A DNA stretch of 64,000 nucleotides from Hwanghaeella grinnelliae (lineage in GTDB: Bacteria > Pseudomonadota > Alphaproteobacteria > UBA8366 > Aestuariispiraceae): positions 310,421-374,420 of the forward strand of contig NZ_SADE01000002.1 of assembly GCF_004005845.1 (NCBI RefSeq). Direction: 5' to 3'. The first letter of the stretch is position 1. Every line of letters begins with the position of its first letter. Shown here piece by piece: positions 1-64,000 of the stretch. Both the position numbers and the translations under genes were made by a program. The notes under the pieces were generated by a model. That model searched no databases. It was not told the DNA's origin and saw only the letters and a program-made list of their open reading frames with translations.

Positions 1-652
1 CGCCAAACTCCTTCGCGCGGGCCAGTCGCTCGTTGCTGATATCGAGGGCGATCACGCGGGCGCCCATCGCGGATGCGAGTTGCGTCGCCGACAGCCCTAC
101 CGGTCCTTGACCGAAGATCGCAATCGTCTGGTCGCCGGTGAGGTCGAGGCGCTTGAGCGCCCCCCACGCCGTTCCCGTGCCGCATGAGATTGCAGCGCCG
201 GTTTCGAAGGAGAGTTCATCCGGGAGGGTCACCAACGTACGGGCCGGCACGACCATATAGGGCGCATGAGCACCGTGACCGGTCAAACCATAGACCTCGG
301 CAACGCCCTCATCGCAGAGTTGCATCCAGCCTGTCGAGCAGTGGGGGCAGACGCCGCAACCGCGATAATGATGCACCATCACCCGCTGGCCCACACGGGC
401 TTCCCGCTCACTGACGCCACTTCCCACCGCTGCCACGAGACCGCACGGTTCATGGCCTGCAATGATGGCGCGCGTGCTTGAGAAGCCGAGCGACTTCGCC
501 GCTTCACCAGGGGCCGCGCGGTAGAACTTCAAATCGCTCCCGCACATACCAGAGGCCTTGATTTCAAGCACGACTTCACCCGGTCCGGGGGTGGGATCCG
601 CAAAGTCCTGGAACGCCACGCGCCTGTCACCGGCGAAAACTACGCCCTTCAT
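1..652 (-). CDS. Zinc-dependent alcohol dehydrogenase, MDR family (3' part cut by window edge)
   Basis: About 217 N-terminal residues of a medium-chain zinc dehydrogenase, an NAD(P)-dependent oxidoreductase acting on an alcohol or polyol. The start is the ATG whose first base is 652. Visible family marks are the catalytic-zinc Cys in MCGSD (about residue 37), the GHEPCG motif (about 71), a structural-zinc run of four cysteines (CGVCPHC followed by LC, about 103-118) and the start of the nucleotide-binding fold (GQGPVGL, about 182). The C-terminal third lies outside the window. It diverges from the GntR/FCD gene at 836, a common arrangement for sugar-acid or polyol catabolism controlled by the neighbouring regulator. 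The substrate cannot be read from sequence. Confidence 0.88.
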   Translation of the reverse strand, partial: MKGVVFAGDRRVAFQDFADPTPGPGEVVLEIKASGMCGSDLKFYRAAPGEAAKSLGFSSTRAIIAGHEPCGLVAAVGSGVSEREARVGQRVMVHHYRGCGVCPHCSTGWMQLCDEGVAEVYGLTGHGAHAPYMVVPARTLVTLPDELSFETGAAISCGTGTAWGALKRLDLTGDQTIAIFGQGPVGLSATQLASAMGARVIALDISNERLARAKEFG

Positions 653-835
653 GCATTCCTCCCGCACGGAGTGCAGCGCCTTGGAGCGAACACTCTCTTG
701 TTGCCATTGGGGGCAGACTAACTTCAAAATGTCGACTGTCAACAATTTATCGATATCTGTCACTCGTTGACAATTTTGTGCGTTGTCGCCATTCCTCCCC
801 ACTCGCACGCGGGAGCACTGGATGATGGGGTTGGG
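653..835. promoter_or_regulatory. Divergent promoter/operator region between dehydrogenase and GntR regulator
   Basis: This 183-bp gap separates two divergent genes. It holds TGTCAAC (about 737-743) and GTTGACA (about 766-772), an inverted pair about 22 bp apart around an AT-rich centre containing TATCGATATC-like sequence. GntR-family regulators commonly bind inverted repeats between themselves and a divergent target, so this is a reasonable operator. TTGACA at 768 could also act as a -35 box. No binding data; inference from position and symmetry. Confidence 0.4.
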
Positions 836-1627
836 ATGATGGAATTGCCGGAAATCGTTCGTTCGCCGTCGCTCGCCGCCATGGCGAAGCGCCTTATTCA
901 GGAGGCGATTTGGTCCGGCCAGCTGGCGCCCGGCGCGCATCTTGTCGAGACGGCCTTGGCCGAACAGTTCCAGATCAGTCGCGGTCCATTGCGCGAGGCG
1001 CTGAAGAGCCTAGCATCCGAAGGGCTCGTCGAATTCCATCCTGGGCGAGGCGCGTTCGTGGTCGACCCAACGCCCGAGCAATTGCAGGACATGATCATAA
1101 TGCGCGCCGTCCTCGGGGGCATGGCGGGGCGCTATGTGACGGCCAAGGCTGACGCATCTGTTTTTGAGCGGCTCGAGGAATCGCTGGAAAAGATGCGCGC
1201 GGCAGTCGATCGAAATGACGAGAAGGGTTTCTTCGACGAGAATTGGGTGTTCTATGATATTCTCCATCGGGCATCGAACGAGTTCATCTTCCGCTCGTGG
1301 CACTCCCTTTATGGTCTGATCAACATCTACGTCCGACGACTGGGGCGTCCTTATGTCCCGCTGCACGCCACCCTGCGCGGTTACTATACATTCGTGGACC
1401 TTCTGAAGTCTGGAGATCCGGACGAGGCCGAAGCCGTCCTTCGCAGCCAGATGCTGCGCGTGGGTTTCATCGTTCTGAATCGCCCCATTCCGCCGATGCT
1501 GCACGCCTATGTCACGCGACGCGTTCTCGATGACGGTTCGGTCCAGCATTTCGATCCTGCTGCCGAACAACCGCAGGCGCCGTCGCAGGCGGCCGATAGT
1601 GAGAGACAGAGCAGACACGGAAGCTGA
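836..1627 (+). CDS. GntR family transcriptional regulator, FCD (FadR-like) subfamily
   Basis: A 263-residue DNA-binding repressor or activator with an N-terminal winged helix-turn-helix (about residues 10-75, with the typical LAEQFQISRGPLREAL stretch) and an all-helical FCD ligand-binding domain (about 85-220). A TTG at 767 is in frame, but the segment from there to the double ATG at 836/839 reads as non-coding (AIPPHSHAGALDDG), so the ATG pair is preferred. It probably controls the divergent dehydrogenase in response to a small carboxylate or sugar-acid ligand. The ligand is not deducible. Confidence 0.85.
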   Translation: MMELPEIVRSPSLAAMAKRLIQEAIWSGQLAPGAHLVETALAEQFQISRGPLREALKSLASEGLVEFHPGRGAFVVDPTPEQLQDMIIMRAVLGGMAGRYVTAKADASVFERLEESLEKMRAAVDRNDEKGFFDENWVFYDILHRASNEFIFRSWHSLYGLINIYVRRLGRPYVPLHATLRGYYTFVDLLKSGDPDEAEAVLRSQMLRVGFIVLNRPIPPMLHAYVTRRVLDDGSVQHFDPAAEQPQAPSQAADSERQSRHGS

Positions 1628-2119
1628 GTCGCTCCGCACGCGTTCTCCCTGCCGACCGGTATTGTGTCGTTCTTCGCAACGCGCTGGAAGGTGGAACACG
1701 AACTGCGGTAGACGCAGTTTCGCGACATCCTGCAAAAGCGGATCGAACTCTATCCCAGGCTCTGGTCCATCTGCATTCGTTATGAGACCAACTGGGTGAT
1801 CGACGGCAAACCGAAGGACCGCGACTGGGCCCTGGCCTTTCTGGCTGAGTTGAACGCCTTCAATATCGACGGCGGTCTGTTCTTTACCGAAGAGCTGTAT
1901 AACAGTTTCGGCGAGGTCAGGGCCGGCCTGCTGCGCGCCGTCGACGAAACCGGGCCGGGCGCGGTGGTCGCGCCCGCCCTTACCGACAAAATCCGTAAAG
2001 CGATCTATGGCTGGAAGGACGAGAAAGGCCGAACCGTTCCCGGCCTGTCCACCCATCTGAAAGACGACCTGGGCAGCTACCGCGCGACCACCTTGCAGCG
2101 CCGCCTTGCGCGGGAGTGA
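1628..2119 (+). pseudogene. Relic of a hypothetical protein gene with in-frame stop and no proper start
   Basis: Directly after the GntR stop the same frame continues with protein-like sequence: 27 codons (ending FFATRWKVEHELR), a TAG at 1709-1711, then uninterrupted coding text to 2119 (TQFRDILQKRIELYPRL, then NWVIDGKPKDRDWALAFL, and so on). A GTG at 1796 could start the last 107 codons, but the similarity of texture on both sides of the TAG suggests one gene that lost its 5' end and gained a stop. I recognise no family. The alternative is a functional 107-residue protein from 1796. Confidence 0.5.
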
Positions 2120-2158
2120 GGGGTTGGCCGGTGCCGTCATCAAGCCAAAGGGTGTTCC

Positions 2159-2178
2159 GGTGTCAGTTTACCTAGTTT
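2159..2178 (+). repeat. GTGACAG-type motif, degenerate copy 1
   Basis: GGTGTCAGTTTACCTAGTTT resembles the other GTGACAG-plus-TTAC/TTAA motifs of this region (2228-2258, 3110-3151, 7834-7850). It marks the left limit of the low-GC accessory region. Such motifs often accompany REP-associated Y1 transposases; that link is recalled knowledge and is supported here by the transposase-start relic at 7891. Confidence 0.35.
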
Positions 2179-2227
2179 GATGAACTAGTGATGTTTTTCC
2201 CGACTCGAAGGACGGACACGATGTTTA

Positions 2228-2258
2228 GTAAACCGTCACCTTAATCTGTCACCGTAAT
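2228..2258 (-). repeat. GTGACAG-type motif, inverted copy (left flank)
   Basis: Read on the minus strand this is ATTACGGTGACAG followed by ATTAAGGTGACGGTTTAC, two GGTGAC units in tandem. It faces the similar plus-strand element at 3110-3151, so the pair forms an imperfect inverted repeat around the membrane-protein gene at 2329-2961. Confidence 0.5.
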
Positions 2259-2328
2259 CCCTACGCGGTTTCCCTTCGGCGAGACGCGGGGGTTTGGGGG
2301 CAAGGCCCCCATTGAGCGGAGTACGATC

Positions 2329-2961
2329 TTATCCGTGAATACTCGGTATTTCCGGAATGGCTGTCACGAGGATGTCTCGCAGTTTTTCCGCTCTATCGAC
2401 AGCTCTCGTGAGGCTCTCTTTCAGGTCGTCATCGTATTCCCCGGAGTGGGGAGCGTCCCGCGACCACATACTGTTGATCAATTCAATACGACCAAGGAGA
2501 TGGGCAACCGTGCTGACTTGGTTCTCTGGTTGTGTATCGAGAAGTTCGAGATCACGCAGACGCTCAGGGATCTTGATTGGATCAAACGTCAAGGCTTCGT
2601 TTTCCGCTTTCTCGATATCGTTGAGGAGAAACCGCAGTTTCAGCAAGAGGGTGGTGATCTCTGCATAGATCAAAGCATTTCCTATGACTTGACGATTGAT
2701 TCTCTTTCGGCGCTCTCGGCGTTCTTCAGCTCGGATTGGGAGCTTACTGATTATGTAAACAGATGCGGCTGTCCATACCGCCACCATCGTCGCCAAAAGT
2801 GCGCCGATGATCGTTTCAAATTTTCTTATTCGGTAAATCAAGCCGTCGGGCAGGTCGTAGAGGAGCAGGAATACTACTCCTGCAACACAAAATGCGGTCA
2901 CTACGACTACGAGAACTGCAATTTGCAGTTCTATAGTCCGGTCTTGAGGATCCTCATCCAT
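2329..2961 (-). CDS. Hypothetical two-helix membrane protein
   Basis: A 210-residue protein of unrecognised family. Two hydrophobic helices stand near the N-terminus (about residues 13-36 and 48-72), followed by a basic stretch (RAEERRERRKR) and a long soluble, helix-rich C-terminal part without Cys pairs or catalytic motifs. The pattern suggests an inner-membrane protein with a cytoplasmic helical domain. Codon use is clearly lower in GC than the core genes, and the gene sits alone between inverted GTGACAG motifs, so it looks acquired. Small two-helix proteins of this shape occur among phage-defence effectors, but nothing specific supports that here. Confidence 0.6.
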   Translation of the reverse strand: MDEDPQDRTIELQIAVLVVVVTAFCVAGVVFLLLYDLPDGLIYRIRKFETIIGALLATMVAVWTAASVYIISKLPIRAEERRERRKRINRQVIGNALIYAEITTLLLKLRFLLNDIEKAENEALTFDPIKIPERLRDLELLDTQPENQVSTVAHLLGRIELINSMWSRDAPHSGEYDDDLKESLTRAVDRAEKLRDILVTAIPEIPSIHG

Positions 2962-3109
2962 GAATCACCTTCGCGTTGTGCGTGGGAGGTGGTGCATGAT
3001 CGATTTTTCATTGCTCCCTGTCCATTCTGCCGTCTCATGACAGGATAGGCGGCCTCGCAAAAGTCCCAGACATAAACTGCCAGTACCGAAGGCCAACACC
3101 GCTATGCGA

Positions 3110-3151
3110 ATTACGGTGACAATTCAATTACAGTGACAGTTAACTTAATTT
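3110..3151 (+). repeat. GTGACAG-type motif (right flank)
   Basis: ATTACGGTGACA, a spacer, then ACAGTGACAGTTAACTTAAT: two GTGACA units in direct order, the mirror of the element at 2228-2258. Together they bracket 0.9 kb carrying one membrane-protein gene. Confidence 0.5.
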
Positions 3152-3192
3152 GAAAAAATACGCACCAGACACGGCATGCCTTTCTGGCATTG

Positions 3193-3207
3193 TACCAATA
3201 TTTGGTA
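3193..3207. promoter_or_regulatory. Palindromic operator candidate for the parD/parE module
   Basis: TACCAA-TAT-TTGGTA is a perfect 6+6 inverted repeat about 30 bp upstream of the parD start. ParD-type antitoxins repress their own operon by binding short palindromes overlapping the promoter, so this is the likely autoregulatory site. Confidence 0.5.
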
Positions 3208-3236
3208 TATGTTGATAATTGAAGGGAGTCTTCGCC

Positions 3237-3479
3237 ATGCCACGAAACACATCGATCTCTTTAGGCGATCACTTTGCCGGGTTCATTGATGCGCAGGTTC
3301 AGTCCGGGCGCTATGGGTCGGCCAGCGATGTCGTCCGTGCGGGATTGCGCTTGCTTGAAGAGCACGAGGCAAAGGTAAGGGCGTTACAGGAAGCGCTAAT
3401 CGTCGGCGAGCGATCGGGCGAGGCGAATCCCTTCGACGGCGAGGCGTTTCTGGAGAAGATGCACGGCAAGCACGGCTAA
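3237..3479 (+). CDS. parD: Type II antitoxin, ParD/CopG family
   Basis: An 80-residue ribbon-helix-helix antitoxin: an N-terminal DNA-binding strand (NTSISLGDHFAGFID), the family signature SGRYGSASDVVRAGLRLLEE (about residues 22-41) and an acidic, flexible C-terminus that would wrap the toxin. The ATG at 3237 has a good ribosome site (GAAGGGAG); a TTG at 3219 in the same frame is not needed. The toxin gene begins 1 bp after this stop, the usual antitoxin-first order, but that toxin is interrupted, so this antitoxin is now probably an orphan. Confidence 0.87.
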   Translation: MPRNTSISLGDHFAGFIDAQVQSGRYGSASDVVRAGLRLLEEHEAKVRALQEALIVGERSGEANPFDGEAFLEKMHGKHG

Positions 3480-3480
3480 G

Positions 3481-3771
3481 ATGGCGCGGCAATATAGATT
3501 CCGGCCTCTTGCGGAAGACGATCTGGAAGAAATCTAGCTCTATACACGCGAGAATTGGTCGCGCGAACAGGCCGACAAATACGTCCGGGACGTCATTTCC
3601 GTTATCGCCGACCTAGCCGTTGGGCGGAAGGAAGGTCGCAAAGTGGACATACGAGAGGGGTATATGAAGCAATCTGCCGGCGCGCACATTGTCTTCTACC
3701 ACGTTGCGGACGACCACTTCGACATCGTCCGTATCCTGCATGGCCGGATGGACGTAGGACGACACCTATAG
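3481..3771 (+). pseudogene. parE: ParE-type toxin, inactivated by an in-frame TAG
   Basis: The frame encodes a 96-residue RelE/ParE-fold toxin (start MARQYRFRPLAEDDLEEI; later KQSAGAHIVFYHV and the C-terminal RILHGRMDVGRHL) but codon 19 at 3535-3537 is TAG. The family usually has an aromatic residue there, and a TGG-to-TAG change would explain it. Everything downstream is intact, so the break looks recent. No plausible restart keeps the N-terminal helix. The toxin would otherwise inhibit gyrase or cleave mRNA. Confidence 0.75.
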
Positions 3772-3813
3772 TCTCCGGCCCCGCAAACATCGCAACACTA
3801 TTATGAAAAGTGG

Positions 3814-3843
3814 TGGTGGACCGGAGGGGACAAACATCGAACC
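3814..3843 (-). repeat. Possible degenerate copy of the tRNA-Ala 3' end (att-like)
   Basis: TGGTGGA, then GAGGGGA, then ATCGAACC occur in the same order as in the 3' end of the tRNA-Ala gene at 8030-8054, with a 5-base insertion and a one-base shift. Site-specific elements that integrate in tRNA genes leave such copies. If real, it bounds a 4.2-kb segment (3814-8054) that holds the HD/radical SAM/kinase set. The match is gapped and could be chance. Confidence 0.3.
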
Positions 3844-3920
3844 AAATGTTTGAGATTTTGGTTGAATGGGAAAAATCACTTCAACCCGACTGCCATTTCT
3901 TGCATTGGCCTCAACCATGG

Positions 3921-4134
3921 TGTCAATCGGCACTAAGCATTGCTCCCCTATCGGCGTTGAATATCGACCTTATCGGTTTCACGATAAGCTGACCTGTGGC
4001 GGCGCAGCCCCCGAGTCACGCAGCCGGATCGGACCAGGGTGTTTCCAGCTAGGCAAGTGTCTTGAAGCGCCAGCTCTCGTTTCCGGATTCGACAATTTCG
4101 CTGTGGTGAGCGAGGCGGTCGAGGTGCGCAGCAC
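3921..4134 (-). mobile_element. IS21-family remnant: element end plus C-terminal codons of istB
   Basis: On the minus strand 4049-4134 encodes DRLAHHSEIVESGNESWRF followed by KTLA and a TAG. This is the characteristic C-terminus of the IS21 helper ATPase IstB. Beyond it the sequence carries GCCGATAGGGG and ends at 3921 in GCCGATTGACA, the subterminal and terminal motifs common in IS21 elements. The istB body and istA are missing; a TGA lies just upstream of the fragment. It is a dead end-fragment recording an earlier insertion. Confidence 0.65.
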
Positions 4135-4283
4135 CTCAACTCAAAAAGCGGACATCGGCATCCCTCTTGGCCATAGCTGAACTGACTTGGCCCAAGTAGG
4201 ATAGAAATTAGGTTTGCGGGAGTGCGTTAGAGTAATGCCTGATCTGTCGTACACATTCAAACTTCGTTGGTCCGCAGACAATT

Positions 4284-5714
4284 CTAAGCGCCGTCCTTCA
4301 ACTGCTCGTCCAGCCTGTCTCTCACTCCGGCACAAATGGCCGCCTCCAGGTGACCTCTAAGTCCTTCCTCAGCCTCGTCGTAATAAACGCGGTGGATACT
4401 GAACCGCGCTGCGCTGGCGACTATCGGCGAGATTGAAACGATATCTACGACCTTGCCACCAACTTCGACGTTGATTTGCTGGGGATCGCCGCCTTCTTTG
4501 TTGAGAGGCGTATAGAGCTTTCGGGGATAGTTGTCATAGTAACAAGACTCTGACCAAATTTTCGTTTGCTTCTGTAGATCCTCTGAGACCTTTTTGCATA
4601 CTGCGTTGAGAACTTTCACTCGTGCACTTGCGTCGAGCGTCTTCATCTTCGGGTTGTCGGCTGCTGCGTCATCTGCATGCTTCCAGATGTCATGCATGGA
4701 GTAAAAATTTCGAGAAGCAATGCGAGTGGCAATCGTCTTGATCTCGCTGTCATCGGCTTCTTGAAAGAGATGCAGGGATCCCCAAAACAAACTGTCATCA
4801 AGCAAGAGCGCGTTTTCGAGATTGGCCGGATCTCGGAAGAAGCGAACTAGTGCGTGGTTTGCCGTCAGCCCCGCCTGTTTTTCATCATCCCCCGCGATGC
4901 GTTCGAAAACTCGGCTCATCAAGAGCGCAAACATGTACTCAATCCCGCGCGTACGCTTATGGAGATAGAGGGTCGGATACAACTGGAACAGCGTGACGGT
5001 GAATTGCTCAAGAGAGACGTAGGCTTTGCTGTCCACGTAGAGGAAGCGGCCGTTATCGCCATCGCTGACTTGGAAATTCCGCATGAGCCAGTCCAGGTCA
5101 ATGCCGCCCGATGAAACCCCAGCGAAGTAGGGGTCGCGCTTTGCGTAGTCCAGACGATCAGCGTCGAGTTGGCCCGACACCAGTGATGTGTATATGCACT
5201 GCTTGTCCTTCTTAGAAATCATGTTCGCCACCATTTTGGGGAACCCAACGCCGCCCATTTTTTCGAGCGCACAGCCAATGGACGAATCTATGATAATCTG
5301 AGGGCTGACTTTCTCGTGGTCGACTGCGGCCATGAGCGGGCTGTCTTTCAGACCCGGATTGCGTATCGCATAAAGCCCCATCGCCTTTTCGAAGGCATGG
5401 CTGAACATTCCGTGGCCGATGTCGTGTAGGAGAGCCGCGGCGAGGCATGCCTTACCTTGTTGCGACCATTCACCCCTTTTTACGTCGGGCTCGACAATCG
5501 CCAGCAAACGTTTCGCCACGGCATAAACACCCAACGAATGAGCAAACCGTGAATGAGTGGCAGATGGGAATACGTGGTCAGAGAAGCCAAGTTGCTTAAC
5601 GCGCCGCAACCGCTGAAAGTACGGATTCGAAAGCATGTTTTTGAGCTCAAGCTCAAACTGTCCCTCAAACTCGATCGAACCGTGGATCGGGTCCTTGATC
5701 ATCTTTGTCTTCAT
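4284..5714 (-). CDS. HD-domain phosphohydrolase (SAMHD1/dNTPase-like)
   Basis: A 476-residue metal-dependent phosphohydrolase of the HD superfamily. The active-site set is visible: RFAHSLGV (His59), LLHDIGHGMFSH (His97, Asp98, His101, His106) and SGQLDADRLDYAKRD (Asp184, Asp189). The region FQRLRRVKQLG before the first His and the RLDY..RD motif are typical of dGTPase/SAMHD1-type dNTP triphosphohydrolases, so hydrolysis of (deoxy)nucleotides is likely. The C-terminal 250 residues are not assignable. The start has a GAGGAAG ribosome site. It lies 36-46 bp downstream of the radical SAM gene on the same strand, so the two are probably co-transcribed. Codon use is less GC-rich than the core. Bacterial dNTPases of this fold can act in antiphage defence; here that is inference. 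Confidence 0.85.
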   Translation of the reverse strand: MKTKMIKDPIHGSIEFEGQFELELKNMLSNPYFQRLRRVKQLGFSDHVFPSATHSRFAHSLGVYAVAKRLLAIVEPDVKRGEWSQQGKACLAAALLHDIGHGMFSHAFEKAMGLYAIRNPGLKDSPLMAAVDHEKVSPQIIIDSSIGCALEKMGGVGFPKMVANMISKKDKQCIYTSLVSGQLDADRLDYAKRDPYFAGVSSGGIDLDWLMRNFQVSDGDNGRFLYVDSKAYVSLEQFTVTLFQLYPTLYLHKRTRGIEYMFALLMSRVFERIAGDDEKQAGLTANHALVRFFRDPANLENALLLDDSLFWGSLHLFQEADDSEIKTIATRIASRNFYSMHDIWKHADDAAADNPKMKTLDASARVKVLNAVCKKVSEDLQKQTKIWSESCYYDNYPRKLYTPLNKEGGDPQQINVEVGGKVVDIVSISPIVASAARFSIHRVYYDEAEEGLRGHLEAAICAGVRDRLDEQLKDGA

Positions 5715-5750
5715 TTATCTTCCTCAATCAAAAAATGCATTATTCAAATC

Positions 5751-7160
5751 TCAGCCCTGCGTGGCTTCAAAGTTGACGGTATCTTTAACTGTGAATGGCA
5801 GTAAGGCAGGATCGGAAGCCGCCACATCACAATCGAAGTCCTTCCGACTGTAATCGCGTGGGTAGTAAGAGAAGCTCTTCAGCGCAAAGTATGCATCTTG
5901 GTCCATAAAATGGCGGCTAATGGCGAGACTCGCCGCCTCTGCTTCTTCTGCGGGGAACTCCGGGCTCAGATGCATAGCTGTGATGCCGGACGATGCAGCA
6001 GCGCGTTTATTGACCGGACGCGCCCCGAGTCTTCGCCACTCCTCTATCAGAGCGTCGGCCGTCTTGGGCGGCCCGTACGCGAGCACTGGGCCCACAGAAA
6101 CGCCCGCGACTGCATCTCGCCGATCATCGAGCCACGCGGTGGTCTCTTCAAGGGTTTCTTGCGTCTCACCGGCATAGAGCAGCACATTAACCTTGGCCTT
6201 CACTCCGTTGTCACGGCAAGCCACCAAGAGATCGGAAGCCGCAGAAAGATAGCGTTGAGGATCATCCGCCTTCTTCATTGCCAGGATTTGCTGAGGAGAG
6301 GCAGCCTCGAGCCCGAGGTCGATGACTCGCAGCCCCGCCCAGGCGAGCCGCTCAAGGGTTTGGGGTTTCATCACATCGACTCGGGTTTCCGTACGCCATG
6401 AGATATCAAGGCCAAGTTTGTGCATCTCTTTTGCGAAACCAGCCGCCCATCGGGCATTCGGAAGAAACATCGATGATTGGAGGTAAGGGCGGATTTCCTC
6501 GCCGTCGTATTGCTCGCGGACACGAGCCATCGATGCCGCCAATGCGATACCGTTGCCAAGTTTTTCAACCTTTATGTCACGCTCTTCACAGAACACACAG
6601 CCCATGCCGCAGCCACGCGACGCCTCAATGCTCGGTTGATACCTGCGAAATCCATCCACCAAGCGATGGTTGAGTGTGAAACCCGGCGTTGGCTCGGCGA
6701 CGCGGCTGAGTACGGGGCTTTCCGTCAGGAGCCGCTCGATAACGCCTTCGCTGAGGCCAGGGGCGAGCACATTGGCTTCCGGCAAAATGCCTCGAAGCCA
6801 TTGAGGGTCGGGGCCAACCACCCAACGGCCTCCTACCACGATCCGACAGTTGGGGTCGGAAGCTCTAGCGAGCCTGCAAAACGCCTGAGCCCAAGAAAGG
6901 GCGTAATAGCTCGGAATCGAGATCATAAGCGGGTAGGTCGATGGAAATTGACCGGACTCCCTCAACTGCCCGAACACCTCTGCGGGAGTGCGATGCTCCC
7001 CGTGGAGCAGAGCTACGCAATAACCAGACCGTTCGAGTTTGGTGGCTAGAGACAGTGCGCCATAGTTTAAGTACAGTTGACGGCGAGCCAATGCATGGTC
7101 CCGCTTTTTGGGAGAGAGCATTCCAGCAGAAACGAAAGTGACAATATTTGATCTATACAT
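5751..7160 (-). CDS. Radical SAM protein with N-terminal B12-binding-like domain
   Basis: About 469 residues. A Rossmann-like N-terminal part (about 1-150, with RIVVGGRWVVG) resembles the domain that precedes the barrel in B12-dependent radical SAM enzymes, but the classic DxHxxG cobalamin motif is not seen. The radical SAM core starts at SIEASRGCGMGCVFC: the three cysteines (about residues 184, 188, 191; CxxxCxxC) would hold a 4Fe-4S cluster cleaving S-adenosylmethionine. The barrel continues through WRTETRVDVM, VIDLGLEAASPQQI and KVNVLLYAGET. A GTG at 7172 is in frame, but the ATG at 7160 has a better-placed GGCGG site. The substrate is unknown. Its partners, an HD phosphohydrolase downstream and a nucleotide kinase divergent, suggest nucleotide chemistry. 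Confidence 0.82.
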   Translation of the reverse strand: MYRSNIVTFVSAGMLSPKKRDHALARRQLYLNYGALSLATKLERSGYCVALLHGEHRTPAEVFGQLRESGQFPSTYPLMISIPSYYALSWAQAFCRLARASDPNCRIVVGGRWVVGPDPQWLRGILPEANVLAPGLSEGVIERLLTESPVLSRVAEPTPGFTLNHRLVDGFRRYQPSIEASRGCGMGCVFCEERDIKVEKLGNGIALAASMARVREQYDGEEIRPYLQSSMFLPNARWAAGFAKEMHKLGLDISWRTETRVDVMKPQTLERLAWAGLRVIDLGLEAASPQQILAMKKADDPQRYLSAASDLLVACRDNGVKAKVNVLLYAGETQETLEETTAWLDDRRDAVAGVSVGPVLAYGPPKTADALIEEWRRLGARPVNKRAAASSGITAMHLSPEFPAEEAEAASLAISRHFMDQDAYFALKSFSYYPRDYSRKDFDCDVAASDPALLPFTVKDTVNFEATQG

Positions 7161-7205
7161 TCGGTCCGCCACTTAGAGTTAGAAAGCAATACATAGGGGG
7201 ATAAC

Positions 7206-7826
7206 ATGCCCTTTATAAGTATCGAAGGCATCGATGGCAGCGGAAAAACATTGCAGAGCCGACTTCTAGCCGCCGCTCTTCGCAAGATAGATATTAAGGT
7301 GATTGAGACGAAGGAGCCGGACCGCGGTTCTATCGGTGCCGAAATCCGTTCGATCTTGGTGACGGATCGGACCGCGAAGCTTTCTCCACTTGAGGAACTT
7401 CTGTTGATTTCAGCGGCAAGAGTGAGCCATTTGGACGGCGTGATCCGGCCAGCCCTCGACGCCTCTGAATGGGTCGTCTGTGACCGCTTCCTTGATTCAA
7501 CATACGCGTTTCAGGTGCATAAAACAGACGTGCCCGAGCGGCTCTACAAGGAGATTTCATCTGTGGTTGTAGGGCAAACCATGCCAGATCTGACGTTCAT
7601 TTTGGACATCGACCCAGTGACAGCACTCGAAAGACGCTCTCAACGCGGCGAGGCTGCCGATCGGGATCCTTCAGAAGCCACACGGGACTTTTCCCGGATT
7701 CGGGAGGGCCTGCTAGTGGTGGCGAAGCGGTATCCCGAAAGGTGCCGCGTGATTGATGCAAAGCGCCCGGCCAGTGAGGTTGCCGACCTGATCCTTTTCG
7801 AATTGAAACGGTCTACTTTACTGTGA
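7206..7826 (+). CDS. tmk: Thymidylate-kinase-like P-loop nucleotide kinase
   Basis: A 206-residue protein, the normal length for dTMP kinase, which phosphorylates dTMP to dTDP with ATP. The Walker A loop GIDGSGKT is at residues 8-15, the DRF-type base-binding motif at about 98 (VVCDRFLDSTYAFQ), and a lid-like segment at about 140 (RRSQRGEAADRDP). Start ATG with a strong AGGGGGAT site. The gene is not in the usual holB/tmk setting and its base composition is lower in GC than the core, so it is probably an accessory paralogue with a specialised substrate rather than the housekeeping enzyme. It begins only 33-45 bp from the divergent radical SAM gene. Confidence 0.85.
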   Translation: MPFISIEGIDGSGKTLQSRLLAAALRKIDIKVIETKEPDRGSIGAEIRSILVTDRTAKLSPLEELLLISAARVSHLDGVIRPALDASEWVVCDRFLDSTYAFQVHKTDVPERLYKEISSVVVGQTMPDLTFILDIDPVTALERRSQRGEAADRDPSEATRDFSRIREGLLVVAKRYPERCRVIDAKRPASEVADLILFELKRSTLL

Positions 7827-7833
7827 CGGAGCG

Positions 7834-7850
7834 GGTTAAGGTGACAATCC
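7834..7850 (+). repeat. GTGACAG-type motif, copy at right edge of the accessory region
   Basis: GGTTAAGGTGACAATCC, preceded by TACTGTGACGG at about 7819-7829, repeats the GTGAC/TTAAGGTGAC theme of 2228-2258. It lies about 40 bp upstream of the Y1 transposase relic, the position expected for a transposase-associated motif. Confidence 0.4.
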
Positions 7851-7890
7851 ACTATATAGATTTTTGCAACGGTCCGCGGCATTGAAGGGT

Positions 7891-7932
7891 ATGGCCAGAC
7901 TATCCCGCGTCGTTCTTCCCGGGTTGCTGTAA
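7891..7932 (+). pseudogene. N-terminal relic of a REP-associated (Y1/IS200-like) transposase
   Basis: The 13 codons MARLSRVVLPGLL followed by TAA match the very conserved start of REP-associated tyrosine transposases (MARLxRxVxPGLPHHVTQRG). The protein breaks off before the HUH motif, so only the start of the gene survives. Its association with GTGAC motifs in the same region supports the reading. The match is short, so chance cannot be fully excluded. Confidence 0.55.
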
Positions 7933-8029
7933 GAGTTTGTTTTATTGGAGTGTCGAACCGCCAACGCGGTGTGTTCGCCTAAAAGGCGCGGCGTGATTTT
8001 CTGCCTGCACTTAATATCTTATGAAGATT

Positions 8030-8105
<76 letters not shown>

Positions 8106-8345
8106 ATCCGGGCGATCATGCAGGGCTGAACGCCTGCTTTCGCCATTGTCGCGGTCCCTTTGGGTGGGGACCGGTGCCTCGCTTCCGCGCCGTTTTCACA
8201 ACGCCGCTGAAGCGGTTGCGGGCGGTGTTATAAGCCTTCCCGCCGGTGGTGCAAGCGTTAATCGCGCCTTGGCCCGACCCTGACTTGGTTCAGGCCCCAC
8301 CGTCGCCCGATCCGGCCCATCGGAATGGGCCGGGCCCGGCAAACA

Positions 8346-8678
8346 TCATGTGTCGTCGTCGTCGTCCTTGCTGGCAACGCCCGGCACGTCATCATCGTCG
8401 TCCAGGTCGCTGGTGTCTTCCAGCACGTCCTCGTCATCGTCATCCAGATCGACTTCGAGATCCGTATCGTCGTCGGTCTTCTCGACCTCTTTCTTCACTT
8501 CCTTCGCCGGCTTGTCGTCATTCGCCGGGGCGGAACGGCCGCGCTTCAGCTTCATCGCCGATTCAGGGTCGAATTCCGCACCGCAGGCCGGGCAGAGGAT
8601 CGGATTCTTTTCCAGGTCGTAAAATTTCGCGGAACAACTAAGGCAGGTCCGCTTGATACCCAATTTCGGTTTGGCCAA
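8346..8678 (-). CDS. FYDLN acid domain protein (TIGR02300 family)
   Basis: A 110-residue alphaproteobacterial protein named for the FYDLEKN motif near residue 19. A small zinc-ribbon-like pair CLSC and CPAC (about residues 12-32) is followed by an extremely acidic Asp/Glu tail (DLDDDDEDVLEDTSDLDDDDD). Function unknown; the fold suggests a nucleic-acid- or protein-binding adaptor. The start codon is TTG, with a canonical AGGAG seven bases upstream; the nearby ATG is out of frame. It often neighbours aroA in alphaproteobacteria, as here, though divergently. Confidence 0.9.
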   Translation of the reverse strand: MAKPKLGIKRTCLSCSAKFYDLEKNPILCPACGAEFDPESAMKLKRGRSAPANDDKPAKEVKKEVEKTDDDTDLEVDLDDDDEDVLEDTSDLDDDDDVPGVASKDDDDDT

Positions 8679-9026
8679 AACTCATCTCCTAGAATTTCGA
8701 TCGGGAAATTCGATCGGGGAAATTCGATCGGTCGCGATCACGCGCCCCGCGCCCGACCCGCTTCGCCGCCCATCCGGGACAGCGTCTATTCAAGATATCA
8801 CGCAATGCTGGCCGCGGCTTTTGCCAATTTCCGGCCAGCCTGTCAAAAGCTAAATCAGCCCAACCGACAATGGGGTCGGCACCGGTGCAGGCAATGGGCC
8901 GGCAATAGATAGGGCATATCCGGGACCGACGGAAGAGCCCATGGAGACCGGCCCGCCGCGCGCTGAACGGGTGACGCCGGGGAACCGGCATGCTAGAGGG
9001 GCGCGCCAAGCCCTTATCCGACCCGC
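8679..9026. other. Divergent intergenic region with short tandem repeats
   Basis: No gene is seen in this 348-bp gap between the leftward FYDLN gene and rightward aroA. It contains three tandem copies of AAATTCGATCGGG-like sequence at 8693-8732 and must hold both promoters, but no clear -35/-10 pair stands out. Confidence 0.5.
8693..8732. repeat. Three tandem copies of a 13-14-bp AATTCGATCGGG unit
   Basis: AATTTCGATCGGG (8693-8705), AAATTCGATCGGGG (8706-8719) and AAATTCGATCGGT (8720-8732) stand head to tail just upstream of the FYDLN start. Each contains the palindrome CGATCG. They may be an operator array or simple repeat expansion. Confidence 0.7.
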
Positions 9027-10445
9027 ATGAGAGTCGTCATGACCGCCCAAATATCCGCCCTTAACGGCACCGCTGAAACCGACCCCGCCAGCCCGGTCAC
9101 CGCAAGACCGGTCATCGCCAAACCCGGCGGCCCCTTGCGGGGCACGGTGAAGGTGCCCGGGGACAAGTCGATTTCCCACCGCGCGGTGATGTTCGGCGGC
9201 CTGGCCGTGGGCGAAACCCGCATTCTGGACGTGCTGACGGGCGAGGATGTGGTGCGCACCGCCGAAGCCTTTCGCGCGCTGGGCGCGTCGGTGGATATGG
9301 AAGCCGACGGCAGCTGGCGAGTCCGCGGCGTCGGCATCGGCGGGCTGACCGAACCGGCCAACGTTCTGGACATGGGCAATTCCGGCACCGCGGCGCGGCT
9401 GCTGCTGGGCGTGCTGGCGGGCCACGGCATCACCGCTTTCCTGACCGGGGACGGGTCGCTGCGCAAGCGGCCGATGAACCGCGTGACCGTGCCGCTGGCC
9501 CTGATGGGCGCGCAGTTCACAACCCGCAGCGGCGGGCGCCTGCCGCTTGCCATCACCGGCAAGGATGAACCGGTGCCGATCGAATACGAATTGCCGGTGG
9601 CCTCCGCCCAGGTGAAATCAGCCGTATTGCTGGCGGGCCTGGCGGCGCGCGGAGCGACCACGGTGATCGAACCGCAAGCGACGCGCGACCATACCGAACG
9701 CCTGCTGCGCCATTTCGGCGCCACGGTGACGGTGGAAGAGCTTGAGACGGGCGGCCGCCGCATCACGGTCACCGGCCAGCCGGAGCTGACCGCCCCGAAA
9801 CAGCCGATCCGCGTGCCCGCTGATCCCAGTTCCGCCGGGTTCCCGGTCGTCGCCGCGCTGATCGCGGAAGGCTCGGAAATAAGCCTGCCGTCGATCGGCC
9901 TGAACGAAACGCGGACGGGACTTTACACCAGCTTGCAGGAAATGGGCGCCGATATCGTCATCGCAAACCGCCGGGACGAAGGCGGCGAGCCGGTCGGCGA
10001 TTTTACGGTGAAGACCTCCGCCCTGAAGGGGATCGAGGTGCCGCCGGAACGCGCGCCCAGCATGATCGACGAATACCCGATCCTGGCCGTCGCCGCCGCC
10101 TATGCGGAGGGCAAGACCGTGATGCGCGGCATCCACGAATTGCGGGTCAAGGAATCCGACCGCCTGGCCGCCGTCGCCGCCCTGCTGCGGGAAAACGGAG
10201 TCACGGTCGAGGATGGCGATGACTGGATGATCGTGCACGGCACGGGGGGCTCCAACGGCCAGGGTGTGCCGGGGGGCGGCACGGTGGAGACCCATCTGGA
10301 CCACCGTATCGCCATGAGCGCGCTGGTGCTGGGCCATGCGGCGCAAAACCCGGTGCGGATCGACGACGGCAACGCGATCGGGACGAGTTTCCCGGGTTTC
10401 ATCGAGCTGATGAACGGGCTGGGCGCCGATATTTCGACCGATTAG
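9027..10445 (+). CDS. aroA: 3-phosphoshikimate 1-carboxyvinyltransferase (EPSP synthase)
   Basis: A 472-residue enzyme of the shikimate pathway joining shikimate-3-phosphate and phosphoenolpyruvate. Key motifs: [15 protein letters not shown] (substrate lysine and serine near residues 45-55), [15 protein letters not shown] (about 113), [13 protein letters not shown], and the late [11 protein letters not shown] and HLDHRIAMS motifs. The [12 protein letters not shown] stretch resembles class II (CP4-like) enzymes. Glycine occupies the site where the CP4 enzyme has alanine, so insensitivity to glyphosate is not suggested. ATG 9027 is used; an ATG at 9039 is also possible. It opens the aroA-cmk-rpsA-ihfB series. 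Confidence 0.96.
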
Positions 10446-10477
10446 AGCAACACGCAGAAACAGGACACGACGACACG

Positions 10478-11104
10478 ATGACGGTAATCGCAGTGGATGG
10501 CCCGGCGGCCAGCGGCAAGGGAACTCTGGCGCGGAAATTGGCGGCCCATTTCGGATACGACTATCTGGACACCGGCAAGCTGTACCGCGCGGTCGGCCTT
10601 GCGGTCTTGAATGCGGGCCAGGACCCGTCGGACGCCGACGCCGCCCTGGCGGCCGCGCAATCCATCGATCCGGCGCGGCTGGACGACCCGGCGCTGTCCG
10701 GTGACGACGCGGCCGCGGCGGCCTCGAAAGTCGCCGCCATCGGGCCGGTTCGCGCCGCCTTGAAGGACTTTCAACTGGCCTTCGCGGGCCGGGAACCGGG
10801 GGCCGTATTGGATGGCCGCGACATCGGCACGGTGATCTGCCCCGACGCGCCGGCCAAGCTGTTCGTGACCGCCACGGTGGAGGTCCGGGCAGAAAGACGC
10901 CACAAGGAATTGCTTTCCCGTGGGGAAGACAGTATATACGCGCGCGTTCTGCAGGAGTTGAAGGAACGGGACGAGCGCGACACAAGCCGCGCCGACGCGC
11001 CCCTTCGCCCCGCCGATGACGCCCAAGTGCTGGATACCAGCGCGATGACGATCGAGGAGGCCTTTGCGGAGGCGTTGAAGATCGTGGAAGGGCGCCTCGC
11101 TTAG
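10478..11104 (+). CDS. cmk: Cytidylate kinase
   Basis: A 208-residue kinase converting (d)CMP to (d)CDP with ATP. The P-loop GPAASGKGTLARKL is at residues 8-21, followed by the base-binding DTGKLYRAVG segment, LDGRDIGTV near residue 110 and the lid RAERRHKELLSRGE. It lies 32 bp after aroA and upstream of rpsA, the standard order in proteobacteria. Confidence 0.96.
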   Translation: MTVIAVDGPAASGKGTLARKLAAHFGYDYLDTGKLYRAVGLAVLNAGQDPSDADAALAAAQSIDPARLDDPALSGDDAAAAASKVAAIGPVRAALKDFQLAFAGREPGAVLDGRDIGTVICPDAPAKLFVTATVEVRAERRHKELLSRGEDSIYARVLQELKERDERDTSRADAPLRPADDAQVLDTSAMTIEEAFAEALKIVEGRLA

Positions 11105-11140
11105 CAGAGGCTGGTTTTACCCGCTGAGTATTTTAGAGCG

Positions 11141-11180
11141 GCAGGACCCCCAAATGTTCGTCATTGGGGGGGTCCCTTTT
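11141..11180 (+). terminator. Hairpin between cmk and rpsA
   Basis: GGACCCCCAAATG and CATTGGGGGGGTCC form a long, slightly imperfect GC-rich stem around TTCGT. Only a short TTTT follows, so it is either a weak intrinsic terminator ending the aroA-cmk transcript or an RNA-stability element. Confidence 0.5.
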
Positions 11181-11323
11181 GGTACGCCTTGCGTTCGAGC
11201 CTCGCGCCGCAAGGTTATTCGGCTTTTTAACGCTGCCCGCGGTGGGCGCGGCCGAATTACGGGGCAAGACCACCGGAGACAACCGGTTGGCAGGAACACG
11301 ACACGTGAAAGGATTTTCCACAT

Positions 11324-13021
11324 ATGAGTTCCGAGACGGTTAAAGAAAGTTTTGCCGACCTGCTGGAAGAGTCATTCGGCTCCCAGTCCAGCATCGTTGG
11401 CACGGTCGTTAAAGGGACGGTTATTTCCGTCGATAACGACATGGCGCTGATCGACGTCGGTCTGAAGGCCGAAGGTCGCGTCGCGCTGAAGGAATTCGGT
11501 GCCCCGGGCGAGCCCGCCAATCTGCAGCCCGGCGACACGGTCGAAGTTTTCGTCGAACGTCTTGAAGACCGCAACGGCGAGTCGGTTCTGTCCCGCGAAC
11601 GCGCAAAGCGCGAAGAAGCCTGGACCAAGCTGGAAGAAAGCTATGCGGCGACCGAACGCGTCACCGGGTCGATCTTCGGCCGGGTCAAGGGCGGTTTCAC
11701 TGTCGACCTGGGCGGCGCCGTGGCGTTCCTGCCGGGCAGCCAGGTGGACATCCGTCCGGTCCGCGACGTCACCCCGCTGATGAACACCCCGCAGCCGTTC
11801 CAGATCCTGAAGATGGACCGCAGCCGCGGCAACATCGTGGTCTCGCGCCGTGCGGTTCTGGAAGAAACCCGTGCGGAACAGCGCAGCGAGCTGATCGAGA
11901 ACCTGAAGGAAGGCATGGTGCTGGAAGGTGTTGTGAAGAACATCACCGATTACGGCGCCTTCGTCGATCTGGGCGGTGTCGACGGTCTGCTGCACGTCAC
12001 CGACATCTCGTGGAAGCGCATCAACCATCCTTCGGAAGTCCTCACCTTCGGCGAAACCGTCAAGGTTCAGGTCATCCGCTTCAACGCCGAAACCCAGCGC
12101 ATCAGCCTGGGCATGAAGCAGCTTGAAGCCGATCCCTGGGAAGGCGTCGAAGCCAAGTACCCGCTGGGTGCGAAATTCGTCGGCACGGTCACGAACATCA
12201 CCGATTACGGCGCGTTCGTTGAGCTGGAGCCGGGCATCGAAGGCCTGGTCCACGTTTCCGAAATGTCCTGGACCAAGAAGAACGTCCACCCCGGCAAGAT
12301 CATTTCGACCAGCCAGGAAGTGGAAGTCATGGTGCTGGATATCGATCCCGCCAAGCGCCGGATCAGCCTGGGCATCAAGCAGTGCCTGAGCAATCCGTGG
12401 GAAGACTTCGCGGCACAGCATCCGGTCAACACCGAAATCGAAGGCGAGATCAAGAACATCACCGAATTCGGTCTGTTCGTCGGTCTGGCGGGCGAAATCG
12501 ACGGCATGGTTCACATGTCCGACATCTCCTGGGAAAAATCCCCGGAAGAAGCGCTGGGTGACTTCAACAAGGGCGACATGGTCAAGGCCAAGGTCCTCGA
12601 TATCGACACCGACAAGGAACGCATCAGCCTGGGCATCAAGCAGCTGGGCAGCGATCCCTTCGCCGATGCGATGGGCGAGATCAAGAAGGGTGCGGTTGTC
12701 ACCTGTGTCGTCAGCAAGGTCGTCGACAACGGTGTCGAAGTTCTGGTCAACGACGCCATTCCGGGCTTCATCCGGAAAGCCGACCTCAGCCGCGATCGTT
12801 CCGAACAGCGCCCCGACCGCTTCGCCCAGGGCGAAAAGGTCGATGCCAAGGTCACGGCGATCGACAAGGCTTCCCGCAAGCTGACGCTTTCCATCAAGGC
12901 CTTCGAACAGGCTGAAGAAAAAGAAGCGATGGCGAACTTCGGCAGCTCCGACTCCGGGGCGTCGCTCGGCGACATCCTGGGTGCGGCTCTGCAGCGCCAG
13001 CAGGACGGCGACAAAGAGTAA
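11324..13021 (+). CDS. rpsA: 30S ribosomal protein S1
   Basis: A 565-residue protein with six consecutive S1 RNA-binding domains. The repeats are recognisable by phrases such as ITDYGAFVDLGGVDGLLHVTDISW and RISLGMKQL / RISLGIKQ at the end of domains 3 to 5. It binds mRNA at the 30S platform and is essential for initiation on structured leaders. The start follows GGATTTTCCAC. A 219-bp leader upstream probably includes its own promoter and an S1 autoregulatory site, although none can be delineated. Length is normal for alphaproteobacteria. Confidence 0.97.
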   Translation: MSSETVKESFADLLEESFGSQSSIVGTVVKGTVISVDNDMALIDVGLKAEGRVALKEFGAPGEPANLQPGDTVEVFVERLEDRNGESVLSRERAKREEAWTKLEESYAATERVTGSIFGRVKGGFTVDLGGAVAFLPGSQVDIRPVRDVTPLMNTPQPFQILKMDRSRGNIVVSRRAVLEETRAEQRSELIENLKEGMVLEGVVKNITDYGAFVDLGGVDGLLHVTDISWKRINHPSEVLTFGETVKVQVIRFNAETQRISLGMKQLEADPWEGVEAKYPLGAKFVGTVTNITDYGAFVELEPGIEGLVHVSEMSWTKKNVHPGKIISTSQEVEVMVLDIDPAKRRISLGIKQCLSNPWEDFAAQHPVNTEIEGEIKNITEFGLFVGLAGEIDGMVHMSDISWEKSPEEALGDFNKGDMVKAKVLDIDTDKERISLGIKQLGSDPFADAMGEIKKGAVVTCVVSKVVDNGVEVLVNDAIPGFIRKADLSRDRSEQRPDRFAQGEKVDAKVTAIDKASRKLTLSIKAFEQAEEKEAMANFGSSDSGASLGDILGAALQRQQDGDKE

Positions 13022-13358
13022 ACGTCTTCACGGGACACGGGGCGGCGTTACCGCGCAGCCGCCGCGTCCCGCGGCGATTGGGATCACCCGCCGGCGGCAA
13101 GCTTGCCCCGGCGGGTTTTTCTTTGCAGATAAATGCGTTGTATCGGTTTCTGCCGCTTGACGCGAAACCTGGGACGCGGCAACCTTTTGCCAACTTAATG
13201 AATTCTTTGGGTCGCCTCGGCGTGCCGACAGCCGGAAGTTTCCGGTCAAGGTCGGCAGGATATTGGCCGGGCTGATCCGGTTAGAGTGCACCGGAAACAG
13301 TCCGCATGCCTTGCCTTGGGAAGACTTTGAGGTCGGCAGCGTAGATCAGGGGGTACTG
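13022..13358. other. Intergenic region rpsA-ihfB
   Basis: A 337-bp gap holding the rpsA terminator (13087-13124) and, after it, an AT-richer segment (about 13190-13215, with TTAATGAATTCTTTGG) that probably contains the ihfB promoter. An open frame from 13263 joins ihfB but has no family support upstream of the ATG at 13359. Confidence 0.5.
13087..13124 (+). terminator. Rho-independent terminator of rpsA
   Basis: Stem CCCGCCGG (13087-13094) pairs with CCGGCGGG (13108-13115), with a GC-rich 13-base interior, followed at once by TTTTTCTTT. Position about 65 bp after the rpsA stop fits. Confidence 0.85.
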
Positions 13359-13640
13359 ATGACACGGTCCGAGTTGATCGCGACAATCGCGCAACGGAAC
13401 CCGCACTTGTACCATCGGGACGTGGAACGGATCGTCACCACCATCTTCGAGGAAATCTCCTCGGCGTTGGCCAGTGGTGACAGGGTCGAGCTTCGCGGCT
13501 TCGGTGCGTTTTCGGTCAAGCGCCGCGGGGCGCGTGTCGGCCGTAACCCGCGCACCGGCGCGTCGGTTTCGGTTGAGGCGAAGGCCGTTCCGTTCTTCAA
13601 GACCGGCAAGCAATTGCGGGAACGGCTGAACGGCGAATAA
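13359..13640 (+). CDS. ihfB: Integration host factor subunit beta
   Basis: A 93-residue HU/IHF-fold DNA-bending protein. The start [17 protein letters not shown], the region [21 protein letters not shown] (DNA-inserting beta arm with the RNPRTG turn, about residues 45-67) and [15 protein letters not shown] are typical of IHF beta, the partner of IHF alpha encoded elsewhere. The ATG at 13359 is preceded by a CAGGGGG ribosome site. The rpsA-ihfB-lapA order is conserved in proteobacteria. Confidence 0.95.
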
Positions 13641-13751
13641 CGCTGTAGCCGTGTCCGACCCGCGGGGTGCTTCAACTGCCCGCGCGGTTTACCATTGGGC
13701 CACGGCGACCGGACGGACCGGCGCTTGGTTGCTCCTAATCCGAGGGTCGAG

Positions 13752-14189
13752 ATGCGTTACCTCTATTGGCTTTTCCTTTTGGTCCTGGCCGCCCCGGCGG
13801 TGGTCTTCGCCCTGTCGAACCAGGAAACGGTCATCGTTCAGATCTGGCCGCTGCCCTTTGAAATCCCGATCGTCACCTATCTTCTGGTCTTCATTCCCTT
13901 CCTTGTCGGTTTTCTGGTCGGTGGGGTCATCGCGTGGTTCGGCGCGGGGCGGAAGCGCGCCCGCGACGCACGGCGCAAGACGGATGAGGCGGAACGCAGG
14001 GTCCGCCAATTGGAACAGGAACTGACGGTCGCCCGTTCCGAACAATCCCGGGCGGGTCAATCACCAGCCGAACCATCACGGACCGATCAGGCCAAGCTGG
14101 GACATTCTAGCGCGGATTCCCGTCAGACCTTGCCCGCCCGCATCGAAGACGATACAGCCGATAAGGATAAGGGCCGCGCAGCGGCCTGA
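13752..14189 (+). CDS. LapA-domain (DUF1049) inner-membrane protein
   Basis: A 145-residue protein with two transmembrane helices (about residues 3-22 and 40-62) separated by the family sequence LSNQETVIVQIWPLPFEIP. A cytoplasmic coiled-coil tail (DARRKTDEAERRVRQLEQEL) and a low-complexity Ser/Gln/Ala end follow. LapA proteins assist in lipopolysaccharide assembly with LapB in enterobacteria; here only the domain can be claimed. The ATG at 13752 removes a non-homologous 19-codon extension. It follows ihfB as usual. Confidence 0.85.
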   Translation: MRYLYWLFLLVLAAPAVVFALSNQETVIVQIWPLPFEIPIVTYLLVFIPFLVGFLVGGVIAWFGAGRKRARDARRKTDEAERRVRQLEQELTVARSEQSRAGQSPAEPSRTDQAKLGHSSADSRQTLPARIEDDTADKDKGRAAA

Positions 14190-14225
14190 CCTTTCACGAA
14201 CGGCTTTGTTGGGAGTAATCCGGAA

Positions 14226-15542
14226 ATGAGTGACACGGTTGTTGGGCCCGTCGATGCCATCATCATCGGCGCCGGCGTAATCGGTGCTGCGGTAGGCTAC
14301 GAATTGGCCAAGAAGGGTTGGAAGACCCTCAACATCGACAAGAACTCGGTTGCCGGTTACGGATCGACCAGCGCCAGCTGCGCCATCATCCGGGTCCACT
14401 ACTCCACCTATGACGGCTGCGCCATCGCCTATGAAGGCTTCAAATACTGGGAAAGCTTCCCGGAATACCTGGAAGCGCAGCCGGGTGAGACCCTGGCGGA
14501 ATTCGTCCAGTGCGGCTGCATGGTCTACAAGGTCGACGCCAACAACAAGGCGGAGACGATCATCGCCCGCGCCCGCGATCTGGGCGTGCCGCTGGAAGAA
14601 TGGACGCCCGAGCAAATCAAGGAACGCATGCCCTTCGTCGATACCAGCCGGTTCACCCCGGCGCGGGCGCTCGACGATCCGGATTTCGGCAAGAAAGCCG
14701 GCGGTGAAATCTATGGCGCCGTCTATTTCCCGACCGCCGGCTATGTGAACGATCCGCAATTGTCGGCCCAAAACATCGCCGCCGCGGCGGCGCGCAAGGG
14801 CGGGCAATTCCTGTACAACGCCACGGTTTCGGAAATCCTTCAGGAAGACGGTCGCGCGGTCGGCGTGAAACTGGCCGACGGCAGCGAGATCCGCGCCAAG
14901 GTCGTCGTCAACGTCGCCGGGCCGCATAGCGCCAAGATCAACGACATGGCCGGCGTCACCGACGGGTTCAACATCAAGGTCGGCGCGCTGAAACAGGAAG
15001 TCTCCCATGTGCCGGCGCCGGCGGGCTATGAAATGGGCAAGAACGCGCATGTGATTTCCGACAGCGACATTTCCGTCTACAGCCGGCCGGAAAAGGGCAA
15101 CTTCGTGCTGATCGGGTCCGAGGACCCGGAATGCGATCCGCGTATTTTCGTCGATCCGGACGATTGGGACGACAGTTTCAGCGACCAGTGGAAGGTCCAA
15201 GTCTATCGTCAGGCCCAACGCTATCCGGAACTGCCGGTCACCTCGCCGGTGCGCGGCGTCACCGCGCTTTACGATGCGTCCGACGACTGGATTCCGATCT
15301 ATGACAAGACCGACCTGCCGGGCTTCTATGTCGCCATCGGCACCAGCGGCAACCAGTACAAGAACGCGCCTGTCGCCGGGAAGCTGATGGCCGAACTGAT
15401 TGAAAAGGTCGAGGCCGGCCACGATCATGACGCGGACCCGATCCAGTTCCATCTGGACAATGTCGACGTGGATGTCAGCCTTGGGTTCTATTCGCGCAAA
15501 CGCGAAATCAATACGGAAAGCAGCATGTCCGTGCTGGGCTAA
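14226..15542 (+). CDS. FAD-dependent oxidoreductase, DAO/sarcosine-oxidase-like
   Basis: A 438-residue flavoprotein of the D-amino-acid/glycine oxidase (DAO) family. The N-terminal dinucleotide-binding loop DAIIIGAGVIGAAVGYELAK (about residues 9-28) and STSASCAIIRVHYST (about 48) place FAD. A mid-protein substrate domain follows, and the C-terminal GTSGNQYKNAPVAGKLMAEL closes the FAD site. Such enzymes oxidise secondary or D-amino acids to imines; the exact substrate is unknown. It is followed after 35 bp by a small monooxygenase-like gene. Both interrupt the usual lapA-pyrF neighbourhood. Confidence 0.85.
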   Translation: MSDTVVGPVDAIIIGAGVIGAAVGYELAKKGWKTLNIDKNSVAGYGSTSASCAIIRVHYSTYDGCAIAYEGFKYWESFPEYLEAQPGETLAEFVQCGCMVYKVDANNKAETIIARARDLGVPLEEWTPEQIKERMPFVDTSRFTPARALDDPDFGKKAGGEIYGAVYFPTAGYVNDPQLSAQNIAAAAARKGGQFLYNATVSEILQEDGRAVGVKLADGSEIRAKVVVNVAGPHSAKINDMAGVTDGFNIKVGALKQEVSHVPAPAGYEMGKNAHVISDSDISVYSRPEKGNFVLIGSEDPECDPRIFVDPDDWDDSFSDQWKVQVYRQAQRYPELPVTSPVRGVTALYDASDDWIPIYDKTDLPGFYVAIGTSGNQYKNAPVAGKLMAELIEKVEAGHDHDADPIQFHLDNVDVDVSLGFYSRKREINTESSMSVLG

Positions 15543-15577
15543 CCGTACGAAAAATACATCGGAGAGGAGACGGCATC

Positions 15578-15952
15578 ATGATCATCGCAGTGGTTCAAAT
15601 CCCACTTGAGGGACCGAAACGCCCGCGTGACGATGTCGTCGCCATCTCCCTGAAATCGGCCGATGAAATCTTCCGGAACGTGAAGGGCCTGCGCCAAAAG
15701 TTCTATCTGAACGGCGACCAGGGCGGCGGCGGGATCTATTTCTTCGAGACCCGAGAGGACGCGGAAGCCTGGTTCCATGACGGCTGGGCCGATTGGATGG
15801 AAAGCCGCTTCGGCGCCCGCCCGACGCTGGCCCTCTACGACAATCACGTCGTGCTCGATAACGGGGCCGGCGAGGTCCGCGTCGACGGCAAGCCGGTGCC
15901 TTTCCCGTCCGAAGCGAGCGGGACCCGAGGGACACAGCTTTCGCCCGCATGA
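15578..15952 (+). CDS. Small dimeric ferredoxin-like (ABM/YdhR-type) protein
   Basis: A 124-residue protein starting MIIAVVQIPL, with GLRQKFYLNG (about 35) and GIYFFETREDAEAWFHDGWADW (about 51-72). That is the beta-alpha-beta pattern of YdhR and antibiotic-biosynthesis-monooxygenase-like proteins. Those fold as alpha-beta barrels and include cofactor-free oxygenases and lyases. The C-terminal 35 residues are a loose tail. The RBS GGAGAGGAG is strong. It is probably co-transcribed with the FAD oxidoreductase; activity is not assignable. Confidence 0.65.
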   Translation: MIIAVVQIPLEGPKRPRDDVVAISLKSADEIFRNVKGLRQKFYLNGDQGGGGIYFFETREDAEAWFHDGWADWMESRFGARPTLALYDNHVVLDNGAGEVRVDGKPVPFPSEASGTRGTQLSPA

Positions 15953-15954
15953 TT

Positions 15955-16013
15955 TATGCGTGGCGTGTCTGCCGCCGCGGCGCTATCAAGCGCGTATGAA
16001 CGGAAACCATCGA
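15955..16013 (+). repeat. Duplicated leader segment (copy A, upstream of pyrF)
   Basis: This segment aligns without gaps, at an offset of 1458 bp, with 17413-17471, which is the leader and start of the MFS gene. Shared are TATGCGT, then after 17 bases GGCGCTATCAAGCGC, two bases, ATGAACGG, and more scattered matches. In this copy the ATG at 15996 gives MNGNHRRLQPRQSTD and a stop, so it looks like a broken 5' end of the same gene type. Confidence 0.6.
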
Positions 16014-16060
16014 CGGCTTCAGCCTCGACAGTCGACTGACCTCTAGCGGGAGATCCTGCC

Positions 16061-16828
16061 ATGGCCCAGCCACGCCCAACCCAACCCCATCAGCGCGTGT
16101 TGGTCGCGCTGGATACGCCTGATACGGAACGCGCGGTGGCGCTTTCCCGCGACCTGACCGGTCTGGTCGGCGGGGTGAAGCTCGGCCTTGAATTCTTCAA
16201 CGCGAACGGGCCCGACGGGGTCCGCCGGGTCACGCGCGGGTCGCTGAGTGAGACGCCGCATGGGCAGGCGGTGCCGCAGCAGCCGTTGTTTCTGGACCTG
16301 AAATTCCATGACATCCCGAATACGGTGGCCGGCGCGGTGCGCTCGGTCATGCCGCTGACGCCGATGATCCTGAACGTCCATGCGGGCGGTGGGCCGGCGA
16401 TGATGAAGGCGGCGCTGGATGCCGCCAATTTCGCCGCCGAACCGCTGGGCACCGCACGGCCGATCCTGATCGCGGTCACGGTCCTGACCAGCATGGACGA
16501 CGGCGACCTGGACGCGGTGGGGCAAAAAGGGCCCGCCGGCGACCAAGTCATCCGCCTGGCCGAGCTGACGCAGAAATGCGGCTTGGATGGCATCGTCTGT
16601 TCGCCGCATGAAATCACCCGCATCCGCGAAGCCTGCGGCCCCGACTTCCGCCTGATCGTCCCCGGCATTCGCCCGGCGGGCAGCGAGACGGGCGATCAGA
16701 AACGTGTTATGACACCGAAACAGGCCGTCGAGGCTGGCGCGGACTGGATCGTCATCGGCCGCCCGATCACCGGCGCGGCGGACCCGGCGGCCGCCGCCAA
16801 GGCCATCGCGGAAGAACTGAACGGCTGA
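16061..16828 (+). CDS. pyrF: Orotidine 5'-phosphate decarboxylase
   Basis: A 255-residue enzyme converting OMP to UMP, the last step of de novo pyrimidine synthesis. The active-site motif FLDLKFHDIPNT (Asp79, Lys81, Asp84) is clear, as is the phosphate-binding end PGIRPAGSETGDQKRVMTP and IVIGRPITGAADP. The N-terminal RVLVALDTPD strand fits. A strong ribosome site (GCGGGAGATCC) precedes ATG 16061. It lies 18 bp before the XRE regulator on the same strand. Confidence 0.96.
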   Translation: MAQPRPTQPHQRVLVALDTPDTERAVALSRDLTGLVGGVKLGLEFFNANGPDGVRRVTRGSLSETPHGQAVPQQPLFLDLKFHDIPNTVAGAVRSVMPLTPMILNVHAGGGPAMMKAALDAANFAAEPLGTARPILIAVTVLTSMDDGDLDAVGQKGPAGDQVIRLAELTQKCGLDGIVCSPHEITRIREACGPDFRLIVPGIRPAGSETGDQKRVMTPKQAVEAGADWIVIGRPITGAADPAAAAKAIAEELNG

Positions 16829-16846
16829 GGCCTGGAGGCCAAAACC

Positions 16847-17410
16847 ATGCAACCGGCACATCGTCCCTTGCCCGCCTTCGGACGCCGCCTGAAGCGGCTG
16901 CGCCGGTCACTGGGCATGAAGCAGATGGCGTTGGCCGATCTGATGAATGTGGACCAGACCACGGTCTCCCGGTGGGAAAGCGCCGCCATTCTGCCGAACA
17001 GGGAGACACAGCAGGCAGCTTTCGAAAAGCTGTCGGCCTGCCGCAAGGATGACGGCGCGCTGAAACGGCTGGTCGAATCCTCAAGCGATCCGGTGCATCT
17101 GGTCGAGGAAACCAGCCATATCTGCTTGGCCTATTCCCGCAGCCGCGCCGTCGAATGGCGCAGCGGGACCGGCGACCTGCTCGGCCAGTCGCTGTGGAAA
17201 TTCGCGACGGAAGAAATCCAGCAGGCGGAGCACGAGTTGATCGACGCCGGTTGGTGGGACATCCATGTGCCGGAACCCAAACTGTTCCGCACATCCGGCG
17301 CATCCTATGCCGAGATGACGATTCTGCCCGGCGCGATCCTGTGGGAGCGGTTGTATCTGGCCGACGGCACGCCGGTGCGGCTGGCGAGCGGGGCGCGCCG
17401 CGCCGCATAA
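16847..17410 (+). CDS. XRE-type helix-turn-helix regulator with C-terminal sensor-like domain
   Basis: A 187-residue protein. The N-terminal HTH (about residues 12-65) reads FGRRLKRLRRSLGMKQMALA and DQTTVSRWES, a Cro/C1-type DNA-binding domain. After a short linker, HLVEETSHICLAYSRSR and GDLLGQSLWKF (about 85-125) resemble a PAS-like fold, so a small-molecule input is possible. It lies between pyrF and the MFS gene; the short gaps suggest co-transcription with pyrF and possible control of the transporter that follows. Confidence 0.75.
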   Translation: MQPAHRPLPAFGRRLKRLRRSLGMKQMALADLMNVDQTTVSRWESAAILPNRETQQAAFEKLSACRKDDGALKRLVESSSDPVHLVEETSHICLAYSRSRAVEWRSGTGDLLGQSLWKFATEEIQQAEHELIDAGWWDIHVPEPKLFRTSGASYAEMTILPGAILWERLYLADGTPVRLASGARRAA

Positions 17411-17412
17411 AA

Positions 17413-17471
17413 TATGCGTAGCCCTGCCGTCGGGGCGGCGCTATCAAGCGCCCATGAACGGGAAATATCGA
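17413..17471 (+). repeat. Duplicated leader segment (copy B, MFS gene start)
   Basis: Counterpart of 15955-16013. GCGCT-ATCA-AGCGC is a perfect small hairpin, or CTATCA may be a -10 element, only 6 bases before the ATG at 17454. The latter would make the MFS transcript nearly leaderless. Confidence 0.6.
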
Positions 17472-18632
17472 AGCCTCATCCTGGTATTGCTGCTCTGGGC
17501 CGCCGGGCTTTGCGCCGCCGGTCAGTTCGCCAAGATCGCCGTTCCCTTCACCGAATTCCGCGCCCTCTATCCCGAAGCGGGCAGCAGCATCGGCTGGCTG
17601 TTGTCGCTGATCAGCTTCGTCGGCGCGGTCGCGGGCCTGACCGCCGGTGCGGTGGTGGGTTCGCTCGGCCTGCGGCGCATGCTGTTCGGCGGGTTGATCC
17701 TGGGGGCCATGCTTTCCTTTTGGCAGGCCAGCCTGCCGGGTTTCGGACTGTTCGCCGCCAGCCGGGTTCTGGAAGGCGCCGCCCATCTGGCCATCGTCAT
17801 CGCCGCGCCGACCTTGATCGCCAATGTCAGTGCCGACCGGTTCCGCGGCATCGCCATGGCATTGTGGAGCACCTTTTTCGGGGTTGCCTTCGCCCTGGTC
17901 GCCTGGATCGGCCTGCCCCAGGTCAAGGCCTTCGGCTTGCCGCCGCTATTCGTTGTCCACGGCGTCCTGACGCTGCTGGTTACCGCCCTGCTTGCCCTGT
18001 TGCTGAAAAGCGGCGACGCACCAAAGGCGGAGAGCAACGCCCGACAACCCGGCACTGTCCTCTCCGGATTGGTCGCCGCGCTTCGCTCGCCGAGCATCGC
18101 CGCACCCGGCGTAGGCTGGTTGTTCTACACGCTGACCTTCGTCGCCCTGTTGGCCGTCTTGCCTGAACGGCTGCCCCCGGACCAGCGCGACACGGTGCTG
18201 GGCCTGATGCCGCTTCTGGGGATAGCCGTGTCGCTCACCTTCGTGCCGGGCCTGATGAAAGTCGTCGGGGCCGGCACGCTTTTATGGATCGGTTTCGGTT
18301 TGGCGCTCTGTGCCGTGCTCTTCGCGGGTGCGTTTCCGCTGCCCCTTATCTGCATCGCGCTTTTCGCGGCGCTGGGCCTTGTACAGGGTTCGGGTTACGC
18401 CTCGGTCCCCGAACTGAATTCGGGCGTCAAAGAACGGGCGCTCAGCTTCGGCCTGATCGCACAAACGGGGAATATCGGAAACCTGACCGGCACGCCGATC
18501 CTGCTATTCGTTCTGGACCGGACCGGCGAGGTCGCCCTGTTCCATTTCCTCGCCGTGCTTTACGGGTTGGCCGTCGCCGCATTGCTGTTTCTGCACTATC
18601 TGCGGAATAGGACCCAGCCAAACCCGGCCTAG
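17454..18632 (+). CDS. Major facilitator superfamily transporter
   Basis: A 392-residue, twelve-helix permease. Hydrophobic segments run from residue 7 (SLILVLLLWAAGLCAAG) to the end (HFLAVLYGLAVAALLFLHYL). Typical MFS features include the loop after helix 2 (GSLGLRRMLFGG) and the SRVLEGAAHL helix-4 pattern. It would move a small solute by proton or ion coupling. The substrate is unknown; similarity in style to CynX/NimT-type members is weak. No ribosome site is visible before ATG 17454. Confidence 0.82.
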   Translation: MNGKYRSLILVLLLWAAGLCAAGQFAKIAVPFTEFRALYPEAGSSIGWLLSLISFVGAVAGLTAGAVVGSLGLRRMLFGGLILGAMLSFWQASLPGFGLFAASRVLEGAAHLAIVIAAPTLIANVSADRFRGIAMALWSTFFGVAFALVAWIGLPQVKAFGLPPLFVVHGVLTLLVTALLALLLKSGDAPKAESNARQPGTVLSGLVAALRSPSIAAPGVGWLFYTLTFVALLAVLPERLPPDQRDTVLGLMPLLGIAVSLTFVPGLMKVVGAGTLLWIGFGLALCAVLFAGAFPLPLICIALFAALGLVQGSGYASVPELNSGVKERALSFGLIAQTGNIGNLTGTPILLFVLDRTGEVALFHFLAVLYGLAVAALLFLHYLRNRTQPNPA

Positions 18633-18643
18633 CCCAACCCCGC

Positions 18644-19531
18644 CTAGCCAACCCGTTGCGAGAACCGGTTATTGGCGCGGACCGGCGTTAGCGGCATCGA
18701 CGGCAGGCTGCCGCCATAGACGTGGTCCGACAGCCAGGCCTGTTCCCCTTCCAGGTCCTCGGTCAGCGTCCACCAAACCCGATCGCCCGGGTCCCAGCGA
18801 TAGCCGCGCGCCCGCAGGATGTCCTTGGTCTCGAAAGGCGAATTGACCGCATGGACCAGCGTGCGTTCCTTGCGCGCGGAGGCGAGCAGCGCGGCCAAGG
18901 CGGGTTCACCGGTGGGAAGGGTAGAGGCCAGAAGGGCGATCCCGGCAAGGCAGTCGATCTTCGCCCGGTGCCCCTCGAAGAAGAACCCCTGCTTCATCAG
19001 CAGATATTCCAGGCTGTTGGATCCGAAGCCGCGATTCTTCCAGTCCATATCCTCGATCGAACAGGCCCAGTTCAAGCCCTGAAAGATGCCCCAGGTCTTT
19101 TCCACCATCGGCCGGTCAAAGGACGCGCTATGGGCGATAACAAGACCGACGCCGTCCAGGAAGCTCTCCACATCCGCGTCCGAAATCGTCTTTCCGGCGA
19201 CCATCTCATCGGTGATGTTGTTGACGCGCGTGGCATCCGGCGGAATGGGGCGGCCCGGGTCGCGGAAGCGGTTGAAGGCTTCCGCCTCATAGACCTTGTG
19301 CACCGCCCCGCTTGTCGGGTCGTAATCGAAGGCGACCATCGCCAGTTCGATGACCTCGTCCCGCAGCACGTCCGTCCCGGTGGTTTCCGTATCCAGGAAG
19401 ACCGCGCGGCGCACCGTGCCGCCGCCCTGATTCTCCGGCGGGGTCACGGGAATCAGGCCCACATCCAAGCGCCGCAGGACCCGGTAGTCCGGATCCGTCT
19501 CCAACAATGCCGCCGCGGCTTCGATGTTCAT
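18644..19531 (-). CDS. DnaQ-like 3'-5' exonuclease (DEDDh)
   Basis: A 295-residue protein with the exonuclease domain at about residues 40-205. The catalytic set is visible: FLDTETTG (Asp47, Glu49), HSASFDRP (Asp139), and GHRAKIDCLAG (His188, Asp193), which defines the DEDDh class related to DNA polymerase III epsilon. The C-terminal ~90 residues (RARGYRWDPGDRVWW) form a small extra domain seen in stand-alone alphaproteobacterial members. Likely a DNA or RNA trimming nuclease, not the replicative proofreader. Convergent with the MFS gene, with only 11 bp between stops. Confidence 0.85.
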   Translation of the reverse strand: MNIEAAAALLETDPDYRVLRRLDVGLIPVTPPENQGGGTVRRAVFLDTETTGTDVLRDEVIELAMVAFDYDPTSGAVHKVYEAEAFNRFRDPGRPIPPDATRVNNITDEMVAGKTISDADVESFLDGVGLVIAHSASFDRPMVEKTWGIFQGLNWACSIEDMDWKNRGFGSNSLEYLLMKQGFFFEGHRAKIDCLAGIALLASTLPTGEPALAALLASARKERTLVHAVNSPFETKDILRARGYRWDPGDRVWWTLTEDLEGEQAWLSDHVYGGSLPSMPLTPVRANNRFSQRVG

Positions 19532-19550
19532 GCCCGTCCCCCCGTTTTCG

Positions 19551-20504
19551 TTACAGCAGGGACTTTACCACATCCGGGCTGATATTCGCGCCGCACAGAA
19601 CCAGCACCACTTTCTTGCCCTTCAGGCGCGGCGCTTCCCGGCGCAAGGCGGCCAGCGTCACGGCGGCGGCCCCTTCGACCAGCATGTGTTCGTTGCGGAA
19701 CAGGTCGCGGAAGGCTTCCTCGATGGCGGTTTCGTCGACCCGCACCAGCGTATCCAAATTGTCCCGGCAGAGCGGGAAGGTGATGGCATCATCGTCGATG
19801 CCGCCGGCCGTGCCGTCGCTGAGCGTGTGGTCATGCGGGATTTCCACGATCTCGCCTGCCTCGATGGAGGCGATCATCGCCGCCGAGGCGGCGGGCGCCG
19901 CGCCGATGGTTTCGATCTTCGGATTGACGGCTTTCAGGTAACCGGCGATGCCGCTGGCCAAGCCGCCGCCGCCGACCGCGATGATGACCGCGTCCATATC
20001 CGGCACCTGGCGGCTGAGTTCCAGCCCGATCGTGCCCTGGCCCGCGATCACCTGCGGGTCGTTATAGGGGGAGACATAAGTGCCGCCGGTTTCCTTGGCG
20101 ACGCGCTGCGCCTCCAATTCCGATTTGCCGGAATCGCTGCCGAAGACATGCACCGTGCCGCCCAGACGTTCCATATTCGCGATCTTGGCGGGCGACGCCC
20201 CTTCGGGCACATAGATATCGACCTTGCCGCCGGCGATCTGCGCGGCCTTCGACACCGCCGCGCCATGATTGCCGGAAGAGGCCGTGACGATCCCCGCCGC
20301 CTTTTCAGCCTCGGTCAGTTGCAGAACCTTGTTCAGCGCGCCGCGAATTTTGAACGACCCGGTCTTCTGGATGTTCTCCAGCTTCAACAGCACCTCGCAG
20401 CCCAGTTCCGACGACAGGCTGGGCGCTTCCACTACCGGGGTTTCCAGAATATTCGGTCCGATCCGTTCGGCGGCCGCTTCGACGGCTTCTTTCAGGTTAT
20501 TCAC
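19551..20504 (-). CDS. Threonine/serine dehydratase-like PLP enzyme
   Basis: A 317-residue fold-type II pyridoxal-phosphate enzyme. The Schiff-base lysine is in TGSFKIRGAL (Lys52), the substrate loop is ASSGNHGAAVS (about 75), and the phosphate-binding loop is VGGGGLASG (about 177). The length fits catabolic threonine dehydratase or serine racemase-type members without an ACT domain. The reaction would be L-threonine or serine to a 2-oxo acid plus ammonia, but racemase or hydroxyaspartate activity is possible. Leftward and 19 bp upstream of the exonuclease start. Confidence 0.85.
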   Translation of the reverse strand: MNNLKEAVEAAAERIGPNILETPVVEAPSLSSELGCEVLLKLENIQKTGSFKIRGALNKVLQLTEAEKAAGIVTASSGNHGAAVSKAAQIAGGKVDIYVPEGASPAKIANMERLGGTVHVFGSDSGKSELEAQRVAKETGGTYVSPYNDPQVIAGQGTIGLELSRQVPDMDAVIIAVGGGGLASGIAGYLKAVNPKIETIGAAPAASAAMIASIEAGEIVEIPHDHTLSDGTAGGIDDDAITFPLCRDNLDTLVRVDETAIEEAFRDLFRNEHMLVEGAAAVTLAALRREAPRLKGKKVVLVLCGANISPDVVKSLL

Positions 20505-20567
20505 GTTGGCTACCCCACAACAAAGATAAGAAAACTACAGGCCGGGAGACCTCAGGCGGCCCGCCGG

Positions 20568-20981
20568 TTACATCATGGAACCGGGATACTTTTTTAGATC
20601 GTCAGCAACGTGAAGCCACGGAATTTTTTCTTTGTAATGGGTGTGTTCGTTCGGCGGAAAGGCGTCAGGTTCGTCCAAGGCGCTGATGTGAAATTCGGTC
20701 AGATCCACCCCGCCATAGACCGCCTCCAGGGCCAGCGTGCTGCCACAGACCGGGCAGAAGCTGCGAAAAACACCGGGGGACGATTCATAGCGGGCGCGTT
20801 CCCCTGATATCCACGTGACCTGGTCTGTTCGGAACACCGCAAAGGCGGCTAACGGCGCGCCGGTCTGCTTCCGGCAGGAACGGCAATGGCAATAGCCCGC
20901 CCCGACCGGGTCGCCCTGCACCTCGAACCGTATTTTCCCACACAGGCATCCGCCGGATGCTGTTGAGTTTTCGTCAGCCAC
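20568..20981 (-). CDS. GFA-family zinc protein
   Basis: A 137-residue protein of the glutathione-dependent formaldehyde-activating (Gfa) fold. Metal-binding cysteines are visible: GGCLCG (Cys12, Cys14), YCHCRSCRK (Cys31, 33, 36) and FCPVCG (Cys76, 79). Only a minority of the family act on formaldehyde-glutathione adducts, so the specific activity is not claimed. Leftward, 64 bp upstream of the dehydratase and 19 bp downstream of the S9 peptidase, so the three may share a transcript. Confidence 0.88.
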   Translation of the reverse strand: MADENSTASGGCLCGKIRFEVQGDPVGAGYCHCRSCRKQTGAPLAAFAVFRTDQVTWISGERARYESSPGVFRSFCPVCGSTLALEAVYGGVDLTEFHISALDEPDAFPPNEHTHYKEKIPWLHVADDLKKYPGSMM

Positions 20982-20999
20982 GTCGTCTCCCCCCGTCGG

Positions 21000-23108
21000 T
21001 CAAACCAACCCAAACGCCATCAGAAGAAAAGCATATTCTTCCGCCGTTTCGTGCAGGGATTCGTAGCGGCCGGACTTGCCGCCATGTCCGGCGCCCATAT
21101 TGGTTTTCAGCATCAACACATTGCCGTCGGTCTTGGTGGCGCGCAGCTTGGCGGCCCATTTCGCCGGTTCCCAATAGGTCACGCGCGGATCACTGAGCCC
21201 CGCGGTGATCAGGATCGGCGGGTAAGGCTGCGGCGTCACATTTTCATACGGGCTGTAATCCAGAATGTATTCGAAGGCCGCCTTGTCGGTGATCGGGTTG
21301 CCCCATTCCGGCCATTCGATGGGCGTCAGCGGCAGCGTGTCGTCCAGCATGGTGTTCATGACATCAACGAAAGGCACATGGGCGACCGCCGCGCGCCACA
21401 GCTCCGGCGCTTCGTTCACCGCGACCCCCATCAAGGTGCCGCCCGCGCTGCCGCCGGAAATGGAAATGCCGCCCGGCGCGGCGTACCCCAAATCCTCCAG
21501 CGCCCGGGCGCAGTCGATGAAATCGTTGAAGGTGTTCTTGCGGTCCATCAGCTTGCCGGCCTCGTACCAGCCATAGCCCAACTCGTCCCCGCCGCGGATA
21601 TGGGCAATAGCGAAGGCAAAGCCGCGTTGCAGCAGGCTGAGGCGGCTGGTGGAGAAGGCGGGCGGCATGCCCAGGCCATAGGCGCCATAGCCATAGAGAT
21701 GCAGCGGCTGCGATCCGTCGCGCTTGAAATCCTTTCCATGCACGATGGAGACGGGAACCTTGGCACCGTCCCGCGCGGTGACCGTGACCCGTTCGGTCAC
21801 GAAGGCGGACTTGTCGTAGCCCGACGGGATTTCCTGGACCTTCCGTTCCGTCAGGGTCTTCGCCCCAACGTCGAAATCATAGACCGTCGACGGCGTCACC
21901 ATGGAGGTATAGCCGACCTGAATGGTCGATACGTCGAATTCCGGGTTCTCACCCAGGCCCGCCGTGTAGACGTCTTCGTCGAAGGCGATGACGTGGTCGC
22001 CCGTGATCTCGCCATCCTTGTGAAAAAGCAGACGCAAGCGGTCGATGCCTTCGATCCGCTCGCTGAGCACCAGGAAGTCCTTGAAGGCTTCCACCCCGCG
22101 CAGATAGCGGTGATCCCCGCCCGGTTCCAGTTCGACCCAATTGTCCCTCCCCGGCGCGGAAACCGGCGCACGGGCAAGGCGGGAATTCTTGTGGGTGTCG
22201 TTGGTGCGGATGAAAAGATAATCGCCGGCATGGGCGACATCGTATTCCACGCCCGGATCGCGCGGCGCGATCAACAAGGGTTCCGCGAAAGGATCGTCGG
22301 TCGGGATCAGCCGGATTTCGCTGGTGACATGGTCGCCGGCGCCGATTTCGACGAATTTCCGGCTTTGGGATTCGCCGATCCCGACGAAATAGGCGTTGTC
22401 CTGTTCCTCATAGATCACCGCGTCCTCGGCGGGATCCTCGCCCAGCTTGTGAAGTTTCACGCGGAAGGGCCGCAGCTGTTCGCTCAGCTCCACATAGAAG
22501 AAACGGTCGCCGGCCGCCGTCCAGACGACGCCGCCGCTGGTATTGGGAATTTCGTCGGGCATTTGGTCGCCCCTTGCCAGCACATTGACGCGGATGGTGA
22601 ACCGTTCGGACCCATCCGTGTCGCTGGCCCAAGCCAGCAGGCCCGCATCGGGCGATACCACCGCCGAGCGCAGGCGGAAATAGTCCAGCCCTTCAGCCAA
22701 TTTCGGCTCATCCAAGATGATCTGTTCCTCATCCGCCGATCCGTTCACCGGACGGCGCAGCCAAGTCCGGTACTGCGCACCCGGTTCGAAACGGCGCCAA
22801 TACACATAGTCGCCGTCTTTTACCGGCACGGAGGAATCGTCATCCTTGATCCGACCCTTCAATTCCTCGAACAAAGTATCGATCAGCGGCTGCTGCGGCT
22901 TCATCACCGCGTCGAAATAGGCGTTCTCGTCCTTCAGATAGTCGAGGATCGCCGTATCCGTCACATTGGGATAGCCGGGGTCGCGCAACCAGGCGTAAAG
23001 GTCGGTCAGGACCGTCCCATGGACTTCCCGCTCGTCCACTTGCCGGTCGGCCACGGGGGGCATCGGCGACGCGGGCGGGGGCAGGATCGGGGCCTTGGGG
23101 TCAGTCAT
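21000..23108 (-). CDS. Oligopeptidase B-like S9 serine peptidase
   Basis: About 702 residues: an N-terminal seven-bladed beta-propeller (roughly 80-410) that filters substrates by size, and a C-terminal alpha/beta-hydrolase domain. The catalytic serine is in GGISISGGSAGGTLMG, the aspartate in GLSDPRVTYWEPAKW and the histidine in GAGHGGKSGRYE. It cleaves short peptides, in this family after basic residues, in the cytoplasm. The ATG at 23108 has GGAGAG ten bases upstream; ATGs further upstream lack a ribosome site. Confidence 0.92.
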   Translation of the reverse strand: MTDPKAPILPPPASPMPPVADRQVDEREVHGTVLTDLYAWLRDPGYPNVTDTAILDYLKDENAYFDAVMKPQQPLIDTLFEELKGRIKDDDSSVPVKDGDYVYWRRFEPGAQYRTWLRRPVNGSADEEQIILDEPKLAEGLDYFRLRSAVVSPDAGLLAWASDTDGSERFTIRVNVLARGDQMPDEIPNTSGGVVWTAAGDRFFYVELSEQLRPFRVKLHKLGEDPAEDAVIYEEQDNAYFVGIGESQSRKFVEIGAGDHVTSEIRLIPTDDPFAEPLLIAPRDPGVEYDVAHAGDYLFIRTNDTHKNSRLARAPVSAPGRDNWVELEPGGDHRYLRGVEAFKDFLVLSERIEGIDRLRLLFHKDGEITGDHVIAFDEDVYTAGLGENPEFDVSTIQVGYTSMVTPSTVYDFDVGAKTLTERKVQEIPSGYDKSAFVTERVTVTARDGAKVPVSIVHGKDFKRDGSQPLHLYGYGAYGLGMPPAFSTSRLSLLQRGFAFAIAHIRGGDELGYGWYEAGKLMDRKNTFNDFIDCARALEDLGYAAPGGISISGGSAGGTLMGVAVNEAPELWRAAVAHVPFVDVMNTMLDDTLPLTPIEWPEWGNPITDKAAFEYILDYSPYENVTPQPYPPILITAGLSDPRVTYWEPAKWAAKLRATKTDGNVLMLKTNMGAGHGGKSGRYESLHETAEEYAFLLMAFGLV

Positions 23109-23255
23109 ATCGGGTCTCTCCATAATAAGGTCGCCGTGAACGGCGGCGCCCCCAAGACCTAACCACTCTTCCGAAAGGTTCAAGTGTTTCGGGCCAAAGC
23201 GCTTGCATCCCAACGTCGTGCTGACTACCTCCGTTGAACCGGAGGAAAGCGTTCA

Positions 23256-24746
23256 ATGTCGGAAACCCAATCCAGACTTAAGCATAGAGACGACGCGATC
23301 ATCGCGGCGCAGGACTATTTCGCGCAGGGCCTGTTCGAAAAGGAGTTTGCCGAGGCGATCGCCTGCCCGACCTGCAGCCCGGAAAGCGACCCTGCGCGGC
23401 GTCAATTCGAGCGGTATTTCGACCAAGTCGTCGGACCGCAATTGGACGCGGCCGGGTTCCGGCGGTCGGTCCATCCCAATCCGCTGGCCGGCGATGTCGC
23501 GGCGGCCGGCCCGTTCCTGTTCGCGGAGCGGATCGAGAATCCGGGCCTGAGGACGGTCCTGATATACGGCCATGCGGATACGGTCGGCGGGATGGACGCC
23601 AATTGGGCCGAAGGCCTGACACCGTTTGAATTGAACCGCCGTGACGACCGGCTCTACGGCCGTGGCGCGGCGGACAACAAGGTACAGCATTGGATCGCTA
23701 TAAAGGCCTTGCGGTTTGTCCTGGCTGCTAAGGGTCATCTGGGATTCAACGTCAAACTTCTGTTGGAAACCGGCGAAGAGACCGGGTCGCCGGGCCTGCG
23801 GGAATTCTGTGAAGCGAATGGCGGCCTGTTGGCGGCGGATGTGCTGATCGCGTCCGATGGGCCACGCCTTAAGCCGGACCGCCCGACGATCTTCACCGGC
23901 GCGCGCGGGGCGATCAATTTCGAACTTGTCGCCGATTATCGCGACGGGGCGCATCATTCGGGGAATTGGGGCGGGTTGCTGAAGGACCCCGGCACACGGC
24001 TTGCCCATGCCCTTGCCACGATCACCGATCCGCGCGGCCGTATCGAGGTGCCCGAATGGCGGCCCTTGAACAGCCTGACCGACCGGGTGCGCGAATTGCT
24101 CGCCGCCTGCGAACCGCTGGATGACCCAGCCGACCGCCTCCCCGGCGAACCGGCAATCGACCGCGATTGGGGCGAACCGAATCTCAGCCCGGCGGAACGC
24201 GTTTTCGGCTGGAACAGTTTCGCGGTGCTGGCGCTCGACCTGGGCAATCCGGCGACACCGGCGAACGCCATCGCGGGTGCGGCGCGCGCCGTCTGCCAGT
24301 TGCGTTTCGTGGTCGGGACCGATCAGAACGACATCCTGCCGGCGCTACGGCGTCATTTCGACGCCCTGGGTTTCAAGGATATCGAGGTGCGGGCCGACAA
24401 GGATGACGTTGCCATGGCCGCCACGCGCGTGAACCCTGACAATCCCTGGGTTGGATGGGCGCGGGACTCGCTGGCGCTGACCACGGGCAAGGACCCCGCC
24501 ATTCTGCCGAATCTGGGCGGATCGCTGCCGAACGACTGCTTTGCCGATACCTTGGGGTTGACCACGATCTGGATTCCGCATTCATATCGCGGCTGCAACC
24601 AGCATGCGCCGAACGAACATGTGCTGACCCCGGTGGTGGAGGAAGGGCTGCGGATGATGACCGGCCTGTTCTGGGACCTTGAAGACGGCCCCAAAGAATT
24701 CCAAGCGGAATTTCAGGCACCGTTCCAAGCAGAGTTCAAGGCCTGA
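23256..24746 (+). CDS. M20 family metallopeptidase
   Basis: A 496-residue zinc hydrolase of the M20/DapE/ArgE group. Metal ligands are seen in YGHADTVGG (His106), YGRGAADNK (Asp140) and ETGEETGSPG (catalytic Glu174, ligand Glu175), with further ligands in ASDGP and near HSYRGCNQHAPNE. It would remove an acyl or amino-acid group from a peptide-like substrate. The C-terminus ends in a short repetitive tail (EFQAEFQAPFQAEFKA). The start has CCGGAGGAAAG upstream. Its 147-bp divergence from the S9 peptidase suggests a shared regulatory region. Confidence 0.88.
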   Translation: MSETQSRLKHRDDAIIAAQDYFAQGLFEKEFAEAIACPTCSPESDPARRQFERYFDQVVGPQLDAAGFRRSVHPNPLAGDVAAAGPFLFAERIENPGLRTVLIYGHADTVGGMDANWAEGLTPFELNRRDDRLYGRGAADNKVQHWIAIKALRFVLAAKGHLGFNVKLLLETGEETGSPGLREFCEANGGLLAADVLIASDGPRLKPDRPTIFTGARGAINFELVADYRDGAHHSGNWGGLLKDPGTRLAHALATITDPRGRIEVPEWRPLNSLTDRVRELLAACEPLDDPADRLPGEPAIDRDWGEPNLSPAERVFGWNSFAVLALDLGNPATPANAIAGAARAVCQLRFVVGTDQNDILPALRRHFDALGFKDIEVRADKDDVAMAATRVNPDNPWVGWARDSLALTTGKDPAILPNLGGSLPNDCFADTLGLTTIWIPHSYRGCNQHAPNEHVLTPVVEEGLRMMTGLFWDLEDGPKEFQAEFQAPFQAEFKA

Positions 24747-24787
24747 CGCCGCGCCAGAGACAAAGAAGAGCCCCGAAAGAAAAGCCC

Positions 24788-25423
24788 ATGACTGTGAAAG
24801 CGAAAATCTGCGGATTGACCGACGCCCCGACGCTGGATGCGGCTGTGCGGGCGGGCGCCGGTTATGTCGGCTTCATGTTCTTTCCGAAAAGTCCCCGCGC
24901 CGTGCGCCCGGAACAGGCGGCGCCGCTGGTGCGCTCGGTGCCGGAACAGGTCAAGAGCGTGGGCGTCTTCGTCGATCCGGACGATACGATGCTGGACCGC
25001 ATCTTGGCAGAGGTTCCGTTGGATATCCTGCAACTTCATGGTGACGAGCCGGTCGACCGCGTCGCCGAGATCAAGGCCAAGACGGGCCTGCCGGTTATGA
25101 AGGTGTTCAAGATCGCGGAGGCGGAAGATTTCGAACCCGCCCGGCGGTATGAACAGGTGGTGGACTATCTGATGTTCGACGCCAAGCCGCCGAAGGAGTC
25201 GAACCGGCCCGGCGGAAACGCCATCGCCTTCGATTGGGCGTTGCTGCGCGGGCAGAGCTGGACCAAACCGTGGTTCCTTGCCGGCGGCTTGACCGCCGAT
25301 AACGTGAAGGGCGCCATTAAGCTCACCGGGGCGCAGTTGGTCGATACATCGTCAGGTGTCGAAGATGGTCCGGGGAAGAAAAGTCCGGAAAAGATCCGTC
25401 GGTTCCTATCACAACTCTCTTGA
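24788..25423 (+). CDS. trpF: Phosphoribosylanthranilate isomerase
   Basis: A 211-residue TIM-barrel enzyme of tryptophan synthesis. The general-base cysteine is in KICGLTD (Cys8), GYVGFMFFPKSPR follows at about 26-38, and VGVFVDPD, LQLHGDE and the end segment VDTSSGVEDGPGKK (phosphate and catalytic Asp region) are all present. Second gene of the pyrF/trpF/trpBA/accD/folC backbone, here separated from pyrF by about 8 kb of other genes and from trpB by an AraC gene. Confidence 0.96.
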   Translation: MTVKAKICGLTDAPTLDAAVRAGAGYVGFMFFPKSPRAVRPEQAAPLVRSVPEQVKSVGVFVDPDDTMLDRILAEVPLDILQLHGDEPVDRVAEIKAKTGLPVMKVFKIAEAEDFEPARRYEQVVDYLMFDAKPPKESNRPGGNAIAFDWALLRGQSWTKPWFLAGGLTADNVKGAIKLTGAQLVDTSSGVEDGPGKKSPEKIRRFLSQLS

Positions 25424-25757
25424 GTCCCCGCGGGATCGGCCCTGCGCTACAAACGCCCGTGACAATCCATCTCAAACATCGCCCGGAAAAGTCCACCGGC
25501 GATGCCCCACCGAGGATTCCGGACCAGGTAACCCAGGTTGGGTAATTCAGTGTGGATCGACCGGGCCGGGCGCACCCCGATTCGCAGGGCGATTTAGCCA
25601 TATCCAACCAGCATTCTTAACATCTTAAGGTAATCGGATAAGAATATCGCAATATAGTTAAATTCCGCTGCCTTAGAATGTGGGTAATTTGCAGTCCGTT
25701 CAGAAATAGACTAGCTTTTTGCGTGGGGGATGGGGTGTCGGCTTAGCCGACCCTCTC
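25424..25757. other. Intergenic region trpF-araC-type gene
   Basis: 334 bp without a gene. The first half is GC-rich. The second (about 25605-25720) is strongly AT-rich (CTTAACATCTTAAGGTAATC, then ATATAGTTAAAT) and probably holds the promoter of the AraC-type regulator. No trp leader peptide was found. Confidence 0.5.
25737..25751. promoter_or_regulatory. Perfect hairpin GTCGGC-TTA-GCCGAC ahead of the AraC gene
   Basis: A six-base-pair stem with a three-base loop ends 6 bp before the ATG at 25758, where a ribosome site would be. It could be an operator or an RNA hairpin limiting translation. If translation starts instead at 25779 or 25782 it would lie further upstream. Confidence 0.4.
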
Positions 25758-26705
25758 ATGGGATATGTGGATTTTGTCATGATGGATGGGTGCGCATCCA
25801 AGGGTACCGCTGCGCCGGCGGTGCAACCAGAAACCGGACAGCTTGTAGACACGCTAACTTTGCCGCTCGACGATAGAACGCCGTGGCAGGGCGAGCGCTA
25901 TGAATTCGACGGTGGAACAATCACGCTTCGGGCCAGGGGGCCGTTCGAGCTCTATTTCCGGTCGCCGGAAATGGACTTGATCAGCTTTAGCCTGGATCAA
26001 CCGGGGGATGTACTCGTCTCGGTCAACGGCGAGGAGATCCGCAAGCGGACCTTGATGCCCGGCCACGCGCATTTCCACCCGGCGGGCTCCAAAGTCTATG
26101 TGCGGCTCGACGAAGGCGACATGCAAATTGTCACCGTCGCCCTGCCCAGCAGCGTCCGGCGGGAAATGCTTCGACAGCTCGGTTGGCAGGACGTTCCGTC
26201 GATGTCGATCACCAACCTGCAGACCCCGATGACCGAAGCGCTCGGAAACCGGTTGCGGGATTTCATCCGCAGCCGCCCGAAAGGGGCGTCAATGGTGGCC
26301 GTGACTTTGGCAACCTCCGCGCTGCACGACATGCTGCTGGCCGTTTCGCGGGTTCACAGCGGGCAGAATGCCGGCCCGATGTCGGGCGAGACGAGCCCGA
26401 TCCAAAAAGCGCTCGACTTCATCGACTCGAACCTGCATCGCGACGTATCGCTCAGCGAAATCGCGCATGTCGCCTCGAAAAGCCCGTTTCATTTCGCCCG
26501 TATCTTCAAGGATGCCTTGGGCGTGACACCTGTCGCCTATGTCATCGAAAAGCGGGTCGAACGGTCGAAAGCCCTGCTACGTCAGTCGGATTTGCCGATT
26601 TCGGTGATCGCCACGCGGTGCGGCTTCAATTCCCAGTCCCATTATTGCCGGACCTTCCGGCGGCTGGAAAACCGAACGCCGCGCGAATACCGGCGCAGTC
26701 GGTAG
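25758..26705 (+). CDS. AraC family transcriptional regulator
   Basis: About 315 residues. The C-terminal double helix-turn-helix (about 215-312) is clear: LSEIAHVASKSPFHFARIFK and VIATRCGFNSQSHYCRTFRR with the final NRTPREYRR. The N-terminal part (about 30-140, ELYFRSPEMDLISF and PGHAHFHPAGSKVYVRLDEG) has a cupin-like beta-rich look and may sense a ligand. The start is uncertain: ATGs at 25758, 25779 and 25782 are in frame. It stands between trpF and trpB, where alphaproteobacteria usually have no regulator. Confidence 0.83.
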   Translation: MGYVDFVMMDGCASKGTAAPAVQPETGQLVDTLTLPLDDRTPWQGERYEFDGGTITLRARGPFELYFRSPEMDLISFSLDQPGDVLVSVNGEEIRKRTLMPGHAHFHPAGSKVYVRLDEGDMQIVTVALPSSVRREMLRQLGWQDVPSMSITNLQTPMTEALGNRLRDFIRSRPKGASMVAVTLATSALHDMLLAVSRVHSGQNAGPMSGETSPIQKALDFIDSNLHRDVSLSEIAHVASKSPFHFARIFKDALGVTPVAYVIEKRVERSKALLRQSDLPISVIATRCGFNSQSHYCRTFRRLENRTPREYRRSR

Positions 26706-26987
26706 CACGCCCCTTCAAACAGCCCCGTCCGGGACCTTGAAACGGAACGGCTGCAAACCGGCGCAAGGCGTATGGACTTGCACCCGTTGCTAAGGTATCC
26801 CCTACCTCCCATCCGTCGGCGGAGATCCAAGCGTTTTTGGTCACCGTATCTTCCTGGGGGTGGATCTTTGGATCATCCTCAGGACAGATCATCGGCGCTG
26901 TCCGGCTCACCCCATCCAAAACGGCGGGGCGCGGCCGATCCCGGCAAGCCATACGACGGATAATGAGAAAACGGAGGGTCGAACGCC

Positions 26988-28211
26988 ATGAGCGAGGCGC
27001 AGGCGAAAATCAATACATTCCGGGCCGGTCCCGACGAAACGGGACGTTTCGGCATGTTCGGCGGGCGTTTCGTCGCCGAAACGCTGATGCCGCTGATCCT
27101 GGACGTGCAGCAGGCCTACAAAGACGCCAAGGCCGATCCTTCCTATCAGGCGGATATCGACTATTACGCGACGCATTATGTCGGCCGGCCGAGCCCGCTG
27201 TATTTTGCCCGGCGCATGACCGAGGAGCTCGGCGGGGCGAAGATCTACTTCAAGCGTGAAGAGCTGAACCACACGGGCAGCCACAAGATCAACAATGTGA
27301 TGGGGCAGATCCTGCTTGCCCGGCGCATGGGCAAGACGCGGATCATCGCCGAAACCGGCGCGGGCCAGCACGGCGTCGCGACGGCCACGGCCTGCGCCCT
27401 CTTCAACATGCCCTGCAAGGTCTATATGGGCTCCGTCGACGTGGCGCGGCAATCGCCGAACGTGTTCCGCATGAAGCTGCTTGGCGCCGAGGTCGAGGCC
27501 GTCGAAAGCGGGTCCAAGACATTGAAAGACGCGCTGAATGAAGCGATGCGTGACTGGGTCGCGAATGTCGAAGACACATTCTACATCATCGGCACCGTCG
27601 CCGGCCCGGCCCCCTATCCGGAAATGGTCCGCGATTTCCAATGCGTCATCGGCAACGAAGTCCGCGAACAGATGATGGAAGCCGAAGGTCGCCTGCCCGA
27701 CACGCTGGTCGCCTGCGTCGGCGGCGGGTCGAACGCGATGGGCCTGTTCCATCCTTTCCTGGACGATCCGGAGGTGAAGATCATCGGTGTCGAGGCAGCG
27801 GGCCATGGGGTTGAGACCGGCGAACACGCCGCCAGCATCACCGGCGGACGCCCGGGCGTGCTGCACGGCAACCGCATGCATCTGCTGCAGGACGAGGACG
27901 GCCAAGTGGTCGAACCCTATTCGATTTCCGCCGGTCTGGACTATCCGGGCATCGGGCCGGAGCATAGCTGGTTGCACGATATGGGCCGGGTGGATTATGT
28001 GCCGGCGACGGATAAGGAAGCGGTCGACGCTTTCCAGTATTGCAGCAAGATGGAAGGCATCCTGCCGGCATTGGAATCGGCCCATGCGATCGCGCATGTA
28101 ATGAAACTGGCGCCGACCCTGCCGAAGGATCATATCATCTGCATGAACATGAGCGGCCGGGGTGACAAGGACGTCAACACCATCGCCGAATTGATGGGAG
28201 TGTCACTGTGA
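26988..28211 (+). CDS. trpB: Tryptophan synthase beta chain
   Basis: A 407-residue PLP enzyme joining indole and serine. The Schiff-base lysine is Lys100 in HTGSHKIN, the substrate loop is [12 protein letters not shown] (about 123) and the phosphate loop is [10 protein letters not shown] (about 240). The [19 protein letters not shown] start is diagnostic. It overlaps the trpA start by 4 bp, giving translational coupling for the alpha2beta2 complex. The ribosome site is ACGGAGGG. Confidence 0.97.
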
Positions 28212-29062
28212 GCATGGCCGAAAGCGTGGGCGCGGCCCCCTATCCCGATTCCGGCCGCATCGCCGCCCGGTTCGCCAAGCTCAAGGCAGAAGGCCGCGGC
28301 GGTCTCGTCACCTATGTGTCGGCGGGCGATCCCGATTACGACACCTCTCTGGAAATCCTTAAAGGGCTTCCGGGCGCCGGTGCCGACCTGATCGAACTGG
28401 GCATGCCCTTCACCGACCCGATGGCCGATGGCCCGGCGATTCAGGCGGCCGGCCTGCGCGCGTTGGAAGGCGGCCAGACGCTGAAGAAGACCCTGGCCAT
28501 GGCCCGCGCCGTGCGGGAACAGGACGCCGATGTCCCGCTGATCCTGATGGGCTATTACAACCCGATCTACTGTTATGGCGTGGACGCGTTCCTGGAGGAC
28601 GCCAAGGCAGCCGGTATCGACGGACTGATCATCGTCGACCTGCCGCCCGAGGAAGATGAAGAGCTGTGCATCCCGGCCTTGCGGGCGGGCGTCAATTTCA
28701 TCCGTCTGGCGACGCCGACGACGGACGACCATCGTCTGCCGACCGTGCTGAACAACACGTCCGGCTTTGTCTATTATGTATCCATCCTGGGGATCACCGG
28801 AACCAAGACGGTCGAGGCAGACGCCGTTCGCGAAGCGGTCGAACGCATCAAACGCCATACGGACCTGCCGGTCGCCGTGGGGTTTGGTGTAAAAACGCCG
28901 GAATCGGCCAAAGCGATCTCCAAGGTCGCGGATGCCGCAGTCGTCGGGTCGGCCATCGTCGAGCGGGTCAAATCCGCGCTGGACGAAGGAGTGGAAAAAT
29001 CAGCCATTCCCGCCCGGGTCCTTGAATTTGTGGCGTCACTCGCCCAGGGTGTACGAAGCTAA
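28208..29062 (+). CDS. trpA: Tryptophan synthase alpha chain
   Basis: A 284-residue TIM-barrel subunit that releases indole from indole-3-glycerol phosphate and channels it to TrpB. Catalytic residues are in [20 protein letters not shown] (Glu63, Asp74), and the phosphate-binding end is [12 protein letters not shown] plus VVGSAIVE. Start GTG 28208 overlaps the trpB stop; an ATG at 28214 is an alternative. Confidence 0.96.
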
Positions 29063-29070
29063 ACCAACTT

Positions 29071-29093
29071 CCCGCGCAGCCGAAACGCGCGGG
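29071..29093 (+). promoter_or_regulatory. Hairpin between trpA and accD
   Basis: CCCGCGC (29071-29077) pairs perfectly with GCGCGGG (29087-29093) around a nine-base loop. No T-run follows, so it is more likely an RNA-stability or attenuation element than a terminator. Confidence 0.45.
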
Positions 29094-29153
29094 CGTCGGG
29101 CCGCTGGATGACAGGGGCCCATAGAGGCAACCCCGAAGGAGGGGACTAACGGA

Positions 29154-30113
29154 ATGTCTTGGCTTGAGCGCTATGTCCGACCGAAAATCAAGGCCCTGGT
29201 CGGCGCCAAACCCGAAGTTCCGGATAATCTTTGGCACAAGTGCGACAATTGCGGGCAGATGATCTTCCACCGTGACCTGGTGGCCAATCATCACGTTTGC
29301 CAGCACTGCAACCACCATATGCGCCTGCCGGCCGAACAGCGATTGGAAATGCTGTTCGATGACGGTGAATACGACCGGGCCGAATTACCGAAAACACCTC
29401 TGGACCCGTTGAAATTCCGGGATCGCAAGCGCTATAGCGACCGCCTGAAAGAAGCCCAGTCGAAGCAGGATACCAAGACCGCCAACAAAGACGCCATCAT
29501 CGTCGCCCATGGCAAGATGGAGGGCCGCGCGGTCGTGGTCGCAGCCTTCGACTTCTCGTTCATGGGCGGTTCCATGGGCGTCGCCGTCGGCGAGGGCATT
29601 GTGACCGCCGCGCATCTGGCGGTTTTCCAGCAGGCGCCGCTGATCATCATTCCCGCCACCGGTGGGGCGCGCATGCAGGAAGGCATACTGTCCCTGATGC
29701 AGATGCCGCGCACCGTGATCGCCGTTCAGGAGGTCAAGGAAGCGGGACTGCCTTTCTTCGTGCTGCTCACCGACCCGACGACCGGCGGCGTTTCCGCCAG
29801 TTTCGCGATGCTGGGCGACATTCATATCGCCGAGCCGGGCGCGGTCATCGGATTCGCCGGCCGGCGCGTCATCGAACAGACGGTGAAGGAAACCTTGCCC
29901 GACGGCTTCCAGACCGCCGAATACCTTCTTGAACACGGAATGGTCGACATCGTCGCGCCGCGGACGCAGATCCGCCCGACGATCATCCGCCTGATCTCCC
30001 TGTTGATGGACGGTAAACCCGTGGACATGGCGGAAGCGTCTTCGGACAAAGATGCGGCGGAGGGAGACCTTGATATTCCCGATAGCGCCGAGTCCGGTCC
30101 CGACAAAACCTGA
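29154..30113 (+). CDS. accD: Acetyl-CoA carboxylase carboxyltransferase subunit beta
   Basis: A 319-residue subunit that with AccA transfers the carboxyl group from biotin to acetyl-CoA, the first step of fatty-acid synthesis. The N-terminal zinc ribbon is visible as CDNC and CQHC (Cys30, 33, 49, 52), followed by the crotonase-fold core (FMGGSMGVAVGEGI, ATGGARMQEGILSLMQM, PTTGGVSASFAMLGD). The acidic Ser/Asp tail is a loose extension. Strong ribosome site AAGGAGGGG. Confidence 0.96.
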   Translation: MSWLERYVRPKIKALVGAKPEVPDNLWHKCDNCGQMIFHRDLVANHHVCQHCNHHMRLPAEQRLEMLFDDGEYDRAELPKTPLDPLKFRDRKRYSDRLKEAQSKQDTKTANKDAIIVAHGKMEGRAVVVAAFDFSFMGGSMGVAVGEGIVTAAHLAVFQQAPLIIIPATGGARMQEGILSLMQMPRTVIAVQEVKEAGLPFFVLLTDPTTGGVSASFAMLGDIHIAEPGAVIGFAGRRVIEQTVKETLPDGFQTAEYLLEHGMVDIVAPRTQIRPTIIRLISLLMDGKPVDMAEASSDKDAAEGDLDIPDSAESGPDKT

Positions 30114-30162
30114 CAGTCCAATCGGCCGACCCGATACGGCCCCATGCTGGTGAAGCCGCACC

Positions 30163-31470
30163 GTGAAACCATCGACCACATCCGATAAACCGGATTCTGG
30201 GCCGCCCGGGACTCCCGCGCCCAATTCGTCCACCGTATCCAGGCGCAGCGACGCCATTCTGGACCGGCTGATGGGCCTGCACCCGAAGATCATCGACCTG
30301 ACGCTGGACCGGGTCGACCGCCTGCTGGACCGGATGGGACGCCCGCAGGACAGCTTGCCGCCGGTCGTGCATGTGGCCGGCACCAACGGCAAGGGTTCGA
30401 CCATCGCCTTCCTAAGATCGATTCTGGAACAGGCCGGCTACCGCGTCCATGTCTATACCTCGCCCCACCTGGTGCGGTTCGCGGAGCGTATTCGCCTGGC
30501 CGGCGAGATCATCGCGGAAGACCATCTATCGGCCATCCTGGAGAGCGCCGAGCAGGACAATGGGGGTGAGCCAATCACCTTCTTCGAGATCACGACCTGC
30601 GCCGCGCTGAAGGCTTTCGCCGAGACACCGGCGGATATTCTGTTACTGGAGGTCGGCCTAGGCGGGCGTTTGGACGCCACCAACGTGGTCGACAAACCGG
30701 CCTGCACCGTCATTACGCCCGTTTCCATGGACCATACCCAATATCTGGGCGGCGATCTGCACGCCATCGCCGGTGAGAAGGCGGCGATTCAGAAAAACGG
30801 CGTTCCAAGCGTGGTCGCCCCCCAGGACCCGATCGCCGCAGCGGTCATCGGCGCCGCCGCCGAACGCGCAGGCACAAGGATCATAGAGGCCGCTCCGCTT
30901 CCCAAGGACACGCCACTGGGCCTTACAGGCCCGCATCAGGCAGTAAATGCCGGCACCGCCTGCGCCACCATCGACGTGCTGCGCCAAGCCGGGTTCACGG
31001 TGACGGATGCGGATATCGCCGCGGGACTGGCCGGCGCTGTTTGGCCGGCGCGCCTTCAAAGGCTGACCGCAGGGCCGATCCCCGCACTTCTGGGCCCGGA
31101 ATGGGAGGTCTGGCTGGACGGCGGGCACAATGCCGCGGCGGGCCAGACACTGGCCGCCCATGCCGCCAAGGCGTGGCTCGGCAAGTCGCTATACATGATC
31201 GCGGGCATGCTGAACACGAAGACACCGGAAGGGTTTCTGGCGCCGTTTGCGAATTTGGCAAAAAACGTCGCGACGATTTCGATTCCCGGCGAGGCAAACA
31301 GCCTCAGCGCGGAAGAGCTGTGCGAAACCGCCCTCTCAGTTGGCCTGATCGCGGAACCGGCGGAGAGCCTGGAAAAGGCAACGGCCGCCCTGAAAGGGCG
31401 GCCGCCGGGAATTCTATTGATTTGCGGGTCGCTTTACCTAGCTGGTGAGGTCCTGGCGGATAATTCCTGA
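30163..31470 (+). CDS. folC: Folylpolyglutamate/dihydrofolate synthase
   Basis: A 435-residue Mur-ligase-fold enzyme adding glutamate to dihydropteroate and folates. The ATP loop AGTNGKGSTIAFLRSIL (Gly73-Thr80 core), TSPHLVRFAERI, EVGLGGRLDATNVV and the C-terminal LDGGHNAAAG are family hallmarks. Start GTG 30163; the first ~25 residues are a Pro/Ser-rich extension. It follows accD as in most proteobacteria. Confidence 0.95.
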   Translation: MKPSTTSDKPDSGPPGTPAPNSSTVSRRSDAILDRLMGLHPKIIDLTLDRVDRLLDRMGRPQDSLPPVVHVAGTNGKGSTIAFLRSILEQAGYRVHVYTSPHLVRFAERIRLAGEIIAEDHLSAILESAEQDNGGEPITFFEITTCAALKAFAETPADILLLEVGLGGRLDATNVVDKPACTVITPVSMDHTQYLGGDLHAIAGEKAAIQKNGVPSVVAPQDPIAAAVIGAAAERAGTRIIEAAPLPKDTPLGLTGPHQAVNAGTACATIDVLRQAGFTVTDADIAAGLAGAVWPARLQRLTAGPIPALLGPEWEVWLDGGHNAAAGQTLAAHAAKAWLGKSLYMIAGMLNTKTPEGFLAPFANLAKNVATISIPGEANSLSAEELCETALSVGLIAEPAESLEKATAALKGRPPGILLICGSLYLAGEVLADNS

Positions 31471-31515
31471 TCCGCACCCTTTCGCTCACCGGCAGCCTGC
31501 GCACCGCAAAGCGCG

Positions 31516-31836
31516 TTAGACGACGGAATTCACCCAGTCCGCCAGTTGAGTCTTGGGCATGGCGCCAACCTTGGTCGCGACGACTTCACCATCCTTGAAC
31601 AGCATCAGCGTCGGGATGCCGCGCACGCCGTATTTCGACGGCGTTTGGGGATTTTCGTCGATGTTCATTTTCGCGATCTTGATTGAACCGGACATTTCGC
31701 TGGCAATTTCCTCCAGCGCCGGGCCGATCACTTTGCAGGGGCCGCACCATTCGGCCCAATAATCGACGAGGACGGGGCCGTCCGCGTCCAAGACCGCAGA
31801 CTGAAATTCAGAATCGCTGACTTTTACTGTCGACAT
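31516..31836 (-). CDS. trxA: Thioredoxin
   Basis: A 106-residue cytoplasmic disulfide reductase with the active site [11 protein letters not shown] (Cys31, Cys34), the cis-proline region [13 protein letters not shown] and a C-terminal helix. It is reduced by thioredoxin reductase. Ribosome site AGGAGAG upstream. It converges with folC and lies downstream of addA, but a 214-bp gap suggests its own promoter. Confidence 0.97.
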
Positions 31837-32050
31837 AGCTCTCTCCTGATAGTGCCCGCCGTTTCTGGGAAGGAATCTCGAACGGGCTTGTCCCCCGACA
31901 TGCGCCTGTTTAGGACGCGTCCTTCTGGTAAGACCGGGGTCGTAGTGTAAACGGTACGCCGTTCAACACCAACTGGGTTGCTGTTTCTGTTAGAAAGAAC
32001 TTAGGAACGCGCCATATCGGGGTCAAGAAGGCTCGGAAAAGTCCCGGTAA

Positions 32051-35000
32051 TCAAAGCGTTATCAAATCGTCATCAACGGGCATCAAACTGGGAATATCCG
32101 TCCAGAGTAAGGCGCATTTCACGGTTTTTCCTGGAAAAACCTTTTGTAACAATCCCTTATACCCTGCCAACTGACGGCGATACGCCAAGGGAATCTGCCT
32201 CGAATCGGCAGGCGCGGGCCTAAGGGTCTTGTAATCGACGACCAGAACCTCGTTTTCCGTCACCAAAAGGCGGTCGATTTGGCCGGAAACGACATCGATG
32301 CCGGACGCCCGTTCCAAAACACCGACGATAGGCGCTTCCGCCCGGCTGCCTGGGCCGAATATCGCGGCGAAATCAGGATGGTCCATCACCGCCATGACTT
32401 CCTCGACCATTCGGTCGCGTCCCGCCTCCGTCAGCCCATGCGCAGGGCGTGACAGGTAAGACAGCGCCAATTCGCGGCGGCGGCCCGCCGGCTGGTCGGG
32501 CAGGAACTGCAGAAGACTGTGGATCAACAAGCCGCGTTTGAACCGGTCCTCATCCCCCAGAACGCCACCATCGGGGCCTTTGCCATCGGCCAGCGGCGAC
32601 CGCACCGGCGGGTCTTCCACATCGGGCCGGCTGGGTGCAACGGGGTTCGGCGGCGTCGGTTCCACCGCCGGTTCGGCAAAAAGCCAATCCGGCACAGGAA
32701 TATCGGTTAAATCGGCAGAGGTTTGCGCGGCGGCGGTCACCACCGCCCCCTCAGCGGTTTCACTGCCGACATCCTCGTTCGCCGCCCCCATCGACAGGCG
32801 CAGGGCGTCGCCGCTCCAGTCTTCACCCGCATCGAACGGCACTTCCGCGATACCCGGCAGGCCGTTCAGACCGTTTCTGACCAGATCGTACCAACAGCCT
32901 TCCTTGATCGCCTTCTCAGTGCTGTATCCGCAGATATACAGCCGGTCCTCGGCCCGCGTCATGGCGACATAAAGCAAGCGGCGGTACTCCTGGTCCGCCT
33001 TCCACTCCGCCGCTTCGCGCGCGGTTTTGCAGCGATCCTCCTCGAACCGCTTGGCAGGCGGCCACAAGAAGACGGGGGAGGCATCGGCGCCGGCGCGGCT
33101 CACCGCGTCGTCGACCCAATAGAAGGAAACATTCGCGCCGCCGCCCGCCGGCTTGCGAACCGTATCGGGCAGAATGACGATCGGCGCCTGTAAACCTTTC
33201 GCGCCGTGGACGGTCATCAGACGTAGGGCATCGTTTTCGCCCGATTCCAGGTCGCGCTTGATTTCCGCTTCCCCCGCCGCGAACCAATGCAGGAACCCTT
33301 GCAGGGACGGCACGCGCCGCAGATCGAAAGAAAGGGTCAGGGAGAGGAACTCGTCCACCGGATCCTCCGCCTCGACGCCAAGGCGGGAAATCAGGGCCCG
33401 CCTTCCGCTCATCGGCGCGAATTCCGCAACCGCGGCATGGGAAGGCACCGGCGCGGGGCAGGGTTGGGTCAGGATATGGGCATAGAGCTCATAGGGCGGG
33501 TGGTAATCGACGGCCGCGAGAAGCCCCGACAGCCAGTCCCAGGCCGCTTTCATCCGGCCATCTACCTTGCCTTCGGATTTTTGGGCTGCTTCCAGCCGCC
33601 GCCACAGGCTCTGCTTGCCCCGGTCATGGGCCAGCCGGAACAAATCGTCGTCGTCGAAACCGATGAAGGGGCCCTTCAGCACCGTCGCCAGTGTCAGATC
33701 GTCTTCCGGCAGCAGCAGGAATTGGCCCAGCGCCAACAGATCCATGACCGCGATATGCTTGGAAAGCGTCAGCCGGTCGACCCCGGCGACGGTGACGCCG
33801 CGCTGTTTCAACTCCCGGATCAGCCGGTCGACGAATTCGGTCCGGCGGCGGACCAGCACCAGTATATCCCCGGCCCTGACGGTCCGACCCTTGGACGGTA
33901 GATATTCCTTTCCGATCCAGCCGGCGATCTTTTCCGCCAGCCCCTGGGCCAGCCGTGCCACCGGCGGCACGTCCGACTGGACGGCGACCGGTGCGCTCCA
34001 ATGTTCCGGCACCTCGCCGTCCACCTTCTCAACCACCGGCCACAGTTCCACCAGTCCCGGCACGCCGGCGCGATGGGCGTAATGGGTCACGGTTCCGTCC
34101 GGCGGCACCAGGCCGATTTTGGCGCGGTCGTCGGCAAAGGTGGCATCCACCGCCGCCAGCACCGCTTCGGTCGAGCGGAAGGAAACCTCCATCGGCACGC
34201 GGCCGAACCGTTCACCCGCCGCCTGAATCCGCGCCTGAAAATAATCGCGCATAGTGTCGAAGGCATCCGGGTCGGCGCGTTGGAAACTGTAGATCGATTG
34301 CTTCACATCGCCGACAACGAAGATCGTGCGGTTTTCCAGGCCCTGACCTTCCCCGCTGAAGAAGTCATCGGCCAGGCCGGAAATCACTTCCCACTGTTCA
34401 CGGCTGGTGTCCTGCGCTTCGTCGACCAGGATGTGGTCGATCCCGCCATCCAGCTTGAACATTACCCAGGAAGGATTGGCGACGAGGCTGCCGCGCAGCA
34501 GGTCCCGCGCCCGCAGGATAAGGTCGTCATAGTCCAGTTTGGCGCGCAGATCCTTGGCGCGCTGATACTGCGCCAGGATGGCGGTTCCCAGGGTCAACAG
34601 CGCGGCGGAGCACGCGGCCGTTACCTGACGCGCCACCGCCGCGTCGATTTCCACAAGGCGTTCGCGCTCGCGGTCGAGCAGTAACTCTATGTCAGGGCGC
34701 TGCTCGCGCACCTTCTTGCCGGCAAGATTCGCGCGCGGATCCCCGCCGGACGTGAAATACGCCAACCTGTAGTCATCCAGTATCGCCTGCCGTCCGGCGG
34801 CATCCGCATTGATCCATCGTTCGATCCGGGCCGCGGCGGCGCCGTCATTCTTGGGCGTACCCAGATCGCGCAGCACCTGAAACGCTGAGGCCAACCCCGC
34901 TTTGTCGAAAGCACCGTCTTCGCAGGCCGCCGCGACCACATCGTCTTCGCCCAAGGCGGGATCGGCGCCGACCGCAGCATAGATCCGCGCAACCGCGTCA

Positions 35001-35662
35001 AAGAGCGGTTCCTCGCCGTCACCGATCAGCATCGCCAAGCGCGACCGTTCGGACGAAATTCGCTGCAGCAGGGTATTGAACTGGTCTTCCTGCACATACT
35101 GGGAAATGACGCCCAGGGCCTTGCCCAGATCGGGATCGTCCATCCCCTGGTTTAGCACCCGGTCCCGCGCAACCTGCATCAATTCGGCGGCGGTTCGTTC
35201 ATCCATCACATCGAAATGCGGCGGCGTATTCGCCTCGATCGGGAAACGTCCCAGCAGCGATTGACAGAAACTGTGGATTGTCTGGATCTTCAAGCCGCCC
35301 GGCGCGTCCAAAACCAGGGCGAAAAGCCGCCGTGCGCGCCTTTCCTCCTGCGGCGAGGGCGGCCGGTCCAGAATGGCGGCGATTTCCTTGGCAAGCGTCT
35401 CGTCATCCATCCGCGCCCAGGCGCCGAGCCGGGCGTTCAAGCGGTTCGCCATTTCCGACGCCGCCGCCTTTGTAAAGGTGATGCAGAGTATCTTTTCCGG
35501 CGCCGACCCAGTCAGCAGCAGGGCAAGCACCCGGTCGGTCAGAACCTTGGTCTTGCCGCTGCCCGCGCTGGCGCTGACCCAGACGCTGCCCGTCGGGTCC
35601 GCGGCTTTACGCTGCGCGATATTAGGATCCGGGCGGGGGGACGAAAACGATGCGCCAGTCAT
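32051..35662 (-). CDS. addA: Double-strand break repair helicase-nuclease subunit AddA
   Basis: A 1203-residue UvrD-like SF1 helicase with a C-terminal RecB-type nuclease. Walker A is ASAGSGKTKVL (residues 31-41), Walker B is ILVDEAQDTSREQWE, motif III is FVVGDVKQSIYSFQRADP, motif V/VI include MTVHGAKGLQAPIV and LLYVAMTRAEDRLYI, and the nuclease motif is VLVVDYKT near residue 1150. With AddB it resects DNA ends to load RecA. Its ATG overlaps the addB stop by 4 bp. Confidence 0.96.
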   Translation of the reverse strand: MTGASFSSPRPDPNIAQRKAADPTGSVWVSASAGSGKTKVLTDRVLALLLTGSAPEKILCITFTKAAASEMANRLNARLGAWARMDDETLAKEIAAILDRPPSPQEERRARRLFALVLDAPGGLKIQTIHSFCQSLLGRFPIEANTPPHFDVMDERTAAELMQVARDRVLNQGMDDPDLGKALGVISQYVQEDQFNTLLQRISSERSRLAMLIGDGEEPLFDAVARIYAAVGADPALGEDDVVAAACEDGAFDKAGLASAFQVLRDLGTPKNDGAAAARIERWINADAAGRQAILDDYRLAYFTSGGDPRANLAGKKVREQRPDIELLLDRERERLVEIDAAVARQVTAACSAALLTLGTAILAQYQRAKDLRAKLDYDDLILRARDLLRGSLVANPSWVMFKLDGGIDHILVDEAQDTSREQWEVISGLADDFFSGEGQGLENRTIFVVGDVKQSIYSFQRADPDAFDTMRDYFQARIQAAGERFGRVPMEVSFRSTEAVLAAVDATFADDRAKIGLVPPDGTVTHYAHRAGVPGLVELWPVVEKVDGEVPEHWSAPVAVQSDVPPVARLAQGLAEKIAGWIGKEYLPSKGRTVRAGDILVLVRRRTEFVDRLIRELKQRGVTVAGVDRLTLSKHIAVMDLLALGQFLLLPEDDLTLATVLKGPFIGFDDDDLFRLAHDRGKQSLWRRLEAAQKSEGKVDGRMKAAWDWLSGLLAAVDYHPPYELYAHILTQPCPAPVPSHAAVAEFAPMSGRRALISRLGVEAEDPVDEFLSLTLSFDLRRVPSLQGFLHWFAAGEAEIKRDLESGENDALRLMTVHGAKGLQAPIVILPDTVRKPAGGGANVSFYWVDDAVSRAGADASPVFLWPPAKRFEEDRCKTAREAAEWKADQEYRRLLYVAMTRAEDRLYICGYSTEKAIKEGCWYDLVRNGLNGLPGIAEVPFDAGEDWSGDALRLSMGAANEDVGSETAEGAVVTAAAQTSADLTDIPVPDWLFAEPAVEPTPPNPVAPSRPDVEDPPVRSPLADGKGPDGGVLGDEDRFKRGLLIHSLLQFLPDQPAGRRRELALSYLSRPAHGLTEAGRDRMVEEVMAVMDHPDFAAIFGPGSRAEAPIVGVLERASGIDVVSGQIDRLLVTENEVLVVDYKTLRPAPADSRQIPLAYRRQLAGYKGLLQKVFPGKTVKCALLWTDIPSLMPVDDDLITL

Positions 35663-38600
35663 GCGTCACCATCCCCGCCGGCGGACCATTCCGCCTTGCG
35701 CGACAGGTGATCGTAATCGTTGAAGCGCATTTTCAAGGCGCTGCGCGGCGTCGGCAGATAGGGCGTTTCCGGTTGCATGAAACCATCGATCAGGGCGATC
35801 AACCCGTCACGGATTTCATCGACGATGCCGCTTACATCCTCGTCGATCGGGGTGATCTTGCCGGCGGGGCTGCCGCCCGACAGGCGCCAGTATTGGAATT
35901 CCGCCACCGTGCCGGGGCCGATCGACCCGAAACCGCCATCCGCCAAAATCATCGCTTCTAAGGGCATCTGCGGGGCCTTGCCGGTCTTTACATCTTTCTT
36001 GGATGGCGGCTGCCCGGTCTTGTAATCCATGATCACATAGCCGCCGTCGGCCATGCGGTCGATTCGGTCGGCGGTCGCCTGCAAGGTGAATTGCCCGGTT
36101 GCAATCGGCACCACTGTCTTTCCCTTCTGTTCGACGAAAGACAGGTCCAGCCCACCGCGGCGTTTCGCTTCCTCGCGCAGGAACCAATCGGCGATCCGCT
36201 CGAACCGCGGCCACCAGAAGGCACGCACCGCCGGCCGCGACAGGACCGGGCCGAAAGCCGCCTCGCCTTCACGGATCAGAACGTCGCGCGCTTCCGCCGG
36301 CAAGGGTCCACTGGCATAGTCGGCGACGAACCTTTCCAACGCCTGGTGAATGAAGGTGCCGCGCTCGGCGGCACCGGGATCGGCCTCCAACGGGTCGAGA
36401 ACTTTCAACTGCAGGATATAGCGCGCAAAAATGCTATAGGGGTCGCGCATCAGGGTTTCGATGCGCGTCACCGACAATCCCACCGGGCGTGCTTCGACCG
36501 GCGGGCGTGGCTCGGGCATCGGCGCGGATGCGGTCGGCCCCCGGCTGCGTTCCAGCAGGCCCGCCCAATCCGTCCAAGGATCCTCCACCGCCAGGACATT
36601 CGCCTGACCGTCGGAATCGCCCAATCCCAGGGCGTCCAGCACCACATGCAGCCGCGACAGCCAGCGCGACGGCACGGTCGGCTGGCCGTCCACTTTTTCC
36701 GCCCGGCTCAGCACCACCTGCGGCGCGGCGAAGGCCTGGGCGAAGTCATGGGCGCTGAGGCCGATGCGCCGTTCCGGCGCCGGCAAGCCGAATTCCTGCC
36801 GCATGGGACGCGACATCCAGGCATCCGTCTCCGGCTCAGGCGGCCAGACGCCTTCGTTCAATCCGCCCAGGATCACAAGGTCCACATGCTGAAGCCGCGC
36901 TTCCAGGGGTCCCCAGATGAAAAGCCGGGGATGCGCGCCATACCGCGGCCGCACCGCCCGCCCTGAAATCATCGCATCCAGCAGGCCCGGGTAATCCGCC
37001 GGTGCGATATCGCCGAACAGGTCGGCACAGCCTTCAGCCAATTCCTGGACGAAAAGAGCTGCGGCTTCCCCTGCCTCACCGGCCCAGATGCGGTCCGCGC
37101 CCGGCTTGTCCGGATCGTCCGCCAGCGCTTCGGCGACACGGCCATGGGCCAGGACGCAGTCGCGCAGGGACACAGCCGACCCCTGCATCAGGTCCGTCAG
37201 CGGGGAAAACATCTCTGCCAAACCTGCAATAAACCCGGACAGGCTTTCGGCCACCGATGCCCGGTCATGATCCATATCGCGCAGGTCCGCGCCTTCAAGG
37301 GCGGCGCGCAGCCCATCGAAGCCCGGAGCCGGTTTCGGGCCCCGCAGCACCCAGCGTTCCAGCAGCCGAACCTGATGCCGGAAGGCACCGGCCCCACGGC
37401 CGCCCCGGGCCAGCGGATGTTTCAGGACCGACAACAGCGTGGCCGGGCTGAACCCTTCATTCACCGTCTCGGCGATCAAGCGCAGGAAGCTGCCGGGTAC
37501 CGTCGCGCCCAAAGGCTGGCCCGCGGAATCGTCGACGGTCAAACCCCAGCGCTGCAATTCCGCCGCAACGCGCCGGGCAAGCGACCGATCGGGCGTCACC
37601 AGGGCGGCGCGTTTCGTCGGCGCTTCCAAGGTACGGCGCATCATCATCGCGATGGAAACGGCTTCGCTGCGGGATGTGTCGAAGACGGTTTGCGAAACGC
37701 CGCGCATATCCTCTGCCGTGAAATCCGGCAAATGCCGCCAGGCATCGCTCGCCGCCGCCGGCCGCATCGCTTCTGACAGCAGATGGACGCGGCTGGTTCT
37801 GGTCTCGCCCTCGTGGTCCTCGCCCGGCCAATCGATCACCTCGGTCCGTTGAAGAGAGAACCGGTCGAGCAGGCGCGAGAGGCCGAATTGCGGATGGCCT
37901 TGATCCCTGGCCACTTCCGTCCAGGCCGCGTCGTCCAGGGTCCTGTCCAATCCGGGCAAGACGACCATGCCCTTGGGCATTTCCAGAATAAGGGAAAGAA
38001 GATCGGCGGTCGCCGGGACGCTGCCGGTGGACCCGGCGGCGATGACAGGGTGCTGCGGCGGGTCCGCGCGCCAAAGGTCCGCCTGGGCCCGGCGCATCGC
38101 CGTTTGCCATTCGCCGGGGTCCAGTGCCCCTTCCTCGGCCAGAATCTTCGGCCAGTTCTCCCGCAGAATGTTCAGGAAGCTCAAGGTCTGCTGCCAGTTC
38201 TCGGAAAACCGCTCAGGCGCGAGGCGGTCGAGATTGTCGAGCGACAGACCCTCGATATGGACCTGATCCAACAGCCGCGCCAAATCGCCCGCCAGGATGG
38301 CCGACTGTTCGGGACTGGGATTATCGAAGCCGTAAGGCCATTTCTGGATCAGCGAAGCCAGAACCAGAACCCGCCGCATCGCGGAAACCGGCGGCGGCAG
38401 GTCGGCGACCAGGTCGGAAAATTCCAGACCGGCACCGGCGCCGAATCCAAGGATCATTTCCTCCACATCCACATCGCCGATCGGCCGCATCCGCGGCAAC
38501 AGCAAGGCCGCCCCCTGCGCCCGGCGCAGGAAGGCTTCGCGCAGCGAGCGGCAGGCACGCCGCGTCGGCAGCAGAACCATGACTTCCGACAGGGCCAGCG

Positions 38601-38691
38601 GGTCATCGCCCCATTGCCGCAGCAATCCGTCGGCCAGCGCGTCGACGAAGGAGCGCTCGGCGGGGATCGAATAGACCTGGCCGAATTTCAT
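35659..38691 (-). CDS. addB: Double-strand break repair protein AddB
   Basis: About 1010 residues. AddB has a degenerate helicase core (MVLLPTRRACRSLREAFLRR at the N-terminus; LVTPDRSLARRVAAELQRWG in the middle; LGGLNEGVWPP) and a C-terminal RecB-like nuclease motif YVIMDYKTGQPP. The alphaproteobacterial form has no obvious 4Fe-4S cysteine set here. The start at 38691 (MKFGQVYSIP) is chosen because the longer frame has no family-like sequence. It starts 4 bp inside the end of the murU frame. Confidence 0.94.
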   Translation of the reverse strand: MKFGQVYSIPAERSFVDALADGLLRQWGDDPLALSEVMVLLPTRRACRSLREAFLRRAQGAALLLPRMRPIGDVDVEEMILGFGAGAGLEFSDLVADLPPPVSAMRRVLVLASLIQKWPYGFDNPSPEQSAILAGDLARLLDQVHIEGLSLDNLDRLAPERFSENWQQTLSFLNILRENWPKILAEEGALDPGEWQTAMRRAQADLWRADPPQHPVIAAGSTGSVPATADLLSLILEMPKGMVVLPGLDRTLDDAAWTEVARDQGHPQFGLSRLLDRFSLQRTEVIDWPGEDHEGETRTSRVHLLSEAMRPAAASDAWRHLPDFTAEDMRGVSQTVFDTSRSEAVSIAMMMRRTLEAPTKRAALVTPDRSLARRVAAELQRWGLTVDDSAGQPLGATVPGSFLRLIAETVNEGFSPATLLSVLKHPLARGGRGAGAFRHQVRLLERWVLRGPKPAPGFDGLRAALEGADLRDMDHDRASVAESLSGFIAGLAEMFSPLTDLMQGSAVSLRDCVLAHGRVAEALADDPDKPGADRIWAGEAGEAAALFVQELAEGCADLFGDIAPADYPGLLDAMISGRAVRPRYGAHPRLFIWGPLEARLQHVDLVILGGLNEGVWPPEPETDAWMSRPMRQEFGLPAPERRIGLSAHDFAQAFAAPQVVLSRAEKVDGQPTVPSRWLSRLHVVLDALGLGDSDGQANVLAVEDPWTDWAGLLERSRGPTASAPMPEPRPPVEARPVGLSVTRIETLMRDPYSIFARYILQLKVLDPLEADPGAAERGTFIHQALERFVADYASGPLPAEARDVLIREGEAAFGPVLSRPAVRAFWWPRFERIADWFLREEAKRRGGLDLSFVEQKGKTVVPIATGQFTLQATADRIDRMADGGYVIMDYKTGQPPSKKDVKTGKAPQMPLEAMILADGGFGSIGPGTVAEFQYWRLSGGSPAGKITPIDEDVSGIVDEIRDGLIALIDGFMQPETPYLPTPRSALKMRFNDYDHLSRKAEWSAGGDGDA

Positions 38692-39446
38692 CGCGTATTC
38701 GCTTTGGTATAGCCCTCGGCGATCACTTCCTCGACCTCCCGGAGGCTTTCGGGCGTGCCGACATGGTACCATTCCCCATCATGGGTGATTCCGTATAGGC
38801 GCTCCGTTTCCTGAACCTTGTTGTAGATCAGGCGCAAGGGGAAGGGGCCCTTCGGCGCGCCTTCGAACAGGAACGGTTTCAGGATCTGCAAGCCGCCGAA
38901 CAGATAGGGCGCGACCAGGCGGTCGCCCCGGTGTGCGGCCCGTTGATCGGCGTCCAGATAATAGTCGCCGGAGCCTTCATACCCGTAGGATCCCGTAACC
39001 GGCACCAGCAGCAACAGGGCGTCCATCTTGTCCGGGTCCCAGGCGTCCAGCATGCGTTGCACCGCCGGTTTGATTCCGTCGAACCAGATCGCGTCGGAAC
39101 TGGTCACGAAGAAAGGGGCGTCGCCGATCTTGTCCAATGCGTCGCGCACGCCGCCGCCGGTTTCCTGGATTTCCGGTTCGAAGTTGAGGATCACATCCGT
39201 GCGGCCCTCGAAATGTTCCACCATCTGATCTGCCAGGTAATGGGTGTTGACGACGAATTTCGTCACGCCCGCTGCCGCCAGCCGGTCGATCGGCCAATCG
39301 ATTAGCGGCTTCCCGCAAAGCGGCACCAGCGGCTTCGGCGTCGTGTCGGTCAGCGGGGCCATGCGCGTGCCGAGCCCCGCGCCCAGAATCATCGCGGTTT
39401 CGATCGTGGCGGCCTTCTTGGTCCTGGCTTCTTGCTTTGCCATCAT
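38688..39446 (-). CDS. murU: Nucleotidyltransferase, N-acetylmuramate 1-phosphate uridylyltransferase-like
   Basis: About 252 residues with the sugar-nucleotidyltransferase signature MILGAGLGTRMAPLTDTTPKPL (about residues 19-40) and KPLIDWPIDRL. In Pseudomonas, MurU with AmgK salvages N-acetylmuramate to UDP-MurNAc, bypassing de novo synthesis. The adjacent amgK-like gene, overlapping by four bases (ATGA), supports this role over mannose-1-phosphate guanylyltransferase. The start at 39446 avoids a long unlikely extension. Confidence 0.85.
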   Translation of the reverse strand: MMAKQEARTKKAATIETAMILGAGLGTRMAPLTDTTPKPLVPLCGKPLIDWPIDRLAAAGVTKFVVNTHYLADQMVEHFEGRTDVILNFEPEIQETGGGVRDALDKIGDAPFFVTSSDAIWFDGIKPAVQRMLDAWDPDKMDALLLLVPVTGSYGYEGSGDYYLDADQRAAHRGDRLVAPYLFGGLQILKPFLFEGAPKGPFPLRLIYNKVQETERLYGITHDGEWYHVGTPESLREVEEVIAEGYTKANTR

Positions 39447-40447
39447 GCGGCCTCTGCCGGGGGTTCGCGGCGCAGCGCCGGCGGCACTTCCCGGTCGAAC
39501 CAGTCCTTGACTGGGGCAAGCGCCGGATGCGCCAGGTCCCCTTCCAGCCAGCGCCACAACCGGGCGGTATGACGCAGATAGCCGGGCTTGCCGTCGCGAT
39601 GGGCAAGGCGCGTGAAGATCCCCAGAATCTTGGTACTGCGCTGGGCCGCCAGGACGGCATAGGAAGCTTCGAAGGCCTCGCGGTCGATATCCGGAAACAA
39701 TGTGAGGTAACGGTCGAGCAATTTGGCCGTCACCGCCGGGTCGACATCCCGCCTTGCGTCTTCGAACAGCGAGACCAGGTCATAGGTCACCGGTCCGACG
39801 ACACCGTCCTGGAAATCCAGCAAACCGACGCAGGCCGGGCTCTCACGCTCCGGCAGCCACATCAGATTGTCCACATGGTAATCCCGCAGCACCAAAGTCT
39901 CGGGCACGCCCGCCGCACGGGGCAGGACCATGCGCCAAGCCTGCAGGAACGCGTCGCGCACCTCATCGGGCAGGGGGCCGCGCAAGGCGGGTAGATACCA
40001 GTCGATCAGCAGCGATACTTCGCGCAGATACAATGCCTCGTCATAGCGCGGCAGGTCGCCGAGGGCCGCGACATCGATGCGCCGATACAGCGCGGCCAGC
40101 GCCTCCAGGGCCTGGGCGTAGAGCGTGGCTTCGTCCGCGCCGGCGGCGAGAACCTTGGTGAAGGTGTCGTCGCCCATGTCTTCCAGCAGCAGGAAACCGT
40201 TCTCCACATCCTGCGCGATGATTTCCGGCGCGCTTAGGCCGGCGTCACGCAGCAGAGTGGCGATGCGGACGAAGGGGCGGGTATCTTCCTTGTCCGGCGG
40301 CGCGTCCATCAACACGGCCCGGCGCCAGCCATCCTTCAACCGGTCGTATCTCCGGAAGGAGGCATCGTCCGCCAACACGGCGCGATCCTGGTCGCGCCAG
40401 CCATTGGCGGTCAGAAATTGGGTCAAGGCCTGGTCCCGCGCGCTCAC
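39443..40447 (-). CDS. amgK: Sugar kinase of the aminoglycoside phosphotransferase fold (AmgK-like)
   Basis: A 334-residue kinase of the APH fold. The catalytic loop VLRDYHVDNLMWLPE (about 200) and the metal-binding GLLDFQDGVVGPVTYDLVSLFED (about 217-239) are clear. Its pairing with the MurU-like gene indicates an anomeric MurNAc/GlcNAc kinase for peptidoglycan sugar recycling. It overlaps tsaE by four bases and murU by four bases, so the whole block is translationally coupled. Confidence 0.87.
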   Translation of the reverse strand: MSARDQALTQFLTANGWRDQDRAVLADDASFRRYDRLKDGWRRAVLMDAPPDKEDTRPFVRIATLLRDAGLSAPEIIAQDVENGFLLLEDMGDDTFTKVLAAGADEATLYAQALEALAALYRRIDVAALGDLPRYDEALYLREVSLLIDWYLPALRGPLPDEVRDAFLQAWRMVLPRAAGVPETLVLRDYHVDNLMWLPERESPACVGLLDFQDGVVGPVTYDLVSLFEDARRDVDPAVTAKLLDRYLTLFPDIDREAFEASYAVLAAQRSTKILGIFTRLAHRDGKPGYLRHTARLWRWLEGDLAHPALAPVKDWFDREVPPALRREPPAEAA

Positions 40448-40950
40448 ACCGATCCCTCCCCTAATCCGGCATCGGCCAGCCTGCCGTGCCAGGCGCCGGG
40501 CGGCGCCGAAAGCGTCGCCGTCCGGCCCGCACCCTCCTGTTCGATCCGGACATCAAGCCGGTGTAGCGGCAGATAAGCGCCCATCCGGTCCGGCCATTCA
40601 ATCACGCTGGCCGCTTCGGCGAAGGCGTCCTCGACCCCCAGTTCGAACACATCCTCCGGGTCGTCCAGCCGGTACAGGTCCATATGCCAAAGCTCGTATT
40701 CCGGCAGGTCGTATATCTGCACCAGCGTGAAGGTCGGGCTTGGCACCTCGATCTCCTCGCCCATCGCGGCCTGGATCAAGCCGCGCGCCAGGGTCGACTT
40801 GCCCGCGCCCAGATCGCCCCACAGGGCCAGGATGTCGCCCGGTCGCAGCACCGGCGCAAGCCTGGCGCCGAGCGCGCGTGTCGCGGCCTCGTCCGGTAAG
40901 GCGAGGGTTACGACATGATCCTCACCCTCTGCTGTGCTGGCATGTGTCAT
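40444..40950 (-). CDS. tsaE: tRNA threonylcarbamoyladenosine biosynthesis ATPase TsaE
   Basis: A 168-residue ATPase needed with TsaB/TsaD for t6A37 modification of ANN-decoding tRNAs. Walker A is WGDLGAGKSTLARGL (about 44-58), then VPSPTFTLVQIYD and WHMDLYRLDDPEDVFELG (about 92-110), and IEWPDRM. First gene of the overlapping tsaE-amgK-murU-addB-addA set, seen in many alphaproteobacteria. Confidence 0.95.
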   Translation of the reverse strand: MTHASTAEGEDHVVTLALPDEAATRALGARLAPVLRPGDILALWGDLGAGKSTLARGLIQAAMGEEIEVPSPTFTLVQIYDLPEYELWHMDLYRLDDPEDVFELGVEDAFAEAASVIEWPDRMGAYLPLHRLDVRIEQEGAGRTATLSAPPGAWHGRLADAGLGEGSV

Positions 40951-41100
40951 GATGTGACCCGGTCCGACGATCGGTTTGAGGGAATACCCGTATGCCTGAT
41001 TTTATAGTCGATTCACACCGGCAACAGAAACCCCAACCGCATCCCTCAAACGGGCCCCGCCGATTGACCAATCGGGCCTGACGCACTACCCCCAATTCCC

Positions 41101-42135
41101 ATGAGCACAGAGACATCCCCCGCCGCGAGAATTGAGTCGGACGCCGTGATCATCGGCGCCGGCCCCGTCGGCCTGTTCGCCGTTTTCCAACTGGGCATGC
41201 TGGGTATCAAGGCGCATGTCATCGACGCGCTGGACGAGGTCGGCGGCCAATGCACCGCACTGTATCCGGAAAAGCCGATCTACGACATTCCCGGCTTTCC
41301 CGCCGTCGATGCCGGCGACTTGATCACAAAACTGGAAGCGCAGGCCGCACCCTTCCATCCGGTCTATCTTTTGGGCCGCCGGGTCGAGGCGGTCGCAGGC
41401 GATGCCGAAAGCGGCTTCACGCTGACAACCTCGAAAGGCGAGACCGTGGCCTGCAAGGTCATCCTGATCGCGGCTGGTGCGGGGGCGTTCGGCCCGAACC
41501 GCCCACCCCTGGACGGGTTGGAGGATTTTGAGGGCCAAAGCGTCTTCTATCTGGTCAAGCGCCGGGAAGACTTCCGCGGCAAGCGGATCGTCATCGGTGG
41601 CGGCGGGGATTCGGCGGTTGATTGGGCCGTCTCCCTGGCCCCGATCGCGGAAAAGGTTTTCGTCGTCCACCGCCGGGACAAGTTCCGCGCCGCGCCGGAA
41701 AGCGTGCGCCAATTGCACGCCTTGGCGGAAAGTGGGGCTGTCGATCTGGTGACGCCGTTCCAACTGTCGGGATTGCAAGGATCCGCCGGGCAATTGACCG
41801 GAGTCGCGGTCAAGGACCTGGACGGGAACGAGAAAATGCTGGACGCCGACCGGCTGCTGCCCTTCTACGGCCTGGCCAACACATTGGGACCGATCGCCGA
41901 TTGGGGCCTGGACCTGCACAAGCATCAGATCACAGTGGAACGGTCGACCTGCGAGACGAACCGGCCCGGCATCTATGCCATCGGCGATGTCGCCGACTAT
42001 CCGGGCAAGCTGAAACTGATTCTGCAGGGCTTCGCGGATGCGGCGGGCGCGGCGCATGCGGCTTTTGCCCGGGTCTTCCCCGATCAGGCGCTGCATTTCG
42101 AACATTCGACGACCAAGGGCGTCACGGAACTCTGA
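41101..42135 (+). CDS. Ferredoxin--NADP(+) reductase, thioredoxin-reductase-like type
   Basis: A 344-residue flavoprotein with FAD motif AVIIGAGPVGLFAVFQLGML (about residues 12-32), the NADPH loop IVIGGGGDSAVDWAVSLA (about 162-179) and the second FAD region IYAIGDVADYPGKLKLILQGF. It lacks the CxxC of thioredoxin reductase, which marks the FNR/YumC class moving electrons between NADPH and ferredoxin. It diverges from tsaE across 150 bp. Confidence 0.92.
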   Translation: MSTETSPAARIESDAVIIGAGPVGLFAVFQLGMLGIKAHVIDALDEVGGQCTALYPEKPIYDIPGFPAVDAGDLITKLEAQAAPFHPVYLLGRRVEAVAGDAESGFTLTTSKGETVACKVILIAAGAGAFGPNRPPLDGLEDFEGQSVFYLVKRREDFRGKRIVIGGGGDSAVDWAVSLAPIAEKVFVVHRRDKFRAAPESVRQLHALAESGAVDLVTPFQLSGLQGSAGQLTGVAVKDLDGNEKMLDADRLLPFYGLANTLGPIADWGLDLHKHQITVERSTCETNRPGIYAIGDVADYPGKLKLILQGFADAAGAAHAAFARVFPDQALHFEHSTTKGVTEL

Positions 42136-42167
42136 CGGGTTTTCGACCCTAGACCCTGGGGTCCCGC

Positions 42168-43127
42168 CTAACGGCGGCGGATCAGCGTTCCCGAGCCATG
42201 CGCGGTGAACATTTCCAGCAGAATCGCATGCGGCACACGTCCGTCCAGAATAACGGCGCCGTCGACGCCCTTATTGATCGCGTCGATACAGGTTTCCACC
42301 TTGGGGATCATGCCGCCGGTCAGGGTGCCGTCTTCCATCAGCCGGCTGGCCTGATCCACATCCATATCGGTGATGACATGCTTGTCCTTGTCCATCACCC
42401 CGGCGACATCGGTCAGCAGCAGCAGGCGCCGCGCATTGACCGCCGCCGCGATGGCACCGGCCACCGTATCGGCGTTGATGTTGTATGTTTCCCCGTTCGG
42501 CCCCAGACCGATGGGCGCGATCACCGGAATCAGATCCGTCGACCGCAATACGTCCAGTATGGTCGGATCGATCTTTTCCGGTTCGCCGACGAATCCTAGA
42601 TCCAAAACCCGTTCGATATTCGAATCCGGATCCTTCTTGGTGCGTTCCACCTTGCGCGCCCGGATCAGCCCACCATCCTTGCCGGAAATGCCGACACCCC
42701 GGCCGCCCGCTTCCGCCAGCGCCGCTGCGATGCCCTTGTTGATCTGACCGCAGAGGACCATTTCGACGATCCCCACGGTTTCCCCATCGGTCACGCGCAA
42801 TCCGTCGATGAATTCGGACTTGATCGCCATCTTGTCCAGCATGGCGCCGATCTGCGGGCCGCCGCCATGAACGACAATGGGATTGATGCCGCATTGCTTC
42901 AGCAGGACGATGTCGCGCGCAAAGAGTTTCGCCAATTCGTCGTTGCCCATGGCATGGCCGCCATATTTGATGACGATCGTCTCGTCATTGTAGCGGCGCA
43001 TATAGGGCAGGGCTTCCGTCAGGATGCCCGCCTGGGCCAGCCATTCCAGACGGCGGCGGGATTTATGCTCCAACCGATGGGCCAGATCGTCTTTTTCGGC
43101 TTGGCCGTCCTTGTCGTCTTCACTCAT
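42168..43127 (-). CDS. argB: Acetylglutamate kinase
   Basis: About 319 residues; phosphorylates N-acetylglutamate in arginine synthesis. Motifs [14 protein letters not shown] (about 48-61), [16 protein letters not shown] and [13 protein letters not shown], and the late [10 protein letters not shown], define the amino-acid kinase fold. The ATG at 43127 is chosen; an ATG at 43160 has a better ribosome site (GGAAG) and would add 11 residues. Alphaproteobacterial enzymes often have such N-terminal helices involved in arginine feedback. Confidence 0.94.
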
Positions 43128-43239
43128 GCGCGGGTCCCCGGCGTTTCCTTCAACCAACATGTTCTTCCAGCCGCTGTCCCTGGGCAGAACCGATAGCGGC
43201 AGCCGGACAGCAGGATGGGCATTCAATTTCCGCTGGAGT

Positions 43240-43911
43240 TTAGTCGCTGTTCGCGGGGGCCGCCAGCATTGCCAGTTCCGCCCGCAATTCCGCCATGCCG
43301 AGCCCCTTGCGCGATGATGTGGCAAGGACCTGCGGGATCGCGGCCGGGTGTTTTTTCAGGACCACGGCGATATCGGCGATCAGCTTTTCCAATTGCGGGG
43401 CGGAGATCTTGTCCCGCTTGGTCAGCACGATCTGGTAGGAGACGGCCGCCGAATCCAACCCTTCCATCAGGGAGATATCGGAAGCCTTCAGCCCGTGCCG
43501 CGCATCGATCAGCACACAGAGACGGCGCAGGGATTGCCGTCCGCGCAGATAGTCATGGATCAACTGGTTCCAGCCGTCCACCAAATGCTTGGGCGCCTTG
43601 GCGAACCCGTATCCCGGCATGTCGACCAGCATGAGGGTTTCGTCGGACAGATCGAAATAGTTCAAGGCCTGGGTCCGGCCCGGGGTGTTACTGGTCCGCG
43701 CCAGGGCGTTCTGACCGACCAGCGCGTTCAACAGGCTCGATTTGCCCACATTGGACCGCCCCGCGAAAGCGACTTCGATGGGTCCGTCCGGCGGCAGGTC
43801 CGCCGTGCGGACAACACTCTTCACGAAGGTGCAGGGGCGCGCGAACAGAAGGCGGCCCGCCTCCAATTCCTCGTCCGTGTATTCAGCTGTCGGGGCCGGC
43901 GCATCGGCCAT
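43240..43911 (-). CDS. engB: Ribosome-biogenesis GTPase EngB/YsxC
   Basis: A 223-residue GTPase acting in 50S assembly. G1 is [14 protein letters not shown]2 region [12 protein letters not shown]3 VDMPGYG, G4 LTKRDK and G5 TSSRKG. GGAGGAATGGCC before the ATG at 43911 places a ribosome site seven bases upstream. The neighbour order argB-engB-yidC-rnpA-rpmH is common in alphaproteobacteria. Confidence 0.95.
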
Positions 43912-43979
43912 GGCCATTCCTCCAGAACGGGGCATCGCAAACGAGCCCCCCAGAACCAATCGGCGTCATTGAATAGCGG

Positions 43980-45770
43980 TCAGGACTTGGCTGAATCGCC
44001 CGTATTCGCCTTGCCGCCACCGATCGCAACGCCCATGCGGCGCATGATGACATATTGCTGCAGGATCGAAAGCGAGTTGTTCCACGCCCAATAGATCACC
44101 AGACCGGCCGGGAAACCGCCCAGGATGAAGGTGAACATCAGTGGCATGAACATGAAGACCTTCGCCTGGATCGGATCGGCCGGGGCCGGGTTCAGCTTCT
44201 GCTGCAGGAACATCGTCAGGCCCATGATCACCGGCCAGACGCCGATATTGACGATGGCCAGCGCCGCAGGAACTTCCCAGGGGAACATGCCGAAGCCTTC
44301 CAACAGACCCAGCGGGTCCGGCGCGGAAAGATCGTGAATCCAGCCGTAGAAAGGCGCGTGGCGCATTTCGATGGTGACGAACAGCACCTTGTAGAGCGAG
44401 AAGAAAACGGGAATCTGCAGCATGATCGGCAAACAGCCCGACAGCGGATTCACCTTTTCCTTCTTATACAGCTCCATCATCTCTGTATTCAGCTTTTGGC
44501 GGTCGTCGCCATAGCGCTCCTTCAGCTCGACCATTTTCGGCTGCAGCAGCTTCATCTTGCTCATGGACCGGTAGGATTTGTTCGCGAGCGGGAAGAACAG
44601 AAGCTTGATGCCGAAGGTCAGCGCCAAAATCGCCAGGCCGAAATTGCCCAAAACGCCGTGCAGGAAATGGATGCCGTAGAAGATCGGCTTGGTCAGCCAG
44701 TAGAACCAACCGAAATCGACCGCGAGGTCGAAATTCGCAATGCCCAGATTGTCACGGTAACTATCCAGCAGCGTGGTTTCCTTGGCGCCCGCGAACAGCC
44801 GGTTCGTGACTTCCAGCGTCTGGCCCGGTGCGACGGATTTGGCGTCGGTCAGGAAGTCCGCCTGGTAGCGGTTCTTGCCGTTCGTCCGGTCGCCGGTGAA
44901 GCTGGTCTGGACGGTTTCGGATTGGTCGGGGATCAGCGCCGTCAGCCAGTACTTGTCGGTGATACCGAGCCAGCCGCCTGTCGTCGCTTGCTTTTGCGCG
45001 GGTTGTACGACGCCTTCGTCGATCAGGTCATCGTATTTCGGTTCTTTCAGGCTTTCGCCCAGAAAGCCGACCGGGCCTTCATGCAGGATGTAATAGCCCA
45101 GAACTTTCGGTGTGCCGGTCCGCGAGATCACGCCATAGGGCGCGACCGTCAGCGGCTCGCCCGCATTGTTCACGACACGCTGGGTGACCGTGAACATGTA
45201 ATTCTGGTCAAGCGTAATAACCTGTTCGAACCGCACGCCCTTGTCGTTCGTCCAACTCAGCGTGACCGGGTCATTCACCGTCAATGCGGGCTTGTCCGCG
45301 CTCCAAACCGTGGCCCGCGTCGGCAGGTCGCCGGACTGGCCCAACCAGCCGAATTCGGCGAGGTAGGGCTTTTCGGTGCCGACCGGGTTGAGCAGCACGA
45401 TGTTGGCACTGTCGTCGTCCACGGTCTCATGATAATTGCGCAGAGTCAGGTCGTCGAAACGCGCGCCTTTCAGGGCGATGGAGCCCGAAAGACGGGGGGT
45501 TTCGATGTCCAGCCGCGCGGTGTCGTCCAGAACGTCGTTTCGGGCTTTCGGCAAATCGGCGACGGATTGGATCCCGGCAGGCACTTCGGCGCCGATCTTC
45601 GGCTGCGCGGCCTCATTCGAACCGGACTGTGCCTGCTCAGCGGCTTGCTGCTGTTGGGCGGCCTGGCGGGCTTCCTCTTGCGGAAGCGCAATGAAGAACT
45701 GCCAGCCGAGCATGATGATCGCAGACAAAGCGATCGCCAGTATCATGTTTCTTTTGTTGTCGCCGTCCAT
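43980..45770 (-). CDS. yidC: Membrane protein insertase YidC
   Basis: A 596-residue insertase with an N-terminal anchor helix (MILAIALSAIIMLGWQFFIA), a large periplasmic beta domain (about 60-350) and the conserved five-helix core (FYGIHFLHGVLGNFGLAILA, KMKLLQPKMVELKERYGDD, GCLPIMLQIPVFFSLYKVLF, FMFMPLMFTFILGGFPAGLV). It inserts inner-membrane proteins with or without SecYEG. Downstream of rnpA on the same strand. Confidence 0.96.
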   Translation of the reverse strand: MDGDNKRNMILAIALSAIIMLGWQFFIALPQEEARQAAQQQQAAEQAQSGSNEAAQPKIGAEVPAGIQSVADLPKARNDVLDDTARLDIETPRLSGSIALKGARFDDLTLRNYHETVDDDSANIVLLNPVGTEKPYLAEFGWLGQSGDLPTRATVWSADKPALTVNDPVTLSWTNDKGVRFEQVITLDQNYMFTVTQRVVNNAGEPLTVAPYGVISRTGTPKVLGYYILHEGPVGFLGESLKEPKYDDLIDEGVVQPAQKQATTGGWLGITDKYWLTALIPDQSETVQTSFTGDRTNGKNRYQADFLTDAKSVAPGQTLEVTNRLFAGAKETTLLDSYRDNLGIANFDLAVDFGWFYWLTKPIFYGIHFLHGVLGNFGLAILALTFGIKLLFFPLANKSYRSMSKMKLLQPKMVELKERYGDDRQKLNTEMMELYKKEKVNPLSGCLPIMLQIPVFFSLYKVLFVTIEMRHAPFYGWIHDLSAPDPLGLLEGFGMFPWEVPAALAIVNIGVWPVIMGLTMFLQQKLNPAPADPIQAKVFMFMPLMFTFILGGFPAGLVIYWAWNNSLSILQQYVIMRRMGVAIGGGKANTGDSAKS

Positions 45771-45820
45771 GATCCCTCAGTCAGCCTCTAAACTCGGCGG
45801 CGGTATAACCCTGCAGCCTT

Positions 45821-46270
45821 TTACTCGGATGAACCGCGGCCGTCTTGCCGCGACGGTTGGTGGGCATTCGGCGTGGTGTTCCGGTCGTCGCTGATTGTCC
45901 AGACCTTCAAACGCTTCATAGCCTTTTCCATGTCCGTGCGCAGATCGTCGAAACGCCTGTCGAGCGTGCCCGCCCTGGCGATCAGAACAAAGTCGACACC
46001 GCTTTTCGCATGCGGCACCAGAACCTCATCCGCGATGGCGCGAAGACGTCGTTTCGCACGGTTCCGCTGAACCGCGCCGCCGACTTTCTTGCTGGCCGTG
46101 AAACCGATACGAACCGCGTTATCGGTCAAGCCCGGCCGAGTGGGGCCGGGAAGGTCACGCCGTTTCGCTGCCTGCAAAACCAATCCCGGCTGCGCTGTGC
46201 TGCGTTTGGCGCGGGAAAGGGCGACAAACTCGGCCCGTCGCTTCAATCTTTCGACGGCGGGCCGGGTCAT
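45821..46270 (-). CDS. rnpA: Ribonuclease P protein component
   Basis: A 149-residue basic protein that assists the RNase P RNA in 5' tRNA maturation. The RNR motif is seen as VQRNRAKRRLRAI (about 66-78), preceded by RIGFTASKKVGGA. N- and C-terminal extensions make it longer than the ~115-120-residue norm, as in other alphaproteobacteria. It follows rpmH by 3 bp, a nearly universal pairing. Confidence 0.94.
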   Translation of the reverse strand: MTRPAVERLKRRAEFVALSRAKRSTAQPGLVLQAAKRRDLPGPTRPGLTDNAVRIGFTASKKVGGAVQRNRAKRRLRAIADEVLVPHAKSGVDFVLIARAGTLDRRFDDLRTDMEKAMKRLKVWTISDDRNTTPNAHQPSRQDGRGSSE

Positions 46271-46273
46271 CGT

Positions 46274-46408
46274 TTACGCGGACAGACGCTTGCGGCCTTT
46301 GGCGCGGCGGTTGGCAAGCACGCGGCGACCACTGGACGTGGCCATGCGCGAGCGGAAACCGTGACGACGCTTGCGAACCAAGCGGCTGGGCTGAAAGGTA
46401 CGTTTCAC
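46274..46408 (-). CDS. rpmH: 50S ribosomal protein L34
   Basis: A 44-residue, highly basic ribosomal protein: [20 protein letters not shown], then the invariant [17 protein letters not shown] end. The start codon is GTG at 46408, with AGGAGAA upstream. It shares its transcript with rnpA. Confidence 0.96.
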
Positions 46409-46834
46409 CGTTCTTCTCCTACAGTCCCCGCCGGACCGGACCGAAATCCGCTGACCCGGGAGGATCGCTAAACTCTCTTGCTTTCTCGTAGTTTTCAGGA
46501 CGATCTGACCCGGCCCTGCGACAGACGCAGAATCGCGGCGTCCGGCCCTATGGACCCGCCGTGCCTGTGAAAACGACGCCGGTGTATAGTGCGGGCACGG
46601 GACCAAGTCAACGCGGATCGAAGGTATACCAAGGCAAAACGCATGCGTAACGCCCGCGCATGCCATCACGGGCGCCATCCCGGGCGCCATCACGGACGGT
46701 TGAATGGCAGTGATCGGCCCCCCGCTTTACATCATCGTCTAAATCATCCCTTTACAATGCCACGTCACCATAACGGACCAAAGGGCGGGGCGACGGGACA
46801 TGCGATTGTGACAACCGATCCAAGGCGGAATGAC
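46409..46834. other. Divergent intergenic region rpmH / VTT protein
   Basis: 426 bp without a supported gene. Around 46665-46695 three short direct repeats of GGGCGCCATC-like sequence occur. An AT-richer patch near 46735-46760 may be promoter sequence for the downstream gene. No DnaA-box cluster was recognised, though rpmH regions can adjoin origins. Confidence 0.4.
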
Positions 46835-47581
46835 ATGAGCGAGATTGCGGAAGAGAGCACGCCGCAAAAGGCGTCGCCGAAATCACCCTGGCGGTTCGCG
46901 CCCCTGGTGTTGATCGTCGCTGGCTTTGCAGCGTTTTTTGTTTTCGGCCTAAATGAGCATGTTTCCTTCGATTCGCTTCGCGAACATCGCCAATGGCTGG
47001 TCGAAACTGTCGCAAAGTACCATCTCGTCACCGCCGCAGTCTTCGTCGCCATTTACGCGCTGTCTGTTGTTTTCTTCCTTCCGATTGCAACAATTGTCTC
47101 ACTGGCTGGCGGGTTCCTGTTCGGTCCGATCCTTGGCACTATTTATATTGTCATTGCGGCAACACTCGGAGGGACCGGAGCATTTTTGGCAACGAAGACG
47201 GCATTCGAGGACATTCTTCGTGAAAAGGCAGGCCCATGGCTTGGTCGATTGCGCGAAGGCTTCCATGACAATGAAATGAACTACTTGCTGTTTCTTCGTT
47301 TGGTGCCAGTTTTTCCGTTCTTCGTCATTAATATCGTACCCGCATTTCTTGGCGTGTCCCTTCGAACATTTGTCATCGCAACGTTCTTTGGCATCATCCC
47401 AGGGTCCGCTGTATATGCATTTCTTGGTGCCGGCCTCGGTGAACTCCTTGCGTCAGATGCAGAATTCACTGTTGAGGGGCTAATTTCTCCCGAATTGCTA
47501 GTTGGTCTAGCCGGATTGGCGGTGCTCTCTCTCGCGCCGGTCGTTCTTAAGAAATTCGGCGCAAAATCCGTGGACAGATGA
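46835..47581 (+). CDS. TVP38/TMEM64 (VTT/DedA-like) membrane protein
   Basis: A 248-residue inner-membrane protein of the VTT domain family: an N-terminal helix (about 23-40), a helix pair around FLPIATIVSLAGGFLFGPILG (about 86-106), the LRLVPVFPFFVINIVPAFLG re-entrant motif (about 155-175) and later helices. Members flip lipids or have unknown transport roles. The ATG at 46835 has GGCGG upstream. Its third-codon positions are noticeably richer in A/T than those of the flanking genes, suggesting a separate origin. Confidence 0.83.
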   Translation: MSEIAEESTPQKASPKSPWRFAPLVLIVAGFAAFFVFGLNEHVSFDSLREHRQWLVETVAKYHLVTAAVFVAIYALSVVFFLPIATIVSLAGGFLFGPILGTIYIVIAATLGGTGAFLATKTAFEDILREKAGPWLGRLREGFHDNEMNYLLFLRLVPVFPFFVINIVPAFLGVSLRTFVIATFFGIIPGSAVYAFLGAGLGELLASDAEFTVEGLISPELLVGLAGLAVLSLAPVVLKKFGAKSVDR

Positions 47582-47819
47582 ACGAAGCTATAGCCGCAAA
47601 GTCCTAGTGTGTTGCGACGTGCTGCTCCCCTTGAAACACCTTTAGGTCTTGCACTTGGCCGAAGACGGACTCACGTTTACTTGATCATTCACGAATGGGC
47701 CTTCCTTTAAGGGCCCCGCAACCATGGCAGTCTAGGAACCATGACGGTCGATACACTGCAGGGCCACAGTGCGGTATTCGGCCCGAACGCCCGGACTGAC
47801 GATTCTTGGATCGGTGGCC

Positions 47820-49172
47820 ATGCATAGCCTGTCTTCCCGGGTGCTGATCCTGACCGCCGTCTTCGTGATGCTGGCGGAAGTCTTGATCTTCCTGCCGTCC
47901 GTCGCGCGGTTTCGGCAGGACTACATGGTGCAGCGGATCGGTGACGCGCATCTGGGGATTCTGGCGCTGGACGCCACGCCGGACGGCATCGTATCCGACA
48001 AGCTGAAACAACAATTGCTCGATTTCACCGGCGCACATGCGATTTCAGTCCGGCGCAGCGGCATGAAACTGACGCTGATGGAAGACAATCCGCGCGCCGT
48101 CGACAGCACCATACGGCTGGAGGAACTGTCTCCCCTGGATATGATTTCCGGCGCCCTGGATTCCATGATTGTGCGCCAAGATCGGGTGCTGCGGGTCATC
48201 GGATACAGCCCCAAGGACATGGATGCCGAAATCGAAGTCGTCATCGACGAAGGCCCGATGTCCGCCGCCCTGCTCGATTTCGGCTGGCGTATTTTCCTGT
48301 TGTCTCTGGTGATCTCCCTGTTCACCGCCGGTCTCGTCTTTCTGGCGCTACACTGGATTCTGATCCGCCCACTGCGCCGCATCACAGCCAATATGACCGC
48401 TTTCCGCGACAATCCTGAGGACGCGACCCGGGTCATCGTACCGACCGCCCGGCGCGACGAAGTAGGTGTTGCGGAAAAGGAACTCGCTTCCATGCAGGAA
48501 GGCCTGCGCGCGGCCCTGCAACAGAAGGAACATCTGGCCGCCTTGGGCACCGCCGTCGCCAAGATCAATCACGATCTGAAAGGCATTCTGTCGCGCGCCA
48601 TCCTGGTTTTCGACCGGCTGGAAGAATCCGACGACCCGGAGGTGCGGCGGATCACGCCGACGCTGATTTCGTCGATCGACCGCGCCATCGCCATGTGCAG
48701 CCACACGCTGAACTATGTCGGCCAGGAAAGTCCCAGCCTGAAACGCAGCCGCTTCGCGCTGCAGGATTTATTGGACGAGGTTTGCGAGCGGGAGATCGAC
48801 GGCATCACGCTGAGCGCCGAAACCGTAGAGGGCCGAATGATCGACGCGGATCGCGACCAGCTTTACCGGGCGCTGTCGAACCTGATCCGCAATGCGGTCC
48901 AGGCCGGCGCGCAAGCCATCGATGTTTCGGTCCGACAGGACAATGGCGGCACGGTGGTCGATATCTCGGATGACGGGCCGGGCCTGCCCCCCAGGGCGCA
49001 GGAAAACCTGTTCAAACCCTTCAAGGGGTCGACACGCGCCGGCGGATCCGGCCTTGGCCTTGCCATCGCGCGCGAATTGCTGCGCGGCCACGGCGGGGAC
49101 CTGGAATTGCTGCAGACCAGCGGCACCGGCACCACCTTCCGCCTCACCATTCCCGACCGCGCAACACCGTGA
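47820..49172 (+). CDS. Sensor histidine kinase
   Basis: About 450 residues. One N-terminal helix (SSRVLILTAVFVMLAEVLIF), a periplasmic sensor (about 30-150), a second helix near 165-190, a HAMP region (LIRPLRRITANMTAFRDNPED), a divergent dimerisation box with the likely phospho-His in AKINHDLKGIL (about 257) and an HATPase_c domain (NLIRNAVQAG N-box, DDGPGLP G1-box, GSGLGLAIARELL). No response regulator gene is adjacent. A GTG at 47769 could add 17 residues. Confidence 0.85.
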   Translation: MHSLSSRVLILTAVFVMLAEVLIFLPSVARFRQDYMVQRIGDAHLGILALDATPDGIVSDKLKQQLLDFTGAHAISVRRSGMKLTLMEDNPRAVDSTIRLEELSPLDMISGALDSMIVRQDRVLRVIGYSPKDMDAEIEVVIDEGPMSAALLDFGWRIFLLSLVISLFTAGLVFLALHWILIRPLRRITANMTAFRDNPEDATRVIVPTARRDEVGVAEKELASMQEGLRAALQQKEHLAALGTAVAKINHDLKGILSRAILVFDRLEESDDPEVRRITPTLISSIDRAIAMCSHTLNYVGQESPSLKRSRFALQDLLDEVCEREIDGITLSAETVEGRMIDADRDQLYRALSNLIRNAVQAGAQAIDVSVRQDNGGTVVDISDDGPGLPPRAQENLFKPFKGSTRAGGSGLGLAIARELLRGHGGDLELLQTSGTGTTFRLTIPDRATP

Positions 49173-49562
49173 ACGTCAAATAATCTGACCAATGCCTCGT
49201 TCGAGGCGTTCTTTAAGCGCTAAACGCACGGTCGCGCGCGGCCACCGAGCATGCATAGCGCGAACATTATGTGACTAAATACTATCGTTAGTTAATATTC
49301 GAGATGGCCCGAAAGCGCCATTGCTTGGGTGCCCCGGGGCGCTCGTTGGACGGCCATTCGGGAGAGGAATGCCAACGGTGTGCATCTTGCCTACTCTCCA
49401 GGACGGAAACTTTCGTCACTTAGGCCTGCCTCGTAAACCGGCGCTTTCGGGTCACACCTCAACGGGAACAATGTTCAGCTTCGCGCTATCCCGCGTTTGC
49501 CTTGGCGGGCGAGGCGGGACAATCTTGGCCGCGATAAAAACCCTCGGCATGAAAGTAGCGCC
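49173..49562. other. Intergenic region histidine kinase-P1 peptidase
   Basis: 390 bp without a gene I can support. It begins with a possible terminator hairpin (49194-49207) and has an AT-rich patch at about 49268-49303 (TGACTAAATACTATCGTTAG), probably a promoter. Nothing else is recognised. Confidence 0.4.
49194..49207 (+). terminator. Short hairpin GCCTCG-TT-CGAGGC after the histidine kinase
   Basis: A perfect six-pair stem followed by GTTCTTT, about 22 bp past the stop. The stem and T-tract are short, so termination would be weak. Confidence 0.4.
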
Positions 49563-50600
49563 ATGGCGATCCTTCCCCACGACCCGCAATTCCTGCCCAA
49601 ACCCGGCAAACTGAACCTGATCACGGACGTGCCCGGCCTGACGGTCGGCAATGCGGAGGACCAGGCAGTCGCTTCAGGCACCACCGTGGTACTGGCGCAG
49701 GGCGAGGGGGCCATCGCGGCGGTCGACACGCGCGGCGGCGCGCCCGGCACGCGGGAGACGGACGCCCTGCGACCCGGCACCCTGGTCGACCGGGCGAACG
49801 CGATTGTATTGAGCGGCGGGTCCGCCTTCGGATTGGACGCGGCCGGCGGCGCCCAGTCCTGGCTGGCGGCGGCGGGCCGGGGCTTCCACATCGCCGGCAA
49901 GGTGGTGCCGATCGTCCCGGCGGCAATTCTGTTCGATCTGGCAAATGGTGGAAACAAGGAGTGGGGCGACGACCCGCCCTATCGGCAATTGGGATACCGG
50001 GCCTGCGAGGCCGCCGGGCTTGAATTCCAGCTCGGCAATGCGGGTGCCGGCTATGGCGCCATCGCCGGACCGGTGAAGGGCGGTTTGGGCAGTTGTTCGG
50101 CCATCGACCCGGAAAGCGGTTATACGGTCGGCGCGCTGATAGCGCTGAATTCCGTCGGCTCGCCGATCACGCCCGACGGGTCCGGCCTGTGGGCCTGGCC
50201 TTTCGAATTGGACGGCGAATTCGGCGTCAGCCCCCCGCAACCCGTTCCGACCGGCGGGGCCTATCGCACGAAACGGCCGCGCCGGCTGGGACAAAAAGCG
50301 GGCGAGAATACGACGATCGGGGTCGTCGCCACCGACGCCCCCCTGACGGTCGCCCAGGCGCAGCGGATCGCGATCATGGCGCATGACGGGTTGGCCCGCG
50401 CCATCCACCCGGTTCACACGCCCTTCGACGGCGACCTGCTGTTCAGCTTGGGCGCGACCGACGGCAAGACCGGCACGGTGTCCCCGGACCTGCTGATGCA
50501 TCTCGGCGCCTTGACCGCGGATGCGGTCGCGCGGGCCGTCGGGCGGGCGGTGGTAACAGCGGAAACGCTGCATGACCGCACTGCTTTTATTGATATTTAA
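49563..50600 (+). CDS. P1/DmpA family aminopeptidase-like protein
   Basis: A 345-residue member of the DmpA/BapA (S58) family of self-processing N-terminal-nucleophile hydrolases. Typical regions: NLITDVPGLTVGNAED (about 15-30), DTRGGAPGTRETDAL, VLSGGSAFGLDAA and GAIAGPVKGGLGSCSAID, followed by the TVGALIALNSVG segment. Members remove N-terminal D/L- or beta-amino acids. The cleavage site was not fixed from sequence. The ATG at 49563 starts the family-like part; an upstream in-frame ATG at 49497 is unlikely. Confidence 0.86.
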   Translation: MAILPHDPQFLPKPGKLNLITDVPGLTVGNAEDQAVASGTTVVLAQGEGAIAAVDTRGGAPGTRETDALRPGTLVDRANAIVLSGGSAFGLDAAGGAQSWLAAAGRGFHIAGKVVPIVPAAILFDLANGGNKEWGDDPPYRQLGYRACEAAGLEFQLGNAGAGYGAIAGPVKGGLGSCSAIDPESGYTVGALIALNSVGSPITPDGSGLWAWPFELDGEFGVSPPQPVPTGGAYRTKRPRRLGQKAGENTTIGVVATDAPLTVAQAQRIAIMAHDGLARAIHPVHTPFDGDLLFSLGATDGKTGTVSPDLLMHLGALTADAVARAVGRAVVTAETLHDRTAFIDI

Positions 50601-50630
50601 ACGGTTGTTTTTACTGTATTCATTACCGTT
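50600..50630. promoter_or_regulatory. Inverted repeat AACGGT...ACCGTT ahead of the methyltransferase
   Basis: AACGGT (50600-50605) and ACCGTT (50625-50630) flank an AT-rich spacer containing TTTTTACTGTATTC. This is an operator-like arrangement at the end of the peptidase gene and about 90 bp before the methyltransferase start. A further small palindrome CCCCTTAGGGG follows at 50651-50661. Confidence 0.4.
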
Positions 50631-50720
50631 CTGTTATTTACAATCCGCCCCTTAGGGGTGACTCCTTCGACCCCTCGGGTTACTATGCTGCATCGCAATA
50701 AAAAAAATGAGGTGCATGGC

Positions 50721-51734
50721 ATGTCGGTCCTAACCCGCGCGGAGGACATATCGAACATTGCATTCGGATTTATGGGATCCAAGGCGCTTTTCGCGGCGCT
50801 CCATAACAAGGTTTTCACCCATTTGTCCGAGTCCCCCAAGACGCCGGAAGAACTGGCGGCGGTCACGGCACTGGACCCGGAGCGCGCGCAGACGCTGCTG
50901 ACGGCACTGGCCGGCCTGGATCTTGTGGCGGTTGAAGACGGTAAATTTTCGAATTCCCCCGCGGCGGAAAACTTCCTGGTCAAAGGCGCGAAGTACGATT
51001 TCGGCGACTACCTGCGCCTGCAGGTCGACCGCCAGATGTATTCGCTGCTGGATCAAATCGAAAACGCGTTGATCGACGAGCTTCCCGAAGGGGCGACGGG
51101 ATCCTACGCCGAATGGTTTTCCGACCCGGAGGAAGCGCGGATCTATTCCGAAAGCCAGCATGCCGGCTCCCTCGGTCCGGCGCGCGGCCTGGCCAAGCAG
51201 ATCGATCTTACAAACGCGACCTCGCTGCTGGATGTGGGCGGCGGTACCGGCGCCTATTCGATCACGCTGTGCAATGCCTTTCCGAACCTCAAGGCGACGG
51301 TCATCGACTTTCCGAACGTTGCCAAACTGGGGCGCAACTATGTTGCCGAGGCGGGGCTTGCCGACAAGATCCGCTATATAGAGGGCAACGCGCTGGAGAC
51401 GGTTTGGCCGAAAGGCCAGGATGCCATTCTGATGTCCTACCTGTTCTCGGGCGTACCGGATACGGAACACGAGCGGCTGATCAAACAGGCTTATGACTGC
51501 CTCAATCCGGGCGGCATCGTGATGATCCACGATTTCGTCGTGCATGCGGACCGGACGGGTCCGAAAAACGCGGCGCTTTGGCAATTGCAGCATACGGCGT
51601 TCACGCCGCATGCCCGCTCGCTGGACGACGAATGGCTGGAATCGCAGCTCAAAGGCGCCGGGTTCGGCGCGGTCTCGGTGGAACCAATGATCCCGGCGAT
51701 GACCATGCTGGCCAAGGGCACCCGCCCGCGCTGA
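50721..51734 (+). CDS. SAM-dependent O-methyltransferase-like protein
   Basis: About 337 residues. The N-terminal winged-helix dimerisation domain (about 10-90: HNKVFTHLSESPKTPEELAA) precedes a class I methyltransferase fold with the SAM loop LLDVGGGTGAYSI (about 171-183), VIDFPNV, and the catalytic-region LSYLFSGVPDTEHERLIKQA. This is the layout of plant-type/bacterial family 2 O-methyltransferases, with unknown acceptor. The ATG at 50721 has GAGGTG nine bases upstream; a GTG at 50658 is less likely. Confidence 0.85.
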   Translation: MSVLTRAEDISNIAFGFMGSKALFAALHNKVFTHLSESPKTPEELAAVTALDPERAQTLLTALAGLDLVAVEDGKFSNSPAAENFLVKGAKYDFGDYLRLQVDRQMYSLLDQIENALIDELPEGATGSYAEWFSDPEEARIYSESQHAGSLGPARGLAKQIDLTNATSLLDVGGGTGAYSITLCNAFPNLKATVIDFPNVAKLGRNYVAEAGLADKIRYIEGNALETVWPKGQDAILMSYLFSGVPDTEHERLIKQAYDCLNPGGIVMIHDFVVHADRTGPKNAALWQLQHTAFTPHARSLDDEWLESQLKGAGFGAVSVEPMIPAMTMLAKGTRPR

Positions 51735-51908
51735 GCGCTGTGAACCGCCGCTTGGGCGCTGGACTTGCTTTAAAGCCCGAAAGCTTACGATAAGATGCGA
51801 CCCGCCGGATTTGGCGGGTCGCTGATTTCTGGCATACTCGTTTCCGGCGGCTGGGCGGGGCAGGACGCATCCGTTCCTTCGCCGGATTTTTTCGGGAGGG
51901 ATTGTATA

Positions 51909-53417
51909 ATGCGTAGTAAACGGTTTGGCATTGCCCTGGCCGCAGCCCAGATGGTGGCCTTGGCCGCGACGGCAGGCTTTGCCGCAACGGGTGGCGCCTT
52001 CGCGAAGGACAGTTTGACCATGGGCGTCGGCCTGGAGCCGCCGCATCTGGACCCGACAGCCGGCGCCGCCGCGGCAATCGACGAAATCGTCTATGCCAAT
52101 CTGTTCGAGGGCCTGACACGGATCGATCGGAACGGCGCGGTGCAGCCGGGCCTGGCCGAAAGCTGGACGATTTCGGACGACCGCCTGACCTATACCTTCA
52201 CCCTGCGCGACGGCGTCACCTTCCACGATGGCGCGTCTTTCGATTCCTCGGATGTGAAATTCTCCCTCGACCGGGCCCGTGCGGAAACCTCGACCAATGC
52301 CCAGAAAGGCTTGTTCGAAGGGATCGCTTCGGTCGAAGCGCCGGATCCTAAAACCGTCATCGTCACCCTGAAACAGCCGGAAGGGAACTTCCTGTGGAAC
52401 ATGGGGTGGGGCGACGCGGTCATGGTCGACCCGGCCAGCGCTGAGAGCAACAACACCAATCCCGTCGGCACCGGCCCCTTCAAATTGGCGCGTTGGACCA
52501 AGGGCGACAGTGTGATGCTGACCCGCCGGGACGACTACTGGGGCAAGGCGCCGGCACTGAAATCGGTCACCTTCAAATTCATTCCCGATGCCTCCGCCCA
52601 GGTCGCGGCACTGCTGGCCGGCGATGTGGACGCGATGCCCAATATGGGCGCGCCGGAAACCCTGGCGCAATTCGAAGCCGATCCGCGTTTTGAAGTCGTC
52701 GTCGGCACGACGGAAGGGGAAACTCTGCTGGTGCTGAATCAGCGGCGGGATCTGTTCAAGGACCCGAAGGTCCGCCGCGCCATCGCGCATGCCATCGACA
52801 AGCAGGCAATCGTCGATGGGGCGATGTTCGGGTTCGGCACGCCGATCGGTTCCCATTTCGCGCCGCATAACCCGGCCTATCTGGACCTGACCGGCGTCGC
52901 GCCCTACGACCCCGAAAAGGCGAAATCTCTACTGGCCGAGGCCGGCCATGCGGACGGTCTGAAGCTGGTGATGAAACTGCCGCCGCCGTCCTATGCGCGG
53001 CGCGGCGGGGAAATCATCGCCGCCCAGTTGCGCGCGGTCGGAATCGAAACCGAATTGGTCAATGTGGAATGGGGGCAGTGGCTGTCGGACGTCTTCAAGG
53101 GCGACCATGATTTCGACCTGACCATCGTTTCCCATACCGAGCCTCTGGATATCGGAATCTATGCCCGCCCGGACTATTATTTCGGCTATCACTCGGACGC
53201 GTTCAACGCGGTGATGGACGAAATTCGTGATACGGCGGATGAGGCAAAACGCACAAAACTGTATCAGAAAGCCCAGACGATCCTGGCGGAGGACACCGCA
53301 AACGTCTTCCTGTTCCAACTGGCCAAAACAGGTGTCCGCGCCGCCAAGCTGGACGGCTTGTGGGAAAACGCCCCGATCCAGGCCAATGACGTCACCGGCG
53401 TCCATTGGCGGAAATAG
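51909..53417 (+). CDS. ABC transporter substrate-binding protein, family 5 (peptide type)
   Basis: About 502 residues. A Sec signal peptide (MRSKRFGIALAAAQMVALAA, cleavage near AFA-KDS at 32) exports it to the periplasm. SBP_bac_5 features include EPPHLDPT, GLAESWTISDDRLTYTFTLR, VTFHDGASFDSSDVKFSLDR and NPVGTGPFKLARWTKGDSV. Such proteins bind peptides, nickel chelates or opines. It is followed by two permeases but no ATPase gene, so the ATPase must come from elsewhere. Confidence 0.93.
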   Translation: MRSKRFGIALAAAQMVALAATAGFAATGGAFAKDSLTMGVGLEPPHLDPTAGAAAAIDEIVYANLFEGLTRIDRNGAVQPGLAESWTISDDRLTYTFTLRDGVTFHDGASFDSSDVKFSLDRARAETSTNAQKGLFEGIASVEAPDPKTVIVTLKQPEGNFLWNMGWGDAVMVDPASAESNNTNPVGTGPFKLARWTKGDSVMLTRRDDYWGKAPALKSVTFKFIPDASAQVAALLAGDVDAMPNMGAPETLAQFEADPRFEVVVGTTEGETLLVLNQRRDLFKDPKVRRAIAHAIDKQAIVDGAMFGFGTPIGSHFAPHNPAYLDLTGVAPYDPEKAKSLLAEAGHADGLKLVMKLPPPSYARRGGEIIAAQLRAVGIETELVNVEWGQWLSDVFKGDHDFDLTIVSHTEPLDIGIYARPDYYFGYHSDAFNAVMDEIRDTADEAKRTKLYQKAQTILAEDTANVFLFQLAKTGVRAAKLDGLWENAPIQANDVTGVHWRK

Positions 53418-53423
53418 GAAATC

Positions 53424-53455
53424 GCCCCGGCCCGGATTCGAGGTGCCGGGGCATT
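53424..53455 (+). terminator. Intra-operon hairpin between binding protein and permease genes
   Basis: GCCCCGGC (53424-53431) pairs with GCCGGGGC (53445-53452), then ATTTTCC. This is the usual place for a partial terminator or 3' stabiliser that keeps the binding protein in excess over the permeases. Confidence 0.6.
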
Positions 53456-53500
53456 TTCCGCCGTTTTCTGTTTTCTTGTGATGGTTGAGGGGCACGCCTG

Positions 53501-54454
53501 ATGCTGTCCTATCTCGCTCACCGCGCCTTCAACCTGGCCGCCGCGCTGCTGGCGGCCTCGCTGCTCGTTTTCGTCATCCTCTCCGTCCTGCCGGGCGACC
53601 CGGCGGAAATCATGCTGGGGGTCGGCGCGACGCCGGAATCCCTGGCCGCCCTGCGCGCGGAACTGGGCCTGAACGAGTCCGCCGTGATCCGGTATTTCGA
53701 CTGGATCGGGGGCGTGCTGCACGGTGATTTCGGACAGAGCATGACCTATGGCGTGCCGGTCGCGGAACTGGTGCTGGAACGCCTTCAAGTGACCGTGCCG
53801 CTGGCGATCATCGCCTTTCTGATGGCGGTTGCCGTCGCCCTTCCCTTCGGCGTTTTCGCGGCGGTGAACCGCAACCGGCCCGGCGACTATCTGGTGATGG
53901 GATTTTCGCAATTGGGCCTGGCGGTGCCGAATTTCTGGTTCGGCATCTTGTTGATCCTGATCTTCGCGGTTCAGCTGCATTGGTTCCAGGCGGGCGGGTT
54001 CGCGCCCTGGGCGGATGGCTGGGGACCGGCGCTGAAATCCCTGCTGCTGCCCGCCGTGGCGCTGGCGTTGTCGGAAGCGGCGATCCTGTCGCGTGTCGTC
54101 CGCTCGGCGACGCTGGATGTCTATCGCGAGGATTACGTTCGCACCGCTCGGGCCAAGGGGTTGAGCAAACCCGCCGTGCTGTTCCGCCATGTGCTGCGCA
54201 ATATGCTGCTGCCGGTCGTCACCATCATGGGGCTGCAATTCGCCTTTCTGATCGCCGGCGCGGTGGTGGTGGAAAACGTCTTCTATCTGCCCGGCCTGGG
54301 CCGCTTGATCCTGCAGGCGATCTTCCAGCGCGACCTGGTGGTGGTACAGAACATAATCTTGCTGCTGGCCGGCCTTGTCGTGCTGGTCAATTTCATCGTC
54401 GACCTGGCCTATGCCCTGATCGACCCGCGCCCCCATGGGGAGGCGCACCGATGA
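53501..54454 (+). CDS. ABC transporter permease, DppB type
   Basis: A 317-residue, six-helix permease. The N-terminal MLSYLAHRAFNLAAALLAAS, PGDPAEIMLGV and the cytoplasmic EAA loop (EDYVRTARAKGLSKPAVLFRH, about 208-228) are hallmarks of the DppB/OppB family. It overlaps the next permease by 4 bp. Confidence 0.94.
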   Translation: MLSYLAHRAFNLAAALLAASLLVFVILSVLPGDPAEIMLGVGATPESLAALRAELGLNESAVIRYFDWIGGVLHGDFGQSMTYGVPVAELVLERLQVTVPLAIIAFLMAVAVALPFGVFAAVNRNRPGDYLVMGFSQLGLAVPNFWFGILLILIFAVQLHWFQAGGFAPWADGWGPALKSLLLPAVALALSEAAILSRVVRSATLDVYREDYVRTARAKGLSKPAVLFRHVLRNMLLPVVTIMGLQFAFLIAGAVVVENVFYLPGLGRLILQAIFQRDLVVVQNIILLLAGLVVLVNFIVDLAYALIDPRPHGEAHR

Positions 54455-55308
54455 GCGGGACCCGGCAAAAATCCTTGATCCGCAAGGCCCTGCACCGGCC
54501 GAACCTGGTGCTGGGCGGCTTTTTGACCGGTTTCATTTTTCTGACCGCCCTGGCTGCAGCGATCGGAACCCCCTATCCGACCGACGGGGTGTCCATCGCC
54601 GAACGGCTGCAGCCGCCCACAGCCGCGCATTGGCTGGGCACTGATTCCCTGGGCCGCGACCTGCTGTCGATGCTGATGAAGGGCGCGCAGAACGCCATGC
54701 TGATGGGCTGTGTCGCGGTCGGGATCGGCTTGGCGGTCGGCGTGCCGGCGGGCCTGTATGCCGCTATGCGCAAGGGGCTTTCGGTCGACGCGGTGATGCG
54801 CCTGTCGGATTTGATCTTCGCCTTTCCGGCGATCCTGACCGCGGTGCTGATCGCGGCCCTTTACGGGCCCGGCGTCACCAATGCGATTCTGGCGGTGGGG
54901 ATTTTCAACATCGCCGTCTTCGCCCGCGTCACGCGCGGCGCGGCCCTGAACGTGATGGGCCGGCAATTCGTCACCGCGGCGGCGGCCATCGGCCGGCCCC
55001 CGATCGCCATCGCGATCCACCATGTTCTGCCGAACGCGGCCGGGGCCATCATCATTCAGGCGACGATCCAATTCGCGGTCGCGATCCTGGCGGAGGCGGG
55101 GCTAAGCTATCTGGGCCTGGGCGTGCAGCCGCCGGACCCGAGCTGGGGCAAAATGCTGAACGACGCGCAAACCCTGATGTTCACCCATCCGATGCAGGCC
55201 GTGGTGCCGGGCGCCGCGATCATGGTCGCGGTGCTGGGCCTGAATCTGCTGGGGGACGGGCTGCGCGACGTGCTGGACCCGCGCCTGCGCATCGTGCGGT
55301 CGGGTTAA
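54451..55308 (+). CDS. ABC transporter permease, DppC type
   Basis: A 285-residue permease pairing with the DppB-type protein. Family features include HWLGTDSLGRDLLSMLMKGAQ (about 60), the EAA-like loop GRQFVTAAAAIGRPPIAIAI and LAEAGLSYLGLGVQPPDPSW. Its ATG (54451) overlaps the upstream stop, so translation is coupled. No ATP-binding gene follows; the next gene is on the opposite strand. Confidence 0.94.
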   Translation: MSGTRQKSLIRKALHRPNLVLGGFLTGFIFLTALAAAIGTPYPTDGVSIAERLQPPTAAHWLGTDSLGRDLLSMLMKGAQNAMLMGCVAVGIGLAVGVPAGLYAAMRKGLSVDAVMRLSDLIFAFPAILTAVLIAALYGPGVTNAILAVGIFNIAVFARVTRGAALNVMGRQFVTAAAAIGRPPIAIAIHHVLPNAAGAIIIQATIQFAVAILAEAGLSYLGLGVQPPDPSWGKMLNDAQTLMFTHPMQAVVPGAAIMVAVLGLNLLGDGLRDVLDPRLRIVRSG

Positions 55309-55324
55309 GAAGGGCTACCCCAGC

Positions 55325-55804
55325 CTATTTGCCTTTCCGCGCGCGGATCGGTTGGGCATAGGCCAGTTCCACGTCCCAAGGAAACAGGATCCAGGTATCC
55401 TGCGAGACTTCGGTCACAAATGTGTCGACCAGCGGCCGCCCGGCCGGCTTGGCAAAGACGGTGGCGAAATGGGCCTTGGGCAGCATTTCCCGAACGATCT
55501 TCGCGGTCTTTCCGGTATCGACCAGATCGTCGATGATCAGCCATCCTTCCCCGTCGCCGTCGATCCCCTTCAGGATGTTCGCCTCACCCATATCCTTGTG
55601 ATCATAGGTGGAGATGCAGACCGTATCGACGAGGCGGAGTTCCAGTTCACGCGCCACGATCGCGGCGGGTACCAACCCCCCGCGGGTGATGGCGACGATG
55701 CCTTTGAAGGGCCCCAGCGAGTCCAGACGATAGGCGAGCGCCCGCGCCGTCCGGTGTAGCTCGTCCCAGGAAACCGGGAAATCCATGCCCTTCTCATCGA
55801 CCAT
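55325..55804 (-). CDS. gpt: Xanthine(-guanine) phosphoribosyltransferase
   Basis: A 159-residue type I phosphoribosyltransferase salvaging xanthine/guanine to nucleotides with PRPP. The PRPP motif is [20 protein letters not shown] (about 92-111), with the early [17 protein letters not shown] (about 39-55) and the purine-binding end WILFPWDVE. The ATG at 55804 follows GCGGAGGC. Confidence 0.9.
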
Positions 55805-55868
55805 CGTTTCGCCTCCGCGCGTTGCTGTCCGGCGATTTGATAGACCGGTTAGGGCCGGTTGAAAAGCG

Positions 55869-56324
55869 TTACACGGCTGCGTCCGGATCCTCGGTGATGT
55901 AGACGGCGGCGATCTTCCATGTCCCGTCTTCCTGGCGTTCCATTTGATAGATCGCGATCCGGCGTTTGCCGTCGCGGTCGATGACCCGGACCGCCTGATA
56001 CAGGTCGCCGCCCTTCGCCCTGACGTCCAGAAACTCAACCGCGGCCGGATCGATCAGGAAGCCATAGCCACCCCGGACCATGTCCATGAAGACTTCGGCG
56101 GTGGGGAAGATGGTGCGGATATTCGGCGCCGCGAAACCGTAGGCCCCCGGCCCGTCATTCCGGCGGAAAGCGTTTAGCTGGCTTTCGATGACGGTGACAA
56201 TGGCGGCTTGCTGTTCGGCTGTTTGCGCCTGCCCGGCGCGGGGAAGGCCGGCAAGACAGGCCGCGAGGATCAGAATTGTCAGGGTGGGGGCGTGGAGACG
56301 GGAAAACGCTGGAATGCGGGTCAT
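55869..56324 (-). CDS. DUF4864 exported protein
   Basis: A 151-residue protein with an N-terminal signal peptide ([20 protein letters not shown], about 12-31) and a domain starting [20 protein letters not shown], then [18 protein letters not shown] and VAV-like strands to the end (TWKIAAVYI). This is the DUF4864 family, a nuclear-transport-factor-2-like fold of unknown role in the alphaproteobacterial periplasm. Cleavage would be after AQA. The ribosome site AAGGGAAAGG decides the ATG at 56324. Confidence 0.8.
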
Positions 56325-56441
56325 GACCTTTCCCTTTTCATCGACCGGAACGGAAAACGGCCCCGGTCGGGGCCGCTTTCTCATATTAGGTACGAACGAG
56401 CCGGCGAAAAGGATTACCCCCTCTCAATCGGCGGGCCCCGG

Positions 56442-57638
56442 TCAGCGAACGAAAACGTGGACTTCGTTGTTCGCGACCGCGTCCGTCGTGGTCAACAGCT
56501 GAACCCGGCTTGAGGAAATCCCCATATCGGTCAGCGTGCGCAGCACGTCTTCCGCATTCCGCTTCGCCGCCGAGTTGTTCAGGGCGATATTCGCGGCATT
56601 GCCCTGGGCCGGACTGACGGCCAGCAGGTCGAACGTGGCGTTCGGTTTGCGGGACAGGGCCTGACTGACCGCGTTGAACAGCGCCTGCTGGTACTGCACG
56701 TTCGGCCGGTCGAACCGGATGATCACCAGCGGCGGGTCGCTCGCATCGGGCACGGTGGCCCGGGCGGCCGCGCGGGCCAGGTTTTCGGTCTGCGTGAAGG
56801 CCTGGGTCGCCAGGCTGGAGCCATAAAGCTCACCGTTCTTGATCGCCAGTGACAGGGTCGTCATGTTTTGACGCTCGCTGTTCACATAGATGTTCTGGCG
56901 GCTGATATCCTGGCTCAATTCATTCAGCGTGCGGTCCACTTCGACGACCGCCTGATGAACTTTGTCCTCCAGGATCCGCAAGCGCACATGGTCTTCCTCG
57001 ACCGCGCCGCTGAGGCCATAGGTCGCCTGAACCGCGTTCAACAGATATTGGCCGAAGGCGGCGTGTTCGGCCGCGTCATTCGACAGAACGGTGACCTGCG
57101 GCGTCACTTCCGCGATGCTTTCCAGCGCGCTCTGCGCCTGATTCCACTGGGCGACCAGGATCGGGTTGCCCGGCGTCGTCCCCTGCTGCAGGCGCGCGGT
57201 GATCGCGGCGACCAGCTGATGATATTGATCGGCCGAGGCACGCCCCTGTTCCATGATCGCATTGGCACGGGCCTTGATGTCGCCCACGCTGCCTTCCAGC
57301 TTGGCCAGATCGCCCTGCATGGCGTCGACCTTGCGACCGACGAAAGTCTGGCCGATCGTCGGCGTCGTGACGCCCGTGGAAGCAACCGCGCTTTGCGATT
57401 GCAGCTGCTGCTGGATGGATTGCTGTGCCGCCGGCTGCTGATACCCGGAGGAGGCCGGCGCCGGAATTTCCGACGTCGCCAAAGGTGCCGGTTCCGGCTG
57501 CGACGGGGCCTGCACGGTGGTCGGCGCGCCGACCGGGTCGGGTGCCTCCGTCGTCGGCCATAGTGCTTCACACCCAGCCAAGGCGACAGACGCCGTGACG
57601 AGCAAACCAGTTTTCCAAGTGCCGCTGATCTTCCGCAT
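56442..57638 (-). CDS. Lipoprotein with coiled coil and OmpA-like C-terminal region
   Basis: About 398 residues. A lipoprotein signal (TGLLVTASVALAGC, lipobox LAGC, Cys about 23) is followed by a Pro/Gln-rich linker, a long helical middle (about 95-290, with AQSALESIAEVTPQVTVLS and EDKVHQAVVEVDRTLNELSQ) and a C-terminal beta-alpha stretch (NATFDLLAVSPAQGN, AAKRNAEDVLRTLTDMGISS) in the style of OmpA/MotB peptidoglycan-binding domains but lacking a clear NxxLSxxRA motif. Probably an envelope protein; no specific role is claimed. Confidence 0.72.
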   Translation of the reverse strand: MRKISGTWKTGLLVTASVALAGCEALWPTTEAPDPVGAPTTVQAPSQPEPAPLATSEIPAPASSGYQQPAAQQSIQQQLQSQSAVASTGVTTPTIGQTFVGRKVDAMQGDLAKLEGSVGDIKARANAIMEQGRASADQYHQLVAAITARLQQGTTPGNPILVAQWNQAQSALESIAEVTPQVTVLSNDAAEHAAFGQYLLNAVQATYGLSGAVEEDHVRLRILEDKVHQAVVEVDRTLNELSQDISRQNIYVNSERQNMTTLSLAIKNGELYGSSLATQAFTQTENLARAAARATVPDASDPPLVIIRFDRPNVQYQQALFNAVSQALSRKPNATFDLLAVSPAQGNAANIALNNSAAKRNAEDVLRTLTDMGISSSRVQLLTTTDAVANNEVHVFVR

Positions 57639-58271
57639 GTGACCTTCGCGCCTCAACCCTGCCCCAATTCCAAATCGAATAACGAATACTCTAAAACAAT
57701 ACTCACAAGACAAAAACCACGCTTTTGGGCGATCTATACTTGATGCACCCTAAACGTTATTGCCTGAAAGGTCACCCTTAATTGCCCCTTCGCAGCGCGG
57801 AAACTTGGCGATCCCGCTATGCGGCCCACCAGACGTTCCCCCGAAACGTCCCTGCAACGGCACCGAGCCGGACGATCCTTTAAGACCGAAGGCTAAATGC
57901 CTGCAACGCTTGAACAACCTTTCCCCTTTCCCAACAGGGACCGGGCCGACTGTCAAGCCGCGCGCATCTTACGGGAGAAGAAAATCACCCACAAGACAGG
58001 CCCGTCCCGGCTTTTCGACAAATGCCGTCCATCCGGCAGCTCCCATCGGGCGCCCGCCCAAGGTTCCCGGAAGGCCCCGCAGGCGAACACCCTTCCTTAA
58101 GGGTCACCCGAAAACCCTGAAGAAATCATTAAAACGGATGCCTTAATTCGGTGCTTGCCATCCCCCGCATCATCCTGTACCAACCGCCCTCGCATCGGCC
58201 AAGCCGATACGCGGTCCCTGGAAACCGGCCTTCTCGAAGGCTATCCTGGGGCGGGTCCGAAAAGGCCCTGC
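57639..58271. other. Gene-free region upstream of tRNA-Arg
   Basis: 633 bp without a convincing gene; open frames here have proline/arginine-rich, non-protein-like translations. The part at 57665-57765 is AT-rich (AATAACGAATACTCTAAAAC) and probably contains the promoter of the leftward lipoprotein. The last ~100 bp should carry the tRNA-Arg promoter, which I could not pinpoint. Confidence 0.5.
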
Positions 58272-58348
58272 GCGCCCGTAGCTCAGTTGGATAGAGTGCT
58301 TGACTACGAATCAAGAGGTCGGGAGTTCGAATCTTCCCGGGCGCGCCA
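58272..58348 (+). tRNA. tRNA-Arg (ACG)
   Basis: A complete cloverleaf: acceptor GCGCCCG pairs with CGGGCGC, the anticodon arm is CTTGA-CTACGAA-TCAAG with anticodon ACG, the T-arm is GGGAG-TTCGAAT-CTTCC and CCA is encoded. A T-rich tract follows (TTTTCTCTTTTATATTTT), likely the terminator. A decayed copy lies at 60138-60214. Confidence 0.97.
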
Positions 58349-58364
58349 TTTTCTCTTTTATATT

Positions 58365-58554
58365 TTGACCCTCAAGCGCCGGGCGACCGCATCCGCGGTC
58401 TTGGGCTTTCCTCGCATAAGCTCGGGCGGCCGGTCGGCCTTGTGAACCCTGGCGGGTTCTTGACCCTCAATCGCCGGGCGACCGCATCCGCGGTCTTGGG
58501 CTTTCCTCGCATTAGCTCGGGCGGCCGGTCGACCTTGCGAACCCTGGCGGCTTC
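58365..58554 (+). repeat. Tandem duplication, two 95-bp copies
   Basis: Copy 1 is 58365-58459 and copy 2 is 58460-58554. They differ at only a few positions (for example AAGCGCC/AATCGCC, CATAAG/CATTAG, GTCGGCC/GTCGACC). A partial relative of its core (GCTTTCC-GCGCAT-AGCTCGG) recurs at about 59244-59270. No coding sense; possibly a short interspersed repeat of the genome. Confidence 0.85.
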
Positions 58555-58576
58555 AAATCTTCCCGGGTGCGCATTC
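58552..58576 (+). repeat. 3'-end-like fragment of tRNA-Arg after the tandem repeat
   Basis: TTCAAATCTTCCCGGGTGCG then CATT matches the T-loop-to-CCA end of tRNA-Arg (TTCGAATCTTCCCGGGCGCG then CCATT) with three differences. It may be a remnant attachment site or a by-product of the duplication that created the 95-bp repeats. Confidence 0.55.
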
Positions 58577-58589
58577 CTCCCTATGGACT

Positions 58590-58886
58590 CTATTCGTCGG
58601 CCGACAAAATAGTCGGGTCTTCACGCCCCAGCACACGCATGATTTCTACTGAGTCGCCATCGACGCGATAATAGATGGCGTGGCCGCCAAAGGCGCAACG
58701 CCGTTAGCCCGGCCGTATCTCATCCACGGCACGATAGAGATGCGGGTTTTCTGTAAGCTGATCGATACGGTCGAACAGACCATCGAAATAGCTGTCCGCC
58801 TGCGGCAGCCCGAATTGCTCGATGCCAAACCCGTAAAGGCGCCTCAGGTCCTCCGCCGCGTGACGGCTGAGCCTATAGCCCGCCAT
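58590..58886 (-). pseudogene. parE: ParE/RelE-family toxin, inactivated by an in-frame TAA
   Basis: The frame from ATG 58886 reads MAGYRLSRHAAEDLRRLYGF and on to HLYRAVDEIRPG, then TAA at 58704-58706, then RRCAFGGHAIYYRVDGDSVE and IMRVLGREDP to a final TAG at 58590. Intact relatives have a Tyr codon where the TAA stands (PGYRR), so a single base change explains the break. The lost part contains the catalytic/core strands, so the 60-residue product would be inactive. It overlaps the antitoxin by 14 bp. Confidence 0.75.
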
Positions 58887-59130
58887 TCTTTTTCAGTTCA
58901 TCTTGAACGGAGCGGCGAATGTCATCCTTTCCAAGGCTAGCGAACCCGCCTTCCTCGGCCTGGATAAGCGCGGCGCGGATGCGCTCGATCTCGGCGCTGC
59001 GCAGTTGCTTTTCGCGGATGGCTTCACGCACGACTTCGCTGTCCGACGCGTAGTGGCCGGACGCCAATTGCGCCTGAATCCATTCTTCCTGCTGTTCCGT
59101 CACGGTGATGCTTTTCTTGATCATGCTCAT
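58873..59130 (-). CDS. parD: Type II antitoxin, ParD/CopG family
   Basis: An 85-residue ribbon-helix-helix protein: KKSITVTEQQEEWIQAQLA and SGHYASDSEVVREAIREKQL (about 25-44) are the ParD hallmarks; the tail is acidic and would bind the toxin. It precedes and overlaps the interrupted toxin gene. Start at 59130 or at 59124 (second ATG). A palindrome stands immediately upstream. Confidence 0.85.
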   Translation of the reverse strand: MSMIKKSITVTEQQEEWIQAQLASGHYASDSEVVREAIREKQLRSAEIERIRAALIQAEEGGFASLGKDDIRRSVQDELKKNGGL

Positions 59131-59133
59131 GGT

Positions 59134-59147
59134 GTTTCCACGGAAAC
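59134..59147. promoter_or_regulatory. Palindrome GTTTCC-AC-GGAAAC at the parD start
   Basis: A perfect six-base inverted repeat directly upstream of the antitoxin start, followed by two copies of ACTTTATCCT (about 59158-59177). This is a probable autoregulatory operator of the module. Confidence 0.45.
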
Positions 59148-59387
59148 TTCAGCTAAGCGACTTTATCCTACTTTATCCTACCATTACCTCTATGTCAGCC
59201 GGAATCCCTGCCTTTCGAGCCGCAACGAGCCCGTGTAGCCTCAGCTTTCCGCGCATGAGCTCGGCCGATGATCGACATGACATCCTGGGTAACGATCCAG
59301 CACGCTTTTTGATTCTTTCACTGAGATTTGTCGACGTGCTATCATCTTCGCTTATCGCCAACTCCGCCTGCTGTTTGGACGGTTTCA

Positions 59388-60050
59388 ATGCGCATTGTTG
59401 TTCGGTTTATCGCCACGCTCCTGTTCATTTCGATGCTCGCCGCGTGCGGCACACATATGGGCTCGGAAGTTGCACGAACGCCGCTGGGTGATGGCGAAAT
59501 GCTTTTCTTTTACGATATCGCCGCCTTCGATCAGGCACGCGGCGAGTTTAGAGATTCCGTCCCGGGGCAGTTCTGGAAGACCATCGGCGATGACGAGCTA
59601 GTGCTGACAGACACAGCGTTAATTCCCCTTGACCATGTGCTGTTCCCGAACGCGGGCAAGACCGGCAAGTCATTCCTCGGCATTGTGCGTGGTCCGGCTC
59701 GGGACCAATACTTGTATTGGTCCGGTACGCCTTCCGATTTCTTTTGGAGCAGTCGCATAGGCCAACAGATATCGATGCACGCCGAACCACAAAAAGCGAT
59801 TTACGTGGGCACGATCACCTATCTGTTTGACCGGGGCAGGTTCGGCATCAAAGTCCTGAATAATTTCGAACGAGCGAAAGCCGAATTCTTACGCCGCTAT
59901 CCGGAATTCGATGGGCTGGTCGTGGAGCACATCGCTGAAAAAGGGTGGCGCGACGGCATGATATTGGCGACCAGGGAATATCAACGATCCTACGTTAACT
60001 CCATCGCAGCAGAAGCAGCCGTGATGGGAGCGCTTATCGGAAGTCAGTAA
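59388..60050 (+). CDS. Hypothetical lipoprotein
   Basis: A 220-residue protein with a lipoprotein signal peptide (IVVRFIATLLFISMLAAC, lipobox LAAC, Cys about 20). The mature part is mixed alpha/beta with aromatic-rich strands (MLFFYDIAAFDQ, QYLYWSGTPSDFFWSS) and AIYVGTITYLFDRGRFGIKV; no family recognised. The final 20 residues are small and hydrophobic (IAAEAAVMGALIG). It lies between the toxin-antitoxin relic and the tRNA-Arg copy, so it is probably cargo of that small island. A longer in-frame start at 59328 would hide the signal peptide. Confidence 0.65.
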   Translation: MRIVVRFIATLLFISMLAACGTHMGSEVARTPLGDGEMLFFYDIAAFDQARGEFRDSVPGQFWKTIGDDELVLTDTALIPLDHVLFPNAGKTGKSFLGIVRGPARDQYLYWSGTPSDFFWSSRIGQQISMHAEPQKAIYVGTITYLFDRGRFGIKVLNNFERAKAEFLRRYPEFDGLVVEHIAEKGWRDGMILATREYQRSYVNSIAAEAAVMGALIGSQ

Positions 60051-60137
60051 GAGGGCATCAGAAGGCCCTGCATGATCCCCTGAAGACCCATTCCGCCTTT
60101 CTCACATGGGTGTGGGCATCATGCTACGAAACTATAC

Positions 60138-60214
60138 ACGCCCGTGGCTCGTTTCGATGGAGGACTCGACCACGAATCAAAAAGTGCGAGTTTCAACCCT
60201 TCCCGCGCGCACCA
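60138..60214 (+). pseudogene. Decayed full-length copy of tRNA-Arg (ACG)
   Basis: 77 bases align end to end with the tRNA-Arg at 58272-58348: the acceptor start ACGCCCG, GGCTC, the anticodon loop CCACGAA with ACG kept, GAATCAA, the T-loop-like TTTCAA and the final ACCA. Substitutions break the acceptor, D and T stems, so it should not be functional. With the intact gene it brackets about 1.8 kb of accessory sequence. Confidence 0.7.
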
Positions 60215-60552
60215 ATTCCCCGTGATGATTTGAAACGCGACATCCCAACCAGATGGGCAACGGCCCCCGCTGCACTGCGTCCTTCGCCTCTATTTCCTTG
60301 AACAAGCCCGAACAAAACCGCGATTTGGCCCCAATTGCGCCACGGTATTGACGTATTCCGGATGCATAACCCTGCGCATGACAACGCGCATCGACCCCTC
60401 CGACATGCCCCTTCCACGGATCCCCGACCGGGTACTGCAAGACGGCTGGTGGCTGTGTGCCGGGTCGTGCGATTCGGTTCGTGAAACGGGTTTCGCGGCC
60501 GAGCCGGCACGTCGCGCAGAACCGGACCCCCAACGCTGAACGAGGGCATGCC
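60215..60552. other. Intergenic region tRNA-Arg copy-DUF4173 gene
   Basis: 338 bp with no supported gene. A 53-codon frame from ATG 60378 to 60539 ends just before the next start, but lacks a ribosome site and any recognisable feature. Confidence 0.4.
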
Positions 60553-62058
60553 ATGCCAACGGCCGTAACGACGAAACCCTTCATCCTGCCCAAACCAGGC
60601 ATACGCCGTTCCTTCCTTTTGGCGGGTTTGATGATCGCGGTGGCGGATTGGCTTTTCTATGACAGGCCTTTGGGTATATCGGTCATCGTCGCCGTCACGG
60701 TGGTCGCGCTTGGTGTCGTCGCCGGACTTTCCAAGCCGGTCCCGAAGCGCCGGATTGCCATTGCCGTCGCCTTGTTGGCCGCATCCGTACTGCCGATTCT
60801 GGAATATGCCAGCACGCTTTCCCTATTTATTGTAATAATGGGAATCGCCAGCTTTGCCATCCTGCTCAATCAGGATATTCCAACCCGCCTCGAGGGCCTG
60901 CTGTTCAAAAGCGCCAGCCTGTTAACGTCGGGTCCCTTTCAATTGATCCGCACGGTTCGGCAGATGAAGCGCGCCGGAAGACGCGCCAAGTGCCGCCATT
61001 CGATGTCGCAAGTCATTCTTCCCTGGATCATGCCCATCGGGCTCGGCCTGATCTTTCTGCTGCTGTTCCGGTTGGCAAATCCATTGATCGAGAGTTGGTT
61101 GGCGTCACTTGTCCCCGACATGACGGGCAATACCATCAAGGCCGGGCGAATTTGCTTTTGGGCCGGCGCGCTGATCGCTGTGTGGCCGTTCGTCCGGCTG
61201 AAGCGATCATCGGCTGTCTTCCCGGCAACACCCGTGACCACCGGTTTCGGCCAGCCGGTGGTTGGCGGTCGCCATGCGGACGCCCTTTTCGGCACAGATA
61301 CCGTGATCCGGTCGCTCGCGGCATTCAATGCTCTCTTCCTGATCCAAACGGGCCTTGACCTGTTCTATCTTTGGGGCGGGACGCGCCTTCCCATCGGCAT
61401 GACCCATGCGGAATACGCGCATAGGGGCGCTTACCCACTTGTCTTCACGGCGTTGCTTGCCGGGGCCGTTATCCTGTTCGCGATGCGGCCGGGCAGCCGT
61501 ACCGAAGGGAACCCGGCCGTGCGCAAGCTGGTCTATCTGTGGACCGCGCAAAACGTCTTGCTGGTGATGTCGTCGATCTTCCGGCTGCAGCTCTATGTGG
61601 CCGAATATGCCCTGACCTATCTGCGCATCGCCGCCTTCGTCTGGATGGGGTTGGTCGCGGCTGGCCTTGTCCTGATCGTCGTGCGGATCGTGTTGCAGAA
61701 ATCGAACCGCTGGCTGATTTCCGCCAATACACTGGCGCTTGTGGCGACGCTATATGTCTGCGCCTTCGTCAACTTTCCCTATTTCATTGCCGCCTATAAC
61801 CTCAACCACGGTGGCGCCCCGACTATTACCAAGACCTCCAGTTGGTCGAACTCCGTGGATGCCGCCTATATCTGCTCCCTCGGTGTTCACGCCTTCCCCG
61901 CGGTCGAAACCTTTGTTCCACGCGGGCCGGAAAACCCATCCCGCTATGCGACATGTTTCGGCAAGCGGCTCGCCAAATTTCTGCGCGACAGCGATGACTG
62001 GCGATCATGGAGTTTTCGGAACCAGCGTTTGCTGAACTTTCTGGATATCCCCCATTGA
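60553..62058 (+). CDS. DUF4173/DUF4153-type multi-pass membrane protein
   Basis: A 501-residue protein with about eleven hydrophobic helices, beginning SFLLAGLMIAVADWLFYDRP. The central motif LIQTGLDLFYLWGGTRLPIG (about 275-295), THAEYAHRGAYPLVFTALLA and LYVAEYALTYLRIAAFVWMG are characteristic of the DUF4173 family, of unknown function. The C-terminal ~100 residues are soluble (SWSNSVDAAYICSLGVHAFP). ATG 60553 with GAGGG upstream is preferred to a much longer frame. Confidence 0.8.
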   Translation: MPTAVTTKPFILPKPGIRRSFLLAGLMIAVADWLFYDRPLGISVIVAVTVVALGVVAGLSKPVPKRRIAIAVALLAASVLPILEYASTLSLFIVIMGIASFAILLNQDIPTRLEGLLFKSASLLTSGPFQLIRTVRQMKRAGRRAKCRHSMSQVILPWIMPIGLGLIFLLLFRLANPLIESWLASLVPDMTGNTIKAGRICFWAGALIAVWPFVRLKRSSAVFPATPVTTGFGQPVVGGRHADALFGTDTVIRSLAAFNALFLIQTGLDLFYLWGGTRLPIGMTHAEYAHRGAYPLVFTALLAGAVILFAMRPGSRTEGNPAVRKLVYLWTAQNVLLVMSSIFRLQLYVAEYALTYLRIAAFVWMGLVAAGLVLIVVRIVLQKSNRWLISANTLALVATLYVCAFVNFPYFIAAYNLNHGGAPTITKTSSWSNSVDAAYICSLGVHAFPAVETFVPRGPENPSRYATCFGKRLAKFLRDSDDWRSWSFRNQRLLNFLDIPH

Positions 62059-62165
62059 CTGTCAGTCCTCGAAACAAAGCCGCGCAAGCGGCGTGCGGTC
62101 CTGTTAGAATCGTGCTTTGTCGCGTACGAACACCGGCGCGCAATTCTGGAACGGAAAGATAACCC

Positions 62166-62915
62166 ATGGCTGAAACAAGCGAACCACGCCTTGCGGTGCT
62201 GATCGACGCGGATAATGCGTCGGCGAAGATCGCGGATGGGCTTTTTGAGGAGATCGCGAAGATCGGTGAGGCCAGCGTGCGGCGGATCTATGGCGATTTT
62301 TCCGGCACGCGGCTGAAATCCTGGGCGGAGGTCTTGTCCAAACACGCGATCACGGCGAGCCAGAACTTCGCCAATACCACGGGTAAGAACGCGTCCGACA
62401 TCGCCCTGGTGATCGAGGCGATGGACCTGCTGCATAGCGGCCGGTTCGACGGGTTCTGCCTGGTGTCGTCGGACAGCGACTTCACGCGGCTTGCCTCGCG
62501 CATTCGCGAACAGGGTGTGGATGTCTATGGTTTCGGCGAACAGAAAACGCCGGAGAGTTTCCGCCAAGCCTGCCGCCGGTTCATCTATACGGAAAACCTG
62601 TTGCCCGGCGCGGCCAATGCGGAAACCCAGTCCGAGCCCGACGCCCCACCCGGCAAGGCGCTGAAATCGCCCAGCGCGGCAACCCCGCTGCTGCGCAAAG
62701 CCATCGCGCAATTGGAAGACGATGACGGCTGGGTGGGCCTGGGCGCGGTCGGCAAGCAGCTTGCGAACCTGGCATCGGATTTCGACTCCCGGACTTACGG
62801 ACAGGCCAAGCTGATGGGCCTGGTGGAGAAGACCGGGTCTTTCGAGATCAAGAAGGAAGGCGGCATGATCTATGTCCGCGCCAAATCCCGGAGCAAGAGC
62901 AAGGGGCCGAAATAG
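62166..62915 (+). CDS. NYN-domain ribonuclease-like protein with OST-HTH (LOTUS) domain
   Basis: A 249-residue protein. The NYN (PIN-like) domain at about 8-145 shows the acidic set: AVLIDADNAS (Asp14, Asp16), GKNASDIALVIEAMDLL (Asp near 78) and LVSSDSDFTRLASRIRE (Asp near 101 and 103). After a linker, LRKAIAQLEDDDGWVGLGAV and KLMGLVEKTGSFEIKKEG (about 178-235) form an OST-HTH/LOTUS RNA-binding domain. Likely an RNA nuclease; target unknown. A MarP/LabA-like NYN protein is the nearest description. Confidence 0.88.
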   Translation: MAETSEPRLAVLIDADNASAKIADGLFEEIAKIGEASVRRIYGDFSGTRLKSWAEVLSKHAITASQNFANTTGKNASDIALVIEAMDLLHSGRFDGFCLVSSDSDFTRLASRIREQGVDVYGFGEQKTPESFRQACRRFIYTENLLPGAANAETQSEPDAPPGKALKSPSAATPLLRKAIAQLEDDDGWVGLGAVGKQLANLASDFDSRTYGQAKLMGLVEKTGSFEIKKEGGMIYVRAKSRSKSKGPK

Positions 62916-62936
62916 GGGCCGGTAATCGAATGGGGA

Positions 62937-64000
62937 TCAGGCCACCGCGACTTCCCGCACGATGCGGTCTTCCGGGAATCGGACCGTGACGGTCGTGCCC
63001 TTGGCGGGGATGGATTCGATGGTCATCGAGCCCTGATGCAGGCGCATCATGGCGCGTACAAGCGGCAGGCCGAGGCCGGTCCCCTGATCGTTGCGGATAT
63101 AGGCTGAGCCGGTTTGAGCGAACGGCTCAACCGCCTGGCCGATTTCCGCCCGTGTCATGCCGACGCCGGTGTCGATGACGCTGATGGCAAGCCGTTCATC
63201 CGTTTCCAAGGCCGTCCTGACCGTGACGCAGCCGCCCTGATCGGTGAATTTGATGGCGTTGGAGGTGAGGTTGATGAGCACCTGCTTCACCAGCCGCCGG
63301 TCGGCGTGCAGTGCGGGCAGATTGTACGCCCCGTCAAAGGCCAGGGTGACCCCCGCTTTTCGGACATTCGGTTCCACCAACCGCAGCACTTCATCGACGA
63401 CTATACCGACATCGACATCGGTTTCGTGCAGATCGAGCTTGCCGGCTTCGATCCGGGAATGTTCCAGCAGATCGTTGATCAGGGACAGCAGATGGCCGCC
63501 GGCCTCACGTATGGATTTTGTGTAATCCTCATACTTCCCGTTACCGCCGAGCGGTCCGAAGCTTTCCAGCTCCATCGCTTCGGCGAAGCCGATGATGGCA
63601 TTCAGGGGGGTGCGCAGCTCGTGGCTCATGCTGGCCAGGAAGGAGGATTTCGCCTGGCTTGCGCTTTCCGCCGCCGATTTCGCGCGGACCAGCTCGTTCA
63701 TCGTCTTTTCCAGATACAGCATGTGCTGGTTCACCCGGCCGACGACCTGATTGTATTTCTGCGCCACGGGTTCGATCTCGGACCCGATATGGATGCGGAC
63801 CGGCTGCAGATGGGAATCCGCATCCTGGTTCTTTTCCATGTCGTCGATGATGTCGATGATGGGTGAGCTTTCATCGTGTTCGAAGACGTTGAGGCCCACG
63901 CGTTCCCCTTCCGCCGAGACGCGCAGCGGCAGTACCCTGTTCAGCAGTTTGAACAACACGAAGGCGACGCCGAAACTATAGGTGCCGATGGCCAGCACGC
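62937..64000 (-). CDS. Sensor histidine kinase (N-terminus beyond window)
   Basis: About 354 C-terminal residues of a hybrid-free HisKA kinase. The H-box is SFLASMSHELRTPLNAIIGF (phospho-His), preceded by a coiled coil. HATPase_c boxes follow: INLTSNAIKFTDQGG, VIDTGVGM and GTGLGLPLVRAMM. A short hydrophobic segment at the window edge (LAIGTYSFGVAFVLFKLL) is likely the last membrane helix; the true start is outside. The FAEAMELESFGPLGGN insert after the H-box is typical of alphaproteobacterial PAS-linked kinases. Confidence 0.9.
   Translation of the reverse strand, partial: VLAIGTYSFGVAFVLFKLLNRVLPLRVSAEGERVGLNVFEHDESSPIIDIIDDMEKNQDADSHLQPVRIHIGSEIEPVAQKYNQVVGRVNQHMLYLEKTMNELVRAKSAAESASQAKSSFLASMSHELRTPLNAIIGFAEAMELESFGPLGGNGKYEDYTKSIREAGGHLLSLINDLLEHSRIEAGKLDLHETDVDVGIVVDEVLRLVEPNVRKAGVTLAFDGAYNLPALHADRRLVKQVLINLTSNAIKFTDQGGCVTVRTALETDERLAISVIDTGVGMTRAEIGQAVEPFAQTGSAYIRNDQGTGLGLPLVRAMMRLHQGSMTIESIPAKGTTVTVRFPEDRIVREVAVA

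Follow-up and report, generated by a model that had tools for sequence, protein, structure and literature searches.

The window, a stretch of 64,000 nucleotides from Hwanghaeella grinnelliae, contains three intact open reading frames, encoding an HD-domain phosphohydrolase (HD), a radical SAM enzyme (rSAM), and a nucleotide kinase of the thymidylate kinase family (TMK). The features of the locus are as follows.

4284–5714, minus strand: partner gene, HD-domain phosphohydrolase of 476 aa, by homology a dNTPase of EF1143/SAMHD1 type
5751–7160, minus strand: radical SAM enzyme, 469 aa, with a predicted B12-type Rossmann N-terminal domain and a CX3CX2C barrel
7161–7205: divergent spacer, 45 nt, between the start codons of rSAM and TMK
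7206–7826, plus strand: thymidylate kinase-family nucleotide kinase, 206 aa, the genome's second tmk copy

HD and rSAM lie in tandem, with HD 36 nt after rSAM, and TMK is transcribed divergently; the three genes are not one operon. The rSAM frame is open upstream to a GTG at 7172, but its relatives begin at the equivalent of the ATG at 7160, which is the more likely start and gives the 45-nt spacer. This length is within the range of 39–55 nt measured in 22 other loci (23 of 28 pairs including the window; in L016, L022, L024, L030, and L034, the pair is present but unparsed). Because the spacer must hold both ribosome-binding sites, regulation of rSAM and TMK may be shared. No sigma-70-like promoter was found in 4200–8000, spacer included, although the sigma-70 consensus is not informative for this host. 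The dN/dS values were 0.07–0.11 for rSAM (three pairs, dS up to 2.4), 0.12–0.15 for HD (two pairs, one further pair being saturated), and 0.26–0.30 for TMK (two pairs, again with one further saturated pair), which indicates that all three genes are under purifying selection.

To characterize HD, its sequence was compared with protein families and solved structures. HD scored 34.9 bits against the Pfam HD model (cut-off 22) and matched Enterococcus faecalis EF1143 (2o6i) over residues 4–439 (E 4.7e-42); SAMHD1 was matched mainly over residues 4–110. R56, H59, H97, D98, H101, H106, H133, and D186 were identical in 9/9 aligned rows, window included, and the H..HD..D metal site (H59, H97, D98, and D186) was kept. 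These results agree with the sequence-only reading, which had proposed a SAMHD1-like HD enzyme, and by homology HD is an EF1143/SAMHD1-type dNTPase. A classical Dgt dGTPase was rejected, as the window HD reached 29.6 bits with TIGR01353 (cut-off 152.35). Both EF1143 and SAMHD1 are nucleotide controlled, and the guanine-nucleotide allosteric site of SAMHD1 involves D137/Q142/R145, as described in the available text of PMC8177086. In HD, the glutamine and arginine are kept (Q34 and R37), the D137 position is S29 (Asn in the SAMHD1 chain compared), and the position of SAMHD1 N119 is K7.

The rSAM protein matched Pfam Radical_SAM (PF04055) with 35.2 bits (cut-off 29.5), and the CX3CX2C motif was present in 24/24 aligned rows, window included, in line with the earlier identification of a radical SAM enzyme by its CxxxCxxC motif. 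An AlphaFold2 model (pLDDT 86.5, pTM 0.87) was nearest in predicted fold to AprD4 (Z 25.0), followed by OxsB (Z 23.4). These matches span model residues 4–460, so that the predicted structure has the architecture of a cobalamin-dependent radical SAM enzyme, a B12-type Rossmann domain fused to a CX3CX2C barrel; the Pfam B12-binding match was weak (E 0.053). AprD4 itself has a B12-type domain and is not known to bind cobalamin. When a profile of 24 rSAMs was compared with solved structures, AprD4 was also the best match by sequence (E 2.6e-5), and OxsB was not among the nine matches to E 1. Viperin identity was rejected on sequence, with no rSAM match to the viperin model TIGR04278 to E 0.001. 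In the model comparison suggested by the earlier reading, viperin superposed on the barrel only (Z 10.8, 203 aligned, model residues 170–435). Viperins are not known to have a B12-type N-terminal domain; the initial view that this protein is not a canonical viperin and has such a domain was thus borne out. The best curated sequence match was ApyD, a peptide-modifying enzyme, far below the cut-off. The fold group also includes enzymes acting on aminoglycosides, tryptophan, protein, and RNA, so the substrate of rSAM is not readable from the fold.

TMK matched the dTMP kinase model TIGR00041 with 158.6 bits (cut-off 83.25), consistent with the proposed TMPK-like kinase. The P-loop and the DR(F/Y)..ST.A.Q motif were found in 18/18 aligned module copies and in the genome's other tmk (19/19 rows), with which the window TMK has R72, S98, T99, and Q103 in common, all invariant in the 19 rows. 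TMK is, as judged from sequence, a member of the dTMP-kinase family. The other tmk lies on a separate contig (C1) and was taken as the housekeeping copy.

To investigate whether these genes recur together, rSAM loci were collected from genomes and plasmids. A divergent TMK adjoined rSAM in 22/26 genome loci and in 5/5 plasmid records with rSAM identity of at least 60%, as in the window, and the pair spanned Alpha-, Beta-, and Gammaproteobacteria. Recurrent co-localization, the lack of which had been set in advance as refuting a common system, was therefore observed for TMK-rSAM, and a dNTPase (of two families) was found in 11/26 genome loci and not in the other 15/26. The original grouping of the three genes as one set holds for the TMK-rSAM core; HD is not constant but is one of three kinds of partner, namely, EF1143/SAMHD1-type HD dNTPases, dGTPases, and STAND-TPR proteins with a nuclease-like N-terminus. 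At least one partner was present in 21/26 genome loci: a STAND protein without a dNTPase found in 10/26, a dNTPase without STAND in 8/26, and both in 3/26. L033 had neither TMK nor a partner within 10 kb on each side of rSAM, and L035 had no TMK at the rSAM locus. Several loci are near-copies (L014/L015, L017/L018, L026/L027/L037, and L006/L007), and the HD of L015 is truncated at a contig end. Clustering of 559 ORFs of at least 80 aa from 32 loci, a floor that shorter precursor peptides would escape, showed that only rSAM, TMK, STAND, and HD were common to more than four loci.

The dGTPase partners occurred in L020, L022, and plasmid L004, with another dGTPase in L035. That of L004 passed TIGR01353 with 310.8 bits (cut-off 152.35), and those of L004 and L035 matched the NCBIfam anti-phage dGTPase family below its cut-off. 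The STAND partner of sister loci combines a PD-(D/E)xK-like N-terminus (MspJI Z 10.0, Avs4 Z 8.5), NB-ARC, and TPR; the gene is absent from the window locus. The two dNTPase families fall in distinct regions of the rSAM tree, the window-type HD forming a clade of eight rows; the HD of L032 is on the opposite strand and 37% identical to the window HD. In the first tree (29 rows, comprising 24 rows of alignment A4 and five plasmid rows, with L007, L036, L037, and L039 excluded), labelling STAND+HD apart from HD inflated the HD changes to three. In the second tree (28 rows, L009 excluded as well), the labels were pooled, and two changes were counted for HD and two for dGTPase; some of these changes may be losses or replacements instead of gains, and the placement of L032, L033, and L035, which have long branches, is unsure.

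A related HD was also found in a separate operon with a different rSAM, a DEDDh exonuclease, and an AAA_28 P-loop protein; its HD is 59–62% identical to the window HD. This operon was present in 4/4 plasmid records examined, from a total of 42 that matched HD (12 at 60–80% identity), and its rSAM was found in 1/385 class genomes. The same exonuclease type also lies beside TMK-rSAM in L034 (36% identity over 154 aa). By gene content, the second operon repeats the scheme of the TMK-rSAM-HD module. HD itself was found in 4/385 genomes of the class, one being the window's own and the rest 35–41% identical, and in 1/43 genomes of the order, the window's own. Distant HD relatives (35–41% identical) had no neighbouring relatives of either rSAM, TMK, the exonuclease, or the kinase, within 8 kb on each side for L040 and within about 1.5 kb on each side for L072–L074.

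To examine the genomic context, defence genes and signs of acquisition were searched for. PADLOC was applied to 89 neighbouring ORFs of 300–700 aa from 21/22 TMK-bearing genome loci (L037, the four TMK-less loci, and the plasmid loci were excluded, as were ORFs that were longer or cut by an edge and one L027 near-duplicate). Matches included Gabija (three GajA and three GajB members), SoFic, LmuB, and PD-Lambda-5_A; the 198 matching families overlap heavily, with many models per protein, and do not equal a number of genes. Control ORFs gave 0/20 defence matches (21 ORFs minus one at the window edge, from a single genome), and of ten neighbour ORFs scanned one at a time, six gave no PADLOC match. 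A defence role of the TMK-rSAM module is likely; no recognized defence gene was found beside the window copy. In the window, the GC content in 1-kb windows was 50.5–59% over 2–7.5 kb vs 59.5–69% over 8.5–20 kb, and upstream there is a ParD antitoxin together with a ParE-like frame that stops early; the lower GC and the toxin-antitoxin relic noted from sequence were thus both confirmed. The tRNA invoked alongside them is near by position (tRNA-Ala, 8030–8105), but its 3′ end had no second copy in the window (up to three mismatches allowed) and, as an exact 22-base pattern, occurred once in the genome. The idea of a tRNA-targeted island was dropped because no duplicated att site was seen, and the tRNA-based case for horizontal acquisition is weak. 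A phage origin was rejected; rSAM was not found among 50,697 phage records or by a pattern scan of viral_contigs, results that are neutral for the proposed module.

We propose that the three genes represent one instance of a mobile anti-phage module centred on the divergently transcribed TMK-rSAM pair, in which rSAM alters a deoxynucleotide, TMK activates the product, and HD removes competing dNTPs; we give this proposal an even chance. The rSAM, of the AprD4/OxsB fold type, would act on a nucleotide by radical chemistry; the likeliest substrate is a deoxynucleotide monophosphate accepted by TMK. TMK would then phosphorylate the product towards an analogue triphosphate, which phage DNA synthesis would incorporate or be blocked by. 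HD (elsewhere a dGTPase) may lower natural dNTPs and/or destroy the analogue in uninfected cells, and in sister copies the STAND-TPR protein with its PD-(D/E)xK-like N-terminus may add or replace an infection-sensing nuclease. Gene content, recurrence, change of partners, defence context of relatives, catalytic residues, purifying selection, and predicted fold are directly supported, and we infer the substrate and product of rSAM, the in vivo specificity of the kinase, the role of HD, the trigger, and the anti-phage activity. A broader version, tentative and more doubtful than the module itself, is a bacterial pathway to antiviral deoxynucleotide analogues that is separate from viperin, in which an AprD4/OxsB-type enzyme would make an altered thymidylate-like nucleotide, TMK would activate it, and a SAMHD1-like dNTPase would clear its natural competitors, leaving the analogue to be taken up by the phage polymerase. 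This scheme would have arisen on at least two occasions, each with its own radical enzyme and kinase, the second time as the rSAM-exonuclease-P-loop-HD operon, whose DEDDh exonuclease would remove the terminator to protect the host.

Other explanations have to be weighed against this module. HD or the dGTPase could be the effector, emptying dNTP pools on infection, in which case TMK and rSAM would be a sensor, a brake, or an antidote (TMK would rebuild dTDP/dTTP and rSAM would make a small regulator of HD). The intact catalytic residues, the two dNTPase families in separate parts of the tree, the existence of an anti-phage dGTPase family, and K7 and S29, which could let another effector bind, are consistent with such starvation. 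However, a dNTPase is not among the constant members, and loci with STAND and no dNTPase found are as common as those with a dNTPase only. As a whole, this explanation is rather unlikely. A near-constant two-gene core with changing partners also resembles a signal-effector layout, and the modified nucleotide might be a messenger rather than a poison, controlling the HD allosteric site, the dGTPase, or the STAND nuclease; the nucleotide control of EF1143 and SAMHD1 agrees with this. STAND proteins, however, generally detect ligands with their C-terminal repeats, dGTPase and STAND have no obvious common binding domain, and no ligand is known. We consider a messenger still less probable than starvation.

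A protein, peptide, or tRNA substrate for rSAM, with TMK as a supply or repair accessory, is improbable. The sub-threshold sequence matches to ApyD and HpnJ and the fold matches of MiaB/RimO type would fit such a substrate, whereas the ORF clustering yielded no further common gene, and the dedicated dNMP kinase and dNTPase point to nucleotides. Chance collection of unrelated neighbours in a defence island might explain the distant HD relatives that occur without rSAM or kinase nearby, and L033 and L035, which lack TMK. For TMK and rSAM, it is refuted by their 22/26 co-occurrence with a divergent 39–55-nt spacer, where measured, across three proteobacterial classes, leaving such chance collection very improbable overall. 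If the proposed module is correct, it would join viperin as another radical-enzyme source of antiviral nucleotides, at the DNA instead of the RNA level, and would offer new nucleotide analogues together with a kinase to activate them and an enzyme to clear them. One scheme would then account for the exchange of SAMHD1-like dNTPases, dGTPases, and STAND nuclease-like proteins at a TMK-rSAM core.

No description of the TMK-rSAM module, and no paper under the name PDC-M51, was found in the open-licence PMC literature. The nearest catalogued pair is PDC-M51, a PADLOC candidate of rSAM and TMPK-like kinase. In L041 (PDC-M51A match 2e-170), a 415-aa B12-type rSAM is directly followed by a 191-aa dTMP-kinase-like protein; this pair is co-directional, whereas that of the window is divergent, and no HD, dGTPase, or STAND gene was found in 4.2 kb of the L041 locus. 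The window matched the B model (1.9e-12), and the relative L005 rSAM matched PDC-M51A (9.5e-5), but the window was not assigned to PDC-M51, as its rSAM had no match to the A model at 0.01. The PDC-M51A probe is too loose for counting (89/398 genomes at 1e-20), and one locus, L041, was inspected. The STAND partner of sister loci resembles Avs4-type nucleases in its PD-(D/E)xK-like N-terminus, NB-ARC, and TPR, although the L005 copy had no PADLOC match. AprD4, the best fold and sequence match among solved structures, is the apramycin 1,2-diol dehydratase; it acts on the aminoglycoside paromamine and is no defence gene.

OxsA-OxsB of Bacillus megaterium likewise combines an HD phosphohydrolase and a B12-fold rSAM. 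OxsB requires OxsA and, by contracting the sugar of dAMP/dADP/dATP, leads to the antiviral oxetanocin A, and the available text of PMC13331322 reports a four-domain architecture for OxsB and no kinase with the pair, unlike the TMK beside rSAM. OxsB exceeds the window rSAM in length and carries an additional N-terminal domain; the 469-aa rSAM model aligns to OxsB residues 117–633 only and lacks the four-domain architecture. OxsA is of another HD type than the window HD and dephosphorylates the product for export. Prokaryotic viperins are antiviral rSAMs acting on nucleotides, as the window rSAM may do, and differ from it in sequence and in fold beyond the barrel; about 15% of bacterial viperin genes adjoin a CMPK2-like kinase, according to the available text of PMC11249213. 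For HD, the closest counterparts are EF1143, homologous over most of its length, and SAMHD1, from which HD differs at two allosteric-site positions and in being here a probable partner within a module.

The HD phosphohydrolase, radical SAM (rSAM) and thymidylate kinase-family (TMK) genes reported in the sequence-only reading were confirmed where it had placed them, and all three are intact in the window:

4284-5714, minus strand: HD phosphohydrolase, intact ORF
5751-7172, minus strand: rSAM protein, intact ORF, likely start ATG 7160
7206-7826, plus strand: thymidylate kinase-family gene TMK, intact ORF

The HD and rSAM genes run in the same direction with 36 nt between them, and TMK diverges from the rSAM gene across a spacer of 45 nt (taking the conserved rSAM start), which measures 39–55 nt in 22 other measurable loci. 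Because another tmk is present in this genome on contig C1, the window TMK is an extra copy. The GC content in 1-kb windows was 50.5–59% across 2–7.5 kb, compared with 59.5–69% across 8.5–20 kb. The dN/dS values against relatives were 0.07–0.11 for rSAM, 0.12–0.15 for HD, and 0.26–0.30 for TMK, with one saturated pair each for HD and TMK. The defence-type context near the window copy consists only of the following:

3219-3771: intact ParD-type antitoxin, then a ParE-like frame stopping after 18 codons

A 210-aa protein at 2329-2961 is membrane-like by eye and had no match in Pfam, NCBIfam, PADLOC, or PHROG at the limits used.

A pattern scan of one genome per species (84,980 species) revealed at least 26 rSAM loci, and a divergent TMK adjoins the rSAM gene in 22 of these 26. 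The loci without TMK carry rSAM alone (L033), rSAM with a dGTPase (L035), a broken rSAM frame (L036), or a fragment (L039). In addition, a tblastn search of 72,556 plasmid records matched nine, five of them with rSAM at 60–80% identity (Rhizobium, Sphingomonas, two Burkholderia glumae, and Pseudomonas), and the divergent kinase was present in all five. The hosts of the TMK-rSAM loci are Alpha-, Beta-, and Gammaproteobacteria. The rSAM is rare, and among the 289 genomes of the class searched it was found only in the window's own. The intact rSAM of L035, the broken copy of L036, and the fragment of L039 lie in three Pseudomonas species beside a common gene family, possibly at an insertion hot spot in decay. 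On a Nostoc plasmid (L009, 5309-7413), an NMP-kinase-like P-loop protein is followed by a 27% identical rSAM; the pair is flanked by annotated DNA methyltransferase and helicase genes, a setting that we take to be reminiscent of DISARM.

The genes accompanying the pair were found to change. The window-type HD occurs in 8 of the 26 genome loci (L014–L019, L030, and L032), a dGTPase in three (L020, L022, and L035), and a protein of about 900 aa in 13 (L014, L015, L020, L023–L029, L031, L037, and L038; frame split in L025). At least one partner is present in 21 loci and both kinds in three, and the partnerless loci are L021 (contig end just past TMK), L033, L034, L036, and L039. In L034, a DEDDh exonuclease adjoins the TMK-rSAM pair in place of the usual partners. 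In the tree of rSAM sequences, a starred clade of eight rows (100/99), every one with HD, includes the window, and a starred three-row clade (100/100) carries the dGTPase; L032 (HD) and L035 (dGTPase) sit outside these clades, on long branches of unsure placement. With labels pooled, two changes are needed for HD and two for dGTPase, a count that does not distinguish gains, losses, and replacements. The unit is thus a core of TMK and rSAM whose dNTPase or STAND partners vary; the sequence-only reading, which had grouped the three genes as one candidate nucleotide-acting system, is partly supported and sharpened in this respect.

The STAND partner of the sister loci is positioned as follows:

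L014 6545-9283, with homologues in 12 other genome loci, on the strand of TMK and just downstream of it: protein of about 900 aa

It comprises a PD-(D/E)xK-like N-terminus, NB-ARC, and TPR, an Avs4-like architecture, and its L005 copy had no PADLOC match. Structural comparison of residues 1–200 (model pLDDT 85.2) gave modest Z values for MspJI (10.0), AspBHI (9.6), and Avs4 (8.5), and Foldseek alone returned no match under E 0.016 for these 200 residues. Taken with conserved D59 and E70xS72, these fold matches mark the N-terminus as probably a PD-(D/E)xK-type domain with an altered lysine position.

A second, parallel operon was found on plasmids of Sinorhizobium, Rhizobium, and Labrenzia (L010–L013). 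It consists of four genes, namely another rSAM, a DEDDh exonuclease, an AAA_28-type P-loop protein, and, behind these three, an HD 59–62% identical to that of the window. Its rSAM, which had no match among curated families, is presumably SPL-like, judging by motif. The first three genes (rSAM, exonuclease, and kinase-like protein) also occur in the 4 kb of genome locus L076, and the exonuclease is 36% identical to that of L034 across 154 aa. Since this operon joins a different rSAM to a kinase-like protein and HD, the rSAM/kinase-like/HD set has been assembled with two rSAM families. Annotated defence genes lie near three of the four plasmid copies examined, the neighbours being Shedu, HEPN/Toprim, CBASS-like, and ABC-three-component genes. 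An annotated set of 7-cyano-7-deazaguanine synthase, XRE regulator, and PIN or DNA-binding protein adjoins the module in both L004 (a TMK-rSAM plasmid copy) and L010, and is possibly another defence gene set.

To survey the neighbours of the core in 21 TMK-bearing loci, a PADLOC scan at E 1e-15 was run on 89 ORFs of 300–700 aa; the GajA and GajB models had three matching members each, and SoFic was matched in L014. Of ten of these ORFs scanned singly, those of L026, L028, L017, and L016 matched LmuB, PD-Lambda-5_A, a type II restriction-enzyme model, and TniQ, respectively, and the remaining six had no PADLOC match. The control of 20 ORFs from 9–64 kb of the window gave 0 PADLOC matches. A defence role for the module is likely.

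Among known candidates, PADLOC holds PDC-M51; in L041, a full match to it, a B12-type rSAM is directly followed by a TMPK-like kinase. The window TMK matched the PDC-M51 kinase model at 1.9e-12, whereas the window rSAM did not match the rSAM model at E 0.01, and the divergent layout of the window differs. Membership was therefore rejected, and the window pair is a distant variant of the PDC-M51 pair. DefensePredictor (PMC13092281) validated other E. coli systems whose domains act on nucleotides, among them a thymidylate synthase and a 5-hydroxymethyluracil kinase, and the word "radical" is absent from its main text. No description of the TMK-rSAM module was found in the open-licence literature.

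The AlphaFold2 model of the rSAM (pLDDT 86.5, pTM 0.87) aligned over residues 4–460 with AprD4 (Z 25.0, rmsd 3.5, 386 aligned) and OxsB (Z 23.4, rmsd 3.9, 399 aligned), followed by MgmA and TsrM, and the sequence profile of 24 rSAM relatives also had AprD4 as its best match (2.6e-5). In TMK, the P-loop, the DR motif, and residues in common with the tmk on contig C1 are invariant, making a dTMP-like substrate plausible. The window HD shows homology to the SAMHD1 core and, across residues 4–439, to EF1143 (E 4.7e-42). In the alignment, R56, H59, H97, D98, H101, H106, and D186 are identical to the SAMHD1 catalytic positions named in PMC8177086, and H133 is the H233 equivalent as assigned by motif. 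Of the allosteric-site residues, Q34 and R37 are retained, whereas K7 and S29 occupy the positions of N119 and D137.

EF1143 is nucleotide-activated and depletes dNTPs (PMC8177086). Nucleotide-modifying chemistry by the module is moderately favoured, and a specific nucleotide-analogue mechanism, the leading reading, stands at about even chances. Possible alternatives are dNTP starvation under the control of TMK and rSAM, and a nucleotide-signal system. Under the nucleotide-analogue mechanism, the presence of a kinase suggests that the rSAM product would be used intracellularly as an activated nucleotide, and the dNTPase might either favour this product by clearing its competitors or restrain it.

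Two known systems invite comparison. OxsB performs sugar contraction of dAMP, dADP, or dATP and requires the HD phosphohydrolase OxsA; together they yield antiviral oxetanocin A, with dephosphorylation by OxsA serving its export (PMC13331322). Viperins are radical SAM enzymes that produce chain-terminating nucleotides, and 15% adjoin a CMPK2-like kinase (PMC11249213); in the window rSAM model, only the barrel matches them (Z 10.8, 203 aligned). Compared with OxsA-OxsB and viperin, the module combines pieces of both: a radical enzyme of the OxsB type, together with a thymidylate kinase and a dNTPase.
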